Shown: positions 1-64,000 of the stretch, one piece after another | Numbering within the stretch: position 1 is the first letter of the stretch | Layout of the letters: every line of letters starts with the position of its first letter | Assembly: GCA_946404545.1 (NCBI GenBank) | Contig: CAMJDZ010000001.1 | Location: 124,001-188,000 of the forward strand | Length of the DNA: 64,000 nt | DNA from: an uncultured Candidatus Saccharibacteria bacterium | Lineage (GTDB): Bacteria > Patescibacteriota > Saccharimonadia > Saccharimonadales > Saccharimonadaceae | Direction of reading: 5' to 3' | The notes under the pieces: model-generated | What the model saw: only the letters and a program-made list of their open reading frames with translations | Database searches by the model: none | What the model was told of the DNA's origin: nothing | Program-made: the position numbers and the translations under genes

Positions 1-527
1 CGCTGGCTGAGGATGAATGGGCCATCGATCAGGGCATCGAGCTCTTTGACGAATTCCCATTCAATGCCATCACGTGGGATGCGCTCGTAAACGAGGCCAG
101 TGAAGGACCAAACGTTCCAGCCGAGTTCCTGATGACAAAACTTGGCGATTTCGAGCAAAGGACCACACTGAAGCATTGGTTCGCCGCCGCAGAAAGTAAT
201 TCCCGACTGCCCTTTGAGCTTGCGGAGCTCGTCTTTGACTTTTTCGATAGTAACGGTGGCGCCGACAGATGGATCCTCGGTCCAAGTCTCCGGATTCTGG
301 CAGCCAGGGCAGGCCTGACGGCAACCCTGGACCCAGAGTACGGCGCGGAGGCCTGGACCATTGACGATCGAATCGTGTTCGAGGTCGCCAGAAAGGCGGA
401 TGTAGCCATCCGGGACGTCGAGTTGAGGACGGCAGAGCCAGGTTTGTGGCCTGCCCGTCCGTTCACCGTCCGCCGCTTTACGCGTGCGAGAGACGGTGTC
501 CGGGTTCAAATCTTCGTTAGCGGGCAT
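1..527 (-). CDS. nrdG: Anaerobic ribonucleotide reductase activating protein, 3' end cut by window
   Basis: Radical-SAM activase that installs the glycyl radical on NrdD. The reading frame is open to the window edge, so the last part of the C-terminus is missing. Visible are the radical-SAM cysteines in GCRQACPGCQNP (C-x3-C-x2-C), the preceding DSIVNGPGLRAVLW and the GITFCGGEP motif, all typical of NrdG. The ATG directly follows the nrdD stop codon, so the two are translationally coupled and co-transcribed. About 45 residues precede the usual NrdG start region (YIRLSGDLEHDS), a longer N-terminus than in E. coli NrdG. The identification is firm; only the exact start is open. Confidence 0.93.
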   Translation of the reverse strand, partial: MPANEDLNPDTVSRTRKAADGERTGRPQTWLCRPQLDVPDGYIRLSGDLEHDSIVNGPGLRAVLWVQGCRQACPGCQNPETWTEDPSVGATVTIEKVKDELRKLKGQSGITFCGGEPMLQCGPLLEIAKFCHQELGWNVWSFTGLVYERIPRDGIEWEFVKELDALIDGPFILSQ

Positions 528-2873
528 TTAAGCCTTTCCGATAGCCTTCTTGGCAGAAGCTTTCTTAGCCTCGCGGGCGCACTTGGTCTTGAGATCGTAC
601 TGGCCGACGGAAACGTTGTGTTTGACGCGGGCAGCTTCCTCAGCCTTCTTGCCATCGTTCCAGCGTTCGAGGGAACCGACGAGGTAGCCAGTGATGCGGC
701 GGAGGCGTTCAAAGCCACATTCGCCATCGCATTCTTTACGGCCACAGTTTGGACAAGTATCGCCCTTGATGATACCAGAGAAGCCACAAACTGGATCGCG
801 GTCGACTGGATGGTTGACGGAACCGTAACCGATGCCGGCTTCCTTCATATGGCGGATGACCGCCTCAAAGGCTTCGATATTTTCGGAAGGATCGCCGTCC
901 ATTTCGATGTAGGTAATATGACCAGCGTTACAGAGGGCGTGATATGGCGCCTCAATGTCAATCTTCTCAAAGGCGGAAATTGGGTAGTAGACAGGAACGT
1001 GGAAGGAGTTGGTGTAGAAGTCGCGGTCCGTGACGCCCTTGATTTTACCGAATTCCTTGCGGTCCATCTTCGTGAAGCGGCCAGAAAGACCTTCGGCTGG
1101 GGTTGCGAGCAAGGAGTAGTTGAGGTGCATCTTCTTGGTTTCTTCATCGCAGAAGTCGCGCATGTGGCCGATAATGTCGAGACCGATTTCTTGAGCTTCG
1201 GCAGATTCGCCATGGTGCTTGCCAATCATTGCGACGAGCGTTTCGGCGAGGCCAATGAAGCCAATCGAAAGGGTACCGTGCTTGATGACGTCGCGGAGCT
1301 TGTCGTTTGGTTTGAGCTTCTCGCTACCAACCCAGTTGCCCTGGCCCATGAGGAATGGGAAGTTCTTGACCTTTTGGTTGCCCTGGAATTCAAAGCGCTG
1401 GTAAAGCTGATCGGCGCAGAGGCGAAGCTTTTCGTCGAGTTCATGATAGAAGCCGTCCCAATCTGGTTCTTTGCGCTCGCCGAGGCAGATACCGTGCTTG
1501 ATACCAATGCGGACGAGGTTCAAAGTGGTGAAGGAACAGTTACCGCGGCCAAAGACCTTACCGTCGGTTTCCTTGAAGCAGGAACCGAAGACGCGCGTGC
1601 GGCAGCCCATGGTTGCGAGCTCAGTGTTTGGATCACCTGGCTTGTAGTACTGAAGGTTGTATGGGGCGTCGAGGAAGCTGAAGTTCGGGAAGAGGCGCTT
1701 AGCGGAAACTTCCATGGAGCGCTTGAAGAGATCGTAGTTTGGATCCTCTGGGTTGTAGTTGATGCCTTCCTTGACCTTGAAAATCGAGATAGGGAAGATT
1801 GGCGTCTCATGATGACCAAGACCATTCATCGTAGCTTCGAGAAGCATCTTGGAGACGAGGCGGCCAGATTCGGTCGTATCGGTACCGAAGTTGATGCTCG
1901 TAAATGGAACCTGAGCACCTGCACGGCTGTGCATAGTGTTGAGGTTATGGACGAAGCCTTCCATGGCCTGGAGCGTCTGATGCTCCGTGTCTTCTTTAGC
2001 TTCTTTAAGAACGGATGCCGGCACTTTCTTGGCGAGTTTCTTGTCGTCGCCATAGCAAATATCGTCAGTAACGGTGAATTTGATCTTATTACCAGTGAAT
2101 TCTTCATACTTTTCGATATTGCTCTTCAGGCTCTTGCGGAAGGTCTTGTCGACGCTTGGCGCGAGAGCGTAGTCGAAGTTTGGAATGGACTGACCACCGT
2201 GCTGCTCGTTCTGGTTGGCCTGGAGGATAATGGCGGCGAGGGCAGCGGCAGTACCGATGGAATTTGGCGTGCGGAGGAAGCCGTGGCCAGTATTAAAGCC
2301 GTGCTCGAACATCTGGAGAACGTTGGTCTGGCAGCAAGTGAGGGTACCGGTCGCCATGAAGTCGAGATCGTGAATATGAATGTCGCCGTGGTCATGAGCG
2401 TAAGCGAATTCTGGTTTAAGTAAGCAGAGTTTAGCATATTCCTTGGAGCCTTCTGCGCCGAACTGGAGCATCTTGCCCATTGCGGAGTTGCCATCGACGT
2501 TAGCGTTACCGCGCTTCACATCAGAATCTTCTTCGGCATCGGCCTGAGAAATGGTGCCGTAGGCCTGCATGAGCTTGGATTTAGCGTTGCGGATGCGGCT
2601 GCGCTCAGCGCGATATTCGATGTAGGCTTTAGCGGTGCGCTTGAAGCTAGATTCCATCAAGACTTTCTCGACGATATCCTGAAGCTGTTCGACCGTTGGG
2701 ATACGAGTCTTGATTTCTTTTTCGGCGACACGGATAACCTTGTCGGCGATGTTTTCGGCGCGATCGTGGCCGAATTCACCGGTAGCGGCGCCAGCCTTGG
2801 CGATAGCCTCGGTGATTTTTTCCTGTTTAAAAGAGGCGACCTTGCCGTCGCGCTTGCGAATTGACTTGAACAT
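528..2873 (-). CDS. nrdD: Anaerobic (class III) ribonucleoside-triphosphate reductase
   Basis: Reduces ribonucleoside triphosphates to dNTPs under anaerobic conditions using a glycyl radical. Residues 1-95 form an ATP-cone (allosteric dATP/ATP site). The C-terminus has cysteines at 696, 707, 710, 715 and 719, matching the zinc site of class III enzymes, followed by the glycyl-radical motif RITGYLVG with the radical Gly at about 729. The length of 781 residues is normal for an ATP-cone-bearing NrdD. After the radical site there is a Lys/Ala-rich extension of about 45 residues, which is unusual because the radical glycine normally lies closer to the C-terminus. A GGAGG Shine-Dalgarno lies 5 bases before the ATG. 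The upstream region carries paired NrdR-like boxes. Confidence 0.97.
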   Translation of the reverse strand: MFKSIRKRDGKVASFKQEKITEAIAKAGAATGEFGHDRAENIADKVIRVAEKEIKTRIPTVEQLQDIVEKVLMESSFKRTAKAYIEYRAERSRIRNAKSKLMQAYGTISQADAEEDSDVKRGNANVDGNSAMGKMLQFGAEGSKEYAKLCLLKPEFAYAHDHGDIHIHDLDFMATGTLTCCQTNVLQMFEHGFNTGHGFLRTPNSIGTAAALAAIILQANQNEQHGGQSIPNFDYALAPSVDKTFRKSLKSNIEKYEEFTGNKIKFTVTDDICYGDDKKLAKKVPASVLKEAKEDTEHQTLQAMEGFVHNLNTMHSRAGAQVPFTSINFGTDTTESGRLVSKMLLEATMNGLGHHETPIFPISIFKVKEGINYNPEDPNYDLFKRSMEVSAKRLFPNFSFLDAPYNLQYYKPGDPNTELATMGCRTRVFGSCFKETDGKVFGRGNCSFTTLNLVRIGIKHGICLGERKEPDWDGFYHELDEKLRLCADQLYQRFEFQGNQKVKNFPFLMGQGNWVGSEKLKPNDKLRDVIKHGTLSIGFIGLAETLVAMIGKHHGESAEAQEIGLDIIGHMRDFCDEETKKMHLNYSLLATPAEGLSGRFTKMDRKEFGKIKGVTDRDFYTNSFHVPVYYPISAFEKIDIEAPYHALCNAGHITYIEMDGDPSENIEAFEAVIRHMKEAGIGYGSVNHPVDRDPVCGFSGIIKGDTCPNCGRKECDGECGFERLRRITGYLVGSLERWNDGKKAEEAARVKHNVSVGQYDLKTKCAREAKKASAKKAIGKA

Positions 2874-2927
2874 TTTTACCTCCGTAGTTCAATCACTTGC
2901 TGTTATTTCTGATTTTTCTGCTTCTAA

Positions 2928-2976
2928 ACACTAGATATAGTGTTTGTTGTCATAATGGTAACGCTATATGTAGCAA
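2928..2976. promoter_or_regulatory. NrdR-box pair on the nrdD side
   Basis: Box 1 (2928-2943) reads acactagatatagtgt, a near-perfect match to the NrdR palindrome. Box 2 (2961-2976) is acgctatatgtagcaa, a weaker copy. Their starts are 33 bp apart, about three helical turns, as expected for paired NrdR boxes. They flank and overlap the candidate nrdD promoter, so dATP-bound NrdR would repress it. The nrdR gene is not in this window. Confidence 0.8.
2949..2976 (-). promoter_or_regulatory. Candidate nrdD promoter
   Basis: On the minus strand TTGCTA (2976-2971) and TATGAC (2954-2949) are 16 bp apart. The -35 coincides with NrdR box 2 and box 1 lies just downstream of the -10. This is a modest consensus match, supported mainly by position. 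Confidence 0.4.
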
Positions 2977-3035
2977 AAAGTCCATAGTAATTGTAAAAAA
3001 TACAATGATTACAGATGAAGATTTTTTGCTTCGAC

Positions 3036-3084
3036 ACGCTATATATAGTGTTTGTGGTTATATTTACAACACTAGAAAGGGTCT
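3036..3084. promoter_or_regulatory. NrdR-box pair on the dut side
   Basis: Box 3 (3036-3051) is acgctatatatagtgt, one mismatch from a perfect palindrome. Box 4 (3069-3084) keeps the left half acactaga with a degenerate right half. The start-to-start spacing is again 33 bp. The pair lies immediately upstream of, and touches, the -35 of the rightward promoter, suggesting NrdR also controls the small membrane protein and dut. Confidence 0.7.
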
Positions 3085-3112
3085 TGACTTTGCAAGCCGC
3101 TTGTGCTAAATT
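3084..3112 (+). promoter_or_regulatory. Promoter of the small membrane protein/dut unit
   Basis: TTGACT (3084-3089), a 17-bp spacer, then TAAATT (3107-3112). The -35 abuts NrdR box 4. The predicted start of transcription at about 3119 leaves a leader of roughly 50 bases before the ATG at 3171. Confidence 0.7.
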
Positions 3113-3170
3113 CTCTTTAAGTGGTGTTGTGGCTTTGATCGAGGAGTCGATTAAACAAAAAGCTACAAAA

Positions 3171-3443
3171 ATGAAAAGTCTAAACAAAGACAAAAAACTG
3201 AACAGAAAAACAGTTTTGCTCTGCCTTGTCGCGGCGGTAATTTGCACGTCTTTTGTTTGCATTGGCGCCGCACATGCTGCAGGGAATGTACCGCAAAACG
3301 AGGTTGCCGCAGTTGTTATCAGGGATTACTCTGAGGACAAACCGGTCTACGACAACATCGTTTTTTGGTCACTTATTTTTGCTGGATCAATCATCGGACT
3401 GATTGCGCTCGGCGTCAATTCCCTCAAAGTTCACCGTTGGTAA
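3171..3443 (+). CDS. Small secreted/membrane protein of unknown function
   Basis: 90 residues. A Lys-rich N-terminus leads into a hydrophobic stretch ending AHAA (residues about 15-37), which looks like a signal peptide with a possible cleavage site. A short polar loop follows, then a second hydrophobic helix (about 64-83) and a Lys/Arg tail. I recognise no family. The frame is open further upstream to 3015, but the promoter at 3084-3112 excludes that start. No clear Shine-Dalgarno lies at normal distance; GAGGAG sits 24 bases upstream, so a non-ATG start near it is possible. Its position behind NrdR boxes and before dut suggests co-regulation with dNTP supply, but this is inference. Confidence 0.6.
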   Translation: MKSLNKDKKLNRKTVLLCLVAAVICTSFVCIGAAHAAGNVPQNEVAAVVIRDYSEDKPVYDNIVFWSLIFAGSIIGLIALGVNSLKVHRW

Positions 3444-3452
3444 TGATATAAT
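3444..3452 (+). promoter_or_regulatory. Internal promoter before dut (extended -10)
   Basis: TGATATAAT is an extended -10 box with no good -35. It lies about 50 bases before the dut start and may allow dut expression independent of NrdR. Confidence 0.5.
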
Positions 3453-3504
3453 AGCCTCAGTATCAGTGGGCCCCAGACTAGTACCTTTGAAGGAGGTGAT
3501 TTTG

Positions 3505-4014
3505 ATGCTTGGGATAATGAAAAAGCTGAAAAGTTGGATCCTTTCGTTCCAATACCATTTTCTCGAGATAGAGGTCCCCTATGTAGTAGTAAGAGAAGGT
3601 GCAAAAGTGCCGACCTATGCGACACCTGGAGCTTGCGGATGCGATTTATACGCTTGCTTAGGAGAAGACATACTCGGAAACAAATGTTGCATGATTATCC
3701 GGCCAGGCCAGAAAATAATCATCCCAACCGGAATTGGCGTCGAGTCGCCATTGGGTTGGTCGTTTCAGTACCTGGATCGGAGCAGCGTTGCTAACGAGGA
3801 TGTCCATGTAGTTGGTGGTTTTATCGATTGCGATTACCGCAATGAATTGTCGGTTATCTTAAGGAATAACGGCAAACACGACTATGTCGTCCGGGACGGT
3901 GAACGTATTTGCCAAGTCGCAATATACCATCTTGCGCGCGCGATATTCGTGCCGAAAGCTGGTTTTTCCGAAACTAAACGCGGCACCGGAGGCTTTGGCA
4001 GCACCGGCAAATGA
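3505..4014 (+). CDS. dut: dUTP diphosphatase
   Basis: Hydrolyses dUTP to dUMP and diphosphate, keeping uracil out of DNA and supplying dUMP. 169 residues with the five trimeric-dUTPase motifs: PGACGCDLYA, then LDRSSVAN (motif 2, usually RSGLA), GFIDCDYRNEL, DGERICQVAI, and the C-terminal P-loop-like RGTGGFGSTGK. An N-terminal extension of about 25 residues precedes the fold. The start is fixed by a strong AAGGAGGT Shine-Dalgarno ending 7 bases before the ATG; the frame runs upstream to 3403 but has no such site there. It follows the small membrane protein in the NrdR-box transcription unit. It ends in TGA, which shows that TGA is read as stop here. Confidence 0.95.
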   Translation: MLGIMKKLKSWILSFQYHFLEIEVPYVVVREGAKVPTYATPGACGCDLYACLGEDILGNKCCMIIRPGQKIIIPTGIGVESPLGWSFQYLDRSSVANEDVHVVGGFIDCDYRNELSVILRNNGKHDYVVRDGERICQVAIYHLARAIFVPKAGFSETKRGTGGFGSTGK

Positions 4015-4030
4015 CTTTTCTTACTTCTTG

Positions 4031-4056
4031 CGCCCCTCTTTATTGAGGGGCATTTT
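4031..4056 (+). terminator. Rho-independent terminator of dut
   Basis: Stem GCCCCTC / GAGGGGC with a 6-base loop, followed by ATTTTT. Confidence 0.85.
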
Positions 4057-4077
4057 TATGCTAAAATCATATCTGTT

Positions 4078-4166
4078 GGAAGGATGGCCGAGCGGTTTAA
4101 GGCACCGGTCTTGAAAACCGGCGTGGCGAATAACCACCGTGAGTTCGAATCTCACTCCTTCCGCCA
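4078..4166 (+). tRNA. tRNA-Ser (anticodon TGA)
   Basis: 89 nt including encoded CCA. Acceptor stem GGAAGGA/TCCTTCC, anticodon loop CTTGAAA, and a long variable arm as expected for a class II tRNA-Ser. Confidence 0.95.
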
Positions 4167-4196
4167 TGGTATTTTTTATGTTATAATACCGTCTAT

Positions 4197-4273
4197 GGCA
4201 CCGTAGCTCAGCTGGTTAGAGCGTAGGACTCATAAGCCTAAGGTCACTGGTTCGATCCCAGTCGGTGCTACCA
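4197..4273 (+). tRNA. tRNA with CAT anticodon, probably elongator tRNA-Met
   Basis: 77 nt with encoded CCA. The anticodon loop is CTCATAA. The acceptor stem has a G1-T72 wobble and the anticodon stem has an A-G closing mismatch. The three G-C pairs of an initiator are absent. The body resembles Bacillus elongator tRNA-Met. Because tilS is encoded in the window, a tRNA-Ile2 (lysidine-modified CAT) must exist somewhere, and I cannot fully exclude that this is it. Confidence 0.8.
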
Positions 4274-4330
4274 GAGGTTCAGACCTTTTTCTTAAAAAGA
4301 AAAAGTCTGGCAAAAAGAACTTATATCGAA

Positions 4331-4365
4331 AAGGAATCCACGCTCATGTCGCGGATTCCTTTTTG
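4331..4365 (+). terminator. Terminator after the tRNA pair
   Basis: Nine-base-pair stem AAGGAATCC / GGATTCCTT, 13-base loop, followed by TTTT. Confidence 0.7.
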
Positions 4366-4369
4366 TCTA

Positions 4370-4378
4370 TGGTAGAAT
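4370..4378 (+). promoter_or_regulatory. Extended -10, leaderless type, for the pilin-like gene
   Basis: TGGTAGAAT ends six bases before the ATG at 4385, so transcription should begin at or next to the start codon. Confidence 0.65.
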
Positions 4379-4384
4379 AAGAGC

Positions 4385-4777
4385 ATGAAAACGAGAAAAG
4401 CTTTTACCGTACTAGAACTTATTTTAGCGATTGTCTTTGTTGGCATCTTCGTAGTACTATTCTTCTTCCAGGAGCAAAATATTGCCGCGATGAAGCGTGA
4501 CGAGAAGCGCAAGACCGCCATTAACGCGATGTATTATGCGCTCGAGGAAGGCTACTTCAAAGAAAACGAAGGCTATCCAGAAAACATCGAGAGCGCCGAC
4601 GTGTTGCCGTGGATTGATCCAAACCTCTTCACCGACCCGAATGGCTACAACCTCTGGGACAAGGGCAGCAACTATAGCTATGAGGCTAGCAACTGCGAAA
4701 ACGGCAAATGTAAGTCCTACACCCTCCGCTCCGCGATGGAAAAAGAGGACACCGTTATCAAGAACAGCCGCAATTAA
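4385..4777 (+). CDS. Type IV pilin/pseudopilin-like protein
   Basis: 130 residues. The N-terminus has a short basic leader and the prepilin motif KAFTVLELILAIVF with Glu at +5 of the presumed mature protein, then a hydrophobic helix to about residue 27. This marks a substrate of a prepilin peptidase and of a type IV pilus or type II secretion-like machine. The remainder is small and soluble, with a C-terminal pair of cysteines (NCENGKC) that could form a disulfide. It resembles minor or GspG-like pseudopilins in size. It is monocistronic between a leaderless promoter and a terminator, separate from the pilus operon at 44-52 kb and from the PilB-type ATPase at 8 kb. Confidence 0.85.
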   Translation: MKTRKAFTVLELILAIVFVGIFVVLFFFQEQNIAAMKRDEKRKTAINAMYYALEEGYFKENEGYPENIESADVLPWIDPNLFTDPNGYNLWDKGSNYSYEASNCENGKCKSYTLRSAMEKEDTVIKNSRN

Positions 4778-4786
4778 TTAGGCAAC

Positions 4787-4818
4787 AAAATATCTCCCTC
4801 GCGGGAGATATTTTTTAT
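4787..4818. terminator. Bidirectional terminator
   Basis: Stem AATATCTCCC/GGGAGATATT, loop TCGC, T-rich on both strands. It serves the pilin-like gene and the convergent PH-domain gene. Its core recurs at 43031 and 58559. Confidence 0.85.
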
Positions 4819-5408
4819 TTGCTTGCTGGGTCTTTGATTTGTTTGCACTCGTAGACGAGATGAGAAATCGTTTTGACCTCGTCGCGCGGCGTGTCGACGT
4901 ACTTAAGAGAGTAGGTCGTTTCCTCGCCGACGGTGGACATACGGAGCATGCCGATGTGGAAGAGGTTGTCAATTAAAGAGGTCTGGCGGAAGGAGACGTC
5001 CTCAATACGGCGAAGCTCGATAATGTTGGTCGAGTGCGCAAAGAGGGAGTTGCGCGATTTCTGAATCAAACGGTGGTTCGTGACATAAATCTGATTCGAA
5101 TTATAGATGCTCTGGCCGACAACGCCACCAAAGAAGAAGACGAGGTAAAGCGCGAAGATGCCGAGGCGAAGATAGCGCAAGGAAAGCTCGTTCATCGAAA
5201 AGACGTTATTGCCGGAGTTGCTGCTAGCAAAGAGAATTAAAGTCACACTGAGGGCGAGGACCATGAGGGCCACAATCACCCAAATAAAAACCACGCCAAT
5301 ACGAGAGCGGCGGATATGAAGCACGACGTGTTCGTCCTGCTCGAGATCGATTTCTGGGAAGTCCCTGGCGCTGCGCGCATGCTGGACTTTGGCTAATTCT
5401 GTTTTCAT
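4815..5408 (-). CDS. Membrane protein with bacterial PH-like domain
   Basis: 197 residues. Two membrane helices at about 38-61 and 82-99 are followed by a cytoplasmic domain with IYVTNHRLIQKSR, typical of bacterial PH domains (bPH_2, YdbS/YdbT-like). Such proteins have a two-TM plus PH architecture; their molecular role is poorly known. The ATG is preceded by GGCGGAGAA at moderate distance. An extended -10 (TGATATAAT) lies about 38 bases upstream on the same strand. Single gene, convergent with the pilin-like gene. Confidence 0.8.
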   Translation of the reverse strand: MKTELAKVQHARSARDFPEIDLEQDEHVVLHIRRSRIGVVFIWVIVALMVLALSVTLILFASSNSGNNVFSMNELSLRYLRLGIFALYLVFFFGGVVGQSIYNSNQIYVTNHRLIQKSRNSLFAHSTNIIELRRIEDVSFRQTSLIDNLFHIGMLRMSTVGEETTYSLKYVDTPRDEVKTISHLVYECKQIKDPASK

Positions 5409-5475
5409 TCTAGAATTCTCCGCCTAATCTAATATTAGAATGATTATATCATAAAAAGTCAAGAAGGGCAACCGA

Positions 5476-5504
5476 TTGACTTTTTAAGGTGTTTGTGCTA
5501 TAAT
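5476..5504 (+). promoter_or_regulatory. Strong promoter of the rimB-rimK operon
   Basis: TTGACT, a 17-bp spacer ending in TGC, and a perfect TATAAT (5499-5504), so a consensus promoter with extended -10. The leader is about 20 bases. Confidence 0.85.
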
Positions 5505-5530
5505 TATAAGGTTAAATACAGAGAAACCCT

Positions 5531-6040
5531 ATGGCGAACGAAAAGCAGGTAATCGGGCGCGAAATCGCTGTTGATTTCGCAGAAGTAAAAGGGGTACCGG
5601 CCAAAGTTGATACCGGTGCCGATAGCTCGGCAATTTGGGCGAGCGATATTTTCGTGGACGAAGACCACAACCTGCATTTTAAGTTGTTTGGCAAAGGGTC
5701 GCCGTATTATACTGGCGCCGAACACGTCACGAAGAGCTTCGACGTCGCTTCGACCAAAAGCTCGCTCGGGGAAACCGCGCTCAAGTATCGCACAAAAATC
5801 TCCGTTAAGCTCGCTGGCCGTAAGATTAAAGCCAATTTCGGCCTCAGCGAACGCTCGACGCACAGTTATCCGATTCTCATCGGGCGCCGAACGTTAAGCG
5901 GGAAGTTCGTCGTCGACGTTACCAAGTCCGAAAAGCTCGTCAAAATCAGCCGCGAAACGACGAAACGACTGAACGAGAAAATGAAACAAGATCCATACAA
6001 ATTTTACAAAGAACACTATCAGAAAGGGACGCAGAAGTAA
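5531..6040 (+). CDS. RimB-like ATP-dependent zinc protease family protein
   Basis: 169 residues of the RimK-associated 'Zn protease' family (Pfam Zn_protease/RimB). These proteins have an aspartyl-protease-like fold. Here VDTGADSSA (Asp at 27) and the later YPILIGRRTL motif match the family. In Pseudomonas, RimB trims the glutamate tails that RimK adds to ribosomal protein S6; that role is inferred here. The stop codon overlaps the next ATG (TAATG), so translation is coupled to rimK. The ends are rich in Lys. Confidence 0.85.
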   Translation: MANEKQVIGREIAVDFAEVKGVPAKVDTGADSSAIWASDIFVDEDHNLHFKLFGKGSPYYTGAEHVTKSFDVASTKSSLGETALKYRTKISVKLAGRKIKANFGLSERSTHSYPILIGRRTLSGKFVVDVTKSEKLVKISRETTKRLNEKMKQDPYKFYKEHYQKGTQK

Positions 6041-6951
6041 TGAAAATCGCAATTCTATCCAACGGCAACGCCAACTACTCGACCCAGCGCCTCGTAGAGG
6101 AGGCAGAGAAGCGCGGCCATACCGTCAAGGTTATCAAGTACAAGAACTGCTATATTTCGATTGAGCAGCGCCAAAACAAGGTTTACTACAAGGGTAAACC
6201 GCTCGGCAGCTATGATGCGATTATTCCGCGCATTTCTGCCAGCATGACCAAATATGGCACCGCAATTGTCCGCCAGCTCGAGATGCAAGGGGATTACGTG
6301 CTCTCAAAATCGATTGCGATTACGCGTGCACGCGATAAACTTCGCTCGATGCAGGTGCTTGCCAAGTACGGCATTGACGTACCTAAGACGGTCGTGAGCC
6401 GCAATACGGCCGATATCGACGATTTGCTCGACCAGCTCGGGGAAATGCCGGTGATTATCAAGCTCGCTTATGGCACGCACGGCAACGGCGTTATCTTGGC
6501 TGAGACTAAAAAGGCGGCAAAATCTACCCTCCAGGCCTTCTATTTGGCTAACGATGATGGAGTCAGTATTTTGCTCCAGGAATATATCAAAGAGTCAGCC
6601 GGCACCGATATTCGTGCCTTTGTGGTCGGTAGCCAGGTGGTGGCTTCGATGCAGCGCAAGAGTCTTGATGATGACTTCCGTTCGAATTTGCACAAAGGGG
6701 GAAGTGGTACCCCAATTAAATTGACTGCCCAAGAAGAGAAGATGGCTGTCGCCGCTGCAAAGGCGATGGGTCTCTCGGTCGCGGGTGTTGATATTATGCG
6801 CTCAAAGCGCGGTCCGTTGGTGCTCGAAGTAAACGCCTCGCCAGGCTTTGGCATCGAAAAAATCACCGGTCGCAACGTCGCTGGTAAGATTATTGAGTAC
6901 GTCGAACGCAACGCTAAGCGCACGCAGAAAAAAGATCGCGTCGGCGCCTAA
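6040..6951 (+). CDS. rimK: RimK-type ATP-grasp ligase
   Basis: ATP-dependent ligase that adds alpha-linked glutamate residues to the C-terminus of S6 in E. coli. 303 residues: N-terminal preATP-grasp domain (about 1-95), then an ATP-grasp domain with the glycine-rich AYGTHGNGV, the LLQEYI..GTDIRAFVVG segment, and the metal-binding LEVNASPGFGIEKIT near the C-terminus. The length matches E. coli RimK (300). It is second in a two-gene operon with the RimB-like gene. S6 is not in this window. The acidic tail of L19 (33194) is a conceivable alternative substrate, a speculation only. Confidence 0.92.
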   Translation: MKIAILSNGNANYSTQRLVEEAEKRGHTVKVIKYKNCYISIEQRQNKVYYKGKPLGSYDAIIPRISASMTKYGTAIVRQLEMQGDYVLSKSIAITRARDKLRSMQVLAKYGIDVPKTVVSRNTADIDDLLDQLGEMPVIIKLAYGTHGNGVILAETKKAAKSTLQAFYLANDDGVSILLQEYIKESAGTDIRAFVVGSQVVASMQRKSLDDDFRSNLHKGGSGTPIKLTAQEEKMAVAAAKAMGLSVAGVDIMRSKRGPLVLEVNASPGFGIEKITGRNVAGKIIEYVERNAKRTQKKDRVGA

Positions 6952-6955
6952 AAAC

Positions 6956-6984
6956 TTGATTTTCGATTCCCTTTATGCTAAAAT
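6956..6984 (+). promoter_or_regulatory. Promoter for the 7019 membrane protein
   Basis: TTGATT (6956-6961), 17-bp spacer ending TGC, TAAAAT (6979-6984). Confidence 0.65.
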
Positions 6985-7018
6985 AAATATTACAACATAA
7001 TTAAAACAAAAACGCAAA

Positions 7019-7477
7019 ATGGTTCTAGCAGTCGTTCTCGCAGCTCTGTTACTTCTCTTCCTTCTCGTCCGCCACAATGTGGGGGTGCCTTTCCTTGCGA
7101 TGATCGCCGGCGTGGCGGTTTATGAGGGCTGGGGCGAGAGTGCCGTCCAGCAGATAATGCAGTGGTTCCCGGGGGCGGATTACCAGCTTTTGCAGCTCGG
7201 GCTCTATGCGTTGCTTGTTGCCGTCTTCCCTTTGGTTCTCTATATGCGCGCTGGAAAAAGCGGCCTATTTGGCGTCGTCCGGATTGTCGAATCAATTGTT
7301 TTTGCGGTCGTGCTAACGATTTTGCTTTCTGCCCCGCTCGCCTCTGTTTTCAGTTTCGATACCCTGGCCTATCAGATTAGCTGCTGGCTCGAGAACATCC
7401 GCGGAATCGCTATGATTGTGGGGATTCTGTTTGCTTACGTAGATACTCTCTTGTTCCACTCAGGCAAGGTTTGGTAA
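7019..7477 (+). CDS. Integral membrane protein, unknown
   Basis: 152 residues, almost entirely hydrophobic with about four membrane helices. The layout is reminiscent of CvpA-like proteins, but I cannot assign a family. No good Shine-Dalgarno is visible before the ATG, although a promoter lies about 35 bases upstream. Its 3' end overlaps the convergent SPOUT methyltransferase gene by 68 bases, so both last 22 codons are read from the same DNA. Confidence 0.65.
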   Translation: MVLAVVLAALLLLFLLVRHNVGVPFLAMIAGVAVYEGWGESAVQQIMQWFPGADYQLLQLGLYALLVAVFPLVLYMRAGKSGLFGVVRIVESIVFAVVLTILLSAPLASVFSFDTLAYQISCWLENIRGIAMIVGILFAYVDTLLFHSGKVW

Positions 7478-7946
7478 TTTCCCAAAGCGCGATGCCGGTC
7501 GCAACCGACACGTTGAATGATTCTTTTTGACCAAGCATTGGAATTTCAAGCAATTGATCGCATTTTGCGAGAATTTCCTCTGGAATGCCGTGCACTTCTT
7601 CGCCCAAAATGAGGGCGATTTTTTCATCGAAGGACGGGGAATCGGCGAGATTTAGGGAATTAGTTCCCTGCTCTAAGGCCATGACTTTGTATCCCTGCTC
7701 TTTTAGCGTCGCAATCGCCTCGTCAATCTCGAGACGGCGCCACTTAACCATCTGCTCTGCCCCGAGGGCGGTTTTATGAATCGCTTTTTCTAGTTTGCCC
7801 TGCTCGTGCGGCAAACCCTTATCTATAAACGGCGTGTAGCCCGTAAAAATCACCTCATCGACCCCGAGACAATCGCAAGTGCGCAAAATGGCACCGACAT
7901 TATAGGTCGAACGAATATTGTAAAGTATAACCGTAAGCTGTTTCAT
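7410..7946 (-). CDS. SPOUT-family RNA 2'-O-methyltransferase (TrmH/SpoU type)
   Basis: 178 residues carrying the three SpoU motifs: RSTYNVGAILRTCD near the N-terminus (motif 1, with the catalytic Arg), ILGEEVHGI (motif 2), and MLGQKESFNVSVATGIALWE (motif 3, part of the SAM-binding trefoil knot). It lacks an extra RNA-binding domain, so it resembles the short TrmL-like enzymes, but the substrate (tRNA or rRNA) cannot be told from sequence. Divergent from the pilB-like gene, with only 14 bases between start codons. Confidence 0.88.
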   Translation of the reverse strand: MKQLTVILYNIRSTYNVGAILRTCDCLGVDEVIFTGYTPFIDKGLPHEQGKLEKAIHKTALGAEQMVKWRRLEIDEAIATLKEQGYKVMALEQGTNSLNLADSPSFDEKIALILGEEVHGIPEEILAKCDQLLEIPMLGQKESFNVSVATGIALWEITKPCLSGTREYLRKQTESPQS

Positions 7947-7954
7947 GATATACT
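7946..7954 (+). promoter_or_regulatory. Extended -10, leaderless type, for the pilB-like gene
   Basis: TGATATACT ends six bases before the ATG at 7961; it overlaps the first codon of the divergent methyltransferase gene. Confidence 0.65.
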
Positions 7955-7960
7955 TATATT

Positions 7961-9571
7961 ATGGATGAAGGTGAGGTTCAAGCCAAGCGTAGGCAGAATG
8001 AAGAGGAAGCGACCGAACGACGGGCGAGTATCCTAGGCCTACCCTATCTTGATACACGCGAGTTTGAAAAAGTTTTACCTTTGACGATGAATTTGCTCGA
8101 CAAGGAGCAGATGCACAAGGATTTCATTTTGCCGCTTCAAGCAGGCGACGAGATTCATCCGTATCAGTTCATGGTGACGAGCCAGACGCCGCGAAGCGTG
8201 ATTGACCGCTTTCACAGTGAATATGAACGCCAGGGTTTGCGCTCGCAATTCTTCTTGATTTCCAACTCGGCCTATCAGGTTTTTATGCTGCGCTACGATC
8301 CGCCTCAGCAAGTCACTTACGACGATATCAAGATTGCCAACGAAGGTGATAGTGAGACAATTCAGCAGGTTTCCCGTACGCTCGATAGCGTTTCGACGGA
8401 CAAGGTTTTTGATTATCTTTTGAATCAGGCCGACATGCTCGGCTCGTCTGATATCCACATCGAGAATATGCGCGACGTAATTCGCATCCGTATGCGCGTC
8501 GATGGCATTCTTCATAATGTCGCCGAGATTAGCAAAGACAAGTATCGCATCTTTATGGGCGAGCTCAGTTCCCGTGCAGGTGTTTCGACCGCCAGCAACC
8601 GCCCGCAGTCTGGCCACATGCAGATGGACATTCATCGCGATGGCGCATCGCACGTTCTCAACATTCGCGTCGAAATGGTGCCGACGATGTATGGCCAAGA
8701 TGCCGTGCTACGTCTCTTCAACTTCGATGAAAGTCTTTTGAATCTCGATTTGCTCGGCATTACTCAGGAAGAACGCGATACGATCGAAGAGGTGATTTCG
8801 CATCCTCGAGGCCTTCTCTTGATGGTCGGCCCGACTGGTTCCGGTAAATCTACGACGCTCTATTCGATTTTGAATGCGCTCAACACGACTGAACGCAAGA
8901 TTATTACCCTTGAGGATCCGATTGAGTACGGCATTCCAGGGATTTCACAGATTCCGATTGATACGACGAACGGCGGTAGTTTCGCCGAAGGTCTGCGCTC
9001 CGTGCTTCGCCTTGACCCAGACGTCGTGATGGTTGGCGAGATTCGTGATGGCGATACGGCACGCACGGCAATCCAGGCGTCGATTACTGGTCACTTGGTT
9101 TTGTCTTCCTTCCATGCAAATACGACTTCGGCTGCATTCTCACGTATGATTGATTTGATTGGCGTGAACCCGATTTTCTCGAGCTCGATTCGCCTTTTGA
9201 TTGCACAGCGCTTGGTACGCAAGCTTGACGAAAACAAAGAGGCTTACCAGCCAGACGAAAGCGTTGCGCGCTATATTCGCAAAGTACTCGAAGGCGTTGA
9301 GACTGAATACAATCTCAACAATATTACCCTCTGGCGCGAAAAACCGAGCGAGGAAAATCCGTTCGGCTTCAAGGGCCGTACCGCAATCATGGAGCAGCTC
9401 AGTGTGACTGAGCCAATTCAGCGCTACATCCGTGGCGATATTGCTGATATTAATACGAATGACATCGAAAAGACGGCGCGAGCAGAAGGTATGCTCACGC
9501 TTGAACAAAAAGGCGTCCTAGCCGCACTACGTGGCGATACCACGATTGACGAAGTCGGACGCGTAATCTAA
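7961..9571 (+). CDS. pilB: Type IV pilus assembly/type II secretion ATPase (PilB/GspE family)
   Basis: Cytoplasmic hexameric ATPase powering pilin polymerisation. 536 residues: an N-terminal N1/N2-like region, then the secretion ATPase core with GPTGSGKST (Walker A, from residue 290), the Asp box IITLEDPIEY, Walker B LRLDPDVVMVGEIRD and the His box GHLVLSSFHAN. PilB/GspE proteins usually have a four-cysteine zinc module after the core; here that segment (LDENKEAYQPDE to ENPFGFKGR) has no cysteines, a variation also seen in some relatives. It is monocistronic and leaderless. Partner genes (pilC, pilD, pilT, pilM) are not in the window; candidate substrates are at 4385 and 44216-48439. Confidence 0.93.
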   Translation: MDEGEVQAKRRQNEEEATERRASILGLPYLDTREFEKVLPLTMNLLDKEQMHKDFILPLQAGDEIHPYQFMVTSQTPRSVIDRFHSEYERQGLRSQFFLISNSAYQVFMLRYDPPQQVTYDDIKIANEGDSETIQQVSRTLDSVSTDKVFDYLLNQADMLGSSDIHIENMRDVIRIRMRVDGILHNVAEISKDKYRIFMGELSSRAGVSTASNRPQSGHMQMDIHRDGASHVLNIRVEMVPTMYGQDAVLRLFNFDESLLNLDLLGITQEERDTIEEVISHPRGLLLMVGPTGSGKSTTLYSILNALNTTERKIITLEDPIEYGIPGISQIPIDTTNGGSFAEGLRSVLRLDPDVVMVGEIRDGDTARTAIQASITGHLVLSSFHANTTSAAFSRMIDLIGVNPIFSSSIRLLIAQRLVRKLDENKEAYQPDESVARYIRKVLEGVETEYNLNNITLWREKPSEENPFGFKGRTAIMEQLSVTEPIQRYIRGDIADINTNDIEKTARAEGMLTLEQKGVLAALRGDTTIDEVGRVI

Positions 9572-9798
9572 GAATTCGAAACAATAATAGCGACTGTAAC
9601 CGTTGCGACGGCTACTACTGCGAGCAACACGAGAAAATAGGTAGCAATGCGCGAGCCCTTGCTCGGGTATTCTGGTTCTTTTTTCTTCTCTGCCGCAATT
9701 TCGGTCGCCGACCGCTGGATTTCTTCGTTCGAAATCAGCGTAGTCGGCTCAGCCGGCACGATTGGTTCTTCTGGTGTTGGGTTTTGTTCCATATCCAT
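9568..9798 (-). CDS. Small C-terminally anchored membrane protein
   Basis: 76 residues. An acidic, Pro-rich N-terminal half (EQNPTPEEP..) and a Lys/Glu-rich middle precede one C-terminal membrane helix (about 52-72), i.e. tail-anchored. No family recognised. Its stop overlaps that of pilB by four bases. It may be the last gene of the leftward run beginning at 11799, 12 bases after rsmA. Confidence 0.55.
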   Translation of the reverse strand: MDMEQNPTPEEPIVPAEPTTLISNEEIQRSATEIAAEKKKEPEYPSKGSRIATYFLVLLAVVAVATVTVAIIVSNS

Positions 9799-9810
9799 AG
9801 TTTTATGATA

Positions 9811-10578
9811 TTAAAGCGTTAGCGCTTTTTCAAGGGAGACCCACTGCTCGATGCTGAGATCGGCCGGGCGAGCGTTCTCGGAAATGCCGCAGCCCGCAAA
9901 GGCGTCAGCGATTTGCTGCTTCGGCAACTTTGTGCCAACCGTAAGATTCGAGATGAGTTTTTTGCGCGGCGCGATGAAGCCGAGTTTGATGAGGGCCATG
10001 GTTTTCTCGGAGGCACGTGGCGTTTCGAGCGGCTCCAAAATGACGACCTGACTATCGACTTTTGGAGGTGGCGTAAAGAACTCTCGATTCACAACCGGGC
10101 CAAGCGTAACTTTGGCGTAAATCTGAGCAGAAAGACCAAGAATTGAGTAGTCGCCCGGCTCAGCAGCAAGACGTTCAGCAACCTCTTTTTGAATGAGGAG
10201 CACGATTTTCTGAGGGCGATGCGCAACGTGGAGAAATTTCTGGATAATTGGCGAGGTAATGTAATATGGGATATTCCCTGCTACGACGTATTTTTCTGGA
10301 AGATTGAGCTCATCGATATCGAGGCTCAAGACGTCTTTATGAACAACAGTTAAATTCTTGCCCGGGAAGGACTTTGGTAAATTCTCAGCGAGGCGGTCGT
10401 CTAATTCGACGGCAATGACCTGCTCAAAGAATTGGAAAAGCGCCGAGGTGAGCGTGCCAAGGCCAGGGCCGATTTCAACAACAACATTCGTGTCGTCAGC
10501 CGAAGCATGATCGGCGATATCGATAAGAATATCGCGATTTTTTAACCAGTTTTGTCCGAGTGATTTCTTGTTTTTCAT
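9811..10578 (-). CDS. rsmA: 16S rRNA (adenine1518/1519-N6)-dimethyltransferase
   Basis: KsgA family: dimethylates two adjacent adenines in the 3'-terminal helix of 16S rRNA using SAM. 255 residues. Visible motifs are SLGQNWL at the N-terminus, the SAM-binding VEIGPGLGTL, and the catalytic NIPYYIT (N-I-P-Y). A C-terminal helical domain follows. It lies three bases after the stop of the wall-hydrolase gene, so the two are co-transcribed. Confidence 0.95.
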   Translation of the reverse strand: MKNKKSLGQNWLKNRDILIDIADHASADDTNVVVEIGPGLGTLTSALFQFFEQVIAVELDDRLAENLPKSFPGKNLTVVHKDVLSLDIDELNLPEKYVVAGNIPYYITSPIIQKFLHVAHRPQKIVLLIQKEVAERLAAEPGDYSILGLSAQIYAKVTLGPVVNREFFTPPPKVDSQVVILEPLETPRASEKTMALIKLGFIAPRKKLISNLTVGTKLPKQQIADAFAGCGISENARPADLSIEQWVSLEKALTL

Positions 10579-10581
10579 ATC

Positions 10582-11799
10582 CTACCACCAATGATTTTTA
10601 GTCCAAAATTCGTACGCCTTCTGCCAGCTGCCATAGCGACCCACAGCGTAGCCGTTACACCACTTTAGCTGCGTGATTGGGTTGGTTGCCCAGTCTGCGC
10701 CTGCAGAAGCCATTTTCTTGCCTGGGAGCGCCTGACAGACACCGGTTGCGCCGGAGCTGCGGTTTTTAGCGAGCGGGTTCCAATGCGACTCGCGCGTAAT
10801 GATGTAGTTGACGTAACCGAACTGATCGGCCGGGATGCCAGCCGCGCGCATCCAATCCTGGTGCGTGCCTTCTGGCAAATTCGTCTTCATGCCAACCTTA
10901 ACCTGTTGCGTAACTGGTTGGCGCGTCACGATTGAGGAGACGAGTTTACGCGAAAGTTCTTTGCCGTCTTTCATTTCTACTTCATAGGTGACGGTACGTG
11001 AGCCATTCGCGCCCGCTTTGGTGATTTCACGCTTGCCGTAGTCGACCGAATAATCATAAGTAACTGTTTCTTGATATTTGATTTCTTCGTCGACCGTAAT
11101 CGTCTGTTTGCCCTGCGGCTGAATCGAGAATGACATACCGTCCGCAATCTTACTGTCGAGTGCGACGGAAACCCAATTCTTCTCTGTGTTAGTATCAATG
11201 CCCTGCTCCGAGAGGAAGGTACTGACGGTCTTCGCCTGAGTGCGCATATCGATTTTCTTGCCGTAATAATTGAGATGAACAGTCTTAGCACGGACAACCT
11301 GATAGGCGACCGTATCACCACTCTCAAGGAGATTATCATATGGAATGAGCTTTGCCGTATCAGCCTCGAGCATCTCGACACCAGCGTCGACCACGATATC
11401 GACAGGGGTAGTCGAGGCGGACATTGCGCGATACTTGCGTTTGCCGTCAAGAACAAGCACGCGGCGAGCGCGGTAAATATTGATATTGAAGTTGTTGGCG
11501 GTAATTTCTTCGTCTAGGGCCGGCTCAACTTTGTCGCCAGTATTGAGCTGGATTTCTGCACGCAAAAGCGCCTCGCGCACAGTATTGGCGTCACTGCGAA
11601 CATTAGTCTGATTGCCGTCATCGTAAATAGTAATAAAATGCGTACCGTCGGCGCTCTCGGAGTTGCCAGAATCTGGGCGATTGTTCTCGGCGGCAGCGTT
11701 CACGGAATGATGGTGCGCGGCGACAGCAAAAACAAGGACGAACGTCAAAAATCCAGTAACTAACAGAGAGAGATTGCCTCTCATTTGACGCATTTTCAT
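10582..11799 (-). CDS. YabE/Rpf-like secreted wall hydrolase (DUF348-G5-transglycosylase)
   Basis: 405 residues. N-terminal membrane helix or signal peptide (about 9-36), then repeats of the ubiquitin-like DUF348 domain (the segments starting HFITIYDDG, RRVLVLDGK and KTVHLNYYG), a G5 domain with repeated TVTYDYSVDYG-like strands, and a C-terminal lysozyme-like domain (ITRESHWNPLAKN.., GATGVCQALPGKKM) with the catalytic Glu in TRESHW. This architecture matches resuscitation-promoting-factor/YabE proteins, which cleave peptidoglycan. A TACAAT box lies eight bases before the ATG. For an episymbiont such an enzyme could act on self or host wall; that is inference. Confidence 0.85.
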   Translation of the reverse strand: MKMRQMRGNLSLLVTGFLTFVLVFAVAAHHHSVNAAAENNRPDSGNSESADGTHFITIYDDGNQTNVRSDANTVREALLRAEIQLNTGDKVEPALDEEITANNFNINIYRARRVLVLDGKRKYRAMSASTTPVDIVVDAGVEMLEADTAKLIPYDNLLESGDTVAYQVVRAKTVHLNYYGKKIDMRTQAKTVSTFLSEQGIDTNTEKNWVSVALDSKIADGMSFSIQPQGKQTITVDEEIKYQETVTYDYSVDYGKREITKAGANGSRTVTYEVEMKDGKELSRKLVSSIVTRQPVTQQVKVGMKTNLPEGTHQDWMRAAGIPADQFGYVNYIITRESHWNPLAKNRSSGATGVCQALPGKKMASAGADWATNPITQLKWCNGYAVGRYGSWQKAYEFWTKNHWW

Positions 11800-11848
11800 G
11801 CCCTTTTATTGTATCATTTTTGGCGCCCTCGCGCCAGATGAGCACCCC

Positions 11849-12670
11849 TTATAGCACCGAGAAGCTATACTTATTAACTTGAAGAAAATGATTGCGGTCG
11901 AGACTGAGCTTTTTGCCGGGCGCAAACTCGCGAATCGCAAGCATGCACTGCTCGAGCTGCGGACGTGTCAGATGAATGCCCTGGCGAGAAAGAATTTCGC
12001 GTAGAATTTCAACAGTTTCTGGCGCCGCAAAGTAATCGCGTGGAAGGCGCGCGAGAATGAGGTTTTTGATTTCACTCGCAATAATATCGTCAATGGCAGT
12101 TTTTAGCGCACATTGGCGCTCGTAGAGCGCTAGGAGCTGCTTTTTCGTGGCAGCCGGTACCGTGCGCAAGTATTCACGCACGCGATTGCGTAGATAAGTG
12201 TCGTCCGTATTAGTCTGATCGAGACGGAAGCTCAGATTGTTTGCCGTAGCATAGCGATAAATGTCCGCCTTCGTCAGTTCGAGCAATGGCCGTACTACCC
12301 CGCTTTGCTGCATTGGCGCCAAACCACGCCAGCCAGTGCCGCGCAAAAGATTAATTGCGATAGATTCGATAACGTCGTCGGTATGGTGAGCAATATAAAT
12401 TTCGCCATTGTGCTCTCTGGCAAGGCGGTGCAAGAAGGCGTAGCGAGCATCGCGTGCCGTCGCTTCGCTACAATTCTCGCCGAGATGGGCGTGTTCGCAA
12501 ACAAATGGCTTGTCATATTCTTTTGCAAGGCGCTCGACAAAAGCACAATCCTCGGCCGAGTTCGGGCGAATGCCGTGGTCAAAATGCGCCACCAGGACTT
12601 CTGGATCATCTTTCATCTGATGTAGCATTACGACCGAGTCAATCCCACCTGACACTGCGAGGATTTTCAT
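11849..12670 (-). CDS. tilS: tRNA(Ile)-lysidine synthase, short form
   Basis: Converts C34 of the CAT-anticodon tRNA-Ile to lysidine so that it reads AUA. 273 residues with the N-type PP-loop SGGIDSV at residues 7-13 and the HFDHGIRPNS motif. The C-terminal domains of E. coli TilS (432 aa) are missing, which leaves a catalytic core plus a short helical domain. The start at 12670 is chosen because a TGTTATAAT box lies exactly six bases upstream; an ATG nine codons further upstream would lie before the predicted transcription start. Confidence 0.9.
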   Translation of the reverse strand: MKILAVSGGIDSVVMLHQMKDDPEVLVAHFDHGIRPNSAEDCAFVERLAKEYDKPFVCEHAHLGENCSEATARDARYAFLHRLAREHNGEIYIAHHTDDVIESIAINLLRGTGWRGLAPMQQSGVVRPLLELTKADIYRYATANNLSFRLDQTNTDDTYLRNRVREYLRTVPAATKKQLLALYERQCALKTAIDDIIASEIKNLILARLPRDYFAAPETVEILREILSRQGIHLTRPQLEQCMLAIREFAPGKKLSLDRNHFLQVNKYSFSVL

Positions 12671-12676
12671 AGGTTG

Positions 12677-12685
12677 ATTATAACA
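12677..12685 (-). promoter_or_regulatory. Extended -10, leaderless type, for tilS
   Basis: On the minus strand TGTTATAAT ends six bases before the ATG at 12670. Confidence 0.7.
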
Positions 12686-12696
12686 GATACGAGCCA

Positions 12697-12731
12697 CAAA
12701 AACCCGCCCCCGAGAACGGAGGCGGTGTTTC
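12697..12731 (-). terminator. Terminator after the 12759 gene
   Basis: Read on the minus strand: a stem built from ACACCGCC and GGCGGGT followed by TTTTTG. Confidence 0.6.
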
Positions 12732-12758
12732 TGCTAAATAATCTATACGCGTGGCGTA

Positions 12759-12965
12759 TTATTTTTTGCGGGAGACAGTCAAGAAACCGTTGCGTGGGTT
12801 TTCGTTGACTTCGCGATCTGCTGGGAGGTCGCAAGGAGTGCCCTTAGCGTTCTTTGCAGTCTTGGTGAAGAAGTAAATCGTCTGTGGTTTGCCACCGCGA
12901 AGAGTAACTTCGGACTTATGTAGATAGTATTTAACACCCTTAGAATTGGTATGTTCGTAAGCCAT
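12759..12965 (-). CDS. Conserved small protein of unknown function
   Basis: 68 residues, basic, with the pattern YYLHKSEVTLRGGKPQTIYFF and a C-terminal DLPADREVNENPRNG. From memory this matches a short hypothetical protein family widespread in Patescibacteria and other bacteria, function unknown. Translation is supported by a strong Shine-Dalgarno (AAGGAGG about 10 bases before the ATG). A terminator follows. Probably expressed as a single-gene unit. Confidence 0.75.
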   Translation of the reverse strand: MAYEHTNSKGVKYYLHKSEVTLRGGKPQTIYFFTKTAKNAKGTPCDLPADREVNENPRNGFLTVSRKK

Positions 12966-13036
12966 TTTAGACTTTCCTCCTTAGTTTGTATACTCTTATC
13001 TTATGACCCCTAGAAGCGGATGTCAATAGAGAAAAT

Positions 13037-13753
13037 CTATTTTTTTACAGAGTGTTCAACGACTAAAAGCGCAACTCTAAGGATAAGCCAAATAATAAAG
13101 CGGATAACGAGGACGAGCAAGATGATAAAACAGATAAGCATCGTGATGCCTGAAGCACATGGATACCAGAGTGGCGAGACGAATTCATAGCGGAAAAGTT
13201 CAGTCGACGGAAGGGTTGCGGCGCCGTAAACGTCCATATTCTCTTCTACTGGATAGGTCGCTAGTTCGTTGATCCAGCAGTTAAGATAACGCTTGTCTGG
13301 GTAGCTATAGCCGTATTTGCGCCCCTGAGCATCGCAGACGGCGGAAACTTTTTTATAAATATTGCCGTTCGGATTAGAGCTATGCTTCTCGACTTCTTTT
13401 TGTGCCGCCGCAATTGCCTCATTGGCTTTACGTAAATACTGATTTTCCAGATAGAATGGGCCGGTACCAAAAGTGATTGTCTGGACGCCATTATCTTCAA
13501 TTGCATTAAAAACGATATGTTTGAGCACAAAAGCATGGAGCTCGTTGAGCGACTTTGCGATTTCCTCGTCATTGTCCGCCGCATCTGCCGCCATCACGGC
13601 ATCGCGGAGCTCAGTCATCTTGATATGATCAAAACGCAAGAAGATGGCCGTCAAAAATCCCAGCAACACCAAAACCAGCAGCAGCTTCCAGCTGGACAGC
13701 CGGAAGGCTTTTGCTAGCGTCTGCCTGAGATTATTTTTAGACAGTCCACCCAT
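13037..13753 (-). CDS. Two-TM membrane protein, unknown
   Basis: 238 residues. One membrane helix near the N-terminus (about 23-41) and a long hydrophobic C-terminal segment (about 200-232) bracket an extracytoplasmic domain of about 150 residues containing three cysteines, two of which (VCDAQG and NCWINE) may pair. No family recognised. An extended -10 box (TGCTATAAT) lies 11 bases upstream and overlaps the promoter of the divergent murC. Confidence 0.65.
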   Translation of the reverse strand: MGGLSKNNLRQTLAKAFRLSSWKLLLVLVLLGFLTAIFLRFDHIKMTELRDAVMAADAADNDEEIAKSLNELHAFVLKHIVFNAIEDNGVQTITFGTGPFYLENQYLRKANEAIAAAQKEVEKHSSNPNGNIYKKVSAVCDAQGRKYGYSYPDKRYLNCWINELATYPVEENMDVYGAATLPSTELFRYEFVSPLWYPCASGITMLICFIILLVLVIRFIIWLILRVALLVVEHSVKK

Positions 13754-13755
13754 AA

Positions 13756-13773
13756 TATACTAAAATTATAGCA
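13756..13773. promoter_or_regulatory. Overlapping divergent promoters (murC and 13753 gene)
   Basis: Minus strand: TGCTATAAT (13773-13765), 11 bases from the leftward ATG. Plus strand: TAAAAT (13761-13766), six bases from the murC ATG. The two -10 boxes share bases, and the intergenic gap is only 19 bp. Confidence 0.6.
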
Positions 13774-14987
13774 TGAAGGTATATTTTTCGGGAATTAGCG
13801 GGGTAGGCATCGGCCCGCTTGCAGAACTTGCACAGGATGCCGGAATGACTGTTTGCGGCTCAGATATGTCCCGCGGCACAATCTCTGATGAATTGGCCGC
13901 TCGTAATATTCCGATTGCCTATGGCCCACAAGATGGAAGTTTTTTGCGCGAGCAACTCGACGGACTTGATTGGTTCGTTCATACCTCTGCTCTACCAAAG
14001 GACCACATTGAAATTCAGATTGCGCGCGAAGCAGGTGTTCGCGTCAGCAAGCGCGATGAGTTTATTGTTGAATTCATCAAGCAGCATAACCAGAAGCTGG
14101 TCGCTGTCGCCGGCACGCATGGCAAAACCACGACAACTTCGATGTTGATTTGGTGCTGCCGCGAGCTCGGCGTCAAGGCAAACTACCTCGACGGCACGAC
14201 TTTGCCTTGGGGCGAAAGCGCAGAATATAAATACGACGATGCATATTTGATTTACGAAGCCGACGAATTCGATCGCAATTTCTTGGCCTACCATCCATAT
14301 CTTGCTGTAATTACTTGCGTCGACTATGATCACGCCGATATTTACCCTACTCCAGAGGATTATCGCGCTGCGTTCGCACAGTTCGAGAGCCAATCGCAAG
14401 ATGTTGTCAAAAATACAACAATTGATAACCGCATTACCTTGGCTGGCGAATTGCGCCGCCTCGACGCATCGATTTGTCTCGCCGCAATGAAGAAGCTTTG
14501 CGACAACAGTGAGGAAGAAATCATTGACGTTCTTAACCGCTTCCCCGGCGCTGGTCGCCGTTTCGAGGAGGTTGTCGAGAATGTCTATTCAGACTATGCA
14601 CACCATCCAGAAGAAATCGTTGCTACGATCAAGATGGCGAAAGAGGTTGTCGAGCGCGATGGCCTAAAAGGTATTGTTGCGGTTTATCAACCACTTCAGA
14701 ATATGCGTCAGTACGCCATTCGTCACGATTATGGCGACACTTTCCAGGGCGTCGATAAACTATTCTGGGTGCCGACTTTCTTGCTCCGCGAAGATCCTTC
14801 GCTTGCAATTATTACGCCTGAAGAATTGATTCAGGAAATGAATAACCCTGAGATTGCCGAAGCGGCCGAGATGGACGACGTGCTTGGCGAGAAACTTCGT
14901 CAGCTCCAAAAAGAAGGCTGGCTAATCATCTTGCTTGCCGGCGGCGGCGCCGATAAGTGGTTTAGAAAAGTCTTTATTCAGCAATAA
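13773..14987 (+). CDS. murC: UDP-N-acetylmuramate-alanine ligase family (MurC)
   Basis: ATP-dependent ligase that adds the first amino acid to UDP-MurNAc in peptidoglycan synthesis. 404 residues, shorter than typical MurC (about 450-490). N-terminal Rossmann-like domain begins MKVYFSGISGVGIGPLA; the P-loop GTHGKTTTT starts at 114; the central domain has YEADEFDRNF; the C-terminal domain has SDYAHHPEEI, the MurC/Mpl hallmark. MurC is favoured over Mpl because this is the wall-synthesis copy expected in a minimal genome, but Mpl-like muropeptide ligase cannot be excluded. Predicted leaderless. Confidence 0.88.
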   Translation: MKVYFSGISGVGIGPLAELAQDAGMTVCGSDMSRGTISDELAARNIPIAYGPQDGSFLREQLDGLDWFVHTSALPKDHIEIQIAREAGVRVSKRDEFIVEFIKQHNQKLVAVAGTHGKTTTTSMLIWCCRELGVKANYLDGTTLPWGESAEYKYDDAYLIYEADEFDRNFLAYHPYLAVITCVDYDHADIYPTPEDYRAAFAQFESQSQDVVKNTTIDNRITLAGELRRLDASICLAAMKKLCDNSEEEIIDVLNRFPGAGRRFEEVVENVYSDYAHHPEEIVATIKMAKEVVERDGLKGIVAVYQPLQNMRQYAIRHDYGDTFQGVDKLFWVPTFLLREDPSLAIITPEELIQEMNNPEIAEAAEMDDVLGEKLRQLQKEGWLIILLAGGGADKWFRKVFIQQ

Positions 14988-15363
14988 CTAAACTCTCATC
15001 CGAAAGTGGCTCCGGCGAGAAATCGTCGGAGAGATTTTCGATGCGCGTTGCAGCGTCATCGAGCTCACGCAAGTAATCGTCAAGCATCTCAGCAGTGACT
15101 GGACCGTCGTTCGGAAAATCTTCCTTCTTGTCGTTGTCGGCGTCATATTTTTCGTCTTCGGAAATGAAGCCTGGGCGCGAACGATCAAGATAAACATCGC
15201 CGGTCTTGCGGTAAATAAAGAGGCTAGTTGCAGTAGAGATGAAAGCAATCACCGCAGCGCTAAGGCCAAGAATAATGAGGTTGCGGCCGCCATGAATCTT
15301 TTTTACTGGTGCCGGTTTCTCATTTAGCTCTGTCACGGTCGGGTTGTTATCTTCGCTATTCAT
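14974..15363 (-). CDS. Small single-TM protein, unknown
   Basis: 129 residues: Lys/Glu-rich N-terminus, one membrane helix (about 27-50) and an acidic C-terminal domain (EDEKYDADNDKKED..), predicted type II or secreted-anchored. No family recognised. It overlaps murC at the 3' end by 14 bases and the upstream gene by eight bases, so it is coupled to the 15877 gene. Confidence 0.6.
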   Translation of the reverse strand: MNSEDNNPTVTELNEKPAPVKKIHGGRNLIILGLSAAVIAFISTATSLFIYRKTGDVYLDRSRPGFISEDEKYDADNDKKEDFPNDGPVTAEMLDDYLRELDDAATRIENLSDDFSPEPLSDESLVIAE

Positions 15364-15877
15364 CCGTCTTCTCCGCAGTTAAGCTATCACGCATATCGAG
15401 AATTGTCTTGCGATGTTCAGCAGTCATTTCATTCAAACGCTTCACATGATTTGCGACAGTTTCGCGGCGCGAGCGCACCGTTTCGAGCTGATCGTAAAAA
15501 TGTTGCGGCTCATCTTTGCAATTGATCGCAATGAGCTCTTCGAGCGCCTGAGAATAAGCGATGTAGTCACTATTAAAAGCAGCTCGCTCAGCAGCAAAAT
15601 CTTTTTGCTGGCTCGAGACATTCGCGTTCGGAACGTTGTTTTTGACGAGGCGCAAATTCAAGTTCATCATGAGACTGCTGGAAACAGTTTCGAATTGCTT
15701 GCCGAGATAATCACGGCTGCGAGCGTCATTTTTCTGAACCTGCTTGAGACGAAGCTTAATACTGGCGCAGTTCGTTGAAATATTGCCAATCTGCTCCTCG
15801 GTTAGTTCGGCTGCAAAAAGATTCATTGGCATCAAAGCAATCAGTAGCGACAAAATTACGGCCGAAGCTTTCTTCAT
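15356..15877 (-). CDS. Secreted helical protein, unknown
   Basis: 173 residues. A clean signal peptide (MKKASAVILSLLIALMPMNLFAA, residues 1-23) precedes a charged, probably coiled-coil body with two cysteines (about 37 and 119). No family recognised. It forms a two-gene unit with the downstream single-TM protein; both may act at the cell envelope. Confidence 0.65.
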   Translation of the reverse strand: MKKASAVILSLLIALMPMNLFAAELTEEQIGNISTNCASIKLRLKQVQKNDARSRDYLGKQFETVSSSLMMNLNLRLVKNNVPNANVSSQQKDFAAERAAFNSDYIAYSQALEELIAINCKDEPQHFYDQLETVRSRRETVANHVKRLNEMTAEHRKTILDMRDSLTAEKTDE

Positions 15878-15895
15878 AGAATTATTATAGCAAAA

Positions 15896-17659
15896 CTATT
15901 CTTCATCTGGCATTAGTTGGAGATGGCAATCGGTAATCTGATAATCGTCGACAACCGATGGAGCGCTCATCATGAGATCTGCGCCAGAACCGTTCTTTGG
16001 GAAGGCGACGATATCGCGAATATTTTCAGTATCTTCAAGAGCCATGAACATGCGGTCGATGCCGTATGCACAACCAGCGTGTGGAGGCGCACCAAACTTG
16101 AAGGCGTTAAGCATACCGCCGAAGCGAGCTTCAACGTATTTCTCGTCGTAGCCGAGAATGCCAAAGACCTTGTACATGATTTCTGGGTTGTGGTTGCGGA
16201 CTGCGCCGGAGCAGATTTCGTAACCGTTCATAACCATATCATACTGGTCAGCAACGATGGCGAGTTTTTCTGCGTCAGTCTTTGCAGCTTCGAGAGCTTC
16301 GAGACCACCCTTTGGCATAGAGAATGGATTGTGACCGAAGTCGAGCTTCTCTGCACCGTCATCCCACTCGTAGAATGGGAAGTCGACAATCCAGCACAAT
16401 GCGACAACGTTCGGATCTTTGAGGCCAAAGTGGTCAGCAAAAGCGATGCGGAGCTGACCGAGAACCTTGTTGACCTTTGCACGAGTATCAGCGCCGAAGA
16501 AGACAGCATCGCCGGCTTCTGCGCCAGTTTTCTTGGTGATAGCTTCGAGCTCTGCTTCGCTCAAGAACTTAGCGATTGGAGACTTGATGCCTTCTGGGGT
16601 GTAAGTGAGATATGCGAGACCGCCAGCACCAAGCTTGCGAGCCTGTTCAGTGAAGTTATCAATCTGAGAGCGGCTGAGTTCTGCGCCATTTTTAACGCAA
16701 ATTGCCTTGACGCATTCTGCCTTTGCAAAGACTGCGAACTGAGTATCTTTCAAATCTTCGGTAAGGTCGATGAGTTCCATGCCATAGCGAAGGTCTGGCT
16801 TATCAACGCCGTATTTCTCCATAGATTCCTGGTATGGAATGCGTGGGATGTCTTCGCTAAGAAGCTTTTTGCCTGCAAACTCAGTTGCGAGCTTCTTGAT
16901 GAGTGGTTCCATTTCTTTGCGAACGGTTTCACCATCTTCAACGAAGGACATTTCGCAGTCGAGCTGGTAGAACTCACCATAGAGACGGTCTGCACGTGGG
17001 TCCTCATCGCGGAAACATGGTGCGATTTGGAAGTAACGTGGAACGCCACCAACCATGAGGAGCTGTTTGAACTGCTGCGGTGCCTGTGGCAATGCATAGA
17101 ACTGACCTGGGCGAAGGCGGGATGGAATAATGAAGTCGCGTGCGCCTTCTGGGCTGGAGTTTGCGAGAATTGGAGTAGTAACCTCGATGAATTCATGCTC
17201 GTACATGTAGTTGCGCATGATGCGGTAATATTCGCTGCGGCGTGCAAGGCGAGCCTGCATGCTTGGGCGGCGAAGATCGAGATAACGATACTTAAGGCGG
17301 AGTTCCTCACCAGCCAAAGTGCCCTCATCATGGGTGGAGACTGGGAGAGCTTCGGAGCGGTTGAGAAGTTCCATAGACTCGACAACGACCTCAATGTTGC
17401 CGGTTGGAATATTTGGGTTCTCAAGACCCTCGCCACGCTGGCGAACGGTACCTTCTGCGCGAATGACATATTCATCGCGGAGGTGCTCTGCGAGCTCGAA
17501 AGCGTCCTTAGTCTGTGGATCGATAACGAGCTGAATTACGCCGGTATGATCGCGCAAATCGATAAAAATGAGACCACCATGGTCGCGACGGGAATTAACC
17601 CAGCCGGCCAATTGAACTTTTCCAGATTTGACAGTTAGATCTTTTGCGAGGGCTCTCAT
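15896..17659 (-). CDS. aspS: Aspartyl-tRNA synthetase
   Basis: Charges tRNA-Asp. 587 residues, bacterial-type class II enzyme: N-terminal OB-fold anticodon-binding domain (GWVNSRRDHGGLIFIDLRD), catalytic domain with motif 2 FRDEDPRADR, the bacterial GAD insertion, and motif 3 near AYGIDRMFM. Since GatCAB is also encoded here, the enzyme may be non-discriminating and also make Asp-tRNA-Asn for transamidation; that needs to know whether asnS is present elsewhere. GGAG lies seven bases before the ATG. The opposite strand carries a long open frame (15917-17638) that I regard as a compositional shadow. Confidence 0.96.
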   Translation of the reverse strand: MRALAKDLTVKSGKVQLAGWVNSRRDHGGLIFIDLRDHTGVIQLVIDPQTKDAFELAEHLRDEYVIRAEGTVRQRGEGLENPNIPTGNIEVVVESMELLNRSEALPVSTHDEGTLAGEELRLKYRYLDLRRPSMQARLARRSEYYRIMRNYMYEHEFIEVTTPILANSSPEGARDFIIPSRLRPGQFYALPQAPQQFKQLLMVGGVPRYFQIAPCFRDEDPRADRLYGEFYQLDCEMSFVEDGETVRKEMEPLIKKLATEFAGKKLLSEDIPRIPYQESMEKYGVDKPDLRYGMELIDLTEDLKDTQFAVFAKAECVKAICVKNGAELSRSQIDNFTEQARKLGAGGLAYLTYTPEGIKSPIAKFLSEAELEAITKKTGAEAGDAVFFGADTRAKVNKVLGQLRIAFADHFGLKDPNVVALCWIVDFPFYEWDDGAEKLDFGHNPFSMPKGGLEALEAAKTDAEKLAIVADQYDMVMNGYEICSGAVRNHNPEIMYKVFGILGYDEKYVEARFGGMLNAFKFGAPPHAGCAYGIDRMFMALEDTENIRDIVAFPKNGSGADLMMSAPSVVDDYQITDCHLQLMPDEE

Positions 17660-17717
17660 TTTTACTCCAATAAAAAATAATGTTATTTACAAATTATTAT
17701 TATATCATATTTCTCTC

Positions 17718-18137
17718 TTAACGGAAGCGCTTAGACTCGCGGTCGAGGTCGCGATTTTTGATAGTCTGGCGTTTGTCGTATTTTTTCTTACCTTCACCAA
17801 CGGCAATGATGAGCTTGATGTGACGTTTAAGCGGTAATAATTCGACTGGAACGATGGTACTGCCCTGCTGTTTTGCGCGGTCGAGGCTAGCAATTTGTTT
17901 CTTGGTTGCAAGGAGCTTAATATCTTGTTCCGTCTCCGTGCCAAGAGTTAGGCCGAGAAGCCACAGCTCGCCACGACGAAGCGTGACATAAGTGCCCTTG
18001 AGCTGAGCGTGACGGTCACGAATTAGGCGAACTTGCGGGCCCGTCAAAACCATACCGACTTCGAGCTTGTCGGATAGATTATAGTCGTAACGCGCGCGGC
18101 GGTTGACGACGGTCTGGTTTTTGACTGGTTTTTTCAT
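17718..18137 (-). CDS. smpB: SsrA-binding protein
   Basis: Partner of tmRNA in trans-translation. 139 residues with the family pattern NRRARYDYNL, GMVLTGPQVRLIRDR and a basic C-terminal tail (KKYDKRQTIKNRDLDRESKR) that enters the mRNA channel. Length is slightly below the usual 150-160. The ssrA gene is not recognisable in this window. Confidence 0.95.
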   Translation of the reverse strand: MKKPVKNQTVVNRRARYDYNLSDKLEVGMVLTGPQVRLIRDRHAQLKGTYVTLRRGELWLLGLTLGTETEQDIKLLATKKQIASLDRAKQQGSTIVPVELLPLKRHIKLIIAVGEGKKKYDKRQTIKNRDLDRESKRFR

Positions 18138-18171
18138 ACCTCCTATTATAGCAGAGGCCGCACTCTGCTTA

Positions 18172-18180
18172 TGCTATACT
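18172..18180 (+). promoter_or_regulatory. Extended -10, leaderless type, for the PRC-barrel gene
   Basis: TGCTATACT ends six bases before the ATG at 18187. Confidence 0.65.
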
Positions 18181-18186
18181 AAGGTT

Positions 18187-18807
18187 ATGTTATTGATTGG
18201 TTCGAGAATGATTGGCGCACGCGTGCTTAGCCTGCATGTCGGCGGCGCTGTTGCACAGGTCAAAAAACCAATCATTGATCCAGAAGATTTGAAAGTGATT
18301 GGTTACCAATTGGAGGGGCCAGTTATTAAAAACGACCCTGAAGTGGGCGACATTCTCGACGTCAACGACGTGCGTGAAGTGAGCCTAGACGGACTAATCG
18401 TAGATTCGACCGACCGTTTCACGACACGCGAAGACGTGATTCGCTTCGACAAAGTAATGGGCCTAAACTTCAATTTGGTCGGACTAAAAGTCGTGACGCA
18501 AGACGGCAAGAAGCTCGGCAAAATTAAGGATTATACTCTCGATTCGACGACCTTTATAATTTACCAGCTCATCGTCGAGCGTCCGTTTATGACTTCCCTA
18601 ATCGACTCCGAACTTACGATTAACCGCTCTCAAATAATCGAGATTGACGATTATAAAGTCACCATCAAGCACGACAAAGCCGAGGTGAAGGTCAAAAAAA
18701 ATAAGTCCGATGAACCAGAAGAATTCGTGCCAAACTTCACGAATCCGTTCCGTAAACCAGCCTACAATGAAGACCCGGCCGATAGCTCGTCTAAAATATC
18801 TGAGTAA
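18187..18807 (+). CDS. PRC-barrel domain protein
   Basis: 206 residues. Two PRC-barrel-like segments are visible: residues about 1-75 (IGARVLSLHVGG..LEVGDILDVNDVREV) and about 100-170 (LVGLKVVTQDGKKLGKIKDYTLD). A charged C-terminal tail follows. PRC-barrels occur in RimM, photosynthetic reaction centre H subunit and sporulation proteins; the function here is unknown. The start at 18187 is set by the -10 box; the frame is open upstream. The last 46 bases overlap the convergent recX. Confidence 0.75.
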   Translation: MLLIGSRMIGARVLSLHVGGAVAQVKKPIIDPEDLKVIGYQLEGPVIKNDPEVGDILDVNDVREVSLDGLIVDSTDRFTTREDVIRFDKVMGLNFNLVGLKVVTQDGKKLGKIKDYTLDSTTFIIYQLIVERPFMTSLIDSELTINRSQIIEIDDYKVTIKHDKAEVKVKKNKSDEPEEFVPNFTNPFRKPAYNEDPADSSSKISE

Positions 18808-19490
18808 TTAAAGCCCTGACGCAAAAGATACTGAATCAACTTCTGCTCGTCGGGGTATTTTTTTGCTTTACGAGCGATTATTTTGCGGAGCTCTTCAGTG
18901 TCGTCGCGTTCCGAATCAGCAAAAACTTCCTCGATAATTGATTGCGAGACGCCTTTCTGCGATAACTCAAGGCGAAGTTTCTTGAGACTACTACCCTTAT
19001 TGACGTTACGATTCTCAACCCAAAGCTCAGCGAAGCGGCGGTCATCAATATAGCCACGCTCTTCGAGACGTTTAAAGACCGGCTCGACCAACGATTGGTC
19101 GTAACCCTGTTTTAGAACAGTTTTATACTCACCGGTCTTCCGATTTTTGACGCGCACCTTACGATCAAGCGTTTTGCGCTTGAGATAATCGCGGATTTCT
19201 TTGCTCGAATGCGGCCGCATAAGCGTAAACTCGAGCGCACGGTTGTAAAACTTACTAAACTCGGAGGCGCGCTTGAGTTCTTCTAGCTCTTTTTCATCTA
19301 AAACACGGCCGATTTTAACATGCAAATCGACCACTTGCGCGATGTCGAGCGAACAGAAAAACTTGTCGTCAATGTAGATATTGACGCGGTTTTTATCGCG
19401 TACAGCTTCGCGAATATCAGAGACGCGATGCTCTGCTGGCTTTTTACCGCCAGCAGAATCATCGTCAAAAATCGTATGCGTTTCGAGCAT
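18762..19490 (-). CDS. recX: Regulatory protein RecX
   Basis: Binds and inhibits RecA filaments. 242 residues with the tandem three-helix RecX repeats, recognisable at YNRALEFTLMRPHSSKEIRDYL and in FKRLEERGYIDDRRFAELWVENR. The ATG overlaps the recA stop (TAATG), the classical recA-recX arrangement with coupled translation. It has an N-terminal extension of about 30 residues. Confidence 0.93.
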   Translation of the reverse strand: MLETHTIFDDDSAGGKKPAEHRVSDIREAVRDKNRVNIYIDDKFFCSLDIAQVVDLHVKIGRVLDEKELEELKRASEFSKFYNRALEFTLMRPHSSKEIRDYLKRKTLDRKVRVKNRKTGEYKTVLKQGYDQSLVEPVFKRLEERGYIDDRRFAELWVENRNVNKGSSLKKLRLELSQKGVSQSIIEEVFADSERDDTEELRKIIARKAKKYPDEQKLIQYLLRQGFNYSDILDELSAGSSL

Positions 19491-20518
19491 TAGTCTTCGT
19501 CGTTTTTAGCAGCCTCACGAACTTTCTTTTCAATTTCATCCATGAGCTCTGGCTTCTCTTTGAAGAGTTTCTTGACGGCTTCACGGCCTTGACCGAGCGT
19601 TTCGCCGTTGTATTTGATGAAGGCGCCAGACTTTTCGAGAATGCCATGGCTGACCGCGAGATCGAGCACATCGCCAGTCTTGCTCACGCCTTCGTTATAC
19701 ATGATGTCGAATTCGGCAGTACGGAATGGTGCCGCAATCTTATTCTTCACGACTTTAATCTTTGTACGGTTACCAGCAACATCGTCGCCGTCTTTAATCT
19801 GGCCAATGCGACGAATGTCGATACGAACCGAAGCGTAGAATTTGAGCGCGTTGCCGCCAGTAGTTGTTTCCGGGTTGCCAAACATCACGCCAATCTTCAT
19901 GCGAATCTGGTTAATGAAGATGACCGTTGCCTTAGTCTTGCTGATAATACCAGTCAATTTACGCATTGCCTGAGACATGAGGCGAGCCTGGAGACCCATC
20001 TGAGCGTCACCCATATCGCCATCGATTTCAGCTTGCGGGACGAGTGCTGCAACAGAGTCGACTACGATGAGGTCGACTGCGCCAGAACGAACGAGCGTCT
20101 CACAGATTTCAAGCGCCTGCTCACCGTTGTCTGGCTGAGAAATCAAAAGATTGCTTGTATCGACACCAATTTTGCGTGCGTAAGCTGGGTCGAGCGCATG
20201 CTCAGCATCAATAAATGCCGCTTGGCCGCCCTGCTTCTGGATTTCCGCGATGGCATGAAGAGCCAAGGTGGTCTTACCAGATGATTCTGGGCCATAAATC
20301 TCAATAATGCGGCCCTTTGGATAACCGCCGCCGAGCGCTAAATCAAGCGCGAGCGATCCGGACGAGAACAGCTCGACGTCAATCTTGGACTGTTCGCCCA
20401 ATTTCATAATTGAACCATCGCCAAATTGCTTCGTAATCTGAGAAAGCGCAAGGCTTAGCGCCTGCTTTTTGCCATCATCCTTACTGTCGCCCACCACATC
20501 CTGACTCTTTTTAGCCAT
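19490..20518 (-). CDS. recA: Recombinase RecA
   Basis: DNA strand-exchange ATPase and SOS co-protease. 342 residues. Walker [10 protein letters not shown] at 76-83, Walker B region [12 protein letters not shown], the L1/L2 DNA-binding loops ([14 protein letters not shown] and [22 protein letters not shown]) and an acidic C-terminal tail. AGGAGG lies seven bases before the ATG. I see no LexA-type operator in the 50 bases upstream. With RuvABC in the same window and ComEC, it supplies the recombination arm of natural transformation. Confidence 0.98.
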
Positions 20519-20570
20519 TAGAAAACCTCCTAGTTTATACTTATATTTTAACCTATATCTATCTTAAAAT

Positions 20571-20930
20571 CTACTTATTATGGCGATCCTGATACGCCGG
20601 CAAATTCTCGAAGAAATAATGAATCGCGTCTTCTACGTTTTCGCGTAGTTCCGGAGTTAATTCACCTTTGCAACCAACCATCGGATTACGACGATTAATG
20701 AACGAAACGTACTTTATTTCGCCGGTGTTCAAATCAAAACCAATTCCAAAAACATCCTCAAGACGGCAGCGACGCAAGAGTAGCACATCACGCAAATCTT
20801 CGAGATAAGAATCGCCGAGCGAAATGGCGTACTTTCTCGCGTCTAGTACCGCCCAAACATAGCCGTCGCAGTCCTCACAAAGTTGCTTTAATTCATTTTT
20901 AGTAAAACGCACCCTTTTGTATATTTGCAT
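20571..20930 (-). CDS. Conserved hypothetical (DUF5674-like)
   Basis: 119 residues from the chosen start, which has AAGGAG nine bases upstream; the frame is open 16 codons further but without a ribosome site. Contains VWAVLDARKYAISLG, LEDVFGIGFDLNTGEI and YVSFINRRNP, which resemble the DUF5674 family of uncharacterised small proteins found mostly in Patescibacteria. Function unknown. Upstream of recA in the opposite sense of reading order, i.e. it is transcribed after no obvious partner. Confidence 0.65.
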   Translation of the reverse strand: MQIYKRVRFTKNELKQLCEDCDGYVWAVLDARKYAISLGDSYLEDLRDVLLLRRCRLEDVFGIGFDLNTGEIKYVSFINRRNPMVGCKGELTPELRENVEDAIHYFFENLPAYQDRHNK

Positions 20931-21044
20931 CTTAAAATGCTCCTTATTATTATTTTTATGCGTAAAAAGTAACATCAAATTATTATCACAAAAAGCATAA
21001 TTACGTTGTTTTTGGCACTTTTTTGAAAATGTGTCATAATATTG

Positions 21045-21053
21045 TGGTAAAAT
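21045..21053 (+). promoter_or_regulatory. Extended -10 upstream of yebC
   Basis: TGGTAAAAT, about 41 bases before the yebC ATG, so a normal leader rather than leaderless. Confidence 0.55.
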
Positions 21054-21094
21054 ATAGAGAAATTAATAGATAGTAAAAGTTAAGGAAATTTTTT

Positions 21095-21796
21095 ATGAGC
21101 GGACACAGCAAATGGGCAACCACCAAACGCCAGAAGGCCGTCGTCGACGCCAAGCGCGGTGCGTTGTTCACGAAAATCGGTAACCAAATCGCCATTGCGG
21201 CACGTAGTGGTACCGATCCTGCTATGAACCCGTCGCTCGCGATGGTGCTTGAGAAGGCTCGCCTTGCGAACATGCCAAAGGCAAACATTGAGCGCGCCAT
21301 TGCTCGCGTCGAGGATAAGAATGCCGCTGCTCTTATCGAAGAGACCTATGAGGCTTATGGCCCAGGCGGTGTCGGTATCATCATTGAGGTTGCAACCGAC
21401 AACAAAAACCGCACGATGCCAGAGGTACGCCACACGCTCGAAAAGAACGGTGGCCGCATGGCTGATCCAGGTTCGGTTATGTTCCAGTTCACGCGCAAGG
21501 GCGTAATCTTTACGAAGTCCAAGGGCGATGAAATCATGATGGCAGCACTCGACGCAGGCGCAGAAGACATCAATGACGAAGAAGATGGCACAACAATTTA
21601 TACTGCCGCTTCCGATTTGATGAAAGTTCGCAGCGCATTAATTGATGCTGGCTACGAGATTGACTCCGCCGAGCTTCAGTATGTGCCAAACAACACCGTG
21701 CCAGTTGAAGGCGAGACGGGCGAAAAGGTCGAGAAGATTCTCGATGCGATTGACGATCTCGACGATGTCGTCGCGGTTCATACAAACGCAGAATAA
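21095..21796 (+). CDS. yebC: YebC/PmpR family protein
   Basis: 233 residues, full-length family member: N-terminal MSGHSKWATTKRQKAVVDAKRG signature (usually KWxxIxHxKxxxDxxRG), then EAYGPGGVGIIIEVATDN. YebC proteins were described as transcription regulators and more recently linked to translation of proline-rich or stalled sequences; which role applies here is not visible. In many genomes yebC lies beside ruvC; here it stands alone before a terminator. Confidence 0.93.
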   Translation: MSGHSKWATTKRQKAVVDAKRGALFTKIGNQIAIAARSGTDPAMNPSLAMVLEKARLANMPKANIERAIARVEDKNAAALIEETYEAYGPGGVGIIIEVATDNKNRTMPEVRHTLEKNGGRMADPGSVMFQFTRKGVIFTKSKGDEIMMAALDAGAEDINDEEDGTTIYTAASDLMKVRSALIDAGYEIDSAELQYVPNNTVPVEGETGEKVEKILDAIDDLDDVVAVHTNAE

Positions 21797-21800
21797 TCTT

Positions 21801-21830
21801 AAATACCCCTCAAAAAGAGGGGTATTTTTT
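21801..21830 (+). terminator. Terminator of yebC
   Basis: Stem AAATACCCCTC / GAGGGGTATTT, loop AAAAA, then TTTTT. Confidence 0.9.
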
Positions 21831-21840
21831 ATGCGCCGGG

Positions 21841-21849
21841 TGATATAAT
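21841..21849 (+). promoter_or_regulatory. Extended -10, leaderless type, for HTH-murA
   Basis: TGATATAAT, exactly six bases before the ATG at 21856. Confidence 0.7.
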
Positions 21850-21855
21850 AAGAAC

Positions 21856-23397
21856 ATGAAGAAACAAGCAGACTACATGGTCGAAATCGGCAATGTAATT
21901 GCAATGGCACGCGTGCGCAAAGATATGACGCAGGCAGAATTGGCTGCCAAAATTGGCACCAGCCAATCCGCAATTAACCGTATCGAGCATGGTAAACAAA
22001 ACGCTTCTCTCGAGATGATCTCGAAGATTAGCCGCGCACTCGACTACCAAATTGTATCCATCAACGAAGCTGCAACGCAGGGCTACCGCATCAACGGCGG
22101 CAAAACTCTGCACGGCAGCATTACGATTAATACTTCCAAAAACGCTGCAGTCGGCCTGCTCTGCGCCGCGCTGCTCAACAAGAAGAAGACTACCTTAGTC
22201 CACCTAGCGCATATTGAAGAGGTCTATCGTATTATCGAAGTGCTCGAATCGATTGGTGTGAAGACCAACTGGATTAACCATGATCGCGACCTCGAAATCA
22301 TTCCGCCACGCAAATTGAATCTTGAAAAAATGGACATTGAAGCCGCTCGCCGCACGCGCACCGTCATTATGATGATGGGCCCGCTACTTCATCACTTCAA
22401 GAGCTTCCGCCTACCATACGCCGGCGGCTGCTCGCTTGGAAGCCGCACTGTTGAGCCACACCTTCATGCTCTAAAGAGCTTCGGCCTCGAAGTTGACGCC
22501 GTCAGCAATTCTGGTTTTTACGAAGCAAAGGTCGTCAAGCGTCCAAGCGTTGATCGTAAAATCGTACTCACCGAACGCGGCGACACCGTTACCGAAAATG
22601 CAATTATGGCCGCAGCGCTCTGCCCTGGCAAAACCGTCATCGTCGGCGCAAGCCCGAACTACATGGTCCAAGATGTTTGTTTCTATCTTCAACGCCTAGG
22701 TGTCGAAATCGAAGGCGTCGGCACGACCAACCTCGTCGTGCATGGCGTTAGCAGAATCGCTAAAGAAATTTCCTATGAGCCGAGCGAAGACCCAATCGAG
22801 GCGATGAGCTTCATTGCGGCCGGTATCGTCACGAAATCTGAAATCGAAATCAAGCGCGTGCCAATCGAATTCCTCGAGATTGAGCTTGAAGTGCTGCGTG
22901 GCATGGGCCAAAAGATGGAGATTTCCGACGAATATCTCGCCAATAACAGCCGTACACGCCTCGTCGATATTAAGCTTAAGAAATCTACTTTAAAGGCGCC
23001 GGTCGATAAGATTCACCCGATGCCATTCCCTGGTCTGAACATCGATTCATTGCCGTTCTTCTCAGTCATTGCTGCAACCGCTAACGGTCGCTCTTTGATC
23101 CATGACTGGGTCTTTGAGAACCGTGCGATTTACACGACTGAGCTTTCGAATTTGAACGCCAAAATCGAGTTGCTTGACGCTCACCGCGTCTTCGTAACCG
23201 GACCAACAAATTGGCGTCCAGCCGAGATGATGGCGCCGCCAGCGCTCCGCCCGGCCGTCGTCGTGATGCTCGCGATGCTCGCCGCTCCTGGCCGTTCAAT
23301 TCTGCGCAATACTTACTCGATTGCACGCGGCTACGAAAACTTTGCCCATCGCCTCGTGTCGCTCGGTGCGGATATTGAGCAATTATCAGATATATAA
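21856..23397 (+). CDS. murA: HTH-MurA fusion: UDP-GlcNAc 1-carboxyvinyltransferase with N-terminal Xre domain
   Basis: 513 residues. Residues 8-68 form an Xre/Cro helix-turn-helix (MTQAELAAKIGTSQSAINRIEHGKQ). From about 77 a complete EPSP-synthase-fold MurA follows. The catalytic Lys is K95 (SKNAAV) and the PEP-binding, fosfomycin-target Cys is C192 (AGGCSLGSR), with an RPVDLH-like TVEPHLH after it. MurA transfers enolpyruvate from PEP to UDP-GlcNAc, the committed step of peptidoglycan synthesis. The domains share one frame without a break and the -10 box sets the start before the HTH, so the fusion is real. It could autoregulate its own transcription or that of wall genes; this is inference. 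Confidence 0.93.
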   Translation: MKKQADYMVEIGNVIAMARVRKDMTQAELAAKIGTSQSAINRIEHGKQNASLEMISKISRALDYQIVSINEAATQGYRINGGKTLHGSITINTSKNAAVGLLCAALLNKKKTTLVHLAHIEEVYRIIEVLESIGVKTNWINHDRDLEIIPPRKLNLEKMDIEAARRTRTVIMMMGPLLHHFKSFRLPYAGGCSLGSRTVEPHLHALKSFGLEVDAVSNSGFYEAKVVKRPSVDRKIVLTERGDTVTENAIMAAALCPGKTVIVGASPNYMVQDVCFYLQRLGVEIEGVGTTNLVVHGVSRIAKEISYEPSEDPIEAMSFIAAGIVTKSEIEIKRVPIEFLEIELEVLRGMGQKMEISDEYLANNSRTRLVDIKLKKSTLKAPVDKIHPMPFPGLNIDSLPFFSVIAATANGRSLIHDWVFENRAIYTTELSNLNAKIELLDAHRVFVTGPTNWRPAEMMAPPALRPAVVVMLAMLAAPGRSILRNTYSIARGYENFAHRLVSLGADIEQLSDI

Positions 23398-23409
23398 ACA
23401 GATTAAATG

Positions 23410-23418
23410 TGGTAAAAT
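23410..23418 (+). promoter_or_regulatory. Extended -10, leaderless type, for the gatC operon
   Basis: TGGTAAAAT ends six bases before the gatC ATG. Confidence 0.65.
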
Positions 23419-23424
23419 TTAAGT

Positions 23425-23712
23425 ATGTCAATTACAAGAGAAGATGTCCTTCATTTGGCCGAACTATCCAGCATTTCTTTAGATGAGTCGCAGATTGAGC
23501 CTTTGATTAAGGACCTTGATAATATCGTTAACTATTTTTCGCAGCTCGACGAGCTAAACACTGAGAATGTCGAGCCAACCTACCAGTGTTTTGATATGCA
23601 AAACGTCTGGCGCGAAGATAATATCGTTGATTTCGAAGCAAAGCGTGAAGATTTGCTCGCCCTTACGACCGAAAGTGAAGATAACCAGATAAAGGTGCCA
23701 AAAGTCCTATGA
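23425..23712 (+). CDS. gatC: Asp-tRNA(Asn)/Glu-tRNA(Gln) amidotransferase subunit C
   Basis: 95 residues, the small structural belt of GatCAB. Family features: ITREDVLHLAELSSISLDE at the N-terminus and LDNIVNYFSQLDELNTENVEP. First gene of the operon; its stop overlaps the gatA start by four bases. Confidence 0.93.
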   Translation: MSITREDVLHLAELSSISLDESQIEPLIKDLDNIVNYFSQLDELNTENVEPTYQCFDMQNVWREDNIVDFEAKREDLLALTTESEDNQIKVPKVL

Positions 23713-25094
23713 AAATTGCCGATAAAAACACAAAGGCCGTCGATTTAGTGCGCGCCGCACTCGAAAAGGCCAAAGAATACGAAGATTACCATGCGTTTAT
23801 CTCGATGAACGAAGCGCACGCTTTGGAGCGCGCCCGCGAGATTGACGCAAAGATTGAACGCGGCGAGCCAGTCGGTCGCCTCGCGGGTGTGCCTTATGCC
23901 TTGAAAGACAACTTCTCTAGTCCACAAGGCCACACAACCGCAGCCGCAAAAATGCTCGAGGATTACCCTTCTCCAATCACCGCGACGGCTGTCGCCAAGA
24001 TTGAAGCTGAAGGCGCCATTATGATCGGCCGTACCAACCTAGATGCTTACGCGCACGGCGGTAGTACAGAAAACTCTTATTTTGGTCCAACTTCCAACGC
24101 CTATGATAAAGAACGCGTCGCTGGCGGCTCCTCTGGCGGTAGCGCTGTAGCCGTCGCACTCGACATTGTACCGTTCGCGCTCGGTTCCGATACTGGCGGT
24201 TCGATTCGTCAGCCAGCTAGTTTCAACGGCGTCGTTGGCGTCAAGCCAACCTATGGCACCGTTAGTCGTTATGGCGTTGTTGCAATGGCCTCATCAACTG
24301 ACACGATGGGCTGTTTTGCGAAGAATGTTGAAGACGCAAACCTTGTCATGAGCATCATGGCCGGTCGCGACGAAAAAGATTCGACTACACTTGCTGATTT
24401 TTGGACGAAAGACTTGACCGAAGCAACGCCGAAGCAGAAGAAAATTGCCCTTATCAAAGATTCGATTGGTGAAGGAATTGATCCGGAAGTAAAATCAGCA
24501 ATCGAAAATTATGCAAGCAAGCTCAAAAAAGCAGGCTACACTGTCGAAGAAATCGACATGCCAATTCTCAAATACGCTTTGGCGATTTACTACATTGTTG
24601 TCCCTGCTGAAATTGCCTCTAACCTAAGCCGCTATGATGGCATCCGCTATGGTCTCCGCTCGAGCGAGGCAAAGAATCTCGATTCCGTTTACAACATGAC
24701 GCGCGACGAAGGCTTCATGCCAGAAAACAAGCGCCGCATTATGATTGGCAACTTCGTTTTGAGCTCCGGCTTCTTCGACGCTTACTATTTGAAAGCTCAG
24801 AAGGCGCGCACGCTTTTGATTGATGCCTACAACAAGGCCTTCGAAAAATACGATGCATTGCTCTGCCCAGTGGCACCACGCCCGGCCTTCAAGATTGGTG
24901 AAAATACTTCCGATCCGCTTCAGATGTATCTTGAGGACGTGATGACCGTACCAGCAAGTCTCGCCGGCCTTCCAGCCATGTCTGTACCAGCTGGCAAGAG
25001 TAAATCTGGCCTCCCAATTGGCGCACAGCTCGTTGGCCCTCGCCAGAGCGACCAGATACTCCTCAATATCGCCGCGAGCGTGGAGGACAAATAA
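23709..25094 (+). CDS. gatA: Asp-tRNA(Asn)/Glu-tRNA(Gln) amidotransferase subunit A
   Basis: Glutaminase/amidase subunit that releases ammonia from glutamine. 461 residues of the amidase-signature family. The Ser-cisSer-Lys triad is visible: K66 (ALKDN), S141 (GGSSGGS) and S165 (DTGGSIRQPA), with the same spacing as in Staphylococcus GatA. The end overlaps the next ATG by one base. Confidence 0.96.
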   Translation: MKIADKNTKAVDLVRAALEKAKEYEDYHAFISMNEAHALERAREIDAKIERGEPVGRLAGVPYALKDNFSSPQGHTTAAAKMLEDYPSPITATAVAKIEAEGAIMIGRTNLDAYAHGGSTENSYFGPTSNAYDKERVAGGSSGGSAVAVALDIVPFALGSDTGGSIRQPASFNGVVGVKPTYGTVSRYGVVAMASSTDTMGCFAKNVEDANLVMSIMAGRDEKDSTTLADFWTKDLTEATPKQKKIALIKDSIGEGIDPEVKSAIENYASKLKKAGYTVEEIDMPILKYALAIYYIVVPAEIASNLSRYDGIRYGLRSSEAKNLDSVYNMTRDEGFMPENKRRIMIGNFVLSSGFFDAYYLKAQKARTLLIDAYNKAFEKYDALLCPVAPRPAFKIGENTSDPLQMYLEDVMTVPASLAGLPAMSVPAGKSKSGLPIGAQLVGPRQSDQILLNIAASVEDK

Positions 25095-25516
25095 TGGACG
25101 CTTCCCTAATATTTTTCTTAATTGCAATCCTGATTGTCGGCGCGTTAGTGTTCATCGCTATCTCGATGACCAGCAAGCGCGGTCATGCCTTCGACAAAGA
25201 GGATTACCAGGTTGATTTCTTGCGTATTGAAAACTCGTTGAAGCGCGAAAACGAAGCCAGCTATGCAATGGCAATTATCGAGGGTGACAAAATCCTCGAC
25301 CGCGCCCTCATGGAAATGGGTGTACAGGGCCGCACGATGGGCGACCGCCTCAAGCGCGTCGGCAAAGCGAAATTTACCCAGCTCAATGCAGTTTGGCATG
25401 CCCACAAGCTTCGCAACCAGATTGCGCACGAACATGACTTCAAGCCAGAATATCGCCAGGCGCAACATGCACTTGAGACTTACAAACAGGCATTAAAGGA
25501 TTTAGGAGCGATCTAG
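25094..25516 (+). CDS. Membrane-anchored HEPN-like protein within the gat operon
   Basis: 140 residues. One N-terminal membrane helix (about 4-26), then an all-helical domain of about 100 residues with R107-x4-H112 in KLRNQIAHEHDF, the RN-x-x-x-H signature of HEPN domains. Many HEPN proteins are ribonucleases; others are non-catalytic. The start overlaps the gatA stop and its stop is directly followed by the gatB ATG, so it is translated with the amidotransferase. I recognise no named family. A role in tRNA handling is suggested only by context. Confidence 0.75.
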   Translation: MDASLIFFLIAILIVGALVFIAISMTSKRGHAFDKEDYQVDFLRIENSLKRENEASYAMAIIEGDKILDRALMEMGVQGRTMGDRLKRVGKAKFTQLNAVWHAHKLRNQIAHEHDFKPEYRQAQHALETYKQALKDLGAI

Positions 25517-26935
25517 ATGAGTGAATACAAGATTACAATCGGTATTGAATGCCACGTCCAGCTCAACACGAAGACGAAATTATTCAGCGGCGTAGACAAT
25601 GACGCTGTCGACAAAGAGCCAAACTCCTGTGTGAGCCCAATTGATTACGCTTTGCCTGGCATGTTGCCAGTGCTCAACAAAGCAGCCGTCGAAAAAGCCG
25701 TTCGCGCTGGTCTCGCGATGAACTGTAAGATTAACTTACTCAGCCGTTTCGACCGCAAGCACTACTACTACCCAGATTTGCCAAAGGGCTATCAGATTTC
25801 TCAGATGTACCAGCCAATTATTGGCGCTGGCGTCGTACATCTGCCAGATGGCAGCGACGTCAAAATTGAGCATGCTCACCTCGAAGAGGATGCTGGCAAG
25901 TTGTCGCATTTCGGCAATTATTCCCTCGTCGATTTGAACCGCGCCGGTACGCCGCTCATCGAAATCGTTTCGATGCCAGACATTCATTCTGCCGCCCAGG
26001 CGCGTGCTTACTGTGAAGAGCTCCATCGTCTCATGATGTATGCTGACGTCACGAACGGTGATCTCTATCAAGGCAACATGCGTTTCGACGTCAACATTTC
26101 GATTTCCAAGACTGACGAGCTTGGCACTCGTGCTGAGATTAAGAACCTCAACTCCTTCCGTAGCGTCGAGCGCGCTGTCGAATACGAATACAAGCGTCAG
26201 AAGGCATTGCTCGAAAAGGGTGAAAAGGTTATCCAGGAAACCCGCGGTTGGAACGATGCAACTGGCAAAACAACTTCCCAGCGCAGCAAGGAAGAAGCAC
26301 AGGATTATCGCTACATGCCAGAACCAGACGTGCCACCAATTGTACTTGAACAGTCTTACGTCGATAAGGTTGCAGCCGAGATGCCGATGATGCCGGCTGA
26401 TTATCGCTCGAAGTTTGGCGTACTTAATCTCGACGACAGCGCACGCGAAGCTATCATTAATTACCCTGTACTCGCCGAGCGCCTTGCGGAGGTTTGTGAC
26501 AAGAACGTCAACCTCGCACCACGCGTCGCAAACTGGTTCGCAAGCGTTTTGTTAGCCGAAGAAAACCTCGACAAAGATTTCACACTTGCAACCGGTGCCG
26601 AATTGACCGAGCTCTCCGAAATGGTCGAAAAGAAAGAGCTTTCCTCGACGGCAGCAAAAGACGTTCTTCTTGAGATGTATGACCACAAGAACACCTCAAA
26701 GACGCCTCATCAGCTCGCTAAGGAAATGAATCTCCTCCAGGAAAATGACGAGAATGCCCTTTCGCAGATTATTGATGAAGTATTGCAAATGCCTGAATGC
26801 GCCAAAGCCGCGGAAGATGTCCGCAACGGCGAAATGAAGGCGATTGGCTTCCTTGTTGGCCAGGTTATGAAGAAGTCGCAAGGCAAGGCAAATCCAGCAA
26901 GCGTTAACGAATTAATCAGAAATAAGCTATCATAG
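25517..26935 (+). CDS. gatB: Asp-tRNA(Asn)/Glu-tRNA(Gln) amidotransferase subunit B
   Basis: Kinase/transamidase subunit that activates the tRNA-bound Glu or Asp. 472 residues: GIECHVQLNTKTKLFSG N-terminus, HYYYPDLPKGYQISQ, LEEDAGKL and the C-terminal YqeY-like helical tail (about 330-472) that binds tRNA. Preceded closely by TTTAGGAGCGATCTAG, giving an AGGAG ribosome site. Normal length. Confidence 0.96.
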   Translation: MSEYKITIGIECHVQLNTKTKLFSGVDNDAVDKEPNSCVSPIDYALPGMLPVLNKAAVEKAVRAGLAMNCKINLLSRFDRKHYYYPDLPKGYQISQMYQPIIGAGVVHLPDGSDVKIEHAHLEEDAGKLSHFGNYSLVDLNRAGTPLIEIVSMPDIHSAAQARAYCEELHRLMMYADVTNGDLYQGNMRFDVNISISKTDELGTRAEIKNLNSFRSVERAVEYEYKRQKALLEKGEKVIQETRGWNDATGKTTSQRSKEEAQDYRYMPEPDVPPIVLEQSYVDKVAAEMPMMPADYRSKFGVLNLDDSAREAIINYPVLAERLAEVCDKNVNLAPRVANWFASVLLAEENLDKDFTLATGAELTELSEMVEKKELSSTAAKDVLLEMYDHKNTSKTPHQLAKEMNLLQENDENALSQIIDEVLQMPECAKAAEDVRNGEMKAIGFLVGQVMKKSQGKANPASVNELIRNKLS

Positions 26936-26951
26936 GAGTATAGGAGATCTT

Positions 26952-27794
26952 ATGGCATACAAAAAACCGACAAAAGCAGTCATTACCGATGCGGGCTTTG
27001 CAAGCCGCTTCTTGCCGATTACTAAAACCATTCCAAAAGCGATGCTTCCGCTTGGCCCAAAGCCGATTATGCAGTACGTCGTCGAGGAATGTGTTGCTGG
27101 CGGCATCAACGATATAATTATCGTTTGCACCCCAGAAGGCAAGCACATCTATGAAGACTATTTCAACAACCCTTGCGAAAAGATTTATAAGCAGCTCGCC
27201 TCTCAGGGCAAGCTCGATCGTTTCGAATCAGTCCGCGAAGTTCTAGAAATCGCAAACATTACGATTATCGAACAAGACCAGAGTCTTCCGTATGGCAACG
27301 GTAGCCCAATCGCAAGCGCCAAACCATATCTCAATGACGACGAAGCTTTCCTCGCGCTCTATAGCGATGATTTGATTTTCGGTCAGGGCGACGTAAAGAC
27401 TTTGATTGAAGCTTACGAAAAGAACCCAGACGCTAAGGCGATCATTACTGCTCAGGAAATGCCAAAAGAAGTTTGGAACAAGTACGGCATGATTGCGCTC
27501 AAGGACGAGGCAAAGATGACGCTTAGCCATATCGTCGAGAAGCCAGCTACGCCAGAGCTCAGCCCAAGCAATCTCACTTCCTATGGCCGTTATCTTCTTA
27601 CCCCAGAGGTATTCGCACATCTCGATCCAAGCAATACTGGTCTAGACAATGAGCTCTGGACGGTTGATGCAATTACAAAACTCGCCAAGTCGGGCGATGT
27701 TATCGTAACTAAGAGCAAAGGAGAATGGTTGACCACAGGCGATCCAAAGAACTATTTTGCAGCTTACGAAAGATTTAATAAATTAGGAGAATAA
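26952..27794 (+). CDS. galU: UTP-glucose-1-phosphate uridylyltransferase
   Basis: Makes UDP-glucose from UTP and glucose-1-phosphate. 280 residues; nucleotide-binding N-terminus AGFASRFLPITKTIPKAMLPL (usual form AGLGTRFLP), then PIMQYVVEECVAGGI, LYSDDLIFG (metal site) and GEWLTTGDPKNYF near the end. AGGAG lies upstream of the ATG. Last enzyme of the gat operon; UDP-glucose would feed glycolipid or surface-polymer synthesis, consistent with the LTA synthase-like gene at 56651. Confidence 0.94.
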   Translation: MAYKKPTKAVITDAGFASRFLPITKTIPKAMLPLGPKPIMQYVVEECVAGGINDIIIVCTPEGKHIYEDYFNNPCEKIYKQLASQGKLDRFESVREVLEIANITIIEQDQSLPYGNGSPIASAKPYLNDDEAFLALYSDDLIFGQGDVKTLIEAYEKNPDAKAIITAQEMPKEVWNKYGMIALKDEAKMTLSHIVEKPATPELSPSNLTSYGRYLLTPEVFAHLDPSNTGLDNELWTVDAITKLAKSGDVIVTKSKGEWLTTGDPKNYFAAYERFNKLGE

Positions 27795-27795
27795 A

Positions 27796-28074
27796 ATGGA
27801 AACACCAGCTTGGATTTTAGTATTTATTCTATCGATTACGCTATTTCTCTTCTTGGTTGTCGGTATCATCTTGATTATCAAGCTTATTGGCGTAACGAAA
27901 GAAGCGAAGAAAATCGTAATTCAAGGTCAGAATATTGCCGAGAAGGCAGATGACATCGCGGACAATGTACGCGACATGACGACGGTCGGTGGTCTCGTGA
28001 AGTATTTCACTGAGAGCTATCTCGATAAACAAGAAAAAAAGAAAGCTAAGAAGTCTAAAAAGGAGGACAAGTAA
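27796..28074 (+). CDS. Small single-TM protein (DUF948-like)
   Basis: 92 residues: N-terminal membrane helix (about 6-31), an amphipathic helix (AKKIVIQGQNIAEKADDIADNVRD) and a very Lys-rich end. The layout resembles DUF948-type small envelope proteins, often next to YtxH proteins as here. It overlaps the next start by one base and follows galU by one base, so all three are translationally coupled. Confidence 0.6.
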   Translation: METPAWILVFILSITLFLFLVVGIILIIKLIGVTKEAKKIVIQGQNIAEKADDIADNVRDMTTVGGLVKYFTESYLDKQEKKKAKKSKKEDK

Positions 28075-28358
28075 TGGCTGATAAAAAGAAAACTGAATCT
28101 GGAAGCGGTAAGTTCTTCCTAGGCGCAGCACTCGGCGCAATCGGCGGTGCAGTTGCAGGCATTTTGTTTGCACCGAAGTCCGGCAAGGAAACTCGCAAGG
28201 ATATCGCGGAAGGCAGCAAGAAGGTTGCTAAAAAAGCAAAAGAAACTGGCAAGAAAGCCATCAAGGCTGGCAAAAAGGAAGTCGAAAAAGACGTCAAGGC
28301 CGCTGCAAAAAAGCCGGCCGCCAAGAAGGCTCCAGCCAAAAAAGCTGCAAAAAAATAA
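28074..28358 (+). CDS. YtxH-domain protein with histone-H1-like tail
   Basis: 94 residues. N-terminal glycine-rich membrane helix GAALGAIGGAVAGILFAPKSGKETR (about 17-41) is the YtxH signature (general-stress-type protein of unknown function). The rest is an extended Lys/Ala repeat ending in KKPAAKKAPAKKAAKK, nearly the same sequence as the tail of S20 (42612). The tail would bind nucleic acid or acidic polymers; no function is established. A terminator follows. Confidence 0.75.
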   Translation: MADKKKTESGSGKFFLGAALGAIGGAVAGILFAPKSGKETRKDIAEGSKKVAKKAKETGKKAIKAGKKEVEKDVKAAAKKPAAKKAPAKKAAKK

Positions 28359-28378
28359 TTGCCCGTTTGGACAACTGA

Positions 28379-28414
28379 AAAGACAGGCCTTTTCTCAAGG
28401 TCTGTCTTTATTTT
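28379..28414 (+). terminator. Terminator of the gat operon
   Basis: Stem AAGACAGGCC / GGTCTGTCTT, 9-base loop, then TTATTTT. Confidence 0.85.
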
Positions 28415-28441
28415 AGCACAGAAACTCTGTTTTGTCAAGGA

Positions 28442-29329
28442 TTAGCGGAATAGCCCTTTTTTGGTCTTTTTAAACTCTTCGATGAGATCTTTTTGCTTCT
28501 TGTTGAGATTCCTTGGAATTTCAACATTAATCGTCACAATATGTGGGCCGCGCTGATCGCTGCCGAGTCGTGGCGCGCCGTGGCCGGAAAGCTTAAAGTT
28601 CGTGCCAGGCTGAGTGCCGGCTGGGACCTTCATTGTAATCTTGCCGTCAACCGTCTCAACTTCAATTTCAGTACCAAGAACAGCGTCAACCATCGGAATA
28701 GTAACTTCGGAAAGAATCAACTCGCCTTCACGCGTAAGGGTTTTGTGTGCACGGACACGGACCTCAACATAGAGATCGCCACGCTGGCCGTCTTCGGTTG
28801 GCGCCGCCCCGCCCTTACCGCTCAAACGAATCGACTGGCCATCGTAAATACCGGCCGGAATCTTGAGCTTGGTCTGTTCGCCCTCGACCGAAATGGTCTT
28901 GGTTGTGCCGAAAATAGCGTCTTCAAAATCAATCGTAATACTGGTGCGATAATCGCGACCACGACGCGCTGCGCGGAAACCGCCGCCACCGAAACCAAAA
29001 ATACTGCCAAGAATATCTTCGAAACCAGAGCCGCCAAAGTCAAAATTAAAGCTCTGACCATTGGCGCCACGGAAGCCAGCAAATGGATCACCGCCGCCAT
29101 CACCACCAACGCCGGCATGACCGAATTGGTCATAGCGACTGCGCTTGGTTTTATCACTCAAAACAGAATAGGCTTCGTTTGCCTCTTTAAACTTCTCTTC
29201 TGCTTCTTTGTTACCAGGGTTTTTGTCAGGATGGTACTTGATAGCGAGCTTGCGAAAAGCCTTCTTAATTTCATCATCAGATGCGTCTTTTTTGACGCCC
29301 AAAACTTCATAATAATCGCGTTTGCTCAT
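28442..29329 (-). CDS. DnaJ-family co-chaperone without zinc finger (CbpA-like)
   Basis: 295 residues. J domain at 1-66 with the HPD motif (KYHPDKNPG), a Gly/Phe-rich linker, then two C-terminal beta domains. The four CxxCxGxG repeats of type I DnaJ are absent, so it is a type II/CbpA-like protein. It stimulates DnaK. The start is at [11 protein letters not shown]; the six codons upstream would precede the transcript predicted from TGCTATACT (eight bases before the ATG). A CIRCE-like element just upstream indicates HrcA control. Confidence 0.9.
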
Positions 29330-29337
29330 ACCTAAAA

Positions 29338-29375
29338 AGTATAGCATTTAGCACTCTACTATGCAAGAGTGCTAA
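29338..29375 (-). promoter_or_regulatory. CIRCE-like operator and -10 box of dnaJ-like gene
   Basis: TTAGCACTC (29348-29356) and GAGTGCTAA (29367-29375) are the exact CIRCE arms, but the spacer is 10 bases rather than 9. The -10 TATACT (minus strand, 29343-29338) lies next to it, so the operator covers the -35 region. It also overlaps the last codon of the upstream transporter gene. Confidence 0.8.
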
Positions 29376-30319
29376 TTCATAATCAAAATGCCGGAAATAA
29401 TGAGGACGCTCGCGATAATATAGCGAGCAATCACCTTCTTTGTAATACGCTTGCTGTGAACGAATTTCGGGAATACTTTGCCAATAAACACCGTAAAGAA
29501 GAAAGAAACAAAGAGATTTGAAACCTTACCAACCGCCGTCATCATAGCAACAATCGGAACGATGAGGAGGCCATACTTATATAGGAGTTCGGCGAGGATA
29601 TGCAGTAAGCTATCACAGGCTACCGCGAGAATATTGCGATTACGATTCTTGCTTTTTACAAATACCGTCTTGAGAGCTTTGCGCCAGTGCGGCATACAAA
29701 TGAAAATGACCACCGCACAAAGAGCGGAACCGAGCTCAAAGAAGAAGAAACTCTTCGCGAATAAGTTAAGATCGGCGGTGTATTCGCGAGCAAAGAATGC
29801 ATACACGACATCCGACAAAACTGAGAAAAAGGCGCCAGTGAGCGTAATAGCAATCACCTTGATATTTGGGTTACTCTGCTCGCTTTTCTTCATGCCGCCA
29901 AACACCACTACAGCGATTGCGGCCATGATCAAGAGGAAGCCGAGCCCCTGCGTAACGGAAATTGTTTCACCTAGAATCGACACGCCGAGAGCGAGCGAAA
30001 TGAGCGGACTGAGCTGGTTAAATATTAATACATCAGCGGCATCTCCAGCCTGGAATGCTTTATAGAAGAAGACCGCGGCTATTACGTTAATTGCACCCGC
30101 CAATACAAATCCAAGCGCGGAGCCGAGTGGCAAAACGAGGACGAGGCGCCCAAAGATAGCGAAGACCAAAAGCATGGACACCAAAAAACGCGGAATATAC
30201 GCGATAATTAAAGCGCCGGCGCGGTTTTTCGGGAAAGCCGAATCAGTCAAATAGTTCTGAATGTAGCTTCCGCTGGTGTAAAAAATTTGCGCCACAATCG
30301 GAAAGAATGCCCACAGCAT
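29372..30319 (-). CDS. EamA/DMT-family transporter
   Basis: 315 residues, about ten membrane helices in two five-helix halves, with the EamA pattern (FYKAFQAGDAADVLIFNQLSPLISLALGVSILGETIS) ending the first half. DMT proteins move small metabolites; the substrate is not deducible. Leaderless promoter six bases upstream. The 3' end runs into the CIRCE-like element. Confidence 0.85.
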   Translation of the reverse strand: MLWAFFPIVAQIFYTSGSYIQNYLTDSAFPKNRAGALIIAYIPRFLVSMLLVFAIFGRLVLVLPLGSALGFVLAGAINVIAAVFFYKAFQAGDAADVLIFNQLSPLISLALGVSILGETISVTQGLGFLLIMAAIAVVVFGGMKKSEQSNPNIKVIAITLTGAFFSVLSDVVYAFFAREYTADLNLFAKSFFFFELGSALCAVVIFICMPHWRKALKTVFVKSKNRNRNILAVACDSLLHILAELLYKYGLLIVPIVAMMTAVGKVSNLFVSFFFTVFIGKVFPKFVHSKRITKKVIARYIIASVLIISGILIMN

Positions 30320-30325
30320 AAGCTA

Positions 30326-30334
30326 ATTATATCA
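30326..30334 (-). promoter_or_regulatory. Extended -10, leaderless type, for the EamA gene
   Basis: Minus strand TGATATAAT, six bases before the ATG at 30319; it also covers the last codon region of the CBS gene upstream. Confidence 0.7.
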
Positions 30335-30336
30335 GA

Positions 30337-31065
30337 TTAATTGCGCTCGCGGCGAGCCACCGCAAAAGAAGAAGCGTCGTTATCGAAATCGTCTTTGATT
30401 TCGCGATTGAATAAAACCGCAATAAGCGTACTTAGCTCAGCGTATCCGAGCAGTTTTTCGTTGTTATCGATGATCGGAACATAGTCGGTGTGACTGCGTA
30501 GAAAAACGGCAAGAAGCTCCTCGAGTGTATAGTCAACGCGAGCGAATGCAACGTTGTGCTCCATTAACTTTGCGACGGGTTCATTCTTGCCAATATGCAA
30601 GAGGTCGAGTTTGTCGGTGCGAATTAAGCCACAGACTTTGTCGGCGCCATTAAGCACCGGGAAAACCGTATCGCCAGTCTTATAGAGTTTATCGAGCGCG
30701 ACAGGCGTGAGCGAGTCTTTTTCTTTAACAAACGTAATATCATCGCGCGGCATCATGACAACTGCGGCAGTACGCCCCTTAAAGGACATTGCGCCGGAAA
30801 TGAGGTTACGGTCTTTGATGCTAAGCGCTTCGCGCGGCGTTCGACGAATAATTTCAACTAGGTCTTTCTCAGACTGCGGCGTGTAGTTTTTGTGCTCTTC
30901 CTTAATAGCGTCTTTAAGACGCTTCTCGTAGTCGTATTCGAGTTTTTCTTGCGCCTTCTCACGCGCTTCTTTTCCCTTGGCTATAGGCACTTTGCGGAAA
31001 CGGTCAACACGCGGGTCGAAGAACGCGACGATTTTGGCCATCACTTTTGCTAAAAATGCCTTCAT
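30337..31065 (-). CDS. CBS-domain protein
   Basis: 242 residues. A basic N-terminal helical region (about 1-75) is followed by two CBS motifs (about 95-150, GAMSFKGRTAAVVMMPRDDI, and about 165-225, DYVPIIDNNEKLLGYAEL). This resembles the cytoplasmic part of CorC/CNNM-type proteins without their DUF21 membrane domain. CBS pairs usually sense adenosyl ligands. The partner is unknown. Confidence 0.78.
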   Translation of the reverse strand: MKAFLAKVMAKIVAFFDPRVDRFRKVPIAKGKEAREKAQEKLEYDYEKRLKDAIKEEHKNYTPQSEKDLVEIIRRTPREALSIKDRNLISGAMSFKGRTAAVVMMPRDDITFVKEKDSLTPVALDKLYKTGDTVFPVLNGADKVCGLIRTDKLDLLHIGKNEPVAKLMEHNVAFARVDYTLEELLAVFLRSHTDYVPIIDNNEKLLGYAELSTLIAVLFNREIKDDFDNDASSFAVARRERN

Positions 31066-31071
31066 GTTTTC

Positions 31072-31080
31072 ATTATAACA
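31072..31080 (-). promoter_or_regulatory. Extended -10, leaderless type, for the CBS gene
   Basis: Minus strand TGTTATAAT, six bases before the ATG at 31065; divergent from the dsbA-like promoter. Confidence 0.7.
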
Positions 31081-31097
31081 TCTGGCTTTTAGAGATG

Positions 31098-31106
31098 TGC
31101 TAAACT
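31098..31106 (+). promoter_or_regulatory. Extended -10, leaderless type, for the DsbA-like gene
   Basis: TGCTAAACT ends six bases before the ATG at 31113. Confidence 0.65.
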
Positions 31107-31112
31107 AGATTT

Positions 31113-31820
31113 ATGAACAAATTTACAGTAGGAGCGATTATTGCAATATTGATTGCTTTTGGCGGTCTTTTCTTCTTTGCGTCGCTCAATTCAGACAATA
31201 AAATTGATTACAGCAAATACGATTCCCACAGGATTATTGAGGCGAGCGAGGACAACGGCAACATCGCCGATCACGTGCGCGGCAAAGCCGATTCCAAAAT
31301 CGTAGTCGTCGAATACGCCGACTTGCAGTGCCCTGGCTGCGCGAGCATGATGCCAAAAATGAGCAGCTTATACGAAAAATACGGTGATCGCGTCGCATTC
31401 GTCTTCCGCAACTACAACCTAAGCTACCATCAAAACGCCCGCGCCGCCTCGGCTGCAGCCGAAGCCGCCGGCTTGCAGGGCTTTTTCTGGGAAATGCTCG
31501 AGACGGCCTACGCCAACCAGAGCGACTGGGAGTATATTACTGATACCGCCAAGCGCACCGACGCTTTCGTCAGCCTCTTTGAGCAAGCTAGCGACGGCAA
31601 GGGCGACGCCGAAAAGTTTAGAGGCGATTTGACTAACCCGTCCGTCCAAAAGAAGATTGACTTCGATATTGGGCTCGGCAAGCGCGTCGACAAGATTGAT
31701 GCTACGCCTTCAATTTTCGTTAACGGCGAGGCAGTCACGATTGACGACGATGCAAAGAGCCAGCTCTCCGATAAGATTGATGCCGTCCTCAGAGAAATCG
31801 ATCCAGAAACAAAAGAATAA
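31113..31820 (+). CDS. Membrane-anchored DsbA-like thiol-disulfide oxidoreductase
   Basis: 235 residues. N-terminal anchor helix (about 5-25), then a thioredoxin-fold domain of the Thioredoxin_4/DsbA type with the active site C73-P-G-C76 and a cis-Pro loop (DATPSIFVN). It faces outside and would oxidise or shuffle cysteines in secreted proteins. Plausible clients in this window are the Cys-containing pseudopilins, the 1260-residue surface protein and the Cys-repeat lamin-tail protein. VKOR/DsbB is not seen here. Confidence 0.9.
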   Translation: MNKFTVGAIIAILIAFGGLFFFASLNSDNKIDYSKYDSHRIIEASEDNGNIADHVRGKADSKIVVVEYADLQCPGCASMMPKMSSLYEKYGDRVAFVFRNYNLSYHQNARAASAAAEAAGLQGFFWEMLETAYANQSDWEYITDTAKRTDAFVSLFEQASDGKGDAEKFRGDLTNPSVQKKIDFDIGLGKRVDKIDATPSIFVNGEAVTIDDDAKSQLSDKIDAVLREIDPETKE

Positions 31821-31828
31821 TTAGCAAT

Positions 31829-31864
31829 AAAAAATATCCGTTCTCTCACAGACGGATATTTTTG
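31829..31864. terminator. Bidirectional terminator
   Basis: Stem AATATCCGT / ACGGATATT with T-rich flanks on both strands; lies between the dsbA-like gene and the leftward 23-codon frame. Confidence 0.85.
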
Positions 31865-31867
31865 CAC

Positions 31868-31939
31868 TTACATCTCGATATACTCGTTCCAATGAAGTGC
31901 GTCCACTTGGAGCGTCCCCTTGCGGTTACGCTTTTTCAT
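31868..31939 (-). CDS. Possible 23-residue peptide
   Basis: A short frame (MKKRNRKGTLQVDAL and 8 further residues) with a good Shine-Dalgarno, AGGAG five bases before the ATG, and a terminator directly after the stop. A weak TATAAC box lies upstream. Basic N-terminus, acidic C-terminus, no hydrophobic segment. It is too short to recognise; the ribosome site and terminator are the only support. Confidence 0.4.
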   Translation of the reverse strand: MKKRNRKGTLQVDALHWNEYIEM

Positions 31940-32137
31940 GGTTTCTCCTGCTTAGTTATATTGCCCTGCTTCTTCTATTAGTTTTTTGCGCTTGCGCGCG
32001 AATCCCCATAAAACTAGCAGAGCCATCGCTCTTTACGACTATATCCCCAAACATGCTGGATTATACACACGTTCCCAGAGCAACGTATCTATTGTAGCAA
32101 AGCCTTTTTTGGCTTTCAAGCATAAACTTTGTTTGCC

Positions 32138-32518
32138 TTATTTTGTTCTGAGGTAGTTCCGAATAATTGCAATTTTCTCTTTGTCTTTCGGCCTTTTGTT
32201 CTCTAACATCCAGGTCAAAAAATGCTCTAATGACTCAGTCGGATAACCGTCGACAACCTCTACGTCTTCTTGGCCATATTCAAGAACTGCCACCTCAACG
32301 TTATCTGATAATGAATATAAATATGGATACTTTGGTGACTTTTTAAAGGTAAAACGCTCTTTTAATTCTTCGAAATAGTCTGGCCTAATCTCTATATCAA
32401 TATCGTCGGTCGTATTTTTAAGCCCATGAACCAACATTGAGCCACCGGCAATAATACAGTATCGGTTTTTATCTAGGTTTAGCGAATCTAGCTTGGCTAG
32501 AAATGTCCGCTTGTCCAT
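32138..32518 (-). CDS. Nucleotidyltransferase-fold protein
   Basis: 126 residues. Has the minimal nucleotidyltransferase signature: IAGGSMLVHGL then DDIDIEI (GGS..DxD), as in AbiEii/DUF6036-like and MNT-type proteins. It starts two bases after the ruvA stop, so it is read from the same transcript. Its codon use is more A/T-rich (many TTA, AAT, TAT codons) than its neighbours, which hints at later acquisition. No partner HEPN or AbiEi gene is adjacent. Function unknown. Confidence 0.65.
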   Translation of the reverse strand: MDKRTFLAKLDSLNLDKNRYCIIAGGSMLVHGLKNTTDDIDIEIRPDYFEELKERFTFKKSPKYPYLYSLSDNVEVAVLEYGQEDVEVVDGYPTESLEHFLTWMLENKRPKDKEKIAIIRNYLRTK

Positions 32519-32520
32519 TA

Positions 32521-33099
32521 TTAGCGATTCCTGAGGGCGGCGCGGATGCGTTCCTCGACTGGGAGATTAGCGTCGACGCCTTCGAGGGCTTTTGTCGCAT
32601 CGGCAAGGTTGAGACCGAGCGCCATGAGCGCGTCGAGAGCCTCGTCGTTCTTTGCCGGCTGCTGAGTTGCCGGATCAGACTTGCGGCCATAATAGGTCGG
32701 GAGACCAACCTTATCACGCAGATCAACAATTACGCGCTCGGCGGACTTTTTACCGACGCCACTGGCTTTTGAAATATAAGCCGAATCTGCATTCGCAATC
32801 GCGTTGCGGACTTCTTCGGCCGGAGCGAGGCTCAGGATTGCCATGCCAGCCTTTGGACCGACGCCTTGGACGGAAATAAGAAGCTCAAAGAGCTTTTTCG
32901 CAGCAAGACTCGTGAAGCCAAAGAGCTCCTCAGACTGCTCGCGCACATGGTGATAAGTGTAGAGTTTTACCTCGTCATTAAGATTGAGGGCTTCATAATC
33001 GATGCCACTGACAGCCACCTCATAGCCAATGCCATTAACGTCAATAATTACAGAGTTGTCGAATTTTTCGGTCAAAATTCCTTTAATATGCGCTATCAT
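32521..33099 (-). CDS. ruvA: Holliday junction branch-migration protein RuvA
   Basis: 192 residues: N-terminal OB-fold (MIAHIKGILTEK..), two helix-hairpin-helix motifs (ISVQGVGPKAGMAIL, KASGVGKKSAERVI) and a C-terminal RuvB-contact domain (DALMALGLNLADATKAL). The start is at MIAHIKG because this is the conserved N-terminus and a TATAAT box lies six bases upstream; the frame is open another 72 codons without support. ruvB and ruvC are elsewhere in the window, each separately transcribed. Confidence 0.95.
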   Translation of the reverse strand: MIAHIKGILTEKFDNSVIIDVNGIGYEVAVSGIDYEALNLNDEVKLYTYHHVREQSEELFGFTSLAAKKLFELLISVQGVGPKAGMAILSLAPAEEVRNAIANADSAYISKASGVGKKSAERVIVDLRDKVGLPTYYGRKSDPATQQPAKNDEALDALMALGLNLADATKALEGVDANLPVEERIRAALRNR

Positions 33100-33105
33100 G
33101 CCTAT

Positions 33106-33111
33106 ATTATA
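33106..33111 (-). promoter_or_regulatory. -10 box, leaderless type, for ruvA
   Basis: Minus strand TATAAT, six bases before the ATG; lacks the TG extension. Confidence 0.6.
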
Positions 33112-33153
33112 CCGCAAAACCCCTATAAAACCCTTTTCAAACAGTAAAAAATA

Positions 33154-33162
33154 TGATAAAAT
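33154..33162 (+). promoter_or_regulatory. Extended -10 upstream of rplS
   Basis: TGATAAAAT about 31 bases before the rplS ATG; leadered. Close to, and divergent from, the ruvA promoter. Confidence 0.55.
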
Positions 33163-33193
33163 GAGGAAAGTTTTTAATATAAAAGGTAAGAAT

Positions 33194-33643
33194 ATGTCGT
33201 TTGAACTATTGAAAAAAGTGGGTGATGCACAGAAAAAGAAGGCCGTGATTGACGTGCGTTCTGGCGACACGGTGCGTGTGTCGCAAAAAATTAAGGAAGG
33301 TGACAAGTTCCGCATTCAGATTTTTGAAGGTACTGTTATCCGCGTTGACCGCAAGGCTTCTCATACTGAGCGCATTGTTGTCCGCAAGGTCACTAGTGGC
33401 GTTGGCGTTGAGAAGAGCTTCTTGATGCACAGCCCTCTCGTAGAAAAGGTTGAAATTGTCCGCCGTGGCAAGGTCCGCCGCAATAATCTCCGCTATCTCC
33501 GTGAGCGCTCTGGTAAGTCCGCTCGTCTTACTCAGAAGGATTTCGATCGCCATGCAGTGAACGAACTTCCAGCTGAAGAAGAAGCTCCAGTCGAAGCACC
33601 AGCAGAAGCTGAAGCTCCAGCAGAAGAAAAAACGGAAGCTTAA
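33194..33643 (+). CDS. rplS: Ribosomal protein L19 with acidic C-terminal tail
   Basis: 149 residues. The L19 core (about 1-115) is clear: SGDTVRVSQKIKEGDKFRIQIFEG, GVGVEKSFLMHSPLVEKVEIVRRGKVRRNNLRYLR. After RLTQKDFD a tail of about 30 residues made of Glu, Ala and Pro (PAEEEAPVEAPAEAEAP) extends beyond the usual family end. The start at MSFELLKK is the conserved one; the frame is open upstream to 33029 but without support. Followed after three bases by the RNase HII fusion, the common rplS-rnhB order. Confidence 0.93.
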   Translation: MSFELLKKVGDAQKKKAVIDVRSGDTVRVSQKIKEGDKFRIQIFEGTVIRVDRKASHTERIVVRKVTSGVGVEKSFLMHSPLVEKVEIVRRGKVRRNNLRYLRERSGKSARLTQKDFDRHAVNELPAEEEAPVEAPAEAEAPAEEKTEA

Positions 33644-33646
33644 GGC

Positions 33647-34543
33647 TTGAAAAAGCTATTAGGAATAGATGAAGTTGGCAGAGGCCCCTGGGCGGGGCCT
33701 CTTGTTGTGGGCGCGTGTATTTTGCGCGAGCCGATCGAAGGTTTAAACGACAGCAAAAAATTGACCGCAAAGCGCCGCGAAAAGCTCGCAGTTGAGATTC
33801 ACAAAAAAGCTTATTGCGGCCTAGGTTGGGTTTCAGCGGCCGAGCTCGATAGGCTCGGGCTATCTGCAGCTCTGCGCAAAGCTTGCCGCGAAGCCGTGAA
33901 AGCCGTGCAGGCGCAAAAGCCTGAGTTTAATGAAATAATTATTGATGGCACGATTAATTTTCTGAGTGATACTCCGCTCGGCAAATACGTTTCCGTCTTA
34001 CCGAAAGCCGACGCACTCGTGCCGGAAGTTTCGGCCGCCTCAATTATTGCGAAGGTCGCGCGCGATAATTATATGGCTGAGCTCGCCGAAAAATACCCGA
34101 ATTACGGCTTCGAGAAGCATGTCGGATACGGTACTGCCCTGCACCGCGCCGCGCTCGAGAAATATGGCCCATGCGAAGAACACCGCCATAGTTTTCGCCC
34201 TGTCGCCGAACTCGCACATAACGTTGAAGCTGGCCATAAAGGCGAAGACGCAGCTGTAAAGTATCTAGAGGATCTCGGACATAAAATCTTGGGGCGTAAC
34301 TGGAAGACGAAGTGGTGCGAGATCGATATTGTCTCCGAAAAAGACGGCGTATTGTATTTTACCGAGGTTAAATATCGCCGCATGGGCAGAGGCCTCGATG
34401 CGATCACGCCAGCCAAACAAAAACAGATGCGCTTCGCCGCAGAAATGTTTTTAAAGAATTGTCCAGATAAATCTGCACAGCTCGCAGCAATTGCCGCGAG
34501 CGGCGACAACTATCAAGTTACTGATTTTCTAGTCCTCGAGTAG
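33647..34543 (+). CDS. rnhB: RNase HII-YraN fusion protein
   Basis: 298 residues with a TTG start, the only plausible one, three bases after rplS. Residues 1-190 are RNase HII, which cuts RNA in RNA-DNA hybrids and at single ribonucleotides: catalytic D8-E9 (GIDEVGRG), D100 (IIIDGT) and D122 (PKADALVPEVSAASIIAKV) are present. Residues 194-298 are a YraN/UPF0102 domain, a predicted nuclease of the restriction-endonuclease fold, with E-x-D (225-227, CEIDIV) and E240-V-K242. In many bacteria rnhB and yraN are adjacent genes; here they are one frame without a break. Confidence 0.93.
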   Translation: MKKLLGIDEVGRGPWAGPLVVGACILREPIEGLNDSKKLTAKRREKLAVEIHKKAYCGLGWVSAAELDRLGLSAALRKACREAVKAVQAQKPEFNEIIIDGTINFLSDTPLGKYVSVLPKADALVPEVSAASIIAKVARDNYMAELAEKYPNYGFEKHVGYGTALHRAALEKYGPCEEHRHSFRPVAELAHNVEAGHKGEDAAVKYLEDLGHKILGRNWKTKWCEIDIVSEKDGVLYFTEVKYRRMGRGLDAITPAKQKQMRFAAEMFLKNCPDKSAQLAAIAASGDNYQVTDFLVLE

Positions 34544-35267
34544 GCTCGTCTGGGCAGTCGGCGAGGACTTTTTGCATGGCGAGTTTTTCGGCCGGTGTAA
34601 CCCAGAGTTTGTACTTATATTTTACGGAGATTTGGCGCGCAACATACTGACATTTGAATGCCTCGTTGCTCGGTAGCCAGGTGTCGGCTGCCTGGTCAGA
34701 CTTCTCTTGGTTGGCCGGACCGTCAACGGCAAGAAGGTTAAGCGGATCCTGGCTGATTTCATAGCGCATATCTTTGTCGAGCAAAGCTGCACCACTTGCC
34801 CAAGCGTTACTGAGTGCTACGACGTGATCAATCTGCACAGCAGACGACGTGTCTTGGCCGCGTTCAAATTGAATTGTCTTACCCGTGTATGGGTCGTCGA
34901 GCGTACCGGTTTGCACTTTGCAAGAATTTGGTTTATACACCACGTCCTTCAAATCTCTGGCAAGAATCGCCTCGCGCGTATTGCAGCCACTGGCGGTTTG
35001 GCCCCAGTTATCATAAAAGGCTTTGCGATAATACTTCGTCTCAGTGTATTTATCTTTTACCGCCAAGTTTTCAAGGACATCTTTCGCAAGCAAAGAGTCC
35101 GCCTTGGTCTGCTCGAGTTTATAGTCCGGCAACTTCGCGTTTGCAAAGCCGAGCTGGCTCGCATACTCGTAAGCTTTTGGATTAAGTAGAATAAAGGCGC
35201 CAAAAGCCAACGCAGCAATAACAACTGCGCCAATACGACGAGCACGATAGCGAGCCTTACGAGACAT
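34518..35267 (-). CDS. Membrane-anchored or secreted HNH nuclease (DUF1524 type)
   Basis: 249 residues. Basic N-terminus and one hydrophobic helix (about 11-28) then an outward-facing domain. The nuclease core has QIDHVVALSNAW (D147-H148, N154) and a downstream DPLNLLAVDGPANQEKSD with the conserved Asn and Lys, the HNH/His-Me pattern of DUF1524. Cysteine pairs (95/116 and one near the C-terminus) suggest disulfides, i.e. an extracytoplasmic site. It may degrade external DNA for uptake. Overlaps the RnhB-YraN gene by 26 bases at the 3' end; two bases after rubrerythrin, same strand and operon. Confidence 0.85.
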   Translation of the reverse strand: MSRKARYRARRIGAVVIAALAFGAFILLNPKAYEYASQLGFANAKLPDYKLEQTKADSLLAKDVLENLAVKDKYTETKYYRKAFYDNWGQTASGCNTREAILARDLKDVVYKPNSCKVQTGTLDDPYTGKTIQFERGQDTSSAVQIDHVVALSNAWASGAALLDKDMRYEISQDPLNLLAVDGPANQEKSDQAADTWLPSNEAFKCQYVARQISVKYKYKLWVTPAEKLAMQKVLADCPDEPTRGLENQ

Positions 35268-35269
35268 TC

Positions 35270-35809
35270 CTAGTAGTTCTCTGCCTGGATTTCAAAGTAA
35301 GATTGTGGATGGTTGCAGACTGGGCAAACTTCCGGAGCGGAATCGCCGATGTGGATGTAGCCACAGTTGCGGCACTTCCAGACCGTCACGCCGTCGCCCT
35401 TAAAGACCATGCCCTTCTCGATGTTTTCGACAAGTTTAAGATAACGCTCTTCGTGATGCTTTTCAATCTCGCCGACTTTCTCGAATAGCTCAGCAATCTC
35501 ATTGAAGCCTTCTTCGCGTGCTTCCTCGGCGAACTTTTTATACATGTCAGTATATTCATAATTCTCGCCGGCCGCAGCGTCTTTGAGATTCGTCATCGTA
35601 TCCGCGACGCCGTCATGAAGAAGTTTGTACCAAATCTTGGCGTGCTCTTTTTCGTTGTCGCTAGTTTCCTGGAAGATGGCTGCAATCTGCTCATAGCCTT
35701 CCTTTTTAGCCTTGCTGGCGTAGAACTGATATTTAACGCGCGCCTGGGATTCGCCTGCGAATGCGGCGTTCAAGTTCTGCTCTGTTTTAGTGCCTTTAAT
35801 TTCTGCCAT
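35270..35809 (-). CDS. Rubrerythrin
   Basis: 179 residues: N-terminal four-helix di-iron domain ([40 protein letters not shown]) and a C-terminal rubredoxin-like domain with CRNCGYIH and CPVCNHP. Acts as a peroxidase in anaerobes and protects against H2O2. AGGAGG lies right before the ATG and TGTTAAAAT (minus strand, 35837-35829) is a likely promoter. First gene of a unit with the nuclease. Consistent with oxygen-sensitive NrdD. Confidence 0.95.
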
Positions 35810-35850
35810 AAACCTCCTGTTTCCCTCTATTTTAACAGATTAGCGCATAA

Positions 35851-35859
35851 TGGTATAAT
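35851..35859 (+). promoter_or_regulatory. Extended -10 of ruvB, near-leaderless
   Basis: TGGTATAAT ends seven bases before the ATG at 35867. Confidence 0.65.
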
Positions 35860-35866
35860 TATAGAT

Positions 35867-36868
35867 ATGGCAATTGAACGCGTAATAGATACGACTTTGC
35901 ACGATGACGATAACGAAGAAAGTATCGTCGAGTTTTCTTTGCGTCCGACGACCTTTGACGAATACATTGGCCAGAAACATTTGAAGACGAATTTGAAGTT
36001 AGCGATTGATGCCGCCAAGAAGCGCGGTGATGTACTCGACCACATTTTGCTTTACGGCCCACCAGGACTTGGCAAGACGACGATGGCTGGCGTGATTGCG
36101 CACGAGATGGGCGCCAACTTCCGCGCCACTTCTGCCCCGTCGATTGAAAAGCCGGGAGACCTTGCGAGCATCCTCACGAATCTTGCGGATGGTGATATTT
36201 TGTTTATCGACGAAATCCACCGCTTGCGCCGCGCAGTCGAGGAAATTCTCTACTCCGCAATGGAAGATTACAAGCTTGATATTGTGATTGGTAAAGGCAC
36301 TGGCGCACATAGCGTGCGTCTTGATCTACCGCACTTCACTTTGATTGGCGCCACGACGCAAACCGGTAATATTGCCGGACCTCTGCGCGACCGTTTCGGT
36401 CACAGCTTCCGCCTCGAATACTATGCGCCTGATGATATTAAATCGATTATTGAGCGCTCGGCAAAACTGCTCGAAACGACGATTAAGCCGGAAGCTGCGA
36501 AGTTGCTCGCAGAACGCTCGCGTCTCACGCCGCGTATTGCAAACCGCCTCTTGAAGCGTGTCCGCGATTACGCTGATGTGAATGGCGACGGCATCATCGA
36601 CGAGCCGACGACCGAAGCCGCTTTGAAGTTACTCGAAATCGATGAGCTCGGCCTTGATCCGGCTGACCGCAACATGCTTTCTTTGATGATTGACCGCTAT
36701 GGCAACAAGCCGGTTGGTCTCAACACAATTGCTGCTCTCACCGGCGACGAAGCTTCGACGATTGAAGATTACTACGAACCATTCCTTATGCAGCTCGGCA
36801 TGATTCAGCGCACACCAAAAGGCCGCGTCGTGACCGAAGCCGCCAAAAAGCATCTCGGCAAAGCTTAA
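35867..36868 (+). CDS. ruvB: Holliday junction branch-migration ATPase RuvB
   Basis: 333 residues. AAA+ motor: Walker A GPPGLGKTT from residue 64, Walker B ILFIDEIHRL, sensor 1 LIGATTQTG, arginine-finger region GPLRDRFG, then a winged-helix C-terminal domain (LNTIAALTGDEASTIEDYYEPFLMQ). The start is set by the -10 box and by the conserved N-terminus; the frame is open far upstream through the promoter. Four-base overlap with murJ at the 3' end. Confidence 0.97.
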   Translation: MAIERVIDTTLHDDDNEESIVEFSLRPTTFDEYIGQKHLKTNLKLAIDAAKKRGDVLDHILLYGPPGLGKTTMAGVIAHEMGANFRATSAPSIEKPGDLASILTNLADGDILFIDEIHRLRRAVEEILYSAMEDYKLDIVIGKGTGAHSVRLDLPHFTLIGATTQTGNIAGPLRDRFGHSFRLEYYAPDDIKSIIERSAKLLETTIKPEAAKLLAERSRLTPRIANRLLKRVRDYADVNGDGIIDEPTTEAALKLLEIDELGLDPADRNMLSLMIDRYGNKPVGLNTIAALTGDEASTIEDYYEPFLMQLGMIQRTPKGRVVTEAAKKHLGKA

Positions 36869-38526
36869 TCTTCGTTGTTATTATCTTTTTCTTTTGGTGC
36901 CGCTTTGACGTTGCGGAAGAGAACTTTGGTGATTTTATCAATCAATGGCTGGACTTCTTGAATCTTCAAAAGCCAGCAAACGACGATGTAAAGAATGAGG
37001 CTGCTACCCGCGATGAGGAAGAACTTCGGGAAGGTGCTGAAGAACGAATTGTCGGTCGCGCGGAGTGGTAAGAGCTTCGTAAGGACCCAGGAAGCGATAC
37101 CGGCAATCGACGAGGCAATAATAACCTTGAGCGTCGTACGCCAGAATTCACGGTCAAGCAACTTACCCTCGTGGTTCTGAACGAGAATTAATACGCCTAC
37201 TTCAAAGACAGCGGAAATCGAGGTCGCATAAGCGAGGCCTTCTGGGCCGAAGCCCCACATACTAAGTAACACTGCGGCAGCAATCTGAACAACAAACGCG
37301 GCGACCGAAACAATGAGCGGAACCTTAGCGTTTTGCTTAGCATAGAAGCCGCGTGCCACGATGTGGTACATCGACTGCGTAATAATTGCGATAATAAAGG
37401 CACCGAGCACGCTGGCAATTTTTGGATCGCCACCGTTTTTAATGAAGTTCACGACATAGCCGCGCGTAAAGAATGCAATGATAGCAATCGGCATCGAAAT
37501 AAGGATAATTGTGCTAAGCGCCGAACGATAAGTGTTGCGGAATTTTGTATCGTCGCCTCGCCCTGCTTCCTCACTGAGCCGCGGGAAAAAGGCAGTAGAG
37601 ATTGCGACGCCAATCAAATTCACCGGCATCGAGTGGAGCGACGAAGCCTGCTGGAACGCGCGAATCGACTGTTCGCCCATGCGAGAAGCGAGGTTTGTAT
37701 TAATAATGCTCATAATATAGTCAATGCCCTGGTCGGCCGAGCGCGACGGGAGAAGTTTCAGAACTTTGCGGAAGCCCTGGTTGCGCCAGTGAATCTTGAA
37801 ATTGTAATCAAAGCCAAGACCGACGAGACCAATGATACTCGTAGCAAGCTGCAAGAGCGCACCGAAGACGACACCAATTGCGACGCCCATGATGCCGCCC
37901 TCGAAGAGCTGAATACCAAAGATGTTAATACCATTCGTGAAGACGAGAATACCGGTGATGATACCAACGTTGTAAAGTGCCGGCGCGAGCGAATAGAAGA
38001 TAAAGCGGCCGACTGCCTGCTGCATACTCGCGAGCACCGTCGAAATCGAGAACAAGAACGGGTTAATCGCAATCACGCGCATCATATTAATTGCGAGCGA
38101 CATAGCCGACTCGTTAAGGCCCGGCGCAACCACGTAACGTACGAGCGGATCGGCAAAAATCATAATAAGAATCGACGCCACGAAGCTAATAAGCGCCAAG
38201 AAGTTGAGTGTACTCGTGCTGAGCTCCCAAGCGGATTTCTTATTGCCATTAACAAGGCGCTGGTTGAAAACTGGAACGAAGGTCACCGCGAGCGCGCCGG
38301 AAGTAATGATAAAGAAAAGGAAATCCGGAACCGTGAAGGCGGCAGTATAGGCATCGAGACCGGCTGGGTATGTATCGTAATACATTGTATTCAACCAGCG
38401 GTCACGGAAAATACCAAGCAGCGCAGACACCAAAGTCGAGCTCGCAATAACAATCGCCGCGGTTCGCACCGATAGCTTTGTATTAGCGAGCGAAACAACC
38501 GATCTAAAGTGGAGTTTGCGCTTCAT
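36865..38526 (-). CDS. murJ: Lipid II flippase MurJ
   Basis: 553 residues, about fourteen membrane helices of the MviN/MurJ branch of the MOP superfamily. It moves lipid II across the membrane for wall synthesis. Recognisable segments are TLVSALLGIFRDRWLN near the N-terminus, GALAVTFVPVFNQ and GVAISTAFFPRLSEEAG. Ends in a short Lys/Asn/Glu tail. TGTTATAAT lies nine bases before the ATG. Upstream of it on the same strand is ftsH, 25 bases away. Confidence 0.94.
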   Translation of the reverse strand: MKRKLHFRSVVSLANTKLSVRTAAIVIASSTLVSALLGIFRDRWLNTMYYDTYPAGLDAYTAAFTVPDFLFFIITSGALAVTFVPVFNQRLVNGNKKSAWELSTSTLNFLALISFVASILIMIFADPLVRYVVAPGLNESAMSLAINMMRVIAINPFLFSISTVLASMQQAVGRFIFYSLAPALYNVGIITGILVFTNGINIFGIQLFEGGIMGVAIGVVFGALLQLATSIIGLVGLGFDYNFKIHWRNQGFRKVLKLLPSRSADQGIDYIMSIINTNLASRMGEQSIRAFQQASSLHSMPVNLIGVAISTAFFPRLSEEAGRGDDTKFRNTYRSALSTIILISMPIAIIAFFTRGYVVNFIKNGGDPKIASVLGAFIIAIITQSMYHIVARGFYAKQNAKVPLIVSVAAFVVQIAAAVLLSMWGFGPEGLAYATSISAVFEVGVLILVQNHEGKLLDREFWRTTLKVIIASSIAGIASWVLTKLLPLRATDNSFFSTFPKFFLIAGSSLILYIVVCWLLKIQEVQPLIDKITKVLFRNVKAAPKEKDNNNED

Positions 38527-38551
38527 ATACCTTTTATTATAACAGTTTTAA

Positions 38552-40444
38552 TTAATCGTGGAGCTTTGCGGCTGCTGGCAAAGAAGTACCTTTGAGAATC
38601 GCAGCGACTTCTTTTTCTTCCAAAGTTTCTTTTTCAAGCAAAGCAGCGGCGAGTTCGTCGAGATATTTCTTGTTTGCTTTGAGCACAGCCTCGGCGCGAA
38701 CGTTCGCCTCTTTCGAGAGAGCTTCGATTTCAGCATCGATAATCTCAGAAGTCTTTTCGGAATAAATCTTCGCGCGATCGCCAAAGAAGTTCACTTCATC
38801 CGTATTGAAGACCTGGTCGCGCAATTTGCTACCCATGCCCTCTTTCGAAACCATCTCGCGCGCGAGTTCAGCGACATGCTGAAGGTCGGAGCTAGCACCA
38901 GTCGTAATACCATCGGCACCAAGAATCATGCGCTCGGCAACACGGCCACCCATGGCGCGAGCAAGCACGTCCTTGAGCTCATAAACACTCTTGTAGCTGC
39001 GATCTTCTGGCGGCAAGAACCAAGTGACACCACCGGTGCGGCCACGTGGAATAATCGTAACTTTGTGAACTGGGTCGGAATCTGGAAGAACATGACCGAC
39101 AATTGCGTGACCGGCTTCGTGATAGGCGGTAATCTTGCGCTCTTGGTCATTCATAACCTTCGACTTGCGTTCTGGGCCAATCGCGACACGCTCAAAGGCT
39201 TCGGTGACGTCAGCATTTGTGACCTGCTTGCGATTGTTGCGTGCGGCGGAAATAGCGGCTTCGTTTGCGATATTTGCAAGGTCAGCACCAGAGCTACCAG
39301 CCGTCTTCGCGGCGAGCGCATCAAGGTCGACGTCATCGGCAACCGGCTTGTTCTTGAAGTGGACTTTCAAAATATCGACGCGGTCTTTACGCTCTGGAAG
39401 CGTCACATTGACGTGGCGGTCGAAGCGGCCTGGGCGAAGTAATGCTTTATCGAGCATATCGACGCGGTTAGTGGCGGCCATCACAATAACACCAGTATCG
39501 TTGTCAAAACCGTCCATCTCGACGAGAATCTGGTTCAAAGTCTGTTCGTCTTCACGGCCGGCGCCGCCACGAGCATCGCGCTTGTGAGCAACGGCATCGA
39601 TTTCATCGATAAAGATGATGCTTGGAGCATTTTTCTTTGCCTTAGCAAAGAGATCGCGTACGCGGGAGGCGCCAACACCGACAAACATTTCAGCAAATTC
39701 GGAACCAGAAATCGAGAAGAACGGAACACCCGCTTCGCCAGCAACAGCGCGTGCCATGAGGGTTTTACCAGTACCAGGATCACCGGCGAGCAAAACGCCA
39801 CGTGGAATTTTCGCACCGAGCTTCTCGTATTTCTTTGGGCTCTTCAGAAAATCAACAATTTCAGTCAAATCTTGCTTTGCAGCTTCGTTACCTGCAACAT
39901 CGCTAAAGAGAATCTTCTTCTTTTCGTTGCCATAAAGACGAGCCTTTGCCTTGCCAAAGCCCATGTTCTGGTTGTTCATATTCTGTGCCTGGCGAATCAT
40001 GTAGAACAAAAAGAAGATGAGTAAGAGGCTCGGGATAGCAATAAGGGCGATATCCATGACCGTGCCGAGAATGTCGGTTTCTTCCTTGATATCGACGGAC
40101 ACTTTGCCCTGTTCGATGACATCAGCGAAGCCCTGTTCCTGGAGTGTGCCGGATGGGTCTTTGCGAGAAATAATATTCTTTGGCAAATCAGTGTTATCTT
40201 TTGCCGTGACTTTCAATTCATTGCCAGTAACTTCGATTTTTTCGAGTTTTTCTTCTTTTGCGTAGGTAAGAACTTCCGTAATTGAGCGTTCTTCCGGCTT
40301 TACAGTGTCGCCACTAAGATTAGTGAAGACAATGTACCCGACGAAGAAAAGGAAAATCCAAAACAATCCAAGACGGAGAGTATTAAAAGCTTTATTTGAA
40401 TTCTGATTTTTACCGCGACCTGCAGTATTTTTATATTCTGGCAC
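38552..40444 (-). CDS. ftsH: ATP-dependent zinc metalloprotease FtsH
   Basis: Membrane-bound AAA+ protease for quality control. 630 residues: two N-terminal membrane helices (about 28-46 and 128-150) around a small outer domain, AAA domain with GDPGTGKT and [10 protein letters not shown], the SRH ([18 protein letters not shown]), and the zinc site HEAGH with a downstream Asp. The start is GTG, with AGGAG six bases upstream. Normal length. Confidence 0.97.
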
Positions 40445-40470
40445 GATTCACTCCTACTAAAAACTAAAAA

Positions 40471-40546
40471 TGGTCGGGGCGACCCGATTCGAACGGGCGA
40501 CCTCGCAGTCCCGAACCGCGCGCGCTACCAGCTGCGCCACGCCCCG
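40471..40546 (-). tRNA. tRNA-Pro (anticodon CGG)
   Basis: 76 nt with encoded CCA. Acceptor CGGGGCG/CGCCCCG beginning with C1 as usual for tRNA-Pro, anticodon loop TTCGGGA. Confidence 0.95.
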
Positions 40547-40639
40547 ACTGGAATTGATTATATCACAAAAAGAATTCAGTGGTCGCCCTAGCGATGGCTC
40601 TTCCCTTTTTCTAATAAATATGATACAATTGTTGAAGTC

Positions 40640-40715
40640 CGGGGTTTGGCGCAGTTGGTAGCGCGCGCGCTTTGGGAGCGTGAGGTCATCAGTTCGAGTC
40701 TGATAACCCCGACCA
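40640..40715 (+). tRNA. tRNA-Pro (anticodon TGG)
   Basis: 76 nt with encoded CCA. Acceptor CGGGGTT/AACCCCG, anticodon loop TTTGGGA. An extended -10, TGATACAAT, lies 11 bases upstream. Divergent from the other tRNA-Pro. Confidence 0.95.
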
Positions 40716-40718
40716 CAT

Positions 40719-40749
40719 CAAAAAAGAGCCGCAAGGGCTCGTTTTTTGT
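40719..40749. terminator. Bidirectional terminator
   Basis: Stem AAAAAGAGCC / GGCTCGTTTTTT, loop GCAAG; serves tRNA-Pro and the convergent DHH-like gene. Confidence 0.85.
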
Positions 40750-40757
40750 TTTCCGTT

Positions 40758-42446
40758 TTATACGCCTGGGATTTGGAAGGCGCCTGGGTCGTTATAGACC
40801 TGATCCTGCATTACTGGGTTAACACCGTTCATGCTTGGACTCTCTGCTGCGTCGAGCTCTTCTTCCTGAAGAACGGCCGGCGTAATTGGTGCGACTGCTG
40901 GCTCGGCAGCTGGAGCAGCTGGATTTGGTGCTAATTCTGGAGTTGGCGAGAAATCAACTGGCGCTGGCATAATTGGCTCGCTAGGAGCGCCCTCGCCTAA
41001 GTCAAATGGGATTGGCGGCGGCGGCAAAATATTACCATCGCCCGGCATTGGCAAAGTCGGCTCAGCTGAAATCGTAGCATTTGTTGGCGCCGATTCTTCA
41101 GCAACAGTCATCGGTGCAACTGGTGGCTGAGCTGGGTTAACGTCCGCAAACGGCGCAGCAACCTGCGGCGGAGTGGTCGGCGTTTCGACAACTTCGTTCA
41201 CAACTGGGGCCGGAACAACTGGCACCGCATCTGCTGGCACACTCTCGTCATGCATTGGGATTGCTGGTGCTTCAATTTGCGGCAATTCTGCAGTCGGATA
41301 ATCATTTTCCGGTTCAGCAGCTGGCATCATCTTCAAATCCGGAACGGCTGGAGCTGGGTTTTCCGATGGTTCACCAATTGGTTCTGGAGTCGGACGAGTA
41401 ATAATCTTCGGAGCTTCCGGTTCAGGTTCTGCCTCAGGAGCCGGCGCAACTGGTTCTGGCTGAGCGGCCGGTTCAACAGCCGCCGGTTCGGCAGCAACTG
41501 GTTCAACCGCTGGAGCCTCGACAGGCTTTGGTTCTTCGACGGCCGGTGCGGCCGGTTCATCACGTTCAATCGTTAATTCGGTTTCGTCTTTTTGTTCTTC
41601 TTTCTGCTCTTCTTTTTCGACGGCGTCAAGTTCGCTATTCGCGTCGACAACATTGCGGGTCAAAATATCTACTGGAATGCTAGAGGAAATAAGTTGTTGA
41701 TCGGCGCCAGCGGCCATCAAGCCAGAGGCAATTGCCATCGTATCAGCAGAGGTATGTTCGTTGGAGAATCGGTTCGTAGCAGCAACAATACCCGCGAGCA
41801 ATGCAGTAGCAGTTGGCTTGTCGACGATTTCTTTTTCACCGTCGCTGAGTTTATCCGCCAATGAGGCGACCATTTCGGAAACGGACGATGCGCCCGGATC
41901 GCCCCACTCGAGGTCAGCAAAGTTGCCAGGTGCCGCAGCGGAAATATTAATCGAGCTAGCATCGTGCTTGATGCGGCCATACTCAGAGAGCGCGGAGTCC
42001 AAATCAGCCTCAGCGGCAACATTAAGTGCAATAATTAGGTCAACATTGAAATCGCCATGGCTAAACTCAAGGTCTTTTTCGCTCAAAGTCGTGCGATATG
42101 GGGTGATATAAACGCGAACAAAATCACCCTCAATCTTGTAGCGAAGGTGGTCAGCCTTCTCTTTGTCGAGCGCAATAATGAAATCCTGGAGACTATTCGT
42201 GTTTGATTCAAAAGTCTTTTCAGGCTCGAGGAATTCGATAGCATTCGGTACGGCGCCAGAGAAAATCGCAGTCGCATGCTTACCCATTTTATCGAGCACG
42301 AAAGTAAGGCCGAGCGCAGCAGACAGTTCGTCTACGCTTGGGTTTTTAGAGAGTGCGACAAGCACATTTTCGCTGTTTCGAACACGATCAGCGACTTGGG
42401 AAGCAACATCGCCGCCCTGTTTGGACTGAATTGGTTTATCTGGCAT
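40758..42446 (-). CDS. DHH/NrnA-like protein with degenerate active site and long Pro/Ala/Glu tail
   Basis: 562 residues. The first 280 or so resemble DHH-family phosphoesterases of the NrnA type (VRNSENVLVALSKNPSVDELSAALGL.., NVDLIIALNVAAEADL, TATALLAGIVAATNRFSNEHTSA), but the catalytic HxNPDxDxxGS and DHH motifs are replaced (KNPSVDELSAA), so it is probably not an active nuclease. The last half (about 290-562) is a low-complexity region dominated by Pro, Ala, Glu and Val, likely disordered. No signal peptide. A scaffold or nucleotide-sensing role is possible; I do not recognise a named protein. TTGCAA and TAAACT 17 bp apart form a promoter about 40 bases upstream. Confidence 0.7.
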   Translation of the reverse strand: MPDKPIQSKQGGDVASQVADRVRNSENVLVALSKNPSVDELSAALGLTFVLDKMGKHATAIFSGAVPNAIEFLEPEKTFESNTNSLQDFIIALDKEKADHLRYKIEGDFVRVYITPYRTTLSEKDLEFSHGDFNVDLIIALNVAAEADLDSALSEYGRIKHDASSINISAAAPGNFADLEWGDPGASSVSEMVASLADKLSDGEKEIVDKPTATALLAGIVAATNRFSNEHTSADTMAIASGLMAAGADQQLISSSIPVDILTRNVVDANSELDAVEKEEQKEEQKDETELTIERDEPAAPAVEEPKPVEAPAVEPVAAEPAAVEPAAQPEPVAPAPEAEPEPEAPKIITRPTPEPIGEPSENPAPAVPDLKMMPAAEPENDYPTAELPQIEAPAIPMHDESVPADAVPVVPAPVVNEVVETPTTPPQVAAPFADVNPAQPPVAPMTVAEESAPTNATISAEPTLPMPGDGNILPPPPIPFDLGEGAPSEPIMPAPVDFSPTPELAPNPAAPAAEPAVAPITPAVLQEEELDAAESPSMNGVNPVMQDQVYNDPGAFQIPGV

Positions 42447-42534
42447 TTTAATTTTCTTTGTTTATTTTTGACCTAGTTTTGTTCTAGTTTAGCATAAGAG
42501 TAATGGTTTTGCAAGTCCTTTCCCTGTCCAACAC

Positions 42535-42563
42535 TTTACATTTTTCGGAAAATAGAATATAAT
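42535..42563 (+). promoter_or_regulatory. Promoter of rpsT
   Basis: TTTACA (42535-42540), 17-bp spacer, TATAAT (42558-42563); leader of about 42 bases with AAGGA before the ATG. Confidence 0.7.
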
Positions 42564-42611
42564 AATGGGAATTGTAAAAATAATTCATTAATTTTTGAAG
42601 GAAAAGTTTAA

Positions 42612-43019
42612 ATGCCGATTATCAAATCCGCAAAAAAAGCTGCGCGCCAATCTATTAAGCGCCGCGAAAACAACCAGGAAATCAAGAAGACCATCCGCAA
42701 TGCTTTGAAGGATTTCCGCAACAAGCCAACTGCCGAAAAGATGGCAAAGGTCCAGTCTGAGTACGACAAGGCTGTCAAAAAAGGCTTGATGAAGAAGAAC
42801 ACCGCTAGCCGCCGCAAAGCAAAGCTCGCTGAGTTCGCAAAGAAGGCTAACGTCAAGCTCGCTCCAGCAAAGAAAGCTGCTGCCGCTAAGCCAGCTGCAA
42901 AGAAAGCCCCAGCAACCAAGACTGCTGCCGCTAAGAAGCCTGCTACCAAGACCGCAGCTGCTAAGAAACCGGCCGCAAAGAAGGCTCCAGCAAAGAAAGC
43001 TGCAACCAAGAAAGCTTAA
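42612..43019 (+). CDS. rpsT: Ribosomal protein S20 with histone-H1-like C-terminal tail
   Basis: 135 residues against the usual 85-90. The S20 core (1-83) is clear: MPIIKSAKKAARQSIKRRENN, TASRRKAKLAEFAKKA. From about 84 it continues as Lys/Ala/Pro/Thr repeats (KKAPATKTAAAKKPATKT..) very like eukaryotic histone H1 tails and like the YtxH-domain protein at 28074. The tail could bind rRNA or DNA. Single gene with its own terminator. Confidence 0.94.
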   Translation: MPIIKSAKKAARQSIKRRENNQEIKKTIRNALKDFRNKPTAEKMAKVQSEYDKAVKKGLMKKNTASRRKAKLAEFAKKANVKLAPAKKAAAAKPAAKKAPATKTAAAKKPATKTAAAKKPAAKKAPAKKAATKKA

Positions 43020-43025
43020 TGAATC

Positions 43026-43054
43026 AAAAAATCTCCCTCACGGGAGATTTTTTT
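43026..43054. terminator. Bidirectional terminator
   Basis: ATCTCCCTCACGGGAGAT hairpin flanked by A-tract and T-tract; overlaps the stop of the convergent CYTH-like gene. Same core as the terminators at 4787 and 58554. Confidence 0.85.
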
Positions 43055-43625
43055 AGCTCAATTTATCCATTGGGTCGTTTTTGGAAGACTCAAGAATCTC
43101 GCCATAAGTATCGACGATTGGGCGGCTAGTAACATGGAGAACCTTGAAGGTCTCGAGAATGTCATTATAGGCCGCGACTGGATCGTCTCCTTCCATGAGA
43201 TCAGACTCGATGCGCGCGTAATAACCTGGCAAACCGTCAATCTTATCAAGATACACATTTACGGAATCGCCCATGCGGAGCTCTTCACGACGGCGGCTGA
43301 CTTCATAGCGGAGTTCATAGCCAAGCTGATAAAGAATATGGGCGGTCTCAGAATAATTCTCAACGACCGTTGCATTCACGAGGTCAAACTTTTCGTCCTC
43401 GAAGTGGCGACGCATCACGAGTGCATAGGTCGCCTGCTTTTCTGGGTCTTTCACGATAGTGCGAAGATCGAGACGCGGCATTGCTTTATCGCGCGCAAAA
43501 CGCTTTGGAACGAAAACGCGATCGTGCTGCCAATATGGTGCGGAAAAATGGAAATCAATTTCTGCGAGCGTATCGACAAAGTCAGTACGGCTGTTGAGTT
43601 TCATTTTGATAATAGTCTTCTTCAT
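43053..43625 (-). CDS. CYTH-like domain protein
   Basis: 190 residues with alternating charged strands typical of the CYTH/triphosphate-tunnel fold: RLDLRTIVKDPEKQATYALVMRR, ELRYEVSRRREELRMGDSVNVYLDKIDGLPGYYARIE. The ExExK signature of class IV adenylate cyclases and ThTPases is not intact at the N-terminus (KMKLNSR). Probably binds a triphosphate or nucleotide, activity unknown. AAGGAGG lies four bases before the ATG; it follows rnhA by nine bases in the same operon. Confidence 0.65.
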   Translation of the reverse strand: MKKTIIKMKLNSRTDFVDTLAEIDFHFSAPYWQHDRVFVPKRFARDKAMPRLDLRTIVKDPEKQATYALVMRRHFEDEKFDLVNATVVENYSETAHILYQLGYELRYEVSRRREELRMGDSVNVYLDKIDGLPGYYARIESDLMEGDDPVAAYNDILETFKVLHVTSRPIVDTYGEILESSKNDPMDKLS

Positions 43626-43634
43626 GAAGCCTCC

Positions 43635-44057
43635 TTACAGTGTGGCGCCCTCGCGCGCTTTATTTGCCCACTCGTCCGCCAATTCGTTCCCTTCGGTCCC
43701 GACGTGGCCACGAGTCCATTTTAATTCAACATTCGATTTCGATTCATATAGTTCAAAAAGCTCCTGCACAAGCTCGAGATTTTTGATTGGTCCAGACTTT
43801 TTCGTCCAACCATTCTTGCGCCAGCCATCAGCCCACTTCGTAACAACATTCACCCAAAATTCTGAATCAGTCATAATCTGATCGCCCGGTTCGGCAATCT
43901 TATAAGCCGCAATCAAAGCCATTGCTTCCATGCGGATATTAGTCGAGTTGGCCTCTTTGCCAAGCGCGACCGGCTGTTTCAAATCAAGATCAATCACTGC
44001 GAAGCCGCCTGGGCCAGGGTTAGGAGAGGCAGAGCCATCGGTGAAGTAGTGTTTCAT
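43635..44057 (-). CDS. rnhA: Ribonuclease HI
   Basis: 140 residues. Catalytic D7 (YFTDGSASPNPG), E44 (RMEAMAL), D64 (MTDSEF), H118 and D128 (RGHVGTEGNELADEWANKA) are all present. Degrades RNA in RNA-DNA hybrids. Leaderless promoter; first gene of a two-gene unit. Confidence 0.95.
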   Translation of the reverse strand: MKHYFTDGSASPNPGPGGFAVIDLDLKQPVALGKEANSTNIRMEAMALIAAYKIAEPGDQIMTDSEFWVNVVTKWADGWRKNGWTKKSGPIKNLELVQELFELYESKSNVELKWTRGHVGTEGNELADEWANKAREGATL

Positions 44058-44063
44058 ACCCTT

Positions 44064-44072
44064 ATTATATCA
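44064..44072 (-). promoter_or_regulatory. Extended -10, leaderless type, for rnhA
   Basis: Minus strand TGATATAAT, six bases before the ATG at 44057. Confidence 0.7.
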
Positions 44073-44083
44073 TCTGTTCCCTG

Positions 44084-44092
44084 TGGTATAAT
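44084..44092 (+). promoter_or_regulatory. Extended -10 of tRNA-Leu
   Basis: TGGTATAAT, nine bases before the mature 5' end; divergent from the rnhA promoter 12 bases away. Confidence 0.65.
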
Positions 44093-44101
44093 CTAATTGT
44101 T

Positions 44102-44188
44102 GCCCGCGTGGCGGAATTGGTAGACGCGCTAGCTTCAGGTGCTAGTGTCTTTACGGATGTGCTAGTTCGAGTCTAGTCGCGGGCACCA
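44102..44188 (+). tRNA. tRNA-Leu (anticodon CAG)
   Basis: 87 nt with encoded CCA. Acceptor GCCCGCG/CGCGGGC, anticodon loop TTCAGGT, long class II variable arm. Confidence 0.95.
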
Positions 44189-44195
44189 AGCAAGG

Positions 44196-44217
44196 AGAGC
44201 GAAAGGCGCTCTTTTTT
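44196..44217. terminator. Terminator of tRNA-Leu, also near the end of the pilus operon
   Basis: Stem AGAGCG / CGCTCT, loop AAAGG, followed by TTTTT. Confidence 0.75.
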
Positions 44218-45769
44218 AGTTGCTCTTTTCGCCGTTGCCTTTACCGTTGCCAGAAGCGGTGTTGCTCACGTCAGCACAAGATGTCGCAAACGACTCTTTT
44301 GTGCTGCTGCCAGTTTCATAAGTAAATGGATTATTCTGGACGTTTACGACGTCGTTTTTGCTACTATCCCATTTCGAAGAGCTGTAGCGGCAGTTATTCG
44401 TCACATAGAATGTCTTCGAGATACCTTCGTTATTGGTATCATCGGTCATTGCAAGCGCGTAATTCGAGAGTGGGAAGTAGGTATCGACGAGCTCAATGCG
44501 AGCCTCGACGCGACGGAAGAGATCATTGGCGCGACCAGTCGAATCGACGATTGGCTGAACGCCAGCGAACTTAATCGTAGAACAGTTAATCGACGTCTTG
44601 CCGTCTTTTTCAATTTCAGCGTCGGTAGCAAGCGAATTGTCTTGGCAAGTGTACATCTTTACTCTTACCTCAGTAGATGGGACGCTGTATGGCAAGTTCA
44701 AAAGCAAAAATGAAGTTGAACGGTTGCGACCAGCGCTAATGCCGCGATATGGCGATGGAATATTAATGCTTGCACGGCAGGAGTAGTTAGCCGGCTGAGC
44801 TGCTTCCAGCAAGTTCGAGCACTTGATATCGATTGGCGTATTGAAGCTCTTGTTTGCCGAATAAGCAAGCGCAGTCGACGAAACAATCGTTGCTGCTTCA
44901 TTGGCAGAAGATGGGCGAAGCATCAAAGTGCCGCGGTTCGTATTCGCGCCGTTGCGTGCATAAAACTCGTCGAGCGTAAATGTGTTATTAGTCTGCATAT
45001 ATGTAGCCTGGACTACTGGAGGAGCCATGCCGCTCTTCGAGTCGTTCGCGTTGATAAAATTATTCGCGTAGTGATCGTTGCCTTTTTCATAGATGACGTT
45101 ATTGCTCGTGAGTTTGCCAGTAAGCGAAGTGGAGTCAAACCATTTTTCGCCGAGGTGGCCATCGCCGCCAGCAACCTTACGATAATCTTCAAGGCTGAAC
45201 CATTCGAGTTCAATGCGATCGATGCTGTTCTGTTCAGAATCAGTTGAGGCACGGATTGGAATTAACTTTGTTGGGTTACTATTGTTTAATGTCGCAATGT
45301 AATCATTTGTGTGCGATGTAACTTTTACGCAAGTGTAGGCCTGATCGAAGGCTTCGGCACTGCCCTTCTTTGTATTAGTGCCGCCAGATTTCGAGTTATC
45401 GGTCTGAATAATCGTTTCTTCTTCGCCAATGTAGCCCAAAAGGTCGCGGACAATATCGCAGTTCTGCGCCGTTACCTCGGAAGCCTGCTGCGTCTCGAAA
45501 GCCTGCGTATATTTATAGCAGTCGTTCAAGAAGCCAGGATCATTGAGACAGTTTTGGTAACGCAACAAAGCAATTTTCGCGTCCTCGATGCCGGCGAGCG
45601 CGGAGTTATATGCCGACTGCGAGAGATTATAGTTGGTCGTGCGTAGTGCTTCGGCGAGCATAATACGAACGAAGCTGAGTGCGATGATGCCCAGAAGAGT
45701 TGTTGTAAAAATTACAATATAGATAGAGGCTGCACCGCGTTTTGTCCTAGACATTTTACCTTTCATCAT
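44216..45769 (-). CDS. PilX/GspK-like minor pseudopilin
   Basis: 517 residues. N-terminus RGAASIYIVIFTTTLLGIIALSF then a long amphipathic helix (LAEALRTTNYNLSQSAYNSALAGIEDAK) is typical of PilX-type proteins, which lack the strict GFTxxE motif. The extracellular part is large, Ser/Thr/Asn-rich, with several cysteines and a KGNGEKS end. Last gene of the appendage operon; its ATG overlaps the preceding stop by one base. Confidence 0.8.
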   Translation of the reverse strand: MMKGKMSRTKRGAASIYIVIFTTTLLGIIALSFVRIMLAEALRTTNYNLSQSAYNSALAGIEDAKIALLRYQNCLNDPGFLNDCYKYTQAFETQQASEVTAQNCDIVRDLLGYIGEEETIIQTDNSKSGGTNTKKGSAEAFDQAYTCVKVTSHTNDYIATLNNSNPTKLIPIRASTDSEQNSIDRIELEWFSLEDYRKVAGGDGHLGEKWFDSTSLTGKLTSNNVIYEKGNDHYANNFINANDSKSGMAPPVVQATYMQTNNTFTLDEFYARNGANTNRGTLMLRPSSANEAATIVSSTALAYSANKSFNTPIDIKCSNLLEAAQPANYSCRASINIPSPYRGISAGRNRSTSFLLLNLPYSVPSTEVRVKMYTCQDNSLATDAEIEKDGKTSINCSTIKFAGVQPIVDSTGRANDLFRRVEARIELVDTYFPLSNYALAMTDDTNNEGISKTFYVTNNCRYSSSKWDSSKNDVVNVQNNPFTYETGSSTKESFATSCADVSNTASGNGKGNGEKSN

Positions 45770-46656
45770 TATTCTCCATTCCTATTAGTTATTGTTGCTT
45801 CACCGGTTGCGCGAGCGGAAAAATTGAACTTGTTCACTGCGCAATAATCAAAGTTTTCAAGACTAAATTCACTATCTACTTCTCTGTTGTCGCCGGTGCA
45901 GAAGTCGCCGTTCGACTGGATATTGACACCGCCGCGAATAGTCGCCAAAATGAAGGATCCGGAAAGGAAGATTTGCTTCGTAGTTTCATTCTGAGTAGCC
46001 GGGATGATACGGAAATCATAAAGCGCCAAATCCATATCGTCATCGTTGATTAACTCTGTGATGTCGTCCATCGTAATTGATCGGCCCTCGCCGAGTGTCA
46101 TTGAGACTGGCGAATACTCAGTAGCCGAAGTTGGCGATGTTGTCTCATTGTGCGCACAGGCATAACGTTCCGTGTCCGGGAAACGTGCGAGTTTCGGAAT
46201 GTAAAATTCGTTGCCAGCGCCGGCAAGCTTAATTTTGAGCAGATGGCCATCATTGCTCGAACTCTCGTCGCGAGAGGCGGTAATAGTCGGCGCGTTATTC
46301 CAAACGTAGCTATATGAGCCAGTGCAGAAAATACCGCTATATTGCTCCGTATGGTTACCGTCTTCCACGCTGAGATAGTAGTTCGCGAGCGCCGCTTTTA
46401 GGTGCGCAGCATCGATGCCGCTATTGCCATATTCCGGATTAACCTTCAAATGAGTTGGCGAGCTCGTAATCGTACGCGTGAGATCGGAAATAATTTCGCG
46501 ACCGTTCGTGTTGACTGCGCGAAGAGCGAGACCTTTTTGATAAATACTCGTTACGCGCATAATCAATGCTGCGATTGCAACAAGCATCGTACCAAGGAAT
46601 GCCATGGCGAGCATCAACTCAATAATCGTGAAGCCCTTTTTCTGCTGTTCTTCCAT
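45769..46656 (-). CDS. PilW/GspJ-like pseudopilin
   Basis: 295 residues. Prepilin peptidase motif KKGFTIIELMLAMAFLGTMLVAI with Glu5 at the N-terminus, followed by the helical stalk and a beta-rich domain with three cysteines. Resembles minor pilins of the PilW/GspJ group in length and position. Both ends overlap neighbouring genes by one base. Confidence 0.85.
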   Translation of the reverse strand: MEEQQKKGFTIIELMLAMAFLGTMLVAIAALIMRVTSIYQKGLALRAVNTNGREIISDLTRTITSSPTHLKVNPEYGNSGIDAAHLKAALANYYLSVEDGNHTEQYSGIFCTGSYSYVWNNAPTITASRDESSSNDGHLLKIKLAGAGNEFYIPKLARFPDTERYACAHNETTSPTSATEYSPVSMTLGEGRSITMDDITELINDDDMDLALYDFRIIPATQNETTKQIFLSGSFILATIRGGVNIQSNGDFCTGDNREVDSEFSLENFDYCAVNKFNFSARATGEATITNRNGE

Positions 46657-47468
46657 TATTGCATCACCTCCGGATTATACAGACGAACGACGGTTGTAAG
46701 CGTAGAAGGGACATTCGTACCAGCGCTTTGCCAGCAAGTGCGAATATAGAAATCGAAATAGTCCGAGCGCTTTGGGTTTAACTCGTTATTCCCCGCTACG
46801 TCAATCCAAATACCTTCCGCAGACGAGACGAGGTTGTAGAGGTTATCAATAGTATCGCCCTGATTCAAATTCGAATTATCGGTCGTGGAAGCGGAATTAT
46901 TCTTTTTGTACAACACGCGCGGATATAGGCTCGCTTCATTGAAGCGGTTTCTAGCCGTAATCACGATTTCGTTATTCAACAAAGAGCTATAATCAACGCC
47001 GAGATATTGTGGGCTCTTTTTGTTAGCGTCTGGCAAGACAAGACGGGTATTCATTACAAATGATTTGTACTTTTCGAAATGACCATTACTGTTGGTCGAA
47101 TAAACGATATTGCAGGAATCCATATTATTGACATCAAAAGCCGTGAGGCCGCCGTCTTTGAGATCATCCGGGCCATCCTCGAGCAAAGATGGTTTAATAG
47201 CGTGACTTGTAATAGTCTCCCAGAGTTTCTTGAAACCGCTCTCACTGCTAGTCTTCTGCCTTTCCGCAACGTAGCTTTGATGGATGAAGCGAAGCGCCTC
47301 GGCCTGAGCGTCAATTTCATTGCGCGCCATTGCCGTTTCGAGCGTGCGCTGCGCAGTATTAATGCCGTCATTCATTAGGTTAATCGACAACATTGCGACG
47401 ACGGCAAAAACAGAAATCGAGAGCATTACTTCGATAAGCGTATCGCCGCGCATAGTCCTTAGTCGCAT
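46656..47468 (-). CDS. PilV/GspI-like pseudopilin
   Basis: 270 residues. N-terminal RGDTLIEVMLSISVFAVVAMLSI is a prepilin motif with Gly-Asp in place of Gly-Phe and Glu at +5; then a stalk helix and a globular part. The start overlaps the upstream gene by 10 bases. Order and size suggest the PilV position of a four-member minor-pilin set (H-I-J-K), which together usually prime the pilus tip. Confidence 0.85.
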   Translation of the reverse strand: MRLRTMRGDTLIEVMLSISVFAVVAMLSINLMNDGINTAQRTLETAMARNEIDAQAEALRFIHQSYVAERQKTSSESGFKKLWETITSHAIKPSLLEDGPDDLKDGGLTAFDVNNMDSCNIVYSTNSNGHFEKYKSFVMNTRLVLPDANKKSPQYLGVDYSSLLNNEIVITARNRFNEASLYPRVLYKKNNSASTTDNSNLNQGDTIDNLYNLVSSAEGIWIDVAGNNELNPKRSDYFDFYIRTCWQSAGTNVPSTLTTVVRLYNPEVMQ

Positions 47469-48439
47469 TGGTCCTCCTCACTGTCGGAATCCATATCGAC
47501 AAGCTCAATACCAGTCTGAGAGTGAGCATTCTTTAGAACACGAATCATGCGACTATGGTCTGAGTAGCTGGCGCTGCCGTTGCTGTTCACACAAATCTTG
47601 AGTTCGGTATTTTTGAAATTGTCGTCAGTCAAATACTTGTTTACGCCGACGTCATAGATTGCCGCCTTTAGCGCTTCGATATTGCTAGACACAATGCCGC
47701 CGGTGCCGATAATCGCATTGTAGTCAGCGGAGCCGTTGTAATAAATTAAGTCATCCTTAACGTAGGTCTGAATGCTGCCGGAACGTGGAGAGCGGAAAAT
47801 CAAAAGCGTCTTTTTGAGGTCAGTAGCCTCACCGTCAACTGGTTTTGGCGTTTTGAGAATGACATCCCACTTCAACTTGCGCGTAGTGGCGTTGCCAGCA
47901 GTTTGGACCGAGCATTTGTCGACCGAGTTCTGACTCTTTTCGCACATTACAGCAACGTTGTTGGCATTGAGCTTCTTGAGCAAAACAATGTCTGAATCGC
48001 TAGAATTTTCTTCAATGCGATTGTTGCGGATGGCGTCGACATAATCTTCGCCAATAATTGTCGTGGTTTGAATCGTGTCTCCATTAATCGCAATTACGGC
48101 ACCATACACAACACAGTCCGTGCGACCGCGACCACTATTCCAATTTTGCTTCGGATCGATTCCGTCCGTAATCTGGCTAGCCGTCAATGCACCGCACACG
48201 CCCTTGTTCCCCTGCGTGCCATCACCATTGCGTGAAGCAATCTGCGTATCAGAAACGAAAGAGTAGGCGTTTTTAATAGCATCAACTGTATCCTGCACAG
48301 CATCTTTATAGCGCTGATTTGCAATACTAGAACCGGTGCCAACCAAAATACCGACTAGCAGGAAACCGCTAATCGCCAAAAATAGCATCACCTCAATAAT
48401 AGTGAAGCCAGGACGTCGTTCCACCACATTATTGTCCAT
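47459..48439 (-). CDS. GspH/FimT-like pseudopilin
   Basis: 326 residues from the chosen start. Prepilin motif RPGFTIIEVMLFLAISGFLLVGIL at 9-32, then a large domain with four or five cysteines and an acidic end (DSDSEEDQCD). The start MDNNVVE is set by TATAAT six bases upstream (leaderless); nine upstream codons are excluded. First of four overlapping pseudopilin genes. In type II/IV systems GspH-I-J-K form the tip complex. Confidence 0.85.
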   Translation of the reverse strand: MDNNVVERRPGFTIIEVMLFLAISGFLLVGILVGTGSSIANQRYKDAVQDTVDAIKNAYSFVSDTQIASRNGDGTQGNKGVCGALTASQITDGIDPKQNWNSGRGRTDCVVYGAVIAINGDTIQTTTIIGEDYVDAIRNNRIEENSSDSDIVLLKKLNANNVAVMCEKSQNSVDKCSVQTAGNATTRKLKWDVILKTPKPVDGEATDLKKTLLIFRSPRSGSIQTYVKDDLIYYNGSADYNAIIGTGGIVSSNIEALKAAIYDVGVNKYLTDDNFKNTELKICVNSNGSASYSDHSRMIRVLKNAHSQTGIELVDMDSDSEEDQCD

Positions 48440-48445
48440 ACTATT

Positions 48446-48451
48446 ATTATA
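48446..48451 (-). promoter_or_regulatory. -10 box, leaderless type, for the pseudopilin genes
   Basis: Minus strand TATAAT, preceded directly by TG, six bases before the ATG at 48439; lies between the 1260-residue gene and the pseudopilins, giving them their own start. Confidence 0.6.
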
Positions 48452-48472
48452 CATTAGCATAAGCAATTTTCC

Positions 48473-51400
48473 TTAATACCTCGGCGGCAATTCACGAGAA
48501 TAGGTCGTGACTGCCTGGTTATAACGCGACATTTGGCCGAAGCTCCAAAGATAATTACCGGTATTGAGGTTAAAGACCTCTGCGCGCACGATTGAGCCGG
48601 TGCCATTTGTTGCACCCGCAGTGCGGTTCAAAATCAAACGTTTCGTAATCACCGGCGAATCAAAGATAACGCTCTGATTACAAACATTGGCGTTCAAGTC
48701 ACTCATTCTCAATTCCCTAGTTGGGTCGCTCGACTTAAATGCGCAAGTGTTCACTTTGTCGGCGATAATAGTTGCATCAACATATTTTACAGAATCAGTA
48801 AGATAAACATTTTCTGCCAAGATAATTACACCAGTAACACCATTAAGCGTCGTCATTGCCTTCGCGACTTGTTTATTCAAATCGCCATCAATCACTACGT
48901 TTGTCGCGCGATAAATAACTGTATGGTTGCCATTATCGTCGGCAAATGTTGGCGTCTTCGAAAGATAGAGATTGTTTGTTTTGATACCTACCGGCTCGGA
49001 CGCGTTGTCGCGATAAACGGACGGATCAATGTTTGACGCATCAAGATAAATCGTATTGTTGTACTGTTTCTGCGGCACGCCACTGAGGTTTTTGCCAATC
49101 TCGGAATAACGATCTTTTGTGCGAGCTTCATACTGCGTTGCCGATATTTCGCCAATTTTCTTCATGTCTTCTGACTGCTTGCATTCCGCGTTCGCGAAAG
49201 TCTGAGTCATGAATGTACATTCGTTAGAATTAGTCTCGTCGGCAACAGTAGTATTGTTATTCGTTGGATTTGTGCGCGTAATGTTCAAGTTCTTCGTATT
49301 TGCGCCAGTGCCGTCGCGGCCATAAGCAAGCGCTGCGCCGGAGGCCATGAGGAAGTTTTTGTTTACGCGGCCATAAACGCCATACTCAGCCCAGGAGCCA
49401 AAGGTCAACCTATTGGCGGCGCCGTTCGCAACGATCTTTTTGCTATAAATTGAGGTGTTAATTTTTGTTGCACTGTATACATTCGAAGATTCAACGCTCA
49501 TAGTTGGGCGCTTCGCAATTGTGAGACAGGACGCAGTCGCGCGGCGCGTGCTGATGTTGGAGCCTTCTTGCAATGCGGCCGCATCATTATTCCCATCGTG
49601 GCTATCATACGGATAAACCGAAAGCTCAACGCAAACGCGATCGCCTACTACGTAATCATCGCTAATTTCTACCGTGACTGGAGCAAGCGTTTCATTAACA
49701 TTATTTTTACTAAAACCTTCTTGGTTAAAGCGGCGTGTTTCGGATGTCGAGTGAACGCTACCCTTCAGGTTCCCCGCGGAATCGGTGAAATAATAACTGT
49801 AACGCACGTCTGTGTTTTTGGTAATTGTGGCGTAAGTGTTTTTATTGGCATCGTTGCTGACGGTCTCATTTTTGCGCGTCATCACAGCAACACCGGGCTG
49901 CATCGTAATACTCTCACCAATGTAAGCGACGCGAAGAGTTTGGTTAGAGACATACGGTTTCAGTACGTAGTTATACGGGATAATAACGCTCGCCGTAGCC
50001 GTACGTGCAGTGTCGCCAACATTGGCGCCGTTGGTAACTTTTTGTTCATTCCAGTCTAGTCTTTGCGTAATTGTACTACCGGTATCGAGAATGCCGATGT
50101 TATATTCCTGCCTATTGCGCGCGCAGTCCAGTTTGCCAGCTATCTGATAATAGCCGCTTTCTGGAGTGCCACAGCGATAATTATTGCTTGCGCCGTCGCT
50201 CGGCGAAGCGAACGAACCATTCAAATGATTAACATCCTGCATAAAGCCGCTCGGGGTAGGACTGCTCAACCAAACACGCGGGTTATTGAATGTGCCGCCA
50301 ACAAGCGGAACGTCCGTGCGGAAAAGATATTTATTGTTATTATTTACGGTCGTCGATTTAGTGCTCCAGCCACTCGCAGTATATGAAACTGTAGCAGACA
50401 GTCCGTTTTCCTTGATCGGATAAAGCGAGCCGGCGCACATGTCATATTTGAAACGGATATTGTCAGTCGGACGAGCATAAATCGAAACTGGGCCGTTAGC
50501 CACCGTCTCAGTCTTGTTTAGATTTTTATTATTTACACTGAGCTGGCCGTAGTTTTGACCTTCTAGCAAGCCGTACTCGATGTTTGGTGCTACCGAGCAT
50601 TTTTGCTTCGGGCGCGAAATCGTAACACAGTATTCAGAACCGGATGCGGCCGTTAGGCCATCCGATGATGATTGACGAGCACGGTAACTCATAGCACTAC
50701 AGAACGTGCGCGTTTCGCCATATTTTAGCGTACCAGTTACTTTAGGGGTGAATACATTTTGTGAGCTATCTTCTGCCAAAGCATTAGTATTGCCGCTAGC
50801 CGTAGCCGATGTTGGTGTCCAGTCCGCAGCAGACGAACCATTCACGAGAGAGCTGGCATCTCTGCGTGAAGCGGAGTACTGTGTCGCGACCGTTTCGCCA
50901 GCAGAATCTTTTGAACGTTTAACGTTGCTCGTGAAGCTAATTTCGTAATAGCCGTCATCTGAATCCGATAGCGTAATTCGATGATTCGATGGAATTGAAA
51001 CATCGGTTTTGGCTGAGTTCTTTTTAACAGATGCCGTAACAGATCCGGAGAAGTACGCGTATGGACGAGAGATTTTAACGCACTGCTTAGAATACGTAGA
51101 GCCACTGGCGCCATTAACTGTCGAGTAAGCCGCCGATGTCGTCACACCAGAACACTTCGTTTGCGATTCGCCGGGGTTGAGCGAGACGGTTACCTTTTTA
51201 TAGTTAAATGCGCCGTCCCAACCAAAGACAGGTTTATATGTCCAGTCGCCAGACGATGGCGATATATCGATACTTCCACTCGAGCCGTTAGTTTCGCCAA
51301 GCCCATACCAGTTGGTTGTCGCGGTATGCGCGTCGCGGAGGGTGACTCTCGAGCGTAGGCGGTTATCAAACTCGATAACCGTGTTTCTTCTGTTCACCTT

Positions 51401-52255
51401 ATTCGTATCATAATAATCATCCGTACCCGCATCTCTTGCATAGCCGCTCATAATAGTGCGCTCAACCGAGCCGTCGCCGCCAACGTCAATACGTGCGCGC
51501 GTGTTGTTTTCAAAAACACTCGTCGATTCTTGCTTTTCGGCAAGGATCACGAAGTTCGACCAACCATAACTACCAGAACCATTATTGAAGCCGCGATAAA
51601 GAGATAGCTCAATCTCACCATGGTCAGAAAGCTCGGTGATGCCAACTTCACTAATTAGAGTTTCACCATTCACTTTTATTTTTGCGACACGCTCAGGGTA
51701 GGTAAAGTCATTCTCGCCACTCGTATTATTTGCGGATGCTCTCAGGAAATCTTTGCCACAATAGCCATTCGGATCGCAGCCGTACACGCTCGCCCAGCCG
51801 TCCGAATATTCGATACCAATATTACTATTACATTTACTATGGTCGTTCCTGGCACAAATCTTAACGTTCGTAGCATAAATGGCTGCGTGCGATGACTTAT
51901 TATTGACCGATCCGACAACGCCAAGGGTGGTTATGCCGGTCCTTCTGAGATACGCGTTCACATTAATTGTATAAGTGCTGCCAGACTGAGAGAAGCCGGC
52001 TTCGTCCGTAATCCACATTACACCGCGAGCACTACTCGAGTTGCCACAAGCCCACTCGACACCAGCGTCCGACATCGAGTTACCAGGAGAAACGTCGGTG
52101 ATTTGAGAATAAGTGCTGCCGCTGTTGACCGGAAATTTGCGATTAGCATTGTTCATACAAGTAGTTTTGTTTTTGGCGTAAGCGGCGCCCGGAACAAAGA
52201 ACAAAATGCCTAGTATTGTAAGCAAAGCAACTAATGAAGTAGTTTTCCGTTTCAT
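48473..52255 (-). CDS. Large secreted surface protein of the pseudopilin operon (candidate tip adhesin)
   Basis: 1260 residues. Signal peptide (KTTSLVALLTILGILFFVPGAAYA, about 4-27). The body is rich in Ser, Thr, Asn and Tyr. A repeated module ends three times with a similar cysteine motif: CVKISRP (about 395), CVTISRP (about 545) and CLTIAKRP (about 910), each preceded by another Cys in a GE.+.C context, so a disulfide-linked beta domain is likely. The last 290 residues hold regular beta-type repeats (VIDGDLNKQV, VIILAENVYL, TIIADKVNTC). No LPXTG, membrane helix or anchor at the C-terminus. I recognise no family. The pseudopilin neighbours suggest a PilY1-like role at a pilus tip, by inference. 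Confidence 0.8.
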   Translation of the reverse strand: MKRKTTSLVALLTILGILFFVPGAAYAKNKTTCMNNANRKFPVNSGSTYSQITDVSPGNSMSDAGVEWACGNSSSARGVMWITDEAGFSQSGSTYTINVNAYLRRTGITTLGVVGSVNNKSSHAAIYATNVKICARNDHSKCNSNIGIEYSDGWASVYGCDPNGYCGKDFLRASANNTSGENDFTYPERVAKIKVNGETLISEVGITELSDHGEIELSLYRGFNNGSGSYGWSNFVILAEKQESTSVFENNTRARIDVGGDGSVERTIMSGYARDAGTDDYYDTNKVNRRNTVIEFDNRLRSRVTLRDAHTATTNWYGLGETNGSSGSIDISPSSGDWTYKPVFGWDGAFNYKKVTVSLNPGESQTKCSGVTTSAAYSTVNGASGSTYSKQCVKISRPYAYFSGSVTASVKKNSAKTDVSIPSNHRITLSDSDDGYYEISFTSNVKRSKDSAGETVATQYSASRRDASSLVNGSSAADWTPTSATASGNTNALAEDSSQNVFTPKVTGTLKYGETRTFCSAMSYRARQSSSDGLTAASGSEYCVTISRPKQKCSVAPNIEYGLLEGQNYGQLSVNNKNLNKTETVANGPVSIYARPTDNIRFKYDMCAGSLYPIKENGLSATVSYTASGWSTKSTTVNNNNKYLFRTDVPLVGGTFNNPRVWLSSPTPSGFMQDVNHLNGSFASPSDGASNNYRCGTPESGYYQIAGKLDCARNRQEYNIGILDTGSTITQRLDWNEQKVTNGANVGDTARTATASVIIPYNYVLKPYVSNQTLRVAYIGESITMQPGVAVMTRKNETVSNDANKNTYATITKNTDVRYSYYFTDSAGNLKGSVHSTSETRRFNQEGFSKNNVNETLAPVTVEISDDYVVGDRVCVELSVYPYDSHDGNNDAAALQEGSNISTRRATASCLTIAKRPTMSVESSNVYSATKINTSIYSKKIVANGAANRLTFGSWAEYGVYGRVNKNFLMASGAALAYGRDGTGANTKNLNITRTNPTNNNTTVADETNSNECTFMTQTFANAECKQSEDMKKIGEISATQYEARTKDRYSEIGKNLSGVPQKQYNNTIYLDASNIDPSVYRDNASEPVGIKTNNLYLSKTPTFADDNGNHTVIYRATNVVIDGDLNKQVAKAMTTLNGVTGVIILAENVYLTDSVKYVDATIIADKVNTCAFKSSDPTRELRMSDLNANVCNQSVIFDSPVITKRLILNRTAGATNGTGSIVRAEVFNLNTGNYLWSFGQMSRYNQAVTTYSRELPPRY

Positions 52256-52258
52256 TAT

Positions 52259-52900
52259 TTAGCCCTCCCCCTCTTCGCTGCTGTTTTCTTTGGCGCGTTT
52301 CTCCATCACGCCGCGATATTCTTCCGACTTCTTTTGATTGCCCAGCATTCCTTCGATTTCTGAAATCCAGTAGGCGCTCTGAATTGTTTGGTTCAAGCGT
52401 TCGCTCCAATAGGCATCCTCGAGGGCCTTTTCGAGTAGTTTTTCGTCTTTCGTTGACGACAAATCTTCCGCACGGTATAAAAGAATCTGCGCCTTGTTTT
52501 CATCATATTTCGCATCGTCAATGAGAGCCTGCATCGCATCGTAATACTCATCAGTATTAATCGAGTATCTTTCTCTTATTGAGTCGATGCTCAAATAATC
52601 TGCGCCATAGTTTTGCGATATCTCGTCTCTTTTTTGCTCTTCGGCTTTTTTCTTCATATCTGAGCTAGCAATAAAAGCAACAATGACGGCGGCGACCGAC
52701 AAAATAACTAACAGGATGGAAATGATGATCCATTTTAGATTGCCGCCACTTGAGCGAGCAGCTTTTCCGTTCGAAGAAGAACCATCAACCTGTGGCCATT
52801 TGGCCATTTCTACATCAAAATTAACACCAGAATAGCCTGGATGATTGTCGGTAGGATTGATATTCCCACCCACCCCAGTATTAGCGCTCTCAACGCTCAT
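52259..52900 (-). CDS. Membrane protein with outer helical domain, first gene of the appendage operon
   Basis: 213 residues. A disordered N-terminal part (about 1-55), one membrane helix (about 56-78), then a helical Glu/Lys/Tyr-rich C-terminal domain (about 100-205) that looks TPR-like (YDENKAQILLYRAEDLSST.., AYWSERLNQTIQSAYWISEIE). No family recognised. Leaderless promoter; three bases before the 1260-residue gene, so likely its partner, for example as membrane anchor or secretion factor. Role inferred from context only. Confidence 0.65.
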   Translation of the reverse strand: MSVESANTGVGGNINPTDNHPGYSGVNFDVEMAKWPQVDGSSSNGKAARSSGGNLKWIIISILLVILSVAAVIVAFIASSDMKKKAEEQKRDEISQNYGADYLSIDSIRERYSINTDEYYDAMQALIDDAKYDENKAQILLYRAEDLSSTKDEKLLEKALEDAYWSERLNQTIQSAYWISEIEGMLGNQKKSEEYRGVMEKRAKENSSEEGEG

Positions 52901-52906
52901 GCTTAT

Positions 52907-52915
52907 ATTTTAGCA
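52907..52915 (-). promoter_or_regulatory. Extended -10, leaderless type, for the appendage operon
   Basis: Minus strand TGCTAAAAT, six bases before the ATG at 52900. Confidence 0.65.
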
Positions 52916-52920
52916 TAAAA

Positions 52921-52946
52921 AAATACCGCCATGACGGCGGTATTTC
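52921..52946. terminator. Terminator after rny
   Basis: Stem AATACCGCC / GGCGGTATT, 5-base loop; A-tract on one side, T-rich on the other. On the minus strand it ends the rny transcript. Confidence 0.75.
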
Positions 52947-52959
52947 TCTTATTTTTGAA

Positions 52960-54480
52960 TTATTTTGCGTATTCGATGGCGCGGGTTTCACGAATCACGT
53001 TAACCTTGATGACGCCAGGATACTGCATCGTAGCCTCAATCTTGTCAGCGATATCGCGAGCGAGCTTCAAAGCGGAGAGATCATCAATCTGCTTTGGCTC
53101 AACAATGACGCGAATTTCGCGACCAGCAGAAATCGCATAAGCCTTCTCAATACCTGGGAAGCTAGTGGCAACATTTTCAAGTGCCTTCATGCGTTCAGCA
53201 AAGTTCTCAGCAGAGATATTGCGAGCGCCTGGGCGAGCAGCAGAAATTGCATCCATAATCTTGACAATAACTGCTTCTGGCGTGGTTGGCTCGATATCGT
53301 TGTGATGTGCAGCGATTGCGTGCGTGATGCGTTCGTCCATGCCGTACTTCTTTGCAAGCTCGGCACCAATATCGGCATGCTTACCTTCAATCTTGTGCGT
53401 GACAGCTTTGCCCATATCGTGGAGCAAACATGCGGTCTTGGTAATTTGAACATCGGCACCGATTTCCTCAGCAATCATACCGCCCATGTGAGCCATTTCG
53501 ATAGAGTGAAGAAGCACGTTCTGGCCATAGCTAGTACGATACTTCAACTCACCGAGAAGGTGAAGGATTTCGCTTGGGATACCGATAACGCCAACTTCAC
53601 GAGCAGCGTCTTCGCCGGCGCGAACGACTTCCTTTTCAATTTCGCGGTTTGCCTTTGCGACAGCATCCTCGATGCTAGATGGGTTGATACGACCATCCTT
53701 CATGAGGCGCTCGAGCGCGTAACGCGCAACCTGACGGCGAATTGGATCGAAGCTACTGAGCACGACCATGCCTGGAGTATCGTCGACAAGAACGTCAACG
53801 CCGGTTGCGTGCTGGAGAGCCTGAATGTTGCGGCCTTCCTTACCAATAATGCGGCCCTTCATATCGTCATCTGGAAGCTTGAGGCTAGTAACCGTGCGGT
53901 CAGCCGTGACCTCAGAAGACATGCGCTCCATCGTGGTCAAAAGAATCGATTCAGCAGTTTCTTCGACGTGGTCATGAATAGCTTTTTGCTCTTTTGCAAC
54001 GAGCTCGGTCAAATCATTCTTAATGTCGCGCTCAGTCATCTGCATGAGCTTTTCTTTTGCATCAGCCTTGCTAAGACCAGCGATTTTTTCGAGCTTTTCC
54101 TGAGCCTTGGTGCGAATGTCGCGAATCTCATTTTTGAGATCTTCGATTTCGTTTTCTTCTTTGCGAAGATTTTCAGACTTCTTGTCGAGCTGATCAAGTT
54201 TCTTGTCGAGCAAAGTCTCACGTTCAGCAAGACGGTCCTCGGTTTTCTTCCACTCTTTGCGACGATTCGATTCTTCTTTCTGAGTATCGTCGTGAATCGT
54301 GGTAGCTTCTTTTTTCGCATTCAAAACAATCTCGGAAGCTTCATGCTTTGCTTTGCGAATGAGCTCCTCAGCTTTGTTTTTGCCACCGTTTTCTTTGCGC
54401 TTGTTTGATGCATAAGAAACACCAACCCCGGCGCCTGCGCCAACAACTAGCGCAATAATTGCAGGAACAATCCATTCCAT
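52960..54480 (-). CDS. rny: Ribonuclease Y
   Basis: Membrane-anchored endoribonuclease that starts mRNA decay. 506 residues: N-terminal anchor helix (about 2-22), long coiled coil (about 30-190), KH domain (LPDDDMKGRIIGKEGRNIQAL) and HD domain with LLHDMGKAV and the HAIAAHHND helix. Normal length. No clear promoter box next to the ATG; a purine-rich GGTGATAC site is close. Confidence 0.96.
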   Translation of the reverse strand: MEWIVPAIIALVVGAGAGVGVSYASNKRKENGGKNKAEELIRKAKHEASEIVLNAKKEATTIHDDTQKEESNRRKEWKKTEDRLAERETLLDKKLDQLDKKSENLRKEENEIEDLKNEIRDIRTKAQEKLEKIAGLSKADAKEKLMQMTERDIKNDLTELVAKEQKAIHDHVEETAESILLTTMERMSSEVTADRTVTSLKLPDDDMKGRIIGKEGRNIQALQHATGVDVLVDDTPGMVVLSSFDPIRRQVARYALERLMKDGRINPSSIEDAVAKANREIEKEVVRAGEDAAREVGVIGIPSEILHLLGELKYRTSYGQNVLLHSIEMAHMGGMIAEEIGADVQITKTACLLHDMGKAVTHKIEGKHADIGAELAKKYGMDERITHAIAAHHNDIEPTTPEAVIVKIMDAISAARPGARNISAENFAERMKALENVATSFPGIEKAYAISAGREIRVIVEPKQIDDLSALKLARDIADKIEATMQYPGVIKVNVIRETRAIEYAK

Positions 54481-54556
54481 GTATCACCTCTTTCTAAGTT
54501 GTAATTAAAAACGAATAATAATCAGGTTCCCCCTAACAATTATTCTAGCATGCTAA

Positions 54557-54889
54557 TTACTTTTTTGGCGGCGTAATATTTGCCGGGCGTCCATATTCCG
54601 GAAGAATAATCTCGCAGCGTTCGCCGCGTTGATTGTACAGCGGAATTTGCAGGTCACGACTGAGCGTATTTACGACCGTTGCGCCAATGCGAAGGCCAGT
54701 AAAACTTCCTGGTCCGGCAAAAAATGTGATTGATTCCAAATCTTTCCAATCGCAATTATTCTCAACGAGTTTATCGTGGACGAATTTTAATAAATCGCGC
54801 GCAAGACTACGGCCGGAGTCCCATTCATATTCACGTTCATTAAGACGCAAAATCGTTTTCAGCGTCGATGTGTCTAAATACATTTTCAT
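54557..54889 (-). CDS. tsaB: TsaB-like protein, half length
   Basis: 110 residues: the N-terminal half of TsaB (usually about 220), with LDTSTL at 5-10 and GPGSFTGLRIG at 59-69. TsaB is the non-catalytic partner of TsaD in t6A37 tRNA modification. The second ASKHA subdomain is absent, and the frame closes with a normal stop and no sign of continuation in 54481-54556. Four-base overlap with tsaE. The retained half includes the region that contacts TsaD in known structures, so it may still function. Confidence 0.85.
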   Translation of the reverse strand: MKMYLDTSTLKTILRLNEREYEWDSGRSLARDLLKFVHDKLVENNCDWKDLESITFFAGPGSFTGLRIGATVVNTLSRDLQIPLYNQRGERCEIILPEYGRPANITPPKK

Positions 54890-55290
54890 TGAATCGTCAC
54901 CTCGCGAGTGCTCTCGTCTATATATTTAATTTCAATAACGTGATGGTTAGCCGGAAGTAAATCTTTGATGCTCTGCCCCCACTCAATGACCGTAATCGTC
55001 TGCGGGTCTTCAATTGATTCTGCCAAATCTTCAGACATAATGCCTGGATCTTCAAGACGATAAAAATCATAATGAGCCAAAATGCAATTGTCGCCTTTAT
55101 ATAAACGCGAAATCGTAAATGACGGTGAGCTCAAAGTAGCCTTCACGCCAAGGCCGTCTGCTAAACCACGAGTAAAAGTAGTTTTGCCGGCACCGACGTC
55201 GCCAATTAGCTCCAAAACAGCAGGCGCTTTCAAGCTAGTCGCGAAGTTGCGACCTAGTTCGAGCATCTCTGTTTCAGAATGAATTAACAT
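54886..55290 (-). CDS. tsaE: tRNA t6A modification ATPase TsaE
   Basis: 134 residues. Walker A GDVGAGKTT (30-37), SSPSFTISRLY, YDFYRLEDP and VIEWGQ are family hallmarks. Works with TsaB-TsaD. Between comEC (three bases upstream) and tsaB (overlap), so the three form one operon. Confidence 0.95.
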   Translation of the reverse strand: MLIHSETEMLELGRNFATSLKAPAVLELIGDVGAGKTTFTRGLADGLGVKATLSSPSFTISRLYKGDNCILAHYDFYRLEDPGIMSEDLAESIEDPQTITVIEWGQSIKDLLPANHHVIEIKYIDESTREVTIQ

Positions 55291-55293
55291 GTT

Positions 55294-56466
55294 TTATATT
55301 TTACCATTTTTTGAAGATTTTTCCAGAGCATAGGTCGGCCGATAACTGTGGCGAGTAATACGAAATGTCACCACGGCGAGAATGATAATCGCTGGCCATA
55401 ACAACAAAACTCTCCCGTCGTGCTGCGCAATATCCATACTCGCCCACGGAATACTGGCTAAACACTCTACAACTGCAATTTGGATTTTAAGTAGCGCGCC
55501 GACTAGCCAACCGAGTAACGGAAGTGCCGTTAAGCCAGCTAAGAATGTCAGCAACATCGTCGGCGCAATGAGTGGCGAGATTAGCAGATTCGCAATAATC
55601 GCTAGGCCAGGAATAGTGCCGTAATTATATATAGCGATTGGCAAGCAAAGACTCTGTGCGGCAACGCTCGCAATAATAATACTCGCGAAAAAGCCAGGCT
55701 GTTTTTCGCCGTATAGCAATTTTGTGATTAATGGCGTAATAAAAATAATGCCGGTGTATGACGCAAATGATAATTGCCAGGCTAGATTATTAACATTACT
55801 AGGATTGATCAAAAGCGACAGCGCCATAACATACAGTATTAAACGCGCCGGATGAAAATGGCGCCCATAATACCAGGCGCAGAGCGACAAAAAAGTTGCG
55901 AGGCCGGCACGCATCATACTCGGCGTAAAGCCCGTAATACTAATGTAGCCAAGGAGCATAATCGTAGCGCCGGCGAAAGTGGCAAAGCGCGAGATTTTGC
56001 CGAATCGCTTCTTCGCTACATTCACAACAACGGCAAGATGGAAACCGGAAGCGACGACAATATGCGATAGCCCAACAAGGCGCAAAGCGTCCTTTAGGCT
56101 GATAGTTAATAGCACTTTTTGGCCGAGAAGATAACTTAGCGCGAGGCCATGCTCCGTCTCGTCCGGAACGAGTTTTCGAAACCGCGCCGAAAACCAGTCA
56201 CGTACTTTTAGTGCGAAATCTTTTTGGTTTGGTCGTTCGATTGAAACTAGGTGCGGCTCTTTCATAAAGGCCGCAAAGGTTCCGAAGCCTTCTTCTAGTT
56301 TCCCTTCCACAACTAGCTTACTCGATCGATCTAGTGCCTTTTGGCCTGCGAGCATTACATATACACGTCCAATATCCGTTTCAAGCTGAACGCGAGTATA
56401 GCCTTTTTTATACTCAACATCCTCTGCCACGACGCCGCTCAAACTAACGTTGTGCCCGACCTGCAT
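55294..56466 (-). CDS. comEC: ComEC/Rec2-family DNA uptake channel (start disputed)
   Basis: Inner-membrane channel for single-stranded DNA in natural transformation. From the internal ATG 390 residues: an outer OB-like domain (about 1-85), then the competence domain with SYLLGQKVLLTISLKDALRLVGLSHIVVASGFHLAVVV and about eight to ten membrane helices. The C-terminal beta-lactamase domain of longer ComECs is absent. The same frame continues upstream to an ATG at 56574 and encodes a membrane helix (SVVPLIICIAIITVSFL) expected in ComEC, but codon 3 is TGA. Either translation starts at an ATT after it, or the N-terminus is lost, or the gene has a nonsense mutation or base error. Confidence 0.85.
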   Translation of the reverse strand: MQVGHNVSLSGVVAEDVEYKKGYTRVQLETDIGRVYVMLAGQKALDRSSKLVVEGKLEEGFGTFAAFMKEPHLVSIERPNQKDFALKVRDWFSARFRKLVPDETEHGLALSYLLGQKVLLTISLKDALRLVGLSHIVVASGFHLAVVVNVAKKRFGKISRFATFAGATIMLLGYISITGFTPSMMRAGLATFLSLCAWYYGRHFHPARLILYVMALSLLINPSNVNNLAWQLSFASYTGIIFITPLITKLLYGEKQPGFFASIIIASVAAQSLCLPIAIYNYGTIPGLAIIANLLISPLIAPTMLLTFLAGLTALPLLGWLVGALLKIQIAVVECLASIPWASMDIAQHDGRVLLLWPAIIILAVVTFRITRHSYRPTYALEKSSKNGKI

Positions 56467-56574
56467 GAGCGGTTGCTGCGGTATAAAAAATTCTCGTAAA
56501 AAGGATACTGTAATAATTGCAATACATATAATTAATGGGACAACCGAAACGTGCGGGCGATGAATTCATCTCAT
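56467..56574 (-). other. In-frame 5' extension of comEC interrupted by TGA
   Basis: Reads M-R-stop-I-H-R-P-H and on through a hydrophobic helix into the comEC frame, 36 codons in all. TACCAT lies six bases before this ATG, as in the leaderless genes of the window, but without the TG extension. A TGG codon in place of TGA (56568-56566) would give an intact reading frame. Confidence 0.55.
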
Positions 56575-56635
56575 ATAAATATGGTAATGCCGAGCATTTT
56601 TCTTGCGAAGCATAAGGATTAATCCGTTTTCGGTA

Positions 56636-56644
56636 TGGTAAAAT
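56636..56644 (+). promoter_or_regulatory. Extended -10, leaderless type, for the LTA synthase-like gene
   Basis: TGGTAAAAT, six bases before the ATG at 56651. Confidence 0.65.
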
Positions 56645-56650
56645 AGATGT

Positions 56651-58555
56651 ATGCGAAAGAAGCTTCAAGAGAAGTTTAGTATTAAAACGTGGAGTGAAAA
56701 AAGTCGTTTTATCGCATCTTCACTTATTTTTTTGGCGATTGCGGCAGTTCTTTTCACTTGGTTCTTGGAATACCGTTATTTCATTAACGACTTTACGCGC
56801 GTTTGGAATTTCGTATTCACGACGCCATTTGTTTTCCTATTTAATGCGTTCTTGATTTGGTTAATGATGGTCGCGCTCTGGGCAATTCTCGGTCGCCCAG
56901 TTTTATCAACGGCAATCATGTTGGTTGCAATTTTCATTATTAGCTATATCCACATCATGAAATTCAACTCACGCGGCTATCCGCTTTTGCCAGAAGATTT
57001 CCAGCTCGCGAGCGAAGTTTCTTCTCTTTCGAAGTTTGTGAATATTTGGGGCATCGTACGACTCATAATTGCAATCATTATTTCGTGCGCTTTGCTCGCA
57101 TATTTCAGCAAAAAGTGCGGCGAAAAATTCCATCTCAAATATCATTTCGATCGCGACGATGTTTTCTGGAAGAAGCATTTACTTGTCCAGCGCGTCGCCA
57201 TCCTTGCAATCAGCGTCACCGTCTTTATGACTTCCACAGTATTCGTGCGCCATAATGAGGGCTTGCGTTATGAAGACATTTTCCTCGGCACGCATTTTAC
57301 GGCCTGGAACCAAAACCGCAACTATGACGACAATGGTTTCGTGCTCGGTTTTTTGTATAATTTCCAGAAGCTGCGTGTCGATGCGCCAAAAGGATATGGC
57401 GAAGAGCAGATCGCAAACATCAAAGCGAAGTACAACATTATCGCAAAGTCCGAAAACCAAAAACGCAAATCGCCAAAAGACGAGGACGTTAGTGTTGTAA
57501 TCATTTTGAACGAATCGTTCTATGATCCGAGCGTCGAATTCCAGGGTTTGAAGTTTTCCGATTACTACCAGCATGAGGGCGGCGATGTTTTACCAAATCT
57601 CCACGCAATTCAAAAGACCACGCCAAGCGGGCTCATGTATTCCCTCGACTACGGCGGTGGCACGGCAAACATCGAATTCGAAGCGTTCACGAGTTTGACG
57701 AATTTCTGGCTCAGCACCGTTCCATACACGGCGCTTGTTCCGAAAGCCGGAGAGATTCCATCTATCGCGCGCACGCTCAAAGAAACTGGCCATTCTACGA
57801 CCGCAATTCATCCATACAACGGCGGCATGTACAAACGTAATATTTCTTTGAATAATGAAGGCTTCGATAATTTCATTACAGAAATTGAAATGGAAAACAC
57901 CGAGCACGAAGGTAGTTCTGAATATATTAATGATAAGTCTGCCTACGAGGAAACCCTGAAGACCCTTCGCGAAAGCGACGAGGCGCAGGTAGTCGGTTTG
58001 ATTACGATGCAAAACCATACGCCATACAACAAGGGCACTTATGAAGAAGATAATTTCAAGTTAACAAACGAAGACGTCGACGAGGACATGCGCAACCAAA
58101 TTGAGACGTATTACCAGACTCTTAATATTTCCGATAAATATCTCGGCGAGTTCATTGAGGGCGTTAAACAGCTCGACAAGAAAGTTGTAGTTTTGTTCTA
58201 TGGTGACCATTCAGCTGGCCTATTCGACAAGACTGATAAAAGTGAAGATAAGAAGGTGCGCGATCTTTCACGCGTCACGCCATACTTTATTTATGCTAAC
58301 TACGACGCCGGTCTGAAAGCAACACAGGACCTTCCAACCACTACACCAAACTGTATGGTCAATACTTTGCTTAATCGCCTCAATTGGCAAAAGCCGTCAT
58401 ATTATTATTTGGTCGACGAGGTCTGCAAGACACAGCCAATTCTCACTCAGACATATCTCGATGGTTTGGATTTCGAGATGACCGAGACTTTGAATGAATA
58501 CAAGCTCCTGACCTACGATATTCTCGCCGGTCAAAAATATTGGACAAAGAATTAA
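56651..58555 (+). CDS. LTA synthase family (alkaline-phosphatase superfamily) enzyme
   Basis: 634 residues. Five membrane helices in about the first 210 residues, then an extracellular sulfatase-fold domain. The catalytic Thr is T338 in GGGTANIEFEAFT; metal-binding features include ILNESFYDPS near the start of the domain and FYGDHSAGLF near the end. LtaS enzymes polymerise glycerol phosphate from phosphatidylglycerol onto a glycolipid; other members transfer phosphoethanolamine or phosphoglycerol to other glycans, so the exact product is open. galU at 26952 could supply UDP-glucose for a glycolipid anchor. Confidence 0.9.
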   Translation: MRKKLQEKFSIKTWSEKSRFIASSLIFLAIAAVLFTWFLEYRYFINDFTRVWNFVFTTPFVFLFNAFLIWLMMVALWAILGRPVLSTAIMLVAIFIISYIHIMKFNSRGYPLLPEDFQLASEVSSLSKFVNIWGIVRLIIAIIISCALLAYFSKKCGEKFHLKYHFDRDDVFWKKHLLVQRVAILAISVTVFMTSTVFVRHNEGLRYEDIFLGTHFTAWNQNRNYDDNGFVLGFLYNFQKLRVDAPKGYGEEQIANIKAKYNIIAKSENQKRKSPKDEDVSVVIILNESFYDPSVEFQGLKFSDYYQHEGGDVLPNLHAIQKTTPSGLMYSLDYGGGTANIEFEAFTSLTNFWLSTVPYTALVPKAGEIPSIARTLKETGHSTTAIHPYNGGMYKRNISLNNEGFDNFITEIEMENTEHEGSSEYINDKSAYEETLKTLRESDEAQVVGLITMQNHTPYNKGTYEEDNFKLTNEDVDEDMRNQIETYYQTLNISDKYLGEFIEGVKQLDKKVVVLFYGDHSAGLFDKTDKSEDKKVRDLSRVTPYFIYANYDAGLKATQDLPTTTPNCMVNTLLNRLNWQKPSYYYLVDEVCKTQPILTQTYLDGLDFEMTETLNEYKLLTYDILAGQKYWTKN

Positions 58556-58583
58556 AATATCTCCCTCACGGGAGATATTTTTT
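58554..58583. terminator. Bidirectional terminator
   Basis: ATCTCCCTCACGGGAGAT hairpin with A/T tracts; between the LtaS-like gene and convergent metG. Third copy of this core. Confidence 0.85.
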
Positions 58584-59991
58584 AAGCTTTCGGGAAGAGT
58601 GGCGTTTCTGGAGGAACGATTTGCTCAGCCGTGAAGATGGCGTCGATTTTCTCTGCCGTATCAGGAATGAAAATTGCAAGGCGCTTGTTGATATCGAGAA
58701 GACTCTTGATAATCGAGATGAGCACTTCCTTGGCTTTTTCTGGGTCGGTCTTTGCGAGCGCCCATGGCTTTTCTTCGTCGATGCGCTTGTTGAGATCCAT
58801 GATTTGCTTCCAGAGAATTTCGAAGGCGAAGTTGAATTCGTATTTTTCCATGCGCTCATCGAACTCTGGCAAATCTTTTAGCTCGCCCTGCTGGCCGGTA
58901 ATTTCATTCTTCTTTGCGAGCGTCGCGAGGCGCTGAACGAGGTTGCCTAAATCGTTTGCGAGCTCGTTATATGCGGCTTCATATTTATCCCAAGTAAAGT
59001 CAGCGTCGTCGGTCGTAGAGGCATGGCGCGTAAAGTAATAGCGGAATGGAACGAGACCATGTTTGCCGAGAATTTCTTCTGGCGCAATAACGTTGCCGAT
59101 AGATTTCGACATTTTTTCGCCGCCGACGGTAATATGGCCGTGGGCAAGAAGATTTTTTGGTAGTGGCAAATCGAGCCCCATGAGCATTGCCGGCCAAATA
59201 CCAGCATGGAAGCGCAAAATATCCTTACCGACAATTTGCGTATTGGCTGGCCAGAAATCCGAAATGTCTTCTTCTGGATAACCAAGAATAGTGATGTAGT
59301 TAGCCAACGCATCAATCCAGACATACATGACCTGACTGTCATCGCCAGGAACTGGAACACCCCACTGAACGGATTCTTTTGGACGCGAGATGGAAACATC
59401 CGGCATATCTTTCAACAAATTCAAAAATTCTTTTTTACGGAAGGCCGGAGTAATCTTCATTTCATCCGATTCGATTGCTTCGCGAATGCGGTCTTTAAAA
59501 TCAGCGATGCGGAGATAGTAGTTTTCTTCGCTGAGTTTTACGTATGGCTTTTTGTGGTCTGGACAAATGCCTCCATTTTCGTCGTGTTCTTTGTCCGTGA
59601 TGAAGCCTTCACAGCCCTCACAATACCAGCCCTCATATTTGTCTTTATAAATATGGTCGGAGAGTTTTTCCCAAATTGCCTGGCATCGACGTTCATGATC
59701 GGCGTCGGTCGTACGAACAAAATCAGTATATTCTACGCCGAGAGAATGGATGAAATCCTGAAACTTTTTAGCGTTTTGATTAACAAATTCTTCGACCGGA
59801 ATACCCTGCTCGACGGATTTTTTATAAATCTTGCTACCGTGTTCATCGGTACCAGCCTGAAGGCGAACGTTTTCGCCGCGCATCATCATATATCTACGCA
59901 ACACGTCCGCGAGAAGATAGTCCATCGCATGGCCAAGGTGCGGATTACCATTGACGTACGGGATTGCTGTGGTGATGTAGATATTTTTCAT
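58582..59991 (-). CDS. metG: Methionyl-tRNA synthetase, short form
   Basis: 469 residues. HIGH-type motif GNPHLGHAMDY near residue 18, zinc knuckle (GWYCEGCEGFI.. GGICPDH), KMSKS in GGEKMSKSIGNV, and an alpha-helical anticodon domain. The C-terminal tRNA-binding (EMAP-like) domain of many bacterial MetG proteins is absent. TGTTATAAT lies seven bases before the ATG, so it is nearly leaderless. Confidence 0.96.
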   Translation of the reverse strand: MKNIYITTAIPYVNGNPHLGHAMDYLLADVLRRYMMMRGENVRLQAGTDEHGSKIYKKSVEQGIPVEEFVNQNAKKFQDFIHSLGVEYTDFVRTTDADHERRCQAIWEKLSDHIYKDKYEGWYCEGCEGFITDKEHDENGGICPDHKKPYVKLSEENYYLRIADFKDRIREAIESDEMKITPAFRKKEFLNLLKDMPDVSISRPKESVQWGVPVPGDDSQVMYVWIDALANYITILGYPEEDISDFWPANTQIVGKDILRFHAGIWPAMLMGLDLPLPKNLLAHGHITVGGEKMSKSIGNVIAPEEILGKHGLVPFRYYFTRHASTTDDADFTWDKYEAAYNELANDLGNLVQRLATLAKKNEITGQQGELKDLPEFDERMEKYEFNFAFEILWKQIMDLNKRIDEEKPWALAKTDPEKAKEVLISIIKSLLDINKRLAIFIPDTAEKIDAIFTAEQIVPPETPLFPKA

Positions 59992-60024
59992 GAAAAATAT
60001 TATAACACCGTATCTGTTATTTCG

Positions 60025-60522
60025 CTAGTCGCGATACTGGATACGCGTCGAGAGCGCATGTGTAATTGCCGCAGCCAAAGCATCGGCCGCGTCATCCGGT
60101 TTTACAACTTCTTTCATGTTTAAATAATTGCGCACGGCTTCCTGCATGTCTTTTTTCTTTGCACGGCCATAGCCGGTCAGCGTCATTTTGATCTGGAGCG
60201 GCGTGTATTCGTAAATCGGGATATTGCGTTTGCGCGCTACTAGCATACAGACACCGCGCGCTTCGGCAACCGTAATACCAGTCGTGATGTTTTGGTTAAA
60301 AAAGAGTTTTTCGATTGAAACTTCGTCGGGATTTGTTTCGTCAATAATCTGATTGAGCGACTCATAAATATCTAGTAAGCGGTCGGCGGTCGGCGTATGA
60401 GCGGGCGTAGAAATAACGCCAGCAGTAATCATGCGCGGCTGTTTATGTGTTGTAAAACTTACAACACCAAAACCACAGATACCGGTGCCTGGATCAATCC
60501 CGAGAACTTTCTTGGTTGACAT
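60025..60522 (-). CDS. ruvC: Holliday junction resolvase RuvC
   Basis: 165 residues. Catalytic residues are visible as the Asp in LGIDPGTGICGFGVV, Glu in VSIEKLFF and the paired Asps in KPDDAADALAAAITH. Resolves junctions after RuvAB migration. Leaderless promoter; separate from ruvA and ruvB in the window. Confidence 0.96.
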   Translation of the reverse strand: MSTKKVLGIDPGTGICGFGVVSFTTHKQPRMITAGVISTPAHTPTADRLLDIYESLNQIIDETNPDEVSIEKLFFNQNITTGITVAEARGVCMLVARKRNIPIYEYTPLQIKMTLTGYGRAKKKDMQEAVRNYLNMKEVVKPDDAADALAAAITHALSTRIQYRD

Positions 60523-60528
60523 ACTATT

Positions 60529-60537
60529 AGTTTAACA
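60529..60537 (-). promoter_or_regulatory. Extended -10, leaderless type, for ruvC
   Basis: Minus strand TGTTAAACT, six bases before the ATG at 60522. Confidence 0.65.
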
Positions 60538-60539
60538 CG

Positions 60540-61961
60540 CTAGGATAGTCTGCGCTTTCGGCGAAAGTGCAGACGGAAGAACTTGCGAATTTCTTCGCGG
60601 AATTGCCAGACGACATAGACGGCCGCAACAGCGCCCAATAATACAATCGCACCTACCGCAATGAAGATGCGCGGATTATCGTAACTACCCTGCTCGATTT
60701 GCTCGACTGGATATTCCTGTGCGGTATTTTTATATACTTTGCGGCAGCGGCCAGTTTCGGGATTACGTTCATACCCTTCTGCGCATTCTTTCGTAGATTC
60801 GACTTCATTCTTTTTACAGCGATTGGTGGCTGGATTTAAATAGTATCCTGCCGGACAAGTCTTCGCGGCCGCAGCAACTGGCTTATTGATACAGTTACCG
60901 GTTTCAGGATTAATTACTTTTCCCTCCGGGCAGCTACGGAATTCTTGAAAGATATTTTCCGCGGACGGCGTTGGCGAAAATGTCACACGCCAATCGTCAC
61001 CGAAGCGCGCCATGGCGGTGCCTTTCTTTTGCCCATGCGGATAGTTCGCAGAATCGACTACGCCATTATCGTCGAGCAGTTGAATCGTCTGATCTTTGGT
61101 CGGATTCTTCGTGAGCGGGACACCCCAAACCGCTAAATATTCACTATTATTTATGGTGCCGGAGATTAGGTAATCTTTATCTTTGTAGTTCAGGCGGCAG
61201 CCGTCGAGCTTCACCGGATCCGGCGTCGCGTTGGATAATTCGATAAATTGCTCCGACGGAGCGTCATTGTAATAGCCGAATATTTCGGTAATCGTTAGGC
61301 CGGCGCAGCTGACTTTTTCTGGCTCGGGTTCTGGTTCTGGCTCTGGCTCGGATTCAAGTTCCGGCTCCGGCTCCTCCATTGGAATTAATGCGTCCGGGTT
61401 GATATCTGGATAGTATTTCATGAACTGGTATTCCTCTTCGCATTCATCACCTTCACATAACACGGCAGTAAAATTGTCCTCAAATTTGGTGGCGAATTTC
61501 GGCAACGAATTCTCGCAGACAGTCTTGCCCCAACATAGCTCGTCGATCACTTCGTCGTCAGCCATCAGGACCAAACGCCCCGCAGTCGAGGCAAGCCCGC
61601 TCGAGCTGAGTACATAGCGATAGCCGTCCGGCGCTTCGCTAAATTGCGGGCTTTTTGAATAGCCTAAAACAAGGCGCTCGCCGCTAAGAACCTGGTTTTC
61701 GAAACTAATAGTTCCCGCTTCTTTATCGCTGCTATTAAAATAAACTATTCGATAGTTACTTAAATCGAGCGGATCTTCAGCATTCTTTTTTAATTCGATA
61801 AAGTCATAGTTTTGAGACGAGGTATCATCCTTGTAGCCAGCATTAATAGCCGAAAAGACTATTGGCGGCAACTCTGTTTCTGCGGCGCAAAAGTTGGGCG
61901 CCAGAAATAATCCGGATAATAGTAACGAAATGGTGCTAAAAATAGTGTGTTTATTTTTCAT
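60540..61961 (-). CDS. Surface-anchored lamin-tail-domain protein with cysteine repeats
   Basis: 473 residues from the chosen start (MKNKHTIFST; TACTAT lies six bases upstream, and 29 codons further upstream are excluded). Signal peptide (1-26), a first lamin-tail-like domain (about 28-170), a linker of Glu-Pro repeats (about 190-215), a second lamin-tail-like domain (about 220-340), three copies of C-x-x-G-x-x-x-N-P-x-T-x-x-C (CPEGKVINPETGNC, CPAGYYLNPATNRC, CAEGYERNPETGRC), then a membrane helix (about 430-452) and a basic tail. Type I surface protein. Function unknown; adhesion or wall binding is plausible. Confidence 0.82.
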   Translation of the reverse strand: MKNKHTIFSTISLLLSGLFLAPNFCAAETELPPIVFSAINAGYKDDTSSQNYDFIELKKNAEDPLDLSNYRIVYFNSSDKEAGTISFENQVLSGERLVLGYSKSPQFSEAPDGYRYVLSSSGLASTAGRLVLMADDEVIDELCWGKTVCENSLPKFATKFEDNFTAVLCEGDECEEEYQFMKYYPDINPDALIPMEEPEPELESEPEPEPEPEPEKVSCAGLTITEIFGYYNDAPSEQFIELSNATPDPVKLDGCRLNYKDKDYLISGTINNSEYLAVWGVPLTKNPTKDQTIQLLDDNGVVDSANYPHGQKKGTAMARFGDDWRVTFSPTPSAENIFQEFRSCPEGKVINPETGNCINKPVAAAAKTCPAGYYLNPATNRCKKNEVESTKECAEGYERNPETGRCRKVYKNTAQEYPVEQIEQGSYDNPRIFIAVGAIVLLGAVAAVYVVWQFREEIRKFFRLHFRRKRRLS

Positions 61962-62022
61962 ACGAGCATAGTATTTTCGGCGGCCCGAATCCTCAAGCAT
62001 AAGCACGAAAAAATCCCTGTTA

Positions 62023-62031
62023 TGATATAAT
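62023..62031 (+). promoter_or_regulatory. Extended -10, leaderless type, for the 62038 gene
   Basis: TGATATAAT, six bases before the ATG at 62038. Confidence 0.7.
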
Positions 62032-62037
62032 AAAAGC

Positions 62038-62730
62038 ATGAGCGACATCGTATGTATCGCTACACTCGTTTTAGCCGCAATCGCCCAGGCTTCTTTGCAG
62101 CTTGGTATTGGCGGTTTGATTTTGCTTTATCATAATAGCCTCGGCAAGCACCGTCGTCGCAAAACTCGTTTTTTGGCACGAAATTATATCCTCGGGACCT
62201 GCGCGATTAGCTTCCTCGCGATTTGCGCTTTCTGCTACCTAATCAGCAACTTCTTCAATGGTGCCTTACGGACTGAATGGCTCGTAATCTGCGTCGGCGC
62301 TCTCGTTGCATGTGCAGCAATCATGTGGCTCTTCTACTACCGTGGCGGCAAACAGTCGACAGAATTATGGCTGCCAAAAAGTATCACTAATTTTATCCGT
62401 CGCAAAGCGCGGAAAACCGACGATGGCATTGAGGCATTTTCGCTAGGCCTTTTGAGCGGCTTCGCCGAACTGCCAATCAGCGTCGCAATTTGTTTCGTTG
62501 TCGCTAATAGCGTATTGAACCTGAGCGCACAGTGGCAGGTGCTAGCAGTAGCCGCATATATCTTTGCAACAACTTTGCCAATGCTCGTACTAAGAATCAA
62601 GATCACGACCGGCCAATCTGCTGTCGATGCGCAGAAATGGCGCGTCCGCAACAAGGCATTCGCAAGGATTATTTCTGGCAGCAGTTTTATGCTTCTGGCG
62701 ATATTTATTGTAGCGTTTTGGGTAATATAA
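62038..62730 (+). CDS. Integral membrane protein, unknown
   Basis: 230 residues with about six membrane helices and a basic cytoplasmic loop (FIRRKARKTDD). The segment LGLLSGFAELPISVAICFVVANSVLNL lies in the second half. No family recognised. First gene of a three-gene unit with the following small protein and the flavoprotein, with one-base gaps. Confidence 0.65.
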   Translation: MSDIVCIATLVLAAIAQASLQLGIGGLILLYHNSLGKHRRRKTRFLARNYILGTCAISFLAICAFCYLISNFFNGALRTEWLVICVGALVACAAIMWLFYYRGGKQSTELWLPKSITNFIRRKARKTDDGIEAFSLGLLSGFAELPISVAICFVVANSVLNLSAQWQVLAVAAYIFATTLPMLVLRIKITTGQSAVDAQKWRVRNKAFARIISGSSFMLLAIFIVAFWVI

Positions 62731-62731
62731 G

Positions 62732-62995
62732 ATGGCGCTCAGAAAACACAAAATCAGCTATGAATATAACGTAGACGATATAAAGTCTAATATTCTGCAG
62801 CAAGCAAAAAGCCTAAAAATTCCGAGCGGCTGGGCAAAGCAAATCGCTGATCGTGTCGCCGAAAAGACCGACAAATGGATTGCTGACAAAGCAATTGTTA
62901 CAGAAGATGATTTACAAAAAGTAGTCATCAAAGAACTCGATAAACTAAACTCCGATCTCGCTTATGCTTATCGGAATCGTGATAAAATAATATAA
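62732..62995 (+). CDS. Small ATP-cone-like protein
   Basis: 87 residues, helical, charged. The pattern IADRVAEKTDKWIADKAIVTEDDLQKVVIKELDKLNSDLAYAY resembles the second half of ATP-cone domains (compare VEQLQDIVEKVLM..AKAYIEYR in NrdD), but the nucleotide-binding N-terminal K-R motif is weak (LRKHKISYEYN). A fold-level similarity only. Positioned one base after the membrane protein and one base before the flavoprotein. Confidence 0.55.
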   Translation: MALRKHKISYEYNVDDIKSNILQQAKSLKIPSGWAKQIADRVAEKTDKWIADKAIVTEDDLQKVVIKELDKLNSDLAYAYRNRDKII

Positions 62996-62996
62996 G

Positions 62997-64000
62997 ATGA
63001 AGAAACGATTTGATTTTGATTTAGCAGTGATTGGCAGCGGCGACGCCGGCGGCGAAGCAGCACTAATTGCAGCGAAGAGTGGGCTCAAAGTCGCATTGAT
63101 TGAGTCTCGCAAATGGGGCGGCTCAAGCCTCAACTCTACCAATGTTCCGTTTGGCGCGATGATGCACGCGGCGCGGACTTATAAGAACGCAAAAGATGGC
63201 GCCGAATATGGCATCTCAAGCAATGGCTTGCGTTTCAATTTCCCTACTATTATCAACTGGAAGAACACCGCGTCAAAGCGCGCCGGCGCAAACAGCAAGA
63301 AGCTATTTGAAGAGAATAAAATCACCTGTATCCATGGTGCCGCTCGCTTTATTTCGGCTGAAGAAATCGCCGTTGGCAACCAAACTTATCGTGCTAAAAA
63401 GTTTTTGATTGCGACTGGTGCTTCGACTGCCGATACCGGCATCAATATTCCAGAAAACACCGACTATTTATTGCCGGAAGATGTTACGACACTCACGCGC
63501 CAACCGCGCAGCGTATTCGTCGTTGGTGCTGGATCGACTGGTTGCGAAATCGCTCAATTCTTTGCCGCACTTGGTAGCGAAGTAGTAATTGCCGATATCG
63601 CAGGCCGTCTGCTTCCACGCGAAGACGAGGAAGTCGGTCAGGTCATGGATGAAGTATTTAACCGCGATGGAATTAAGGTTCTCACGCAGTCTCGCGTTGT
63701 CGCAATTCAGAAAGATGGTATCGAAAAACGCGTAATCTTCATGCGCGGCGGCCAAGAAAAATCGATTAAGGTCGACTGCGTCGTGCTCTGCACTGGTAGT
63801 GCTCCAAACATTGATTTGGGCCTTGAAAATGCCGGCGTAAAATATACCGCAAATGGTATAAAAGTTGACGAAACTATGGCAACAAATGTTCGCAATATTT
63901 ATGCAGCTGGTGATATAATTGGCGGCATTAGTTCGACCGAAAAAGCCGTGTTCGACGCACGCGTTGCAGCCGCTCATATTGTCGGAAAATCTAAATTAGT
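62997..64000 (+). CDS. Pyridine-nucleotide-disulfide oxidoreductase family flavoprotein lacking the redox disulfide, 3' end cut
   Basis: 334 residues visible; the C-terminal dimerisation domain lies beyond the window. FAD-binding VIGSGDAGGEAALIAAKSG (11-29), NAD-binding VFVVGAGSTGCEIAQFFAALGSEVV and the second FAD motif NIYAAGDIIGG match the lipoamide-dehydrogenase/mercuric-reductase family. The usual active-site GGTCxNxGCxP is GGSSLNSTNVP (41-51), so both cysteines are gone (S44 and N49). It is thus not a dithiol reductase; NAD(P)H oxidase, transhydrogenase (SthA-like) or quinone reductase activity is possible. Confidence 0.85.
   Translation, partial: MKKRFDFDLAVIGSGDAGGEAALIAAKSGLKVALIESRKWGGSSLNSTNVPFGAMMHAARTYKNAKDGAEYGISSNGLRFNFPTIINWKNTASKRAGANSKKLFEENKITCIHGAARFISAEEIAVGNQTYRAKKFLIATGASTADTGINIPENTDYLLPEDVTTLTRQPRSVFVVGAGSTGCEIAQFFAALGSEVVIADIAGRLLPREDEEVGQVMDEVFNRDGIKVLTQSRVVAIQKDGIEKRVIFMRGGQEKSIKVDCVVLCTGSAPNIDLGLENAGVKYTANGIKVDETMATNVRNIYAAGDIIGGISSTEKAVFDARVAAAHIVGKSKL

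Follow-up and report, generated by a model that had tools for sequence, protein, structure and literature searches.

A MurA enzyme fused to a helix-turn-helix domain is likely to regulate its own gene in Saccharibacteria

A fused HTH-MurA gene behind a predicted operator

The window, by which we mean the whole 64,000-nucleotide stretch of DNA that was analysed, contains a gene for a MurA-type enzyme with an N-terminal Xre-type helix-turn-helix (HTH) domain, preceded by a predicted operator and, in tandem, by yebC. The features of the locus are as follows.

21095–21796: yebC, the tandem upstream neighbour (Pfam)
21801–21831, forward strand: terminator-like hairpin of the upstream yebC (sequence)
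21830–21847, forward strand: predicted operator TATGCGCCGGGTGATATA, the genus-type variant of an 18-bp palindrome (motif model)
21841–21849, forward strand: extended -10 element TGATATAAT, overlapping the predicted operator (sequence)
21856–23397, forward strand: HTH-MurA fusion gene, intact frame with an ATG start, 513 aa
21883–22053, forward strand: Xre/HTH_3 domain, residues 10–66 (Pfam HTH_3)
21958–21987, forward strand: recognition-helix stretch T35-S-Q-S-A-I-N-R-I-E44 (residue conservation among 128 homologues)
22081–23385, forward strand: MurA-type enolpyruvyl transferase domain, residues 76–510 (NCBIfam PRK09369, Foldseek)

The first-pass annotation had described an Xre HTH and a MurA fused in one frame, and this was confirmed, since both domains of the 513-aa product exceeded their Pfam cut-offs: HTH_3 over residues 15–66 (E = 2.2e-15, 56.8 bits against a gathering score of 23) and EPSP_synthase over residues 80–500 (E = 5.4e-49). 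Sequence matches in the PDB were HipB/CylR2-type regulators for the N-terminus and MurA chains for the enzyme part. An AlphaFold2 model built from an 84-row alignment (mean pLDDT 92.1) contained HTH helices at residues 4–21, 26–33, 37–44 and 52–62 together with a MurA fold, and its top PDB matches in Foldseek were MurA structures (TM about 0.9, by target). Among the matches listed, the nearest named relatives of the protein were 'Candidatus Saccharibacteria', at 82% identity.

The ATG lies 6 nt downstream of TGATATAAT, which has the pattern of an extended -10, and the orthologues start at about the same position, in agreement with the earlier claim that the start is set by a -10 box. With the element only 6 nt before the ATG, the murA mRNA is likely to be leaderless.

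The fusion is conserved throughout the order

A total of 294 genomes of the class were searched, 286 of which had a match, and a single genome from each genus was afterwards looked at again. On the conservation of the fusion across Saccharibacteria, which the first-pass annotation had raised, the result was uniform: all 102 genera examined of the window's order carried it (two of them truncated at a contig end), and the HTH was found in none of the 23 sister-order genera with a MurA match, the enzymes there being unfused. Five genomes of the window's order gave no match. The presence of the fusion in every one of these genera, and elsewhere, rules out a chance fusion or an assembly artefact.

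A survey of the phylum (332 genomes) supplied a further 17 HTH-bearing members, all from beyond the class, and 18 members of the subfamily that lack the HTH, and a scan of named genomes yielded at least 80 loci, comprising at least 41 titled Actinobacteria and at least 39 Saccharibacteria or other uncultured records. Three observations from these surveys are recorded here. A contig titled Candidatus Nomurabacteria (JAITNW010000005.1, L389) encodes a MurA 77% identical to that of the window, and its label may be wrong. The unfused MurA of the sister orders (L112–L131, L150, L151) has Asp at the position of E. coli Cys115 in 20 of 22 cases, which we take to be the fosfomycin-insensitive form. 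One HTH-less subfamily MurA (L528, G939:C11:30919-32208) lies in a 693-codon open frame, possibly a different fusion.

An invariant recognition helix and a palindrome at the murA promoter

Where the first-pass annotation had regarded a variable recognition helix as speaking against DNA binding, this helix proved to be among the most conserved parts of HTH-MurA: the SQSA stretch (S36, Q37, S38, A39), E44 and Q26 are invariant in all 128 fused homologues, and T35 and R42 are present in 123 and 126 of them, respectively.

When 128 upstream regions were searched with a Gibbs-type method, a single dominant motif emerged, TATA(T/C)CAT-NN-(A/G)TG(A/G)TATA. This is an 18-bp palindrome of the TATATCAT-NN-ATGATATA type, lying over the murA promoter near the ATG, and its right half is the extended -10 box, which precedes the ATG by a few bases, so that part of the conservation of this half-site is that of a promoter. 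The exact pattern TATAYCRYNNRYGRTATA was present in 137 of the 199 genomes of the family, against 9 for the reversed control. The left half-site of the window's genus departs from the palindromic form and reads TATGCRY; the genus pattern was found in 43 of 45 genomes and its reversed control in 0 of 45. Within the window, the site at 21830–21847 was the top match, with 26.0 bits under a model built without the window's own site, and a genus model that included this site gave a window maximum of 25.7 bits, compared with at most 19.3 bits in 40 shuffles. Matches at 36420 and 63898 lie inside genes and look like chance. Symmetric positions of the palindrome, 6/15 included, displayed no covariation beyond column composition within the order. 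Seven loci of one family (L276, L278, L279, L280, L282, L283 and L284) apparently have two palindromes upstream of murA, some 60–75 bp apart.

An invariant recognition helix together with a matching predicted operator at the gene's own promoter makes DNA binding by an intact HTH well supported. The first-pass proposal is thus supported in part, for the enzyme as a DNA binder; its link from wall precursor to transcription would further require that binding depend on a ligand.

The site accompanies the HTH

We scored an operator model, trained on the order only, over 200 bp upstream of each gene with a threshold of 10 bits. The order loci, which are the training set, had a site in 122 of 128 cases. 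Held-out HTH-bearing Patescibacteria had one in 14 of 17 cases and in both of two newly fetched ones (16/19), compared with none of 18 HTH-less loci of the same subfamily and none of 16 newly fetched ones (0/34; Fisher p = 6.5e-11, relatedness not corrected for). The unfused murA genes of the sister orders likewise had no site (0/22). With a threshold of 5 bits and the nearest 85 bp, a site was present in 140 of 145 HTH-bearing and 2 of 40 HTH-less loci. The HTH state changes at least 8 times on the tree, and for the HTH-less label well-supported branches require 5 changes. Among the 4 independent pairs of HTH gain or loss on such branches, the site goes with the HTH in an average of 3.8 of 4 (sign test p = 0.125, which by itself is not significant).

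The three held-out misses consisted of two variant sites accompanied by the substitution S36T and one replaced recognition helix. Residue 36 is Ser in all 128 order sequences; among the 17 tabulated held-out loci it is Thr only in L269, L270 and L271 and Ser in the others except L281, in which the recognition helix is replaced and no operator site is present. The three S36T loci are exactly the three of these 17 with a TATAGCAT half-site, the sites of L269 and L271 being of the TATAGCAT..GCTATA type. Six of the 128 order loci scored below 10 bits within 200 bp; two of these (L019, L021) had their only candidates, of about 12 bits, at -874/-877. Good sites lie farther out in L104 and L273, at -102 and -116. 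One locus counted as HTH-less (L299) has an in-frame segment that resembles a diverged HTH, unrecognised by Pfam, and has no site.

Gene and predicted operator in Actinobacteria

In the 41 listed actinobacterial loci that we examined (65–73% GC), a palindrome of the form TATCTCAT..ATGAGATA, or a variant of it, stands roughly 10 bp upstream of the ATG. It is kept in 40 of them, 39 fitting the variant pattern and L430 being the 40th, and one half is diverged in the 41st, L463. The core ATCTCANNNNTGAGAT occurred in 30 of 38 actinobacterial genomes, which sum to 324 Mb and contain no copy of the reversed control; it was found once per genome except for two genomes with one extra site each, and 29 of the 30 core-pattern loci returned sit at HTH-murA, the remaining one (L510) being an extra site. 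At L510 (G900:C4:283544) and at G894:C11:13209, ATCTCAACGTTGAGAT is present twice, nearly in tandem, ahead of a MarR-like frame in Streptomyces; this pair is probably the site of another regulator.

Both HTH_3 and EPSP_synthase were detected by Pfam in the three actinobacterial members tested, and in the one locus tested for its neighbourhood (L446) the divergent neighbour of HTH-murA is a gene for aconitase. The actinobacterial proteins form one clade (support 100/100) within the clade of the Saccharibacterial family (100/99), with weak support for their exact sister inside it. This nesting is most simply read as a transfer out of Saccharibacteria, and HTH-MurA with its operator seems, from these sequences, to have crossed a single time between Saccharibacteria and Actinobacteria (L419–L463). 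Saccharibacteria are reported to grow on actinomycete hosts (PMC12173739).

Other candidate targets

In the window's genome a FemAB-family gene (Pfam PF02388, 1.6e-29) has a second site, G000:C4:31153-31170, 2 bp upstream of it. Among the FemAB orthologues of the 45 genomes of the genus, gathered by protein similarity and not by motif, 17 of 24 had a site of at least 14 bits at an upstream distance of 2 to 39 bp, oriented opposite to that at murA; two of the remaining seven had weaker sites (8.5 and 9.1 bits) and five had none. No site was found at FemAB paralogues (0/6). Paralogue stretches at G000:C6:9470-10420 and at similar places in the genus contain one in-frame TAG in several genomes, which may be a gene boundary, as the genome search reads through stops.

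The murB gene has a site of its own in G033 and in G377 (L327), shares one with a divergent murA in L272 and L275, and, among three further genomes of genus g5, has candidate sites in L365 and L366 and none in L364. As a general target murB was rejected: only L205, L272, L275 and L327 hold, and most murB genes examined have no site. A large regulon in the window's genus was rejected as well, most of the other genus-pattern matches examined falling in coding sequence, and a noncoding-RNA explanation of the other sites was not supported, Rfam having returned only two tRNAs in 19 loci. In two loci of one genus (L204 and L209, in G187 and G118; sites at 1510 and 2008) a palindrome lies 16 bp before the gene of a related protein, which is about 440 residues long and resembles a hydrolase.

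A proposed autoregulatory circuit

The conserved fusion, the invariant helix, an operator that tracks the HTH and the parallel change of helix and operator together point to a trigger enzyme. From this sequence comparison we consider it likely that HTH-MurA is autoregulatory, a MurA that doubles as a transcription factor and represses its own gene at the 18-bp palindrome. The N-terminal HTH, probably as a dimer, would bind the palindrome over the -10 box and the start of murA, and the bound dimer would obstruct RNA polymerase; in some lineages HTH-MurA may also bind at other wall genes, namely the FemAB-family gene in the window's genus and murB in a few others. We infer direct binding, dimerisation, and repression over activation, the last because the predicted operator covers the -10 next to the start of a probably leaderless mRNA, a position from which a bound dimer would keep the polymerase away. 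Autorepression is thus the likely mode.

In a further step, occupancy of the active site by a sugar nucleotide and/or PEP would alter DNA affinity, so that wall-precursor supply would set the expression of murA. Such sensing is plausible, and more weakly inferred, deriving from the domain architecture and from the analogy with BirA. The complete version, in which occupancy by sugar nucleotide and PEP switches operator affinity and meters murA and other wall genes, and in which the module also passed from epibiont Saccharibacteria to Actinobacteria, we hold tentatively, as a possibility that falls somewhat short of probable.

It is also quite possible, though not what we would expect, that HTH-MurA is a simple homeostatic autorepressor, whose HTH sets the enzyme level without any ligand and whose MurA domain serves catalysis and perhaps dimerisation. 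All the comparative evidence on binding fits such a ligand-free protein, and the site is nearly confined to murA in the 38 actinobacterial genomes, but a pure autorepressor leaves the FemAB-family and murB sites unexplained, and the choice of an enzyme that changes shape with its substrate as the partner of an HTH is suggestive, as an argument and not a test.

The enzyme domain and its nucleotide pocket

The window protein passed the NCBIfam model of the MurA subfamily PRK09369 (327.9 bits, cut-off 297) and scored below the cut-off of the murA equivalog TIGR01072 (305.1 bits, cut-off 392.7). The active-site residues K95 and C192, which the first-pass annotation had reported as kept, align with K22 and C115 of E. 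coli MurA and are present in 128 of 128 fused homologues. Nine residues that we take to have catalytic roles (K22, N23, R91, C115, R120, D305, R331, R371 and R397, E. coli numbering) are invariant in all 163 subfamily members and kept in 41 of 41 listed actinobacterial proteins, and on these residues we reject a degenerate enzyme. The window's genome (94.6% complete) has no EPSP-family match besides HTH-MurA, and murB is present in 271 of the 294 genomes of the class, this one included. With its catalytic residues invariant, no other MurA in the genome and murB present, HTH-MurA is probably the working MurA of this genome, and an active enzyme.

The uridine site is different. Canonical MurA contacts uridine through residues 120–124 and 160–163 (E. 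coli numbering), and this set is not retained in HTH-MurA, R120 being kept and P121, L124, K160, V161, S162 and V163 being changed. Nearly all subfamily members have other residues at P121, K160, V161, S162, V163, E188 and D369, and at P121, K160, V163, E188 and D369 this applies to all 163 members tabulated and all 41 listed actinobacterial proteins (P121 by T/S; K160 by E; V163 by D, or N/E in some; E188 by N/D; D369 by P, S or other residues). Judged from these replacements, the nucleotide pocket is unusual, with a remodelled uridine site, which lowers the confidence that its ligand is ordinary UDP-GlcNAc. The substitutions are common to subfamily members with and without the HTH, and a regulatory adaptation is thereby ruled out as their explanation. 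The five replacements without exception would also suit a protein that is not a UDP-GlcNAc enolpyruvyl transferase and that uses, or only senses, another nucleotide sugar. We think this unlikely, given the nine invariant catalytic residues, the lack of a second MurA in the window's genome, the wide presence of murB in the class, and the equal change of HTH-less members, which separates the remodelling from regulation.

Other explanations of the palindrome

Two further readings leave HTH-MurA out of the palindrome. A symmetric bidirectional promoter, shared with a divergent glyA and bound by no protein operator-wise, would account for the right half being an extended -10; the upstream gene is indeed divergent in 107 of 128 order loci (by the longest upstream ORF), and the one divergent gene checked encodes serine hydroxymethyltransferase. 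We nevertheless regard this as very unlikely: the last -10 position of the divergent strand is not enriched (A 0.36, background 0.35), the site is also present in the window, where the neighbour is the tandem yebC, it is reversed at the FemAB-family gene, it is found in GC-rich Streptomyces with a half-site of no -10 consensus, and where there is no HTH there is no site. That some other Xre regulator binds the palindrome, the HTH of MurA being a relic that does not bind DNA or a domain for protein contacts, is highly improbable: the genomes do hold a few further small HTH proteins of weak similarity, but the conserved residues are those expected to face DNA, and the site is missing wherever the MurA HTH is missing, changes with S36T and accompanies the gene in Actinobacteria.

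Discussion

HTH-MurA, as an autoregulatory enzyme, would have known counterparts. BirA consists of an HTH and a biotin-protein ligase, and its control by ligand is known. BirA too joins an N-terminal HTH and a metabolic enzyme in one chain and has its operator at a pathway promoter, with a dimer on a palindrome; it differs in its HTH subclass and its enzyme, both unrelated to those of HTH-MurA, and in that its ligand control is established. The predicted operator of HTH-MurA would act mainly on the gene of the enzyme itself. Trigger enzymes such as PutA and NadR resemble HTH-MurA in that an enzyme doubles as a transcription factor of its own pathway, and HTH-MurA likewise has an enzyme and a DNA-binding domain in one chain and a predicted operator at its own pathway. 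Compared with canonical MurA (E. coli, PDB 1uae and others), HTH-MurA has the same fold and catalytic residues, and differs in its changed uridine site, its added HTH and an identity of only 24–29% in structural alignments.

A member of this family may already be familiar from Streptomyces. In the part of the source consulted, S. coelicolor has two UDP-GlcNAc transferases; one is MurA2 (SCO5998), which lies beside aconitase (SCO5999) and is treated there only as the second such transferase (PMC12161575). The aconitase neighbour in L446 and the domains of the three actinobacterial members indicate that MurA2 (SCO5998) is very probably the same protein as HTH-MurA. According to the sections available of two other papers, murA2 of S. 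venezuelae is a ChIP target of WhiI, its overexpression having failed to mimic the whiI phenotype (PMC11005364), and SCO5998 has a SigB-dependent promoter (PMC8346170); the accessible portions of PMC12565409 and PMC7739484 held nothing relevant. Searches of the open-licence literature gave, among the entries read, no paper that describes a MurA with an HTH or the operator reported here.

The comparison indicates that the fusion is ordinary for its lineage, and that what is new is its likely DNA target and, with it, a probably self-regulating cell-wall enzyme. What is known of how bacteria adjust the making of wall precursors to supply concerns mainly enzyme activity and proteolysis. Precursor sensing would be the most interesting step of the proposed HTH-MurA circuit. 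Whether MurA reads its own promoter can be decided at little cost, the predicted site being short, specific and found almost only once in each actinobacterial genome. Gene and operator are apparently common to epibionts and to the phylum of their hosts. If the reading is true, a single protein would form a feedback circuit at the committed step of wall synthesis, and this circuit would span a whole order of tiny host-dependent bacteria as well as the antibiotic-producing Streptomyces.

Follow-up and report, generated by a model that had tools for sequence, protein, structure and literature searches.

Host choice in episymbiotic Patescibacteria is still an open question, on which published work, in its accessible part, centres on pilins. 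The locus described here poses the question for another kind of protein: what is the role of a secreted protein of 1260 residues, here called the giant, that is encoded directly beside a set of putative minor pilins, and is it connected with the pilus at all?

A six-gene cluster encoding minor pilins and a giant secreted protein

The analysed stretch of DNA (the window, 64 kb) comes from an 801-kb Saccharibacteria gut MAG that is 94.6% complete. The nearest named relative of this genome is RGIG7560, which was recovered from the omasum of water buffalo; a good many of the other close relatives are MAGs from ruminant or horse guts. The six open reading frames described in the initial annotation are indeed present, all on the minus strand, in a cluster flanked by RNase Y and an RNase HI-like gene.

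52259..52900, minus strand: TM213, ORF for a single-pass membrane protein (213 aa; TM segment at residues ~57-79; extracytoplasmic domain probably helical), the partner gene of the giant
48473..52255, minus strand: giant secreted protein (1260 aa), with a signal peptide, a variable head and a conserved core and tail
50621..52174, minus strand: variable head of the giant (residues ~28-545), predicted beta-sandwich modules with Cys motifs at 368-398 and 519-549
49556..50608, minus strand: residues ~550-900 of the giant, a block of raised synonymous divergence in the comparison with strain RGIG7560
48473..48904, minus strand: most conserved tail of the giant (residues 1118-1260), with C-terminal ELPPRY
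47459..48466, minus strand: ORF for an H-like minor pilin (335 aa; GFTIIEVMLF), in the same place as in T4P-1 operons
46656..47468, minus strand: I-like minor pilin (270 aa; GDTLIEVMLS), GspI match TIGR01707 at 1.8e-6, below cut-off
45769..46656, minus strand: J-like minor pilin (295 aa; GFTIIELMLA), with a prepilin motif and T4P-1 operon position
44216..45769, minus strand: K/PilX-like minor pilin (517 aa), without a canonical prepilin motif (RGAASIYIV) and homologous to the gene that closes T4P-1 operons

The genes are tightly packed, with gaps of 3 bases between TM213 and the giant and 6 bases between the giant and H, followed by overlaps of 10 (H-I), 1 (I-J) and 1 (J-K) bases, which agrees with the range of 1-10 bases initially reported for the pilin genes. 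The 1260 stop-free codons of the giant have a chance probability of 1.6e-28 at this base composition, and a relative in another MAG (L068) has kept all six genes.

The initial description of H-, I-, J- and K-like pseudopilins stands for the first three by their prepilin motifs, and for I also by its resemblance to GspI (TIGR01707, below the curated cut-off); K lacks the canonical motif and is placed by homology to type IV pilus 1 (T4P-1) operons. The individual matches are weak: Pfam N_methyl scores of H, I and J (20.1, 17.5 and 16.0 bits) all lie under the 21.2 cut-off, H and J have weak family matches in Pfam/NCBIfam, and K has no family match in these collections. Homologues of H-I-J-K, arranged in the order seen here, form the 3' end of a pilM-N-O-B-T-C-A-D operon (loci L166 and L167; K and I profiles). 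Judging from this homology, the four genes are the minor-pilin set of the Saccharibacteria T4P-1. K homologues occur in 243 of 295 genomes of the class (241 of the 286 good ones) and in 42 of 45 genomes of the window's genus.

PilC, PilT and PilB1 were not found in the 94.6%-complete assembly containing the window, where missing sequence is the likely reason; PilC is present in 39 of the 45 genomes of the genus. Elsewhere in the window, an orphan PilB-like ATPase of 536 aa is encoded at 7961-9571 (plus strand; T2SSE, 1.3e-88). A T2SSE match exists in all 45 genomes of the genus, mostly with one PilC per genome, and most of those listed have the ~540-aa type. A small pilin-like ORF (130 aa; KAFTVLELILAIVFVGI) at 4385-4777 (plus strand), distant from the other pilus genes, is possibly an orphan pilin.

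The giant is predicted to be a chain of beta-sandwich domains

As initially described, the giant has a signal peptide, of the Sec type, and three Cys motifs of the form C...C-[VL]-x-I-x-[RK] (residues 368-398, 519-549 and 875-916). A sequence scan revealed neither a strongly hydrophobic segment after the signal peptide nor an LPXTG motif. The view that it belongs to no recognised family was borne out, with no usable match for the whole protein, its core or its head in Pfam, NCBIfam and PDB sequence searches. AlphaFold models of the core (pLDDT 78.5, pTM 0.67) and the head (pLDDT 76.8, pTM 0.52) both display an all-beta chain with little helix. Foldseek matched these models to generic beta-sandwich proteins with low TM-scores among the top 50 PDB matches, and we claim no specific structural homologue. 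A beta-propeller fold is not predicted for core or head, and the same 50 matches include no propeller-only hit. Overall, the giant is predicted to consist of beta-sandwich domains in a row; its head is variable and its tail conserved.

In the family, VWA is matched by two of the 20 homologues scanned, which are mostly of the T4P-1 type, and TIGR01451, CARDB and DUF7507 each have an isolated weak match in one member. A homologue from GW2011_GWC2_44_17 (L116:9020-11320) has a marginal N-terminal VWA match (1.4e-4).

Nearly every complete giant has a TM gene just upstream. At least six of 45 TM partners match Pfam TPR models; TM213 of the window has no Pfam TPR match.

The giant family is widespread in Saccharimonadia and linked to T4P-1

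With a profile built on the last 721 residues of the giant (A2) and searched over genomes of the class Saccharimonadia, relatives were recovered in 259 of 295 genomes, in 254 of the 286 of good quality (~89%) and in 105 of 129 genera, and the most widely shared part is the tail (1118-1260) ending in ELPPRY. Outside the class, in a phylum-wide draw of genomes, matches to the giant profile are few and weak. A weak tail-like match (G227:C2:316135-316764) lies inside an open frame whose reported length, 25,343 aa, would be exceptional for a protein, and a TM plus giant-type pair (L127) sits on a contig labelled Lachnoclostridium sp. UBA933, which is probably mis-binned.

The position of the giant relative to the pilus genes falls into three layouts. 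In 38 genomes from 17 genera, the giant comes first on the same strand as K, with 10.2-12.4 kb between its end and the start of K; in 21 genomes of g1 (the genus of the window) and g2 it lies 2.5-3.3 kb before K; and in three genomes of g11 the distance is 2-22 bases. Two loci read through have the operon order TM-giant-pilM-N-O-B-T-C-A-D-H-I-J-K, and in distant genera the giant homologue (about 560-1280 aa) is downstream of the TM gene and upstream of pilM-N-O-B-T. Judging from its breadth, the 17-genus layout is probably ancestral. In g1 the T4P-1 operon is split in the two genomes read, with pilM-N-O-B1 adjoining ychF and pilT-C-A-D elsewhere, and here TM and giant can directly precede H-I-J-K.

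Among the genomes of this genus listed in both searches, 14 of 15 have both the giant and K, and the remaining one (G177) has neither; family-wide, the absences among genomes listed (six for the giant, eight for K, two common to both) are too thin to weigh. Because giant homologues open the T4P-1 operon in other genera, and because genomes with a giant nearly always have H-I-J-K as well, the initially proposed link between the giant and the pilus is well supported by these genomic comparisons. The co-occurrence with the pseudopilins in relatives, whose absence had been named beforehand as speaking against a connection, was found.

The more specific proposal, that the giant takes the position of PilY1, was not supported. 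The widespread layout puts the giant before pilM, not before the minor pilins. Five genomes of the same genus (G193, G094, G152, G171 and G197) have RNase Y directly followed by H, with giants present elsewhere in the genome, and a sixth (G222, L210) has a TM gene and no giant between RNase Y and H, possibly a cassette remnant. TM plus giant cassettes also occur alone and far from pilins, or in tandem (up to three copies); a second cassette in the window's own genome lies near glyS (C2:65980-69729, L036). With cassettes found elsewhere and H-I-J-K sites free of a giant, the pilin site is therefore one slot among several, and the free-standing cassettes and tandem copies fit poorly with a single obligatory tip subunit. 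In addition, the PilY1 domain and a predicted beta-propeller are absent, and the PilY1 position is only an analogy.

Heads are replaced in blocks between closely related strains

In the comparison with RGIG7560, identity is 93.9% for the giant and 97.6-98.9% for the pilins, in line with the initial prediction that the giant would diverge more than the pilins. The divergence is concentrated in residues ~550-900, where dS reaches 0.5-1.2, against 0.03-0.26 over most of the locus. Positive selection on the whole giant gene was rejected on the strength of a dN/dS of 0.14 and of the clustering of differences in the high-dS block; import of sequence, and not positive selection, seems to be the source of the divergence. 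Close to the pilus genes, a TsaB-like region (window 54557-54889) forms a second short divergent stretch, with 84-91% identity to RGIG7560 where its neighbours have 97-99%.

In the second cassette, compared with RGIG7560, the ectodomain (outer half) of the TM protein and residues 1-400 of the giant have ~52-66% nucleotide identity, and the flanks (glyS and the remainder of the giant) mostly 94-99%. The L074/L077 pair displays the same block replacement with the same boundaries, and reading frames are intact across both breakpoints; every close pair in these comparisons consists of metagenome assemblies. Paralogues follow a similar pattern: three giants in one genome (L096, L101 and L110) have tails 85-93% identical and heads 36-40%, the values for L101 and L110, which share a contig, being 93% and 37%. 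As read from these alignments, blocks comprising the head and the ectodomain of the TM protein are replaced between near-identical strains.

Partial correlation likewise pairs the head with the TM ectodomain, and the middle part with the tail. For head and ectodomain, the Pearson version is strong (0.36-0.52, reached by no permutation) and the rank version weak (0.084, reached by 18/500 permutations), and the coupling therefore rests on a few close pairs. Adjacency in the DNA alone, within one recombination tract, could explain it.

What the giant may do

The reading we favour, with about an even chance of being right, is that of a membrane-tethered, T4P-1-associated adhesin with an exchangeable head. 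After export by Sec, the giant would be held at the cell surface by the TM protein, a tether with a TPR-like outer domain in several relatives. The conserved core and tail of the giant would engage the minor-pilin or alignment complex of T4P-1, and its head would be the adhesive, host-facing part. It would then work like a pilus adhesin of the PilY1 or PilV type while standing outside both families. Natural transformation, reported in Saccharibacteria in the accessible part of PMC10633639, could supply replacement heads; the same part reports most T4P genes as required for epibiotic growth.

A second possibility, which we consider appreciable if on the doubtful side, is that TM and giant form one or more stand-alone membrane-tethered surface adhesins, the pilus neighbourhood reflecting co-regulation and not physical assembly. 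Free-standing cassettes, such as the one in the window's genome, are in line with it, as are the members of the genus whose pilin slot is empty and the anchor that the TM partner itself provides; the fixed position of the giant with respect to the T4P-1 operon in 17 genera, together with the two other pilin-adjacent layouts, speaks against it. The proximity to the alignment genes pilM-N-O, which the giant adjoins upstream in distant genera, could also point to a component of T4P-1 biogenesis or envelope passage, a monoderm counterpart of a part placed beside PilM-N-O, with adhesion being secondary. Near-universality, the conserved tail and the TPR-like partner would suit such a role, but a strongly variable head, multiple paralogues and strain-to-strain head replacement are unusual for an assembly part, and we regard this explanation as improbable.

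The mosaic heads might, finally, be a by-product of strain mixing in MAG assembly, the giant being just a fast-evolving surface protein, and the use of metagenome assemblies in every close pair gives this idea its ground. It is, nevertheless, very unlikely given the frames intact over both breakpoints, the identical boundaries in two pairs, and the conserved tails and divergent heads of the one-contig paralogues L101 and L110.

The favoured reading, a tethered T4P-1-associated adhesin, has partial counterparts in known systems. PilY1 is the T4P tip adhesin/primer of Pseudomonas and Myxococcus, and the giant resembles it in its large size, its secretion and its genetic linkage to minor pilins without being a pilin itself; it is encoded with them, but is missing from the H-I-J-K locus in the five genus members above. 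The VWA domain, also a part of P. aeruginosa PilY1, adds to the likeness through its occurrence in two of the 20 mostly T4P-1-type homologues. The giant differs in having a TM partner of its own, a variable head that is all-beta, cassettes in several copies and no predicted propeller; the C-terminal beta-propeller domain of PilY1 has no Pfam/NCBIfam match in the giant, the core family or the T4P-1-type homologues. PilV of IncI plasmid pili, which in related plasmids varies through a site-specific shufflon, is itself a minor pilin, whereas the giant is a separate Sec-secreted protein varying apparently by block replacement. The two are alike in that PilV is a pilus adhesin setting partner specificity (TP114, PMC9045228). 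Surface proteins with DUF11/CARDB-type Ig-like repeats share with the giant isolated weak matches and a predicted beta-sandwich chain, but not its conserved tail and T4P linkage.

Within Saccharibacteria, H-I-J-K probably correspond to minor pilins of the Nanosynbacter lyticus TM7x T4P-1 such as pilV1, pilW1 and pilX1 (PMC12206443, from its accessible part). According to the same part, pilV1 and pilW1 could not be deleted, the thin pilus (T4P-2) aids host binding, and the proposed adhesin is PilX2 of T4P-2, a minor pilin with an RCC1 propeller. That text names T4P-1 machinery and pilins and no giant non-pilin protein; neither there nor in the accessible part of PMC10633639 is the giant described, and our literature searches, of partial coverage, found no description of the family or of its head exchange.

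Implications for host recognition

What is added here is an unnamed T4P-1-linked protein family, present in ~89% of good Saccharimonadia genomes and varying as a receptor-binding protein would. Host recognition by the giant is plausible. A class-wide host-recognition system, in which a T4P-1-linked giant acts as an adhesin that docks by its conserved tail and carries a recognition head replaced by recombination along with the ectodomain of the membrane partner, is a tentative extension that we hold to be possible but rather unlikely as a whole. The exchanged head resembles the frequent behaviour of host-recognition proteins, which makes the giant a testable candidate for host recognition by these parasites of other bacteria. 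Under the class-wide reading, head type would predict the host species bound; and should the role in recognition hold, head sequences could be matched to host identity over a large number of genomes, with tests in strains that are amenable to genetics.
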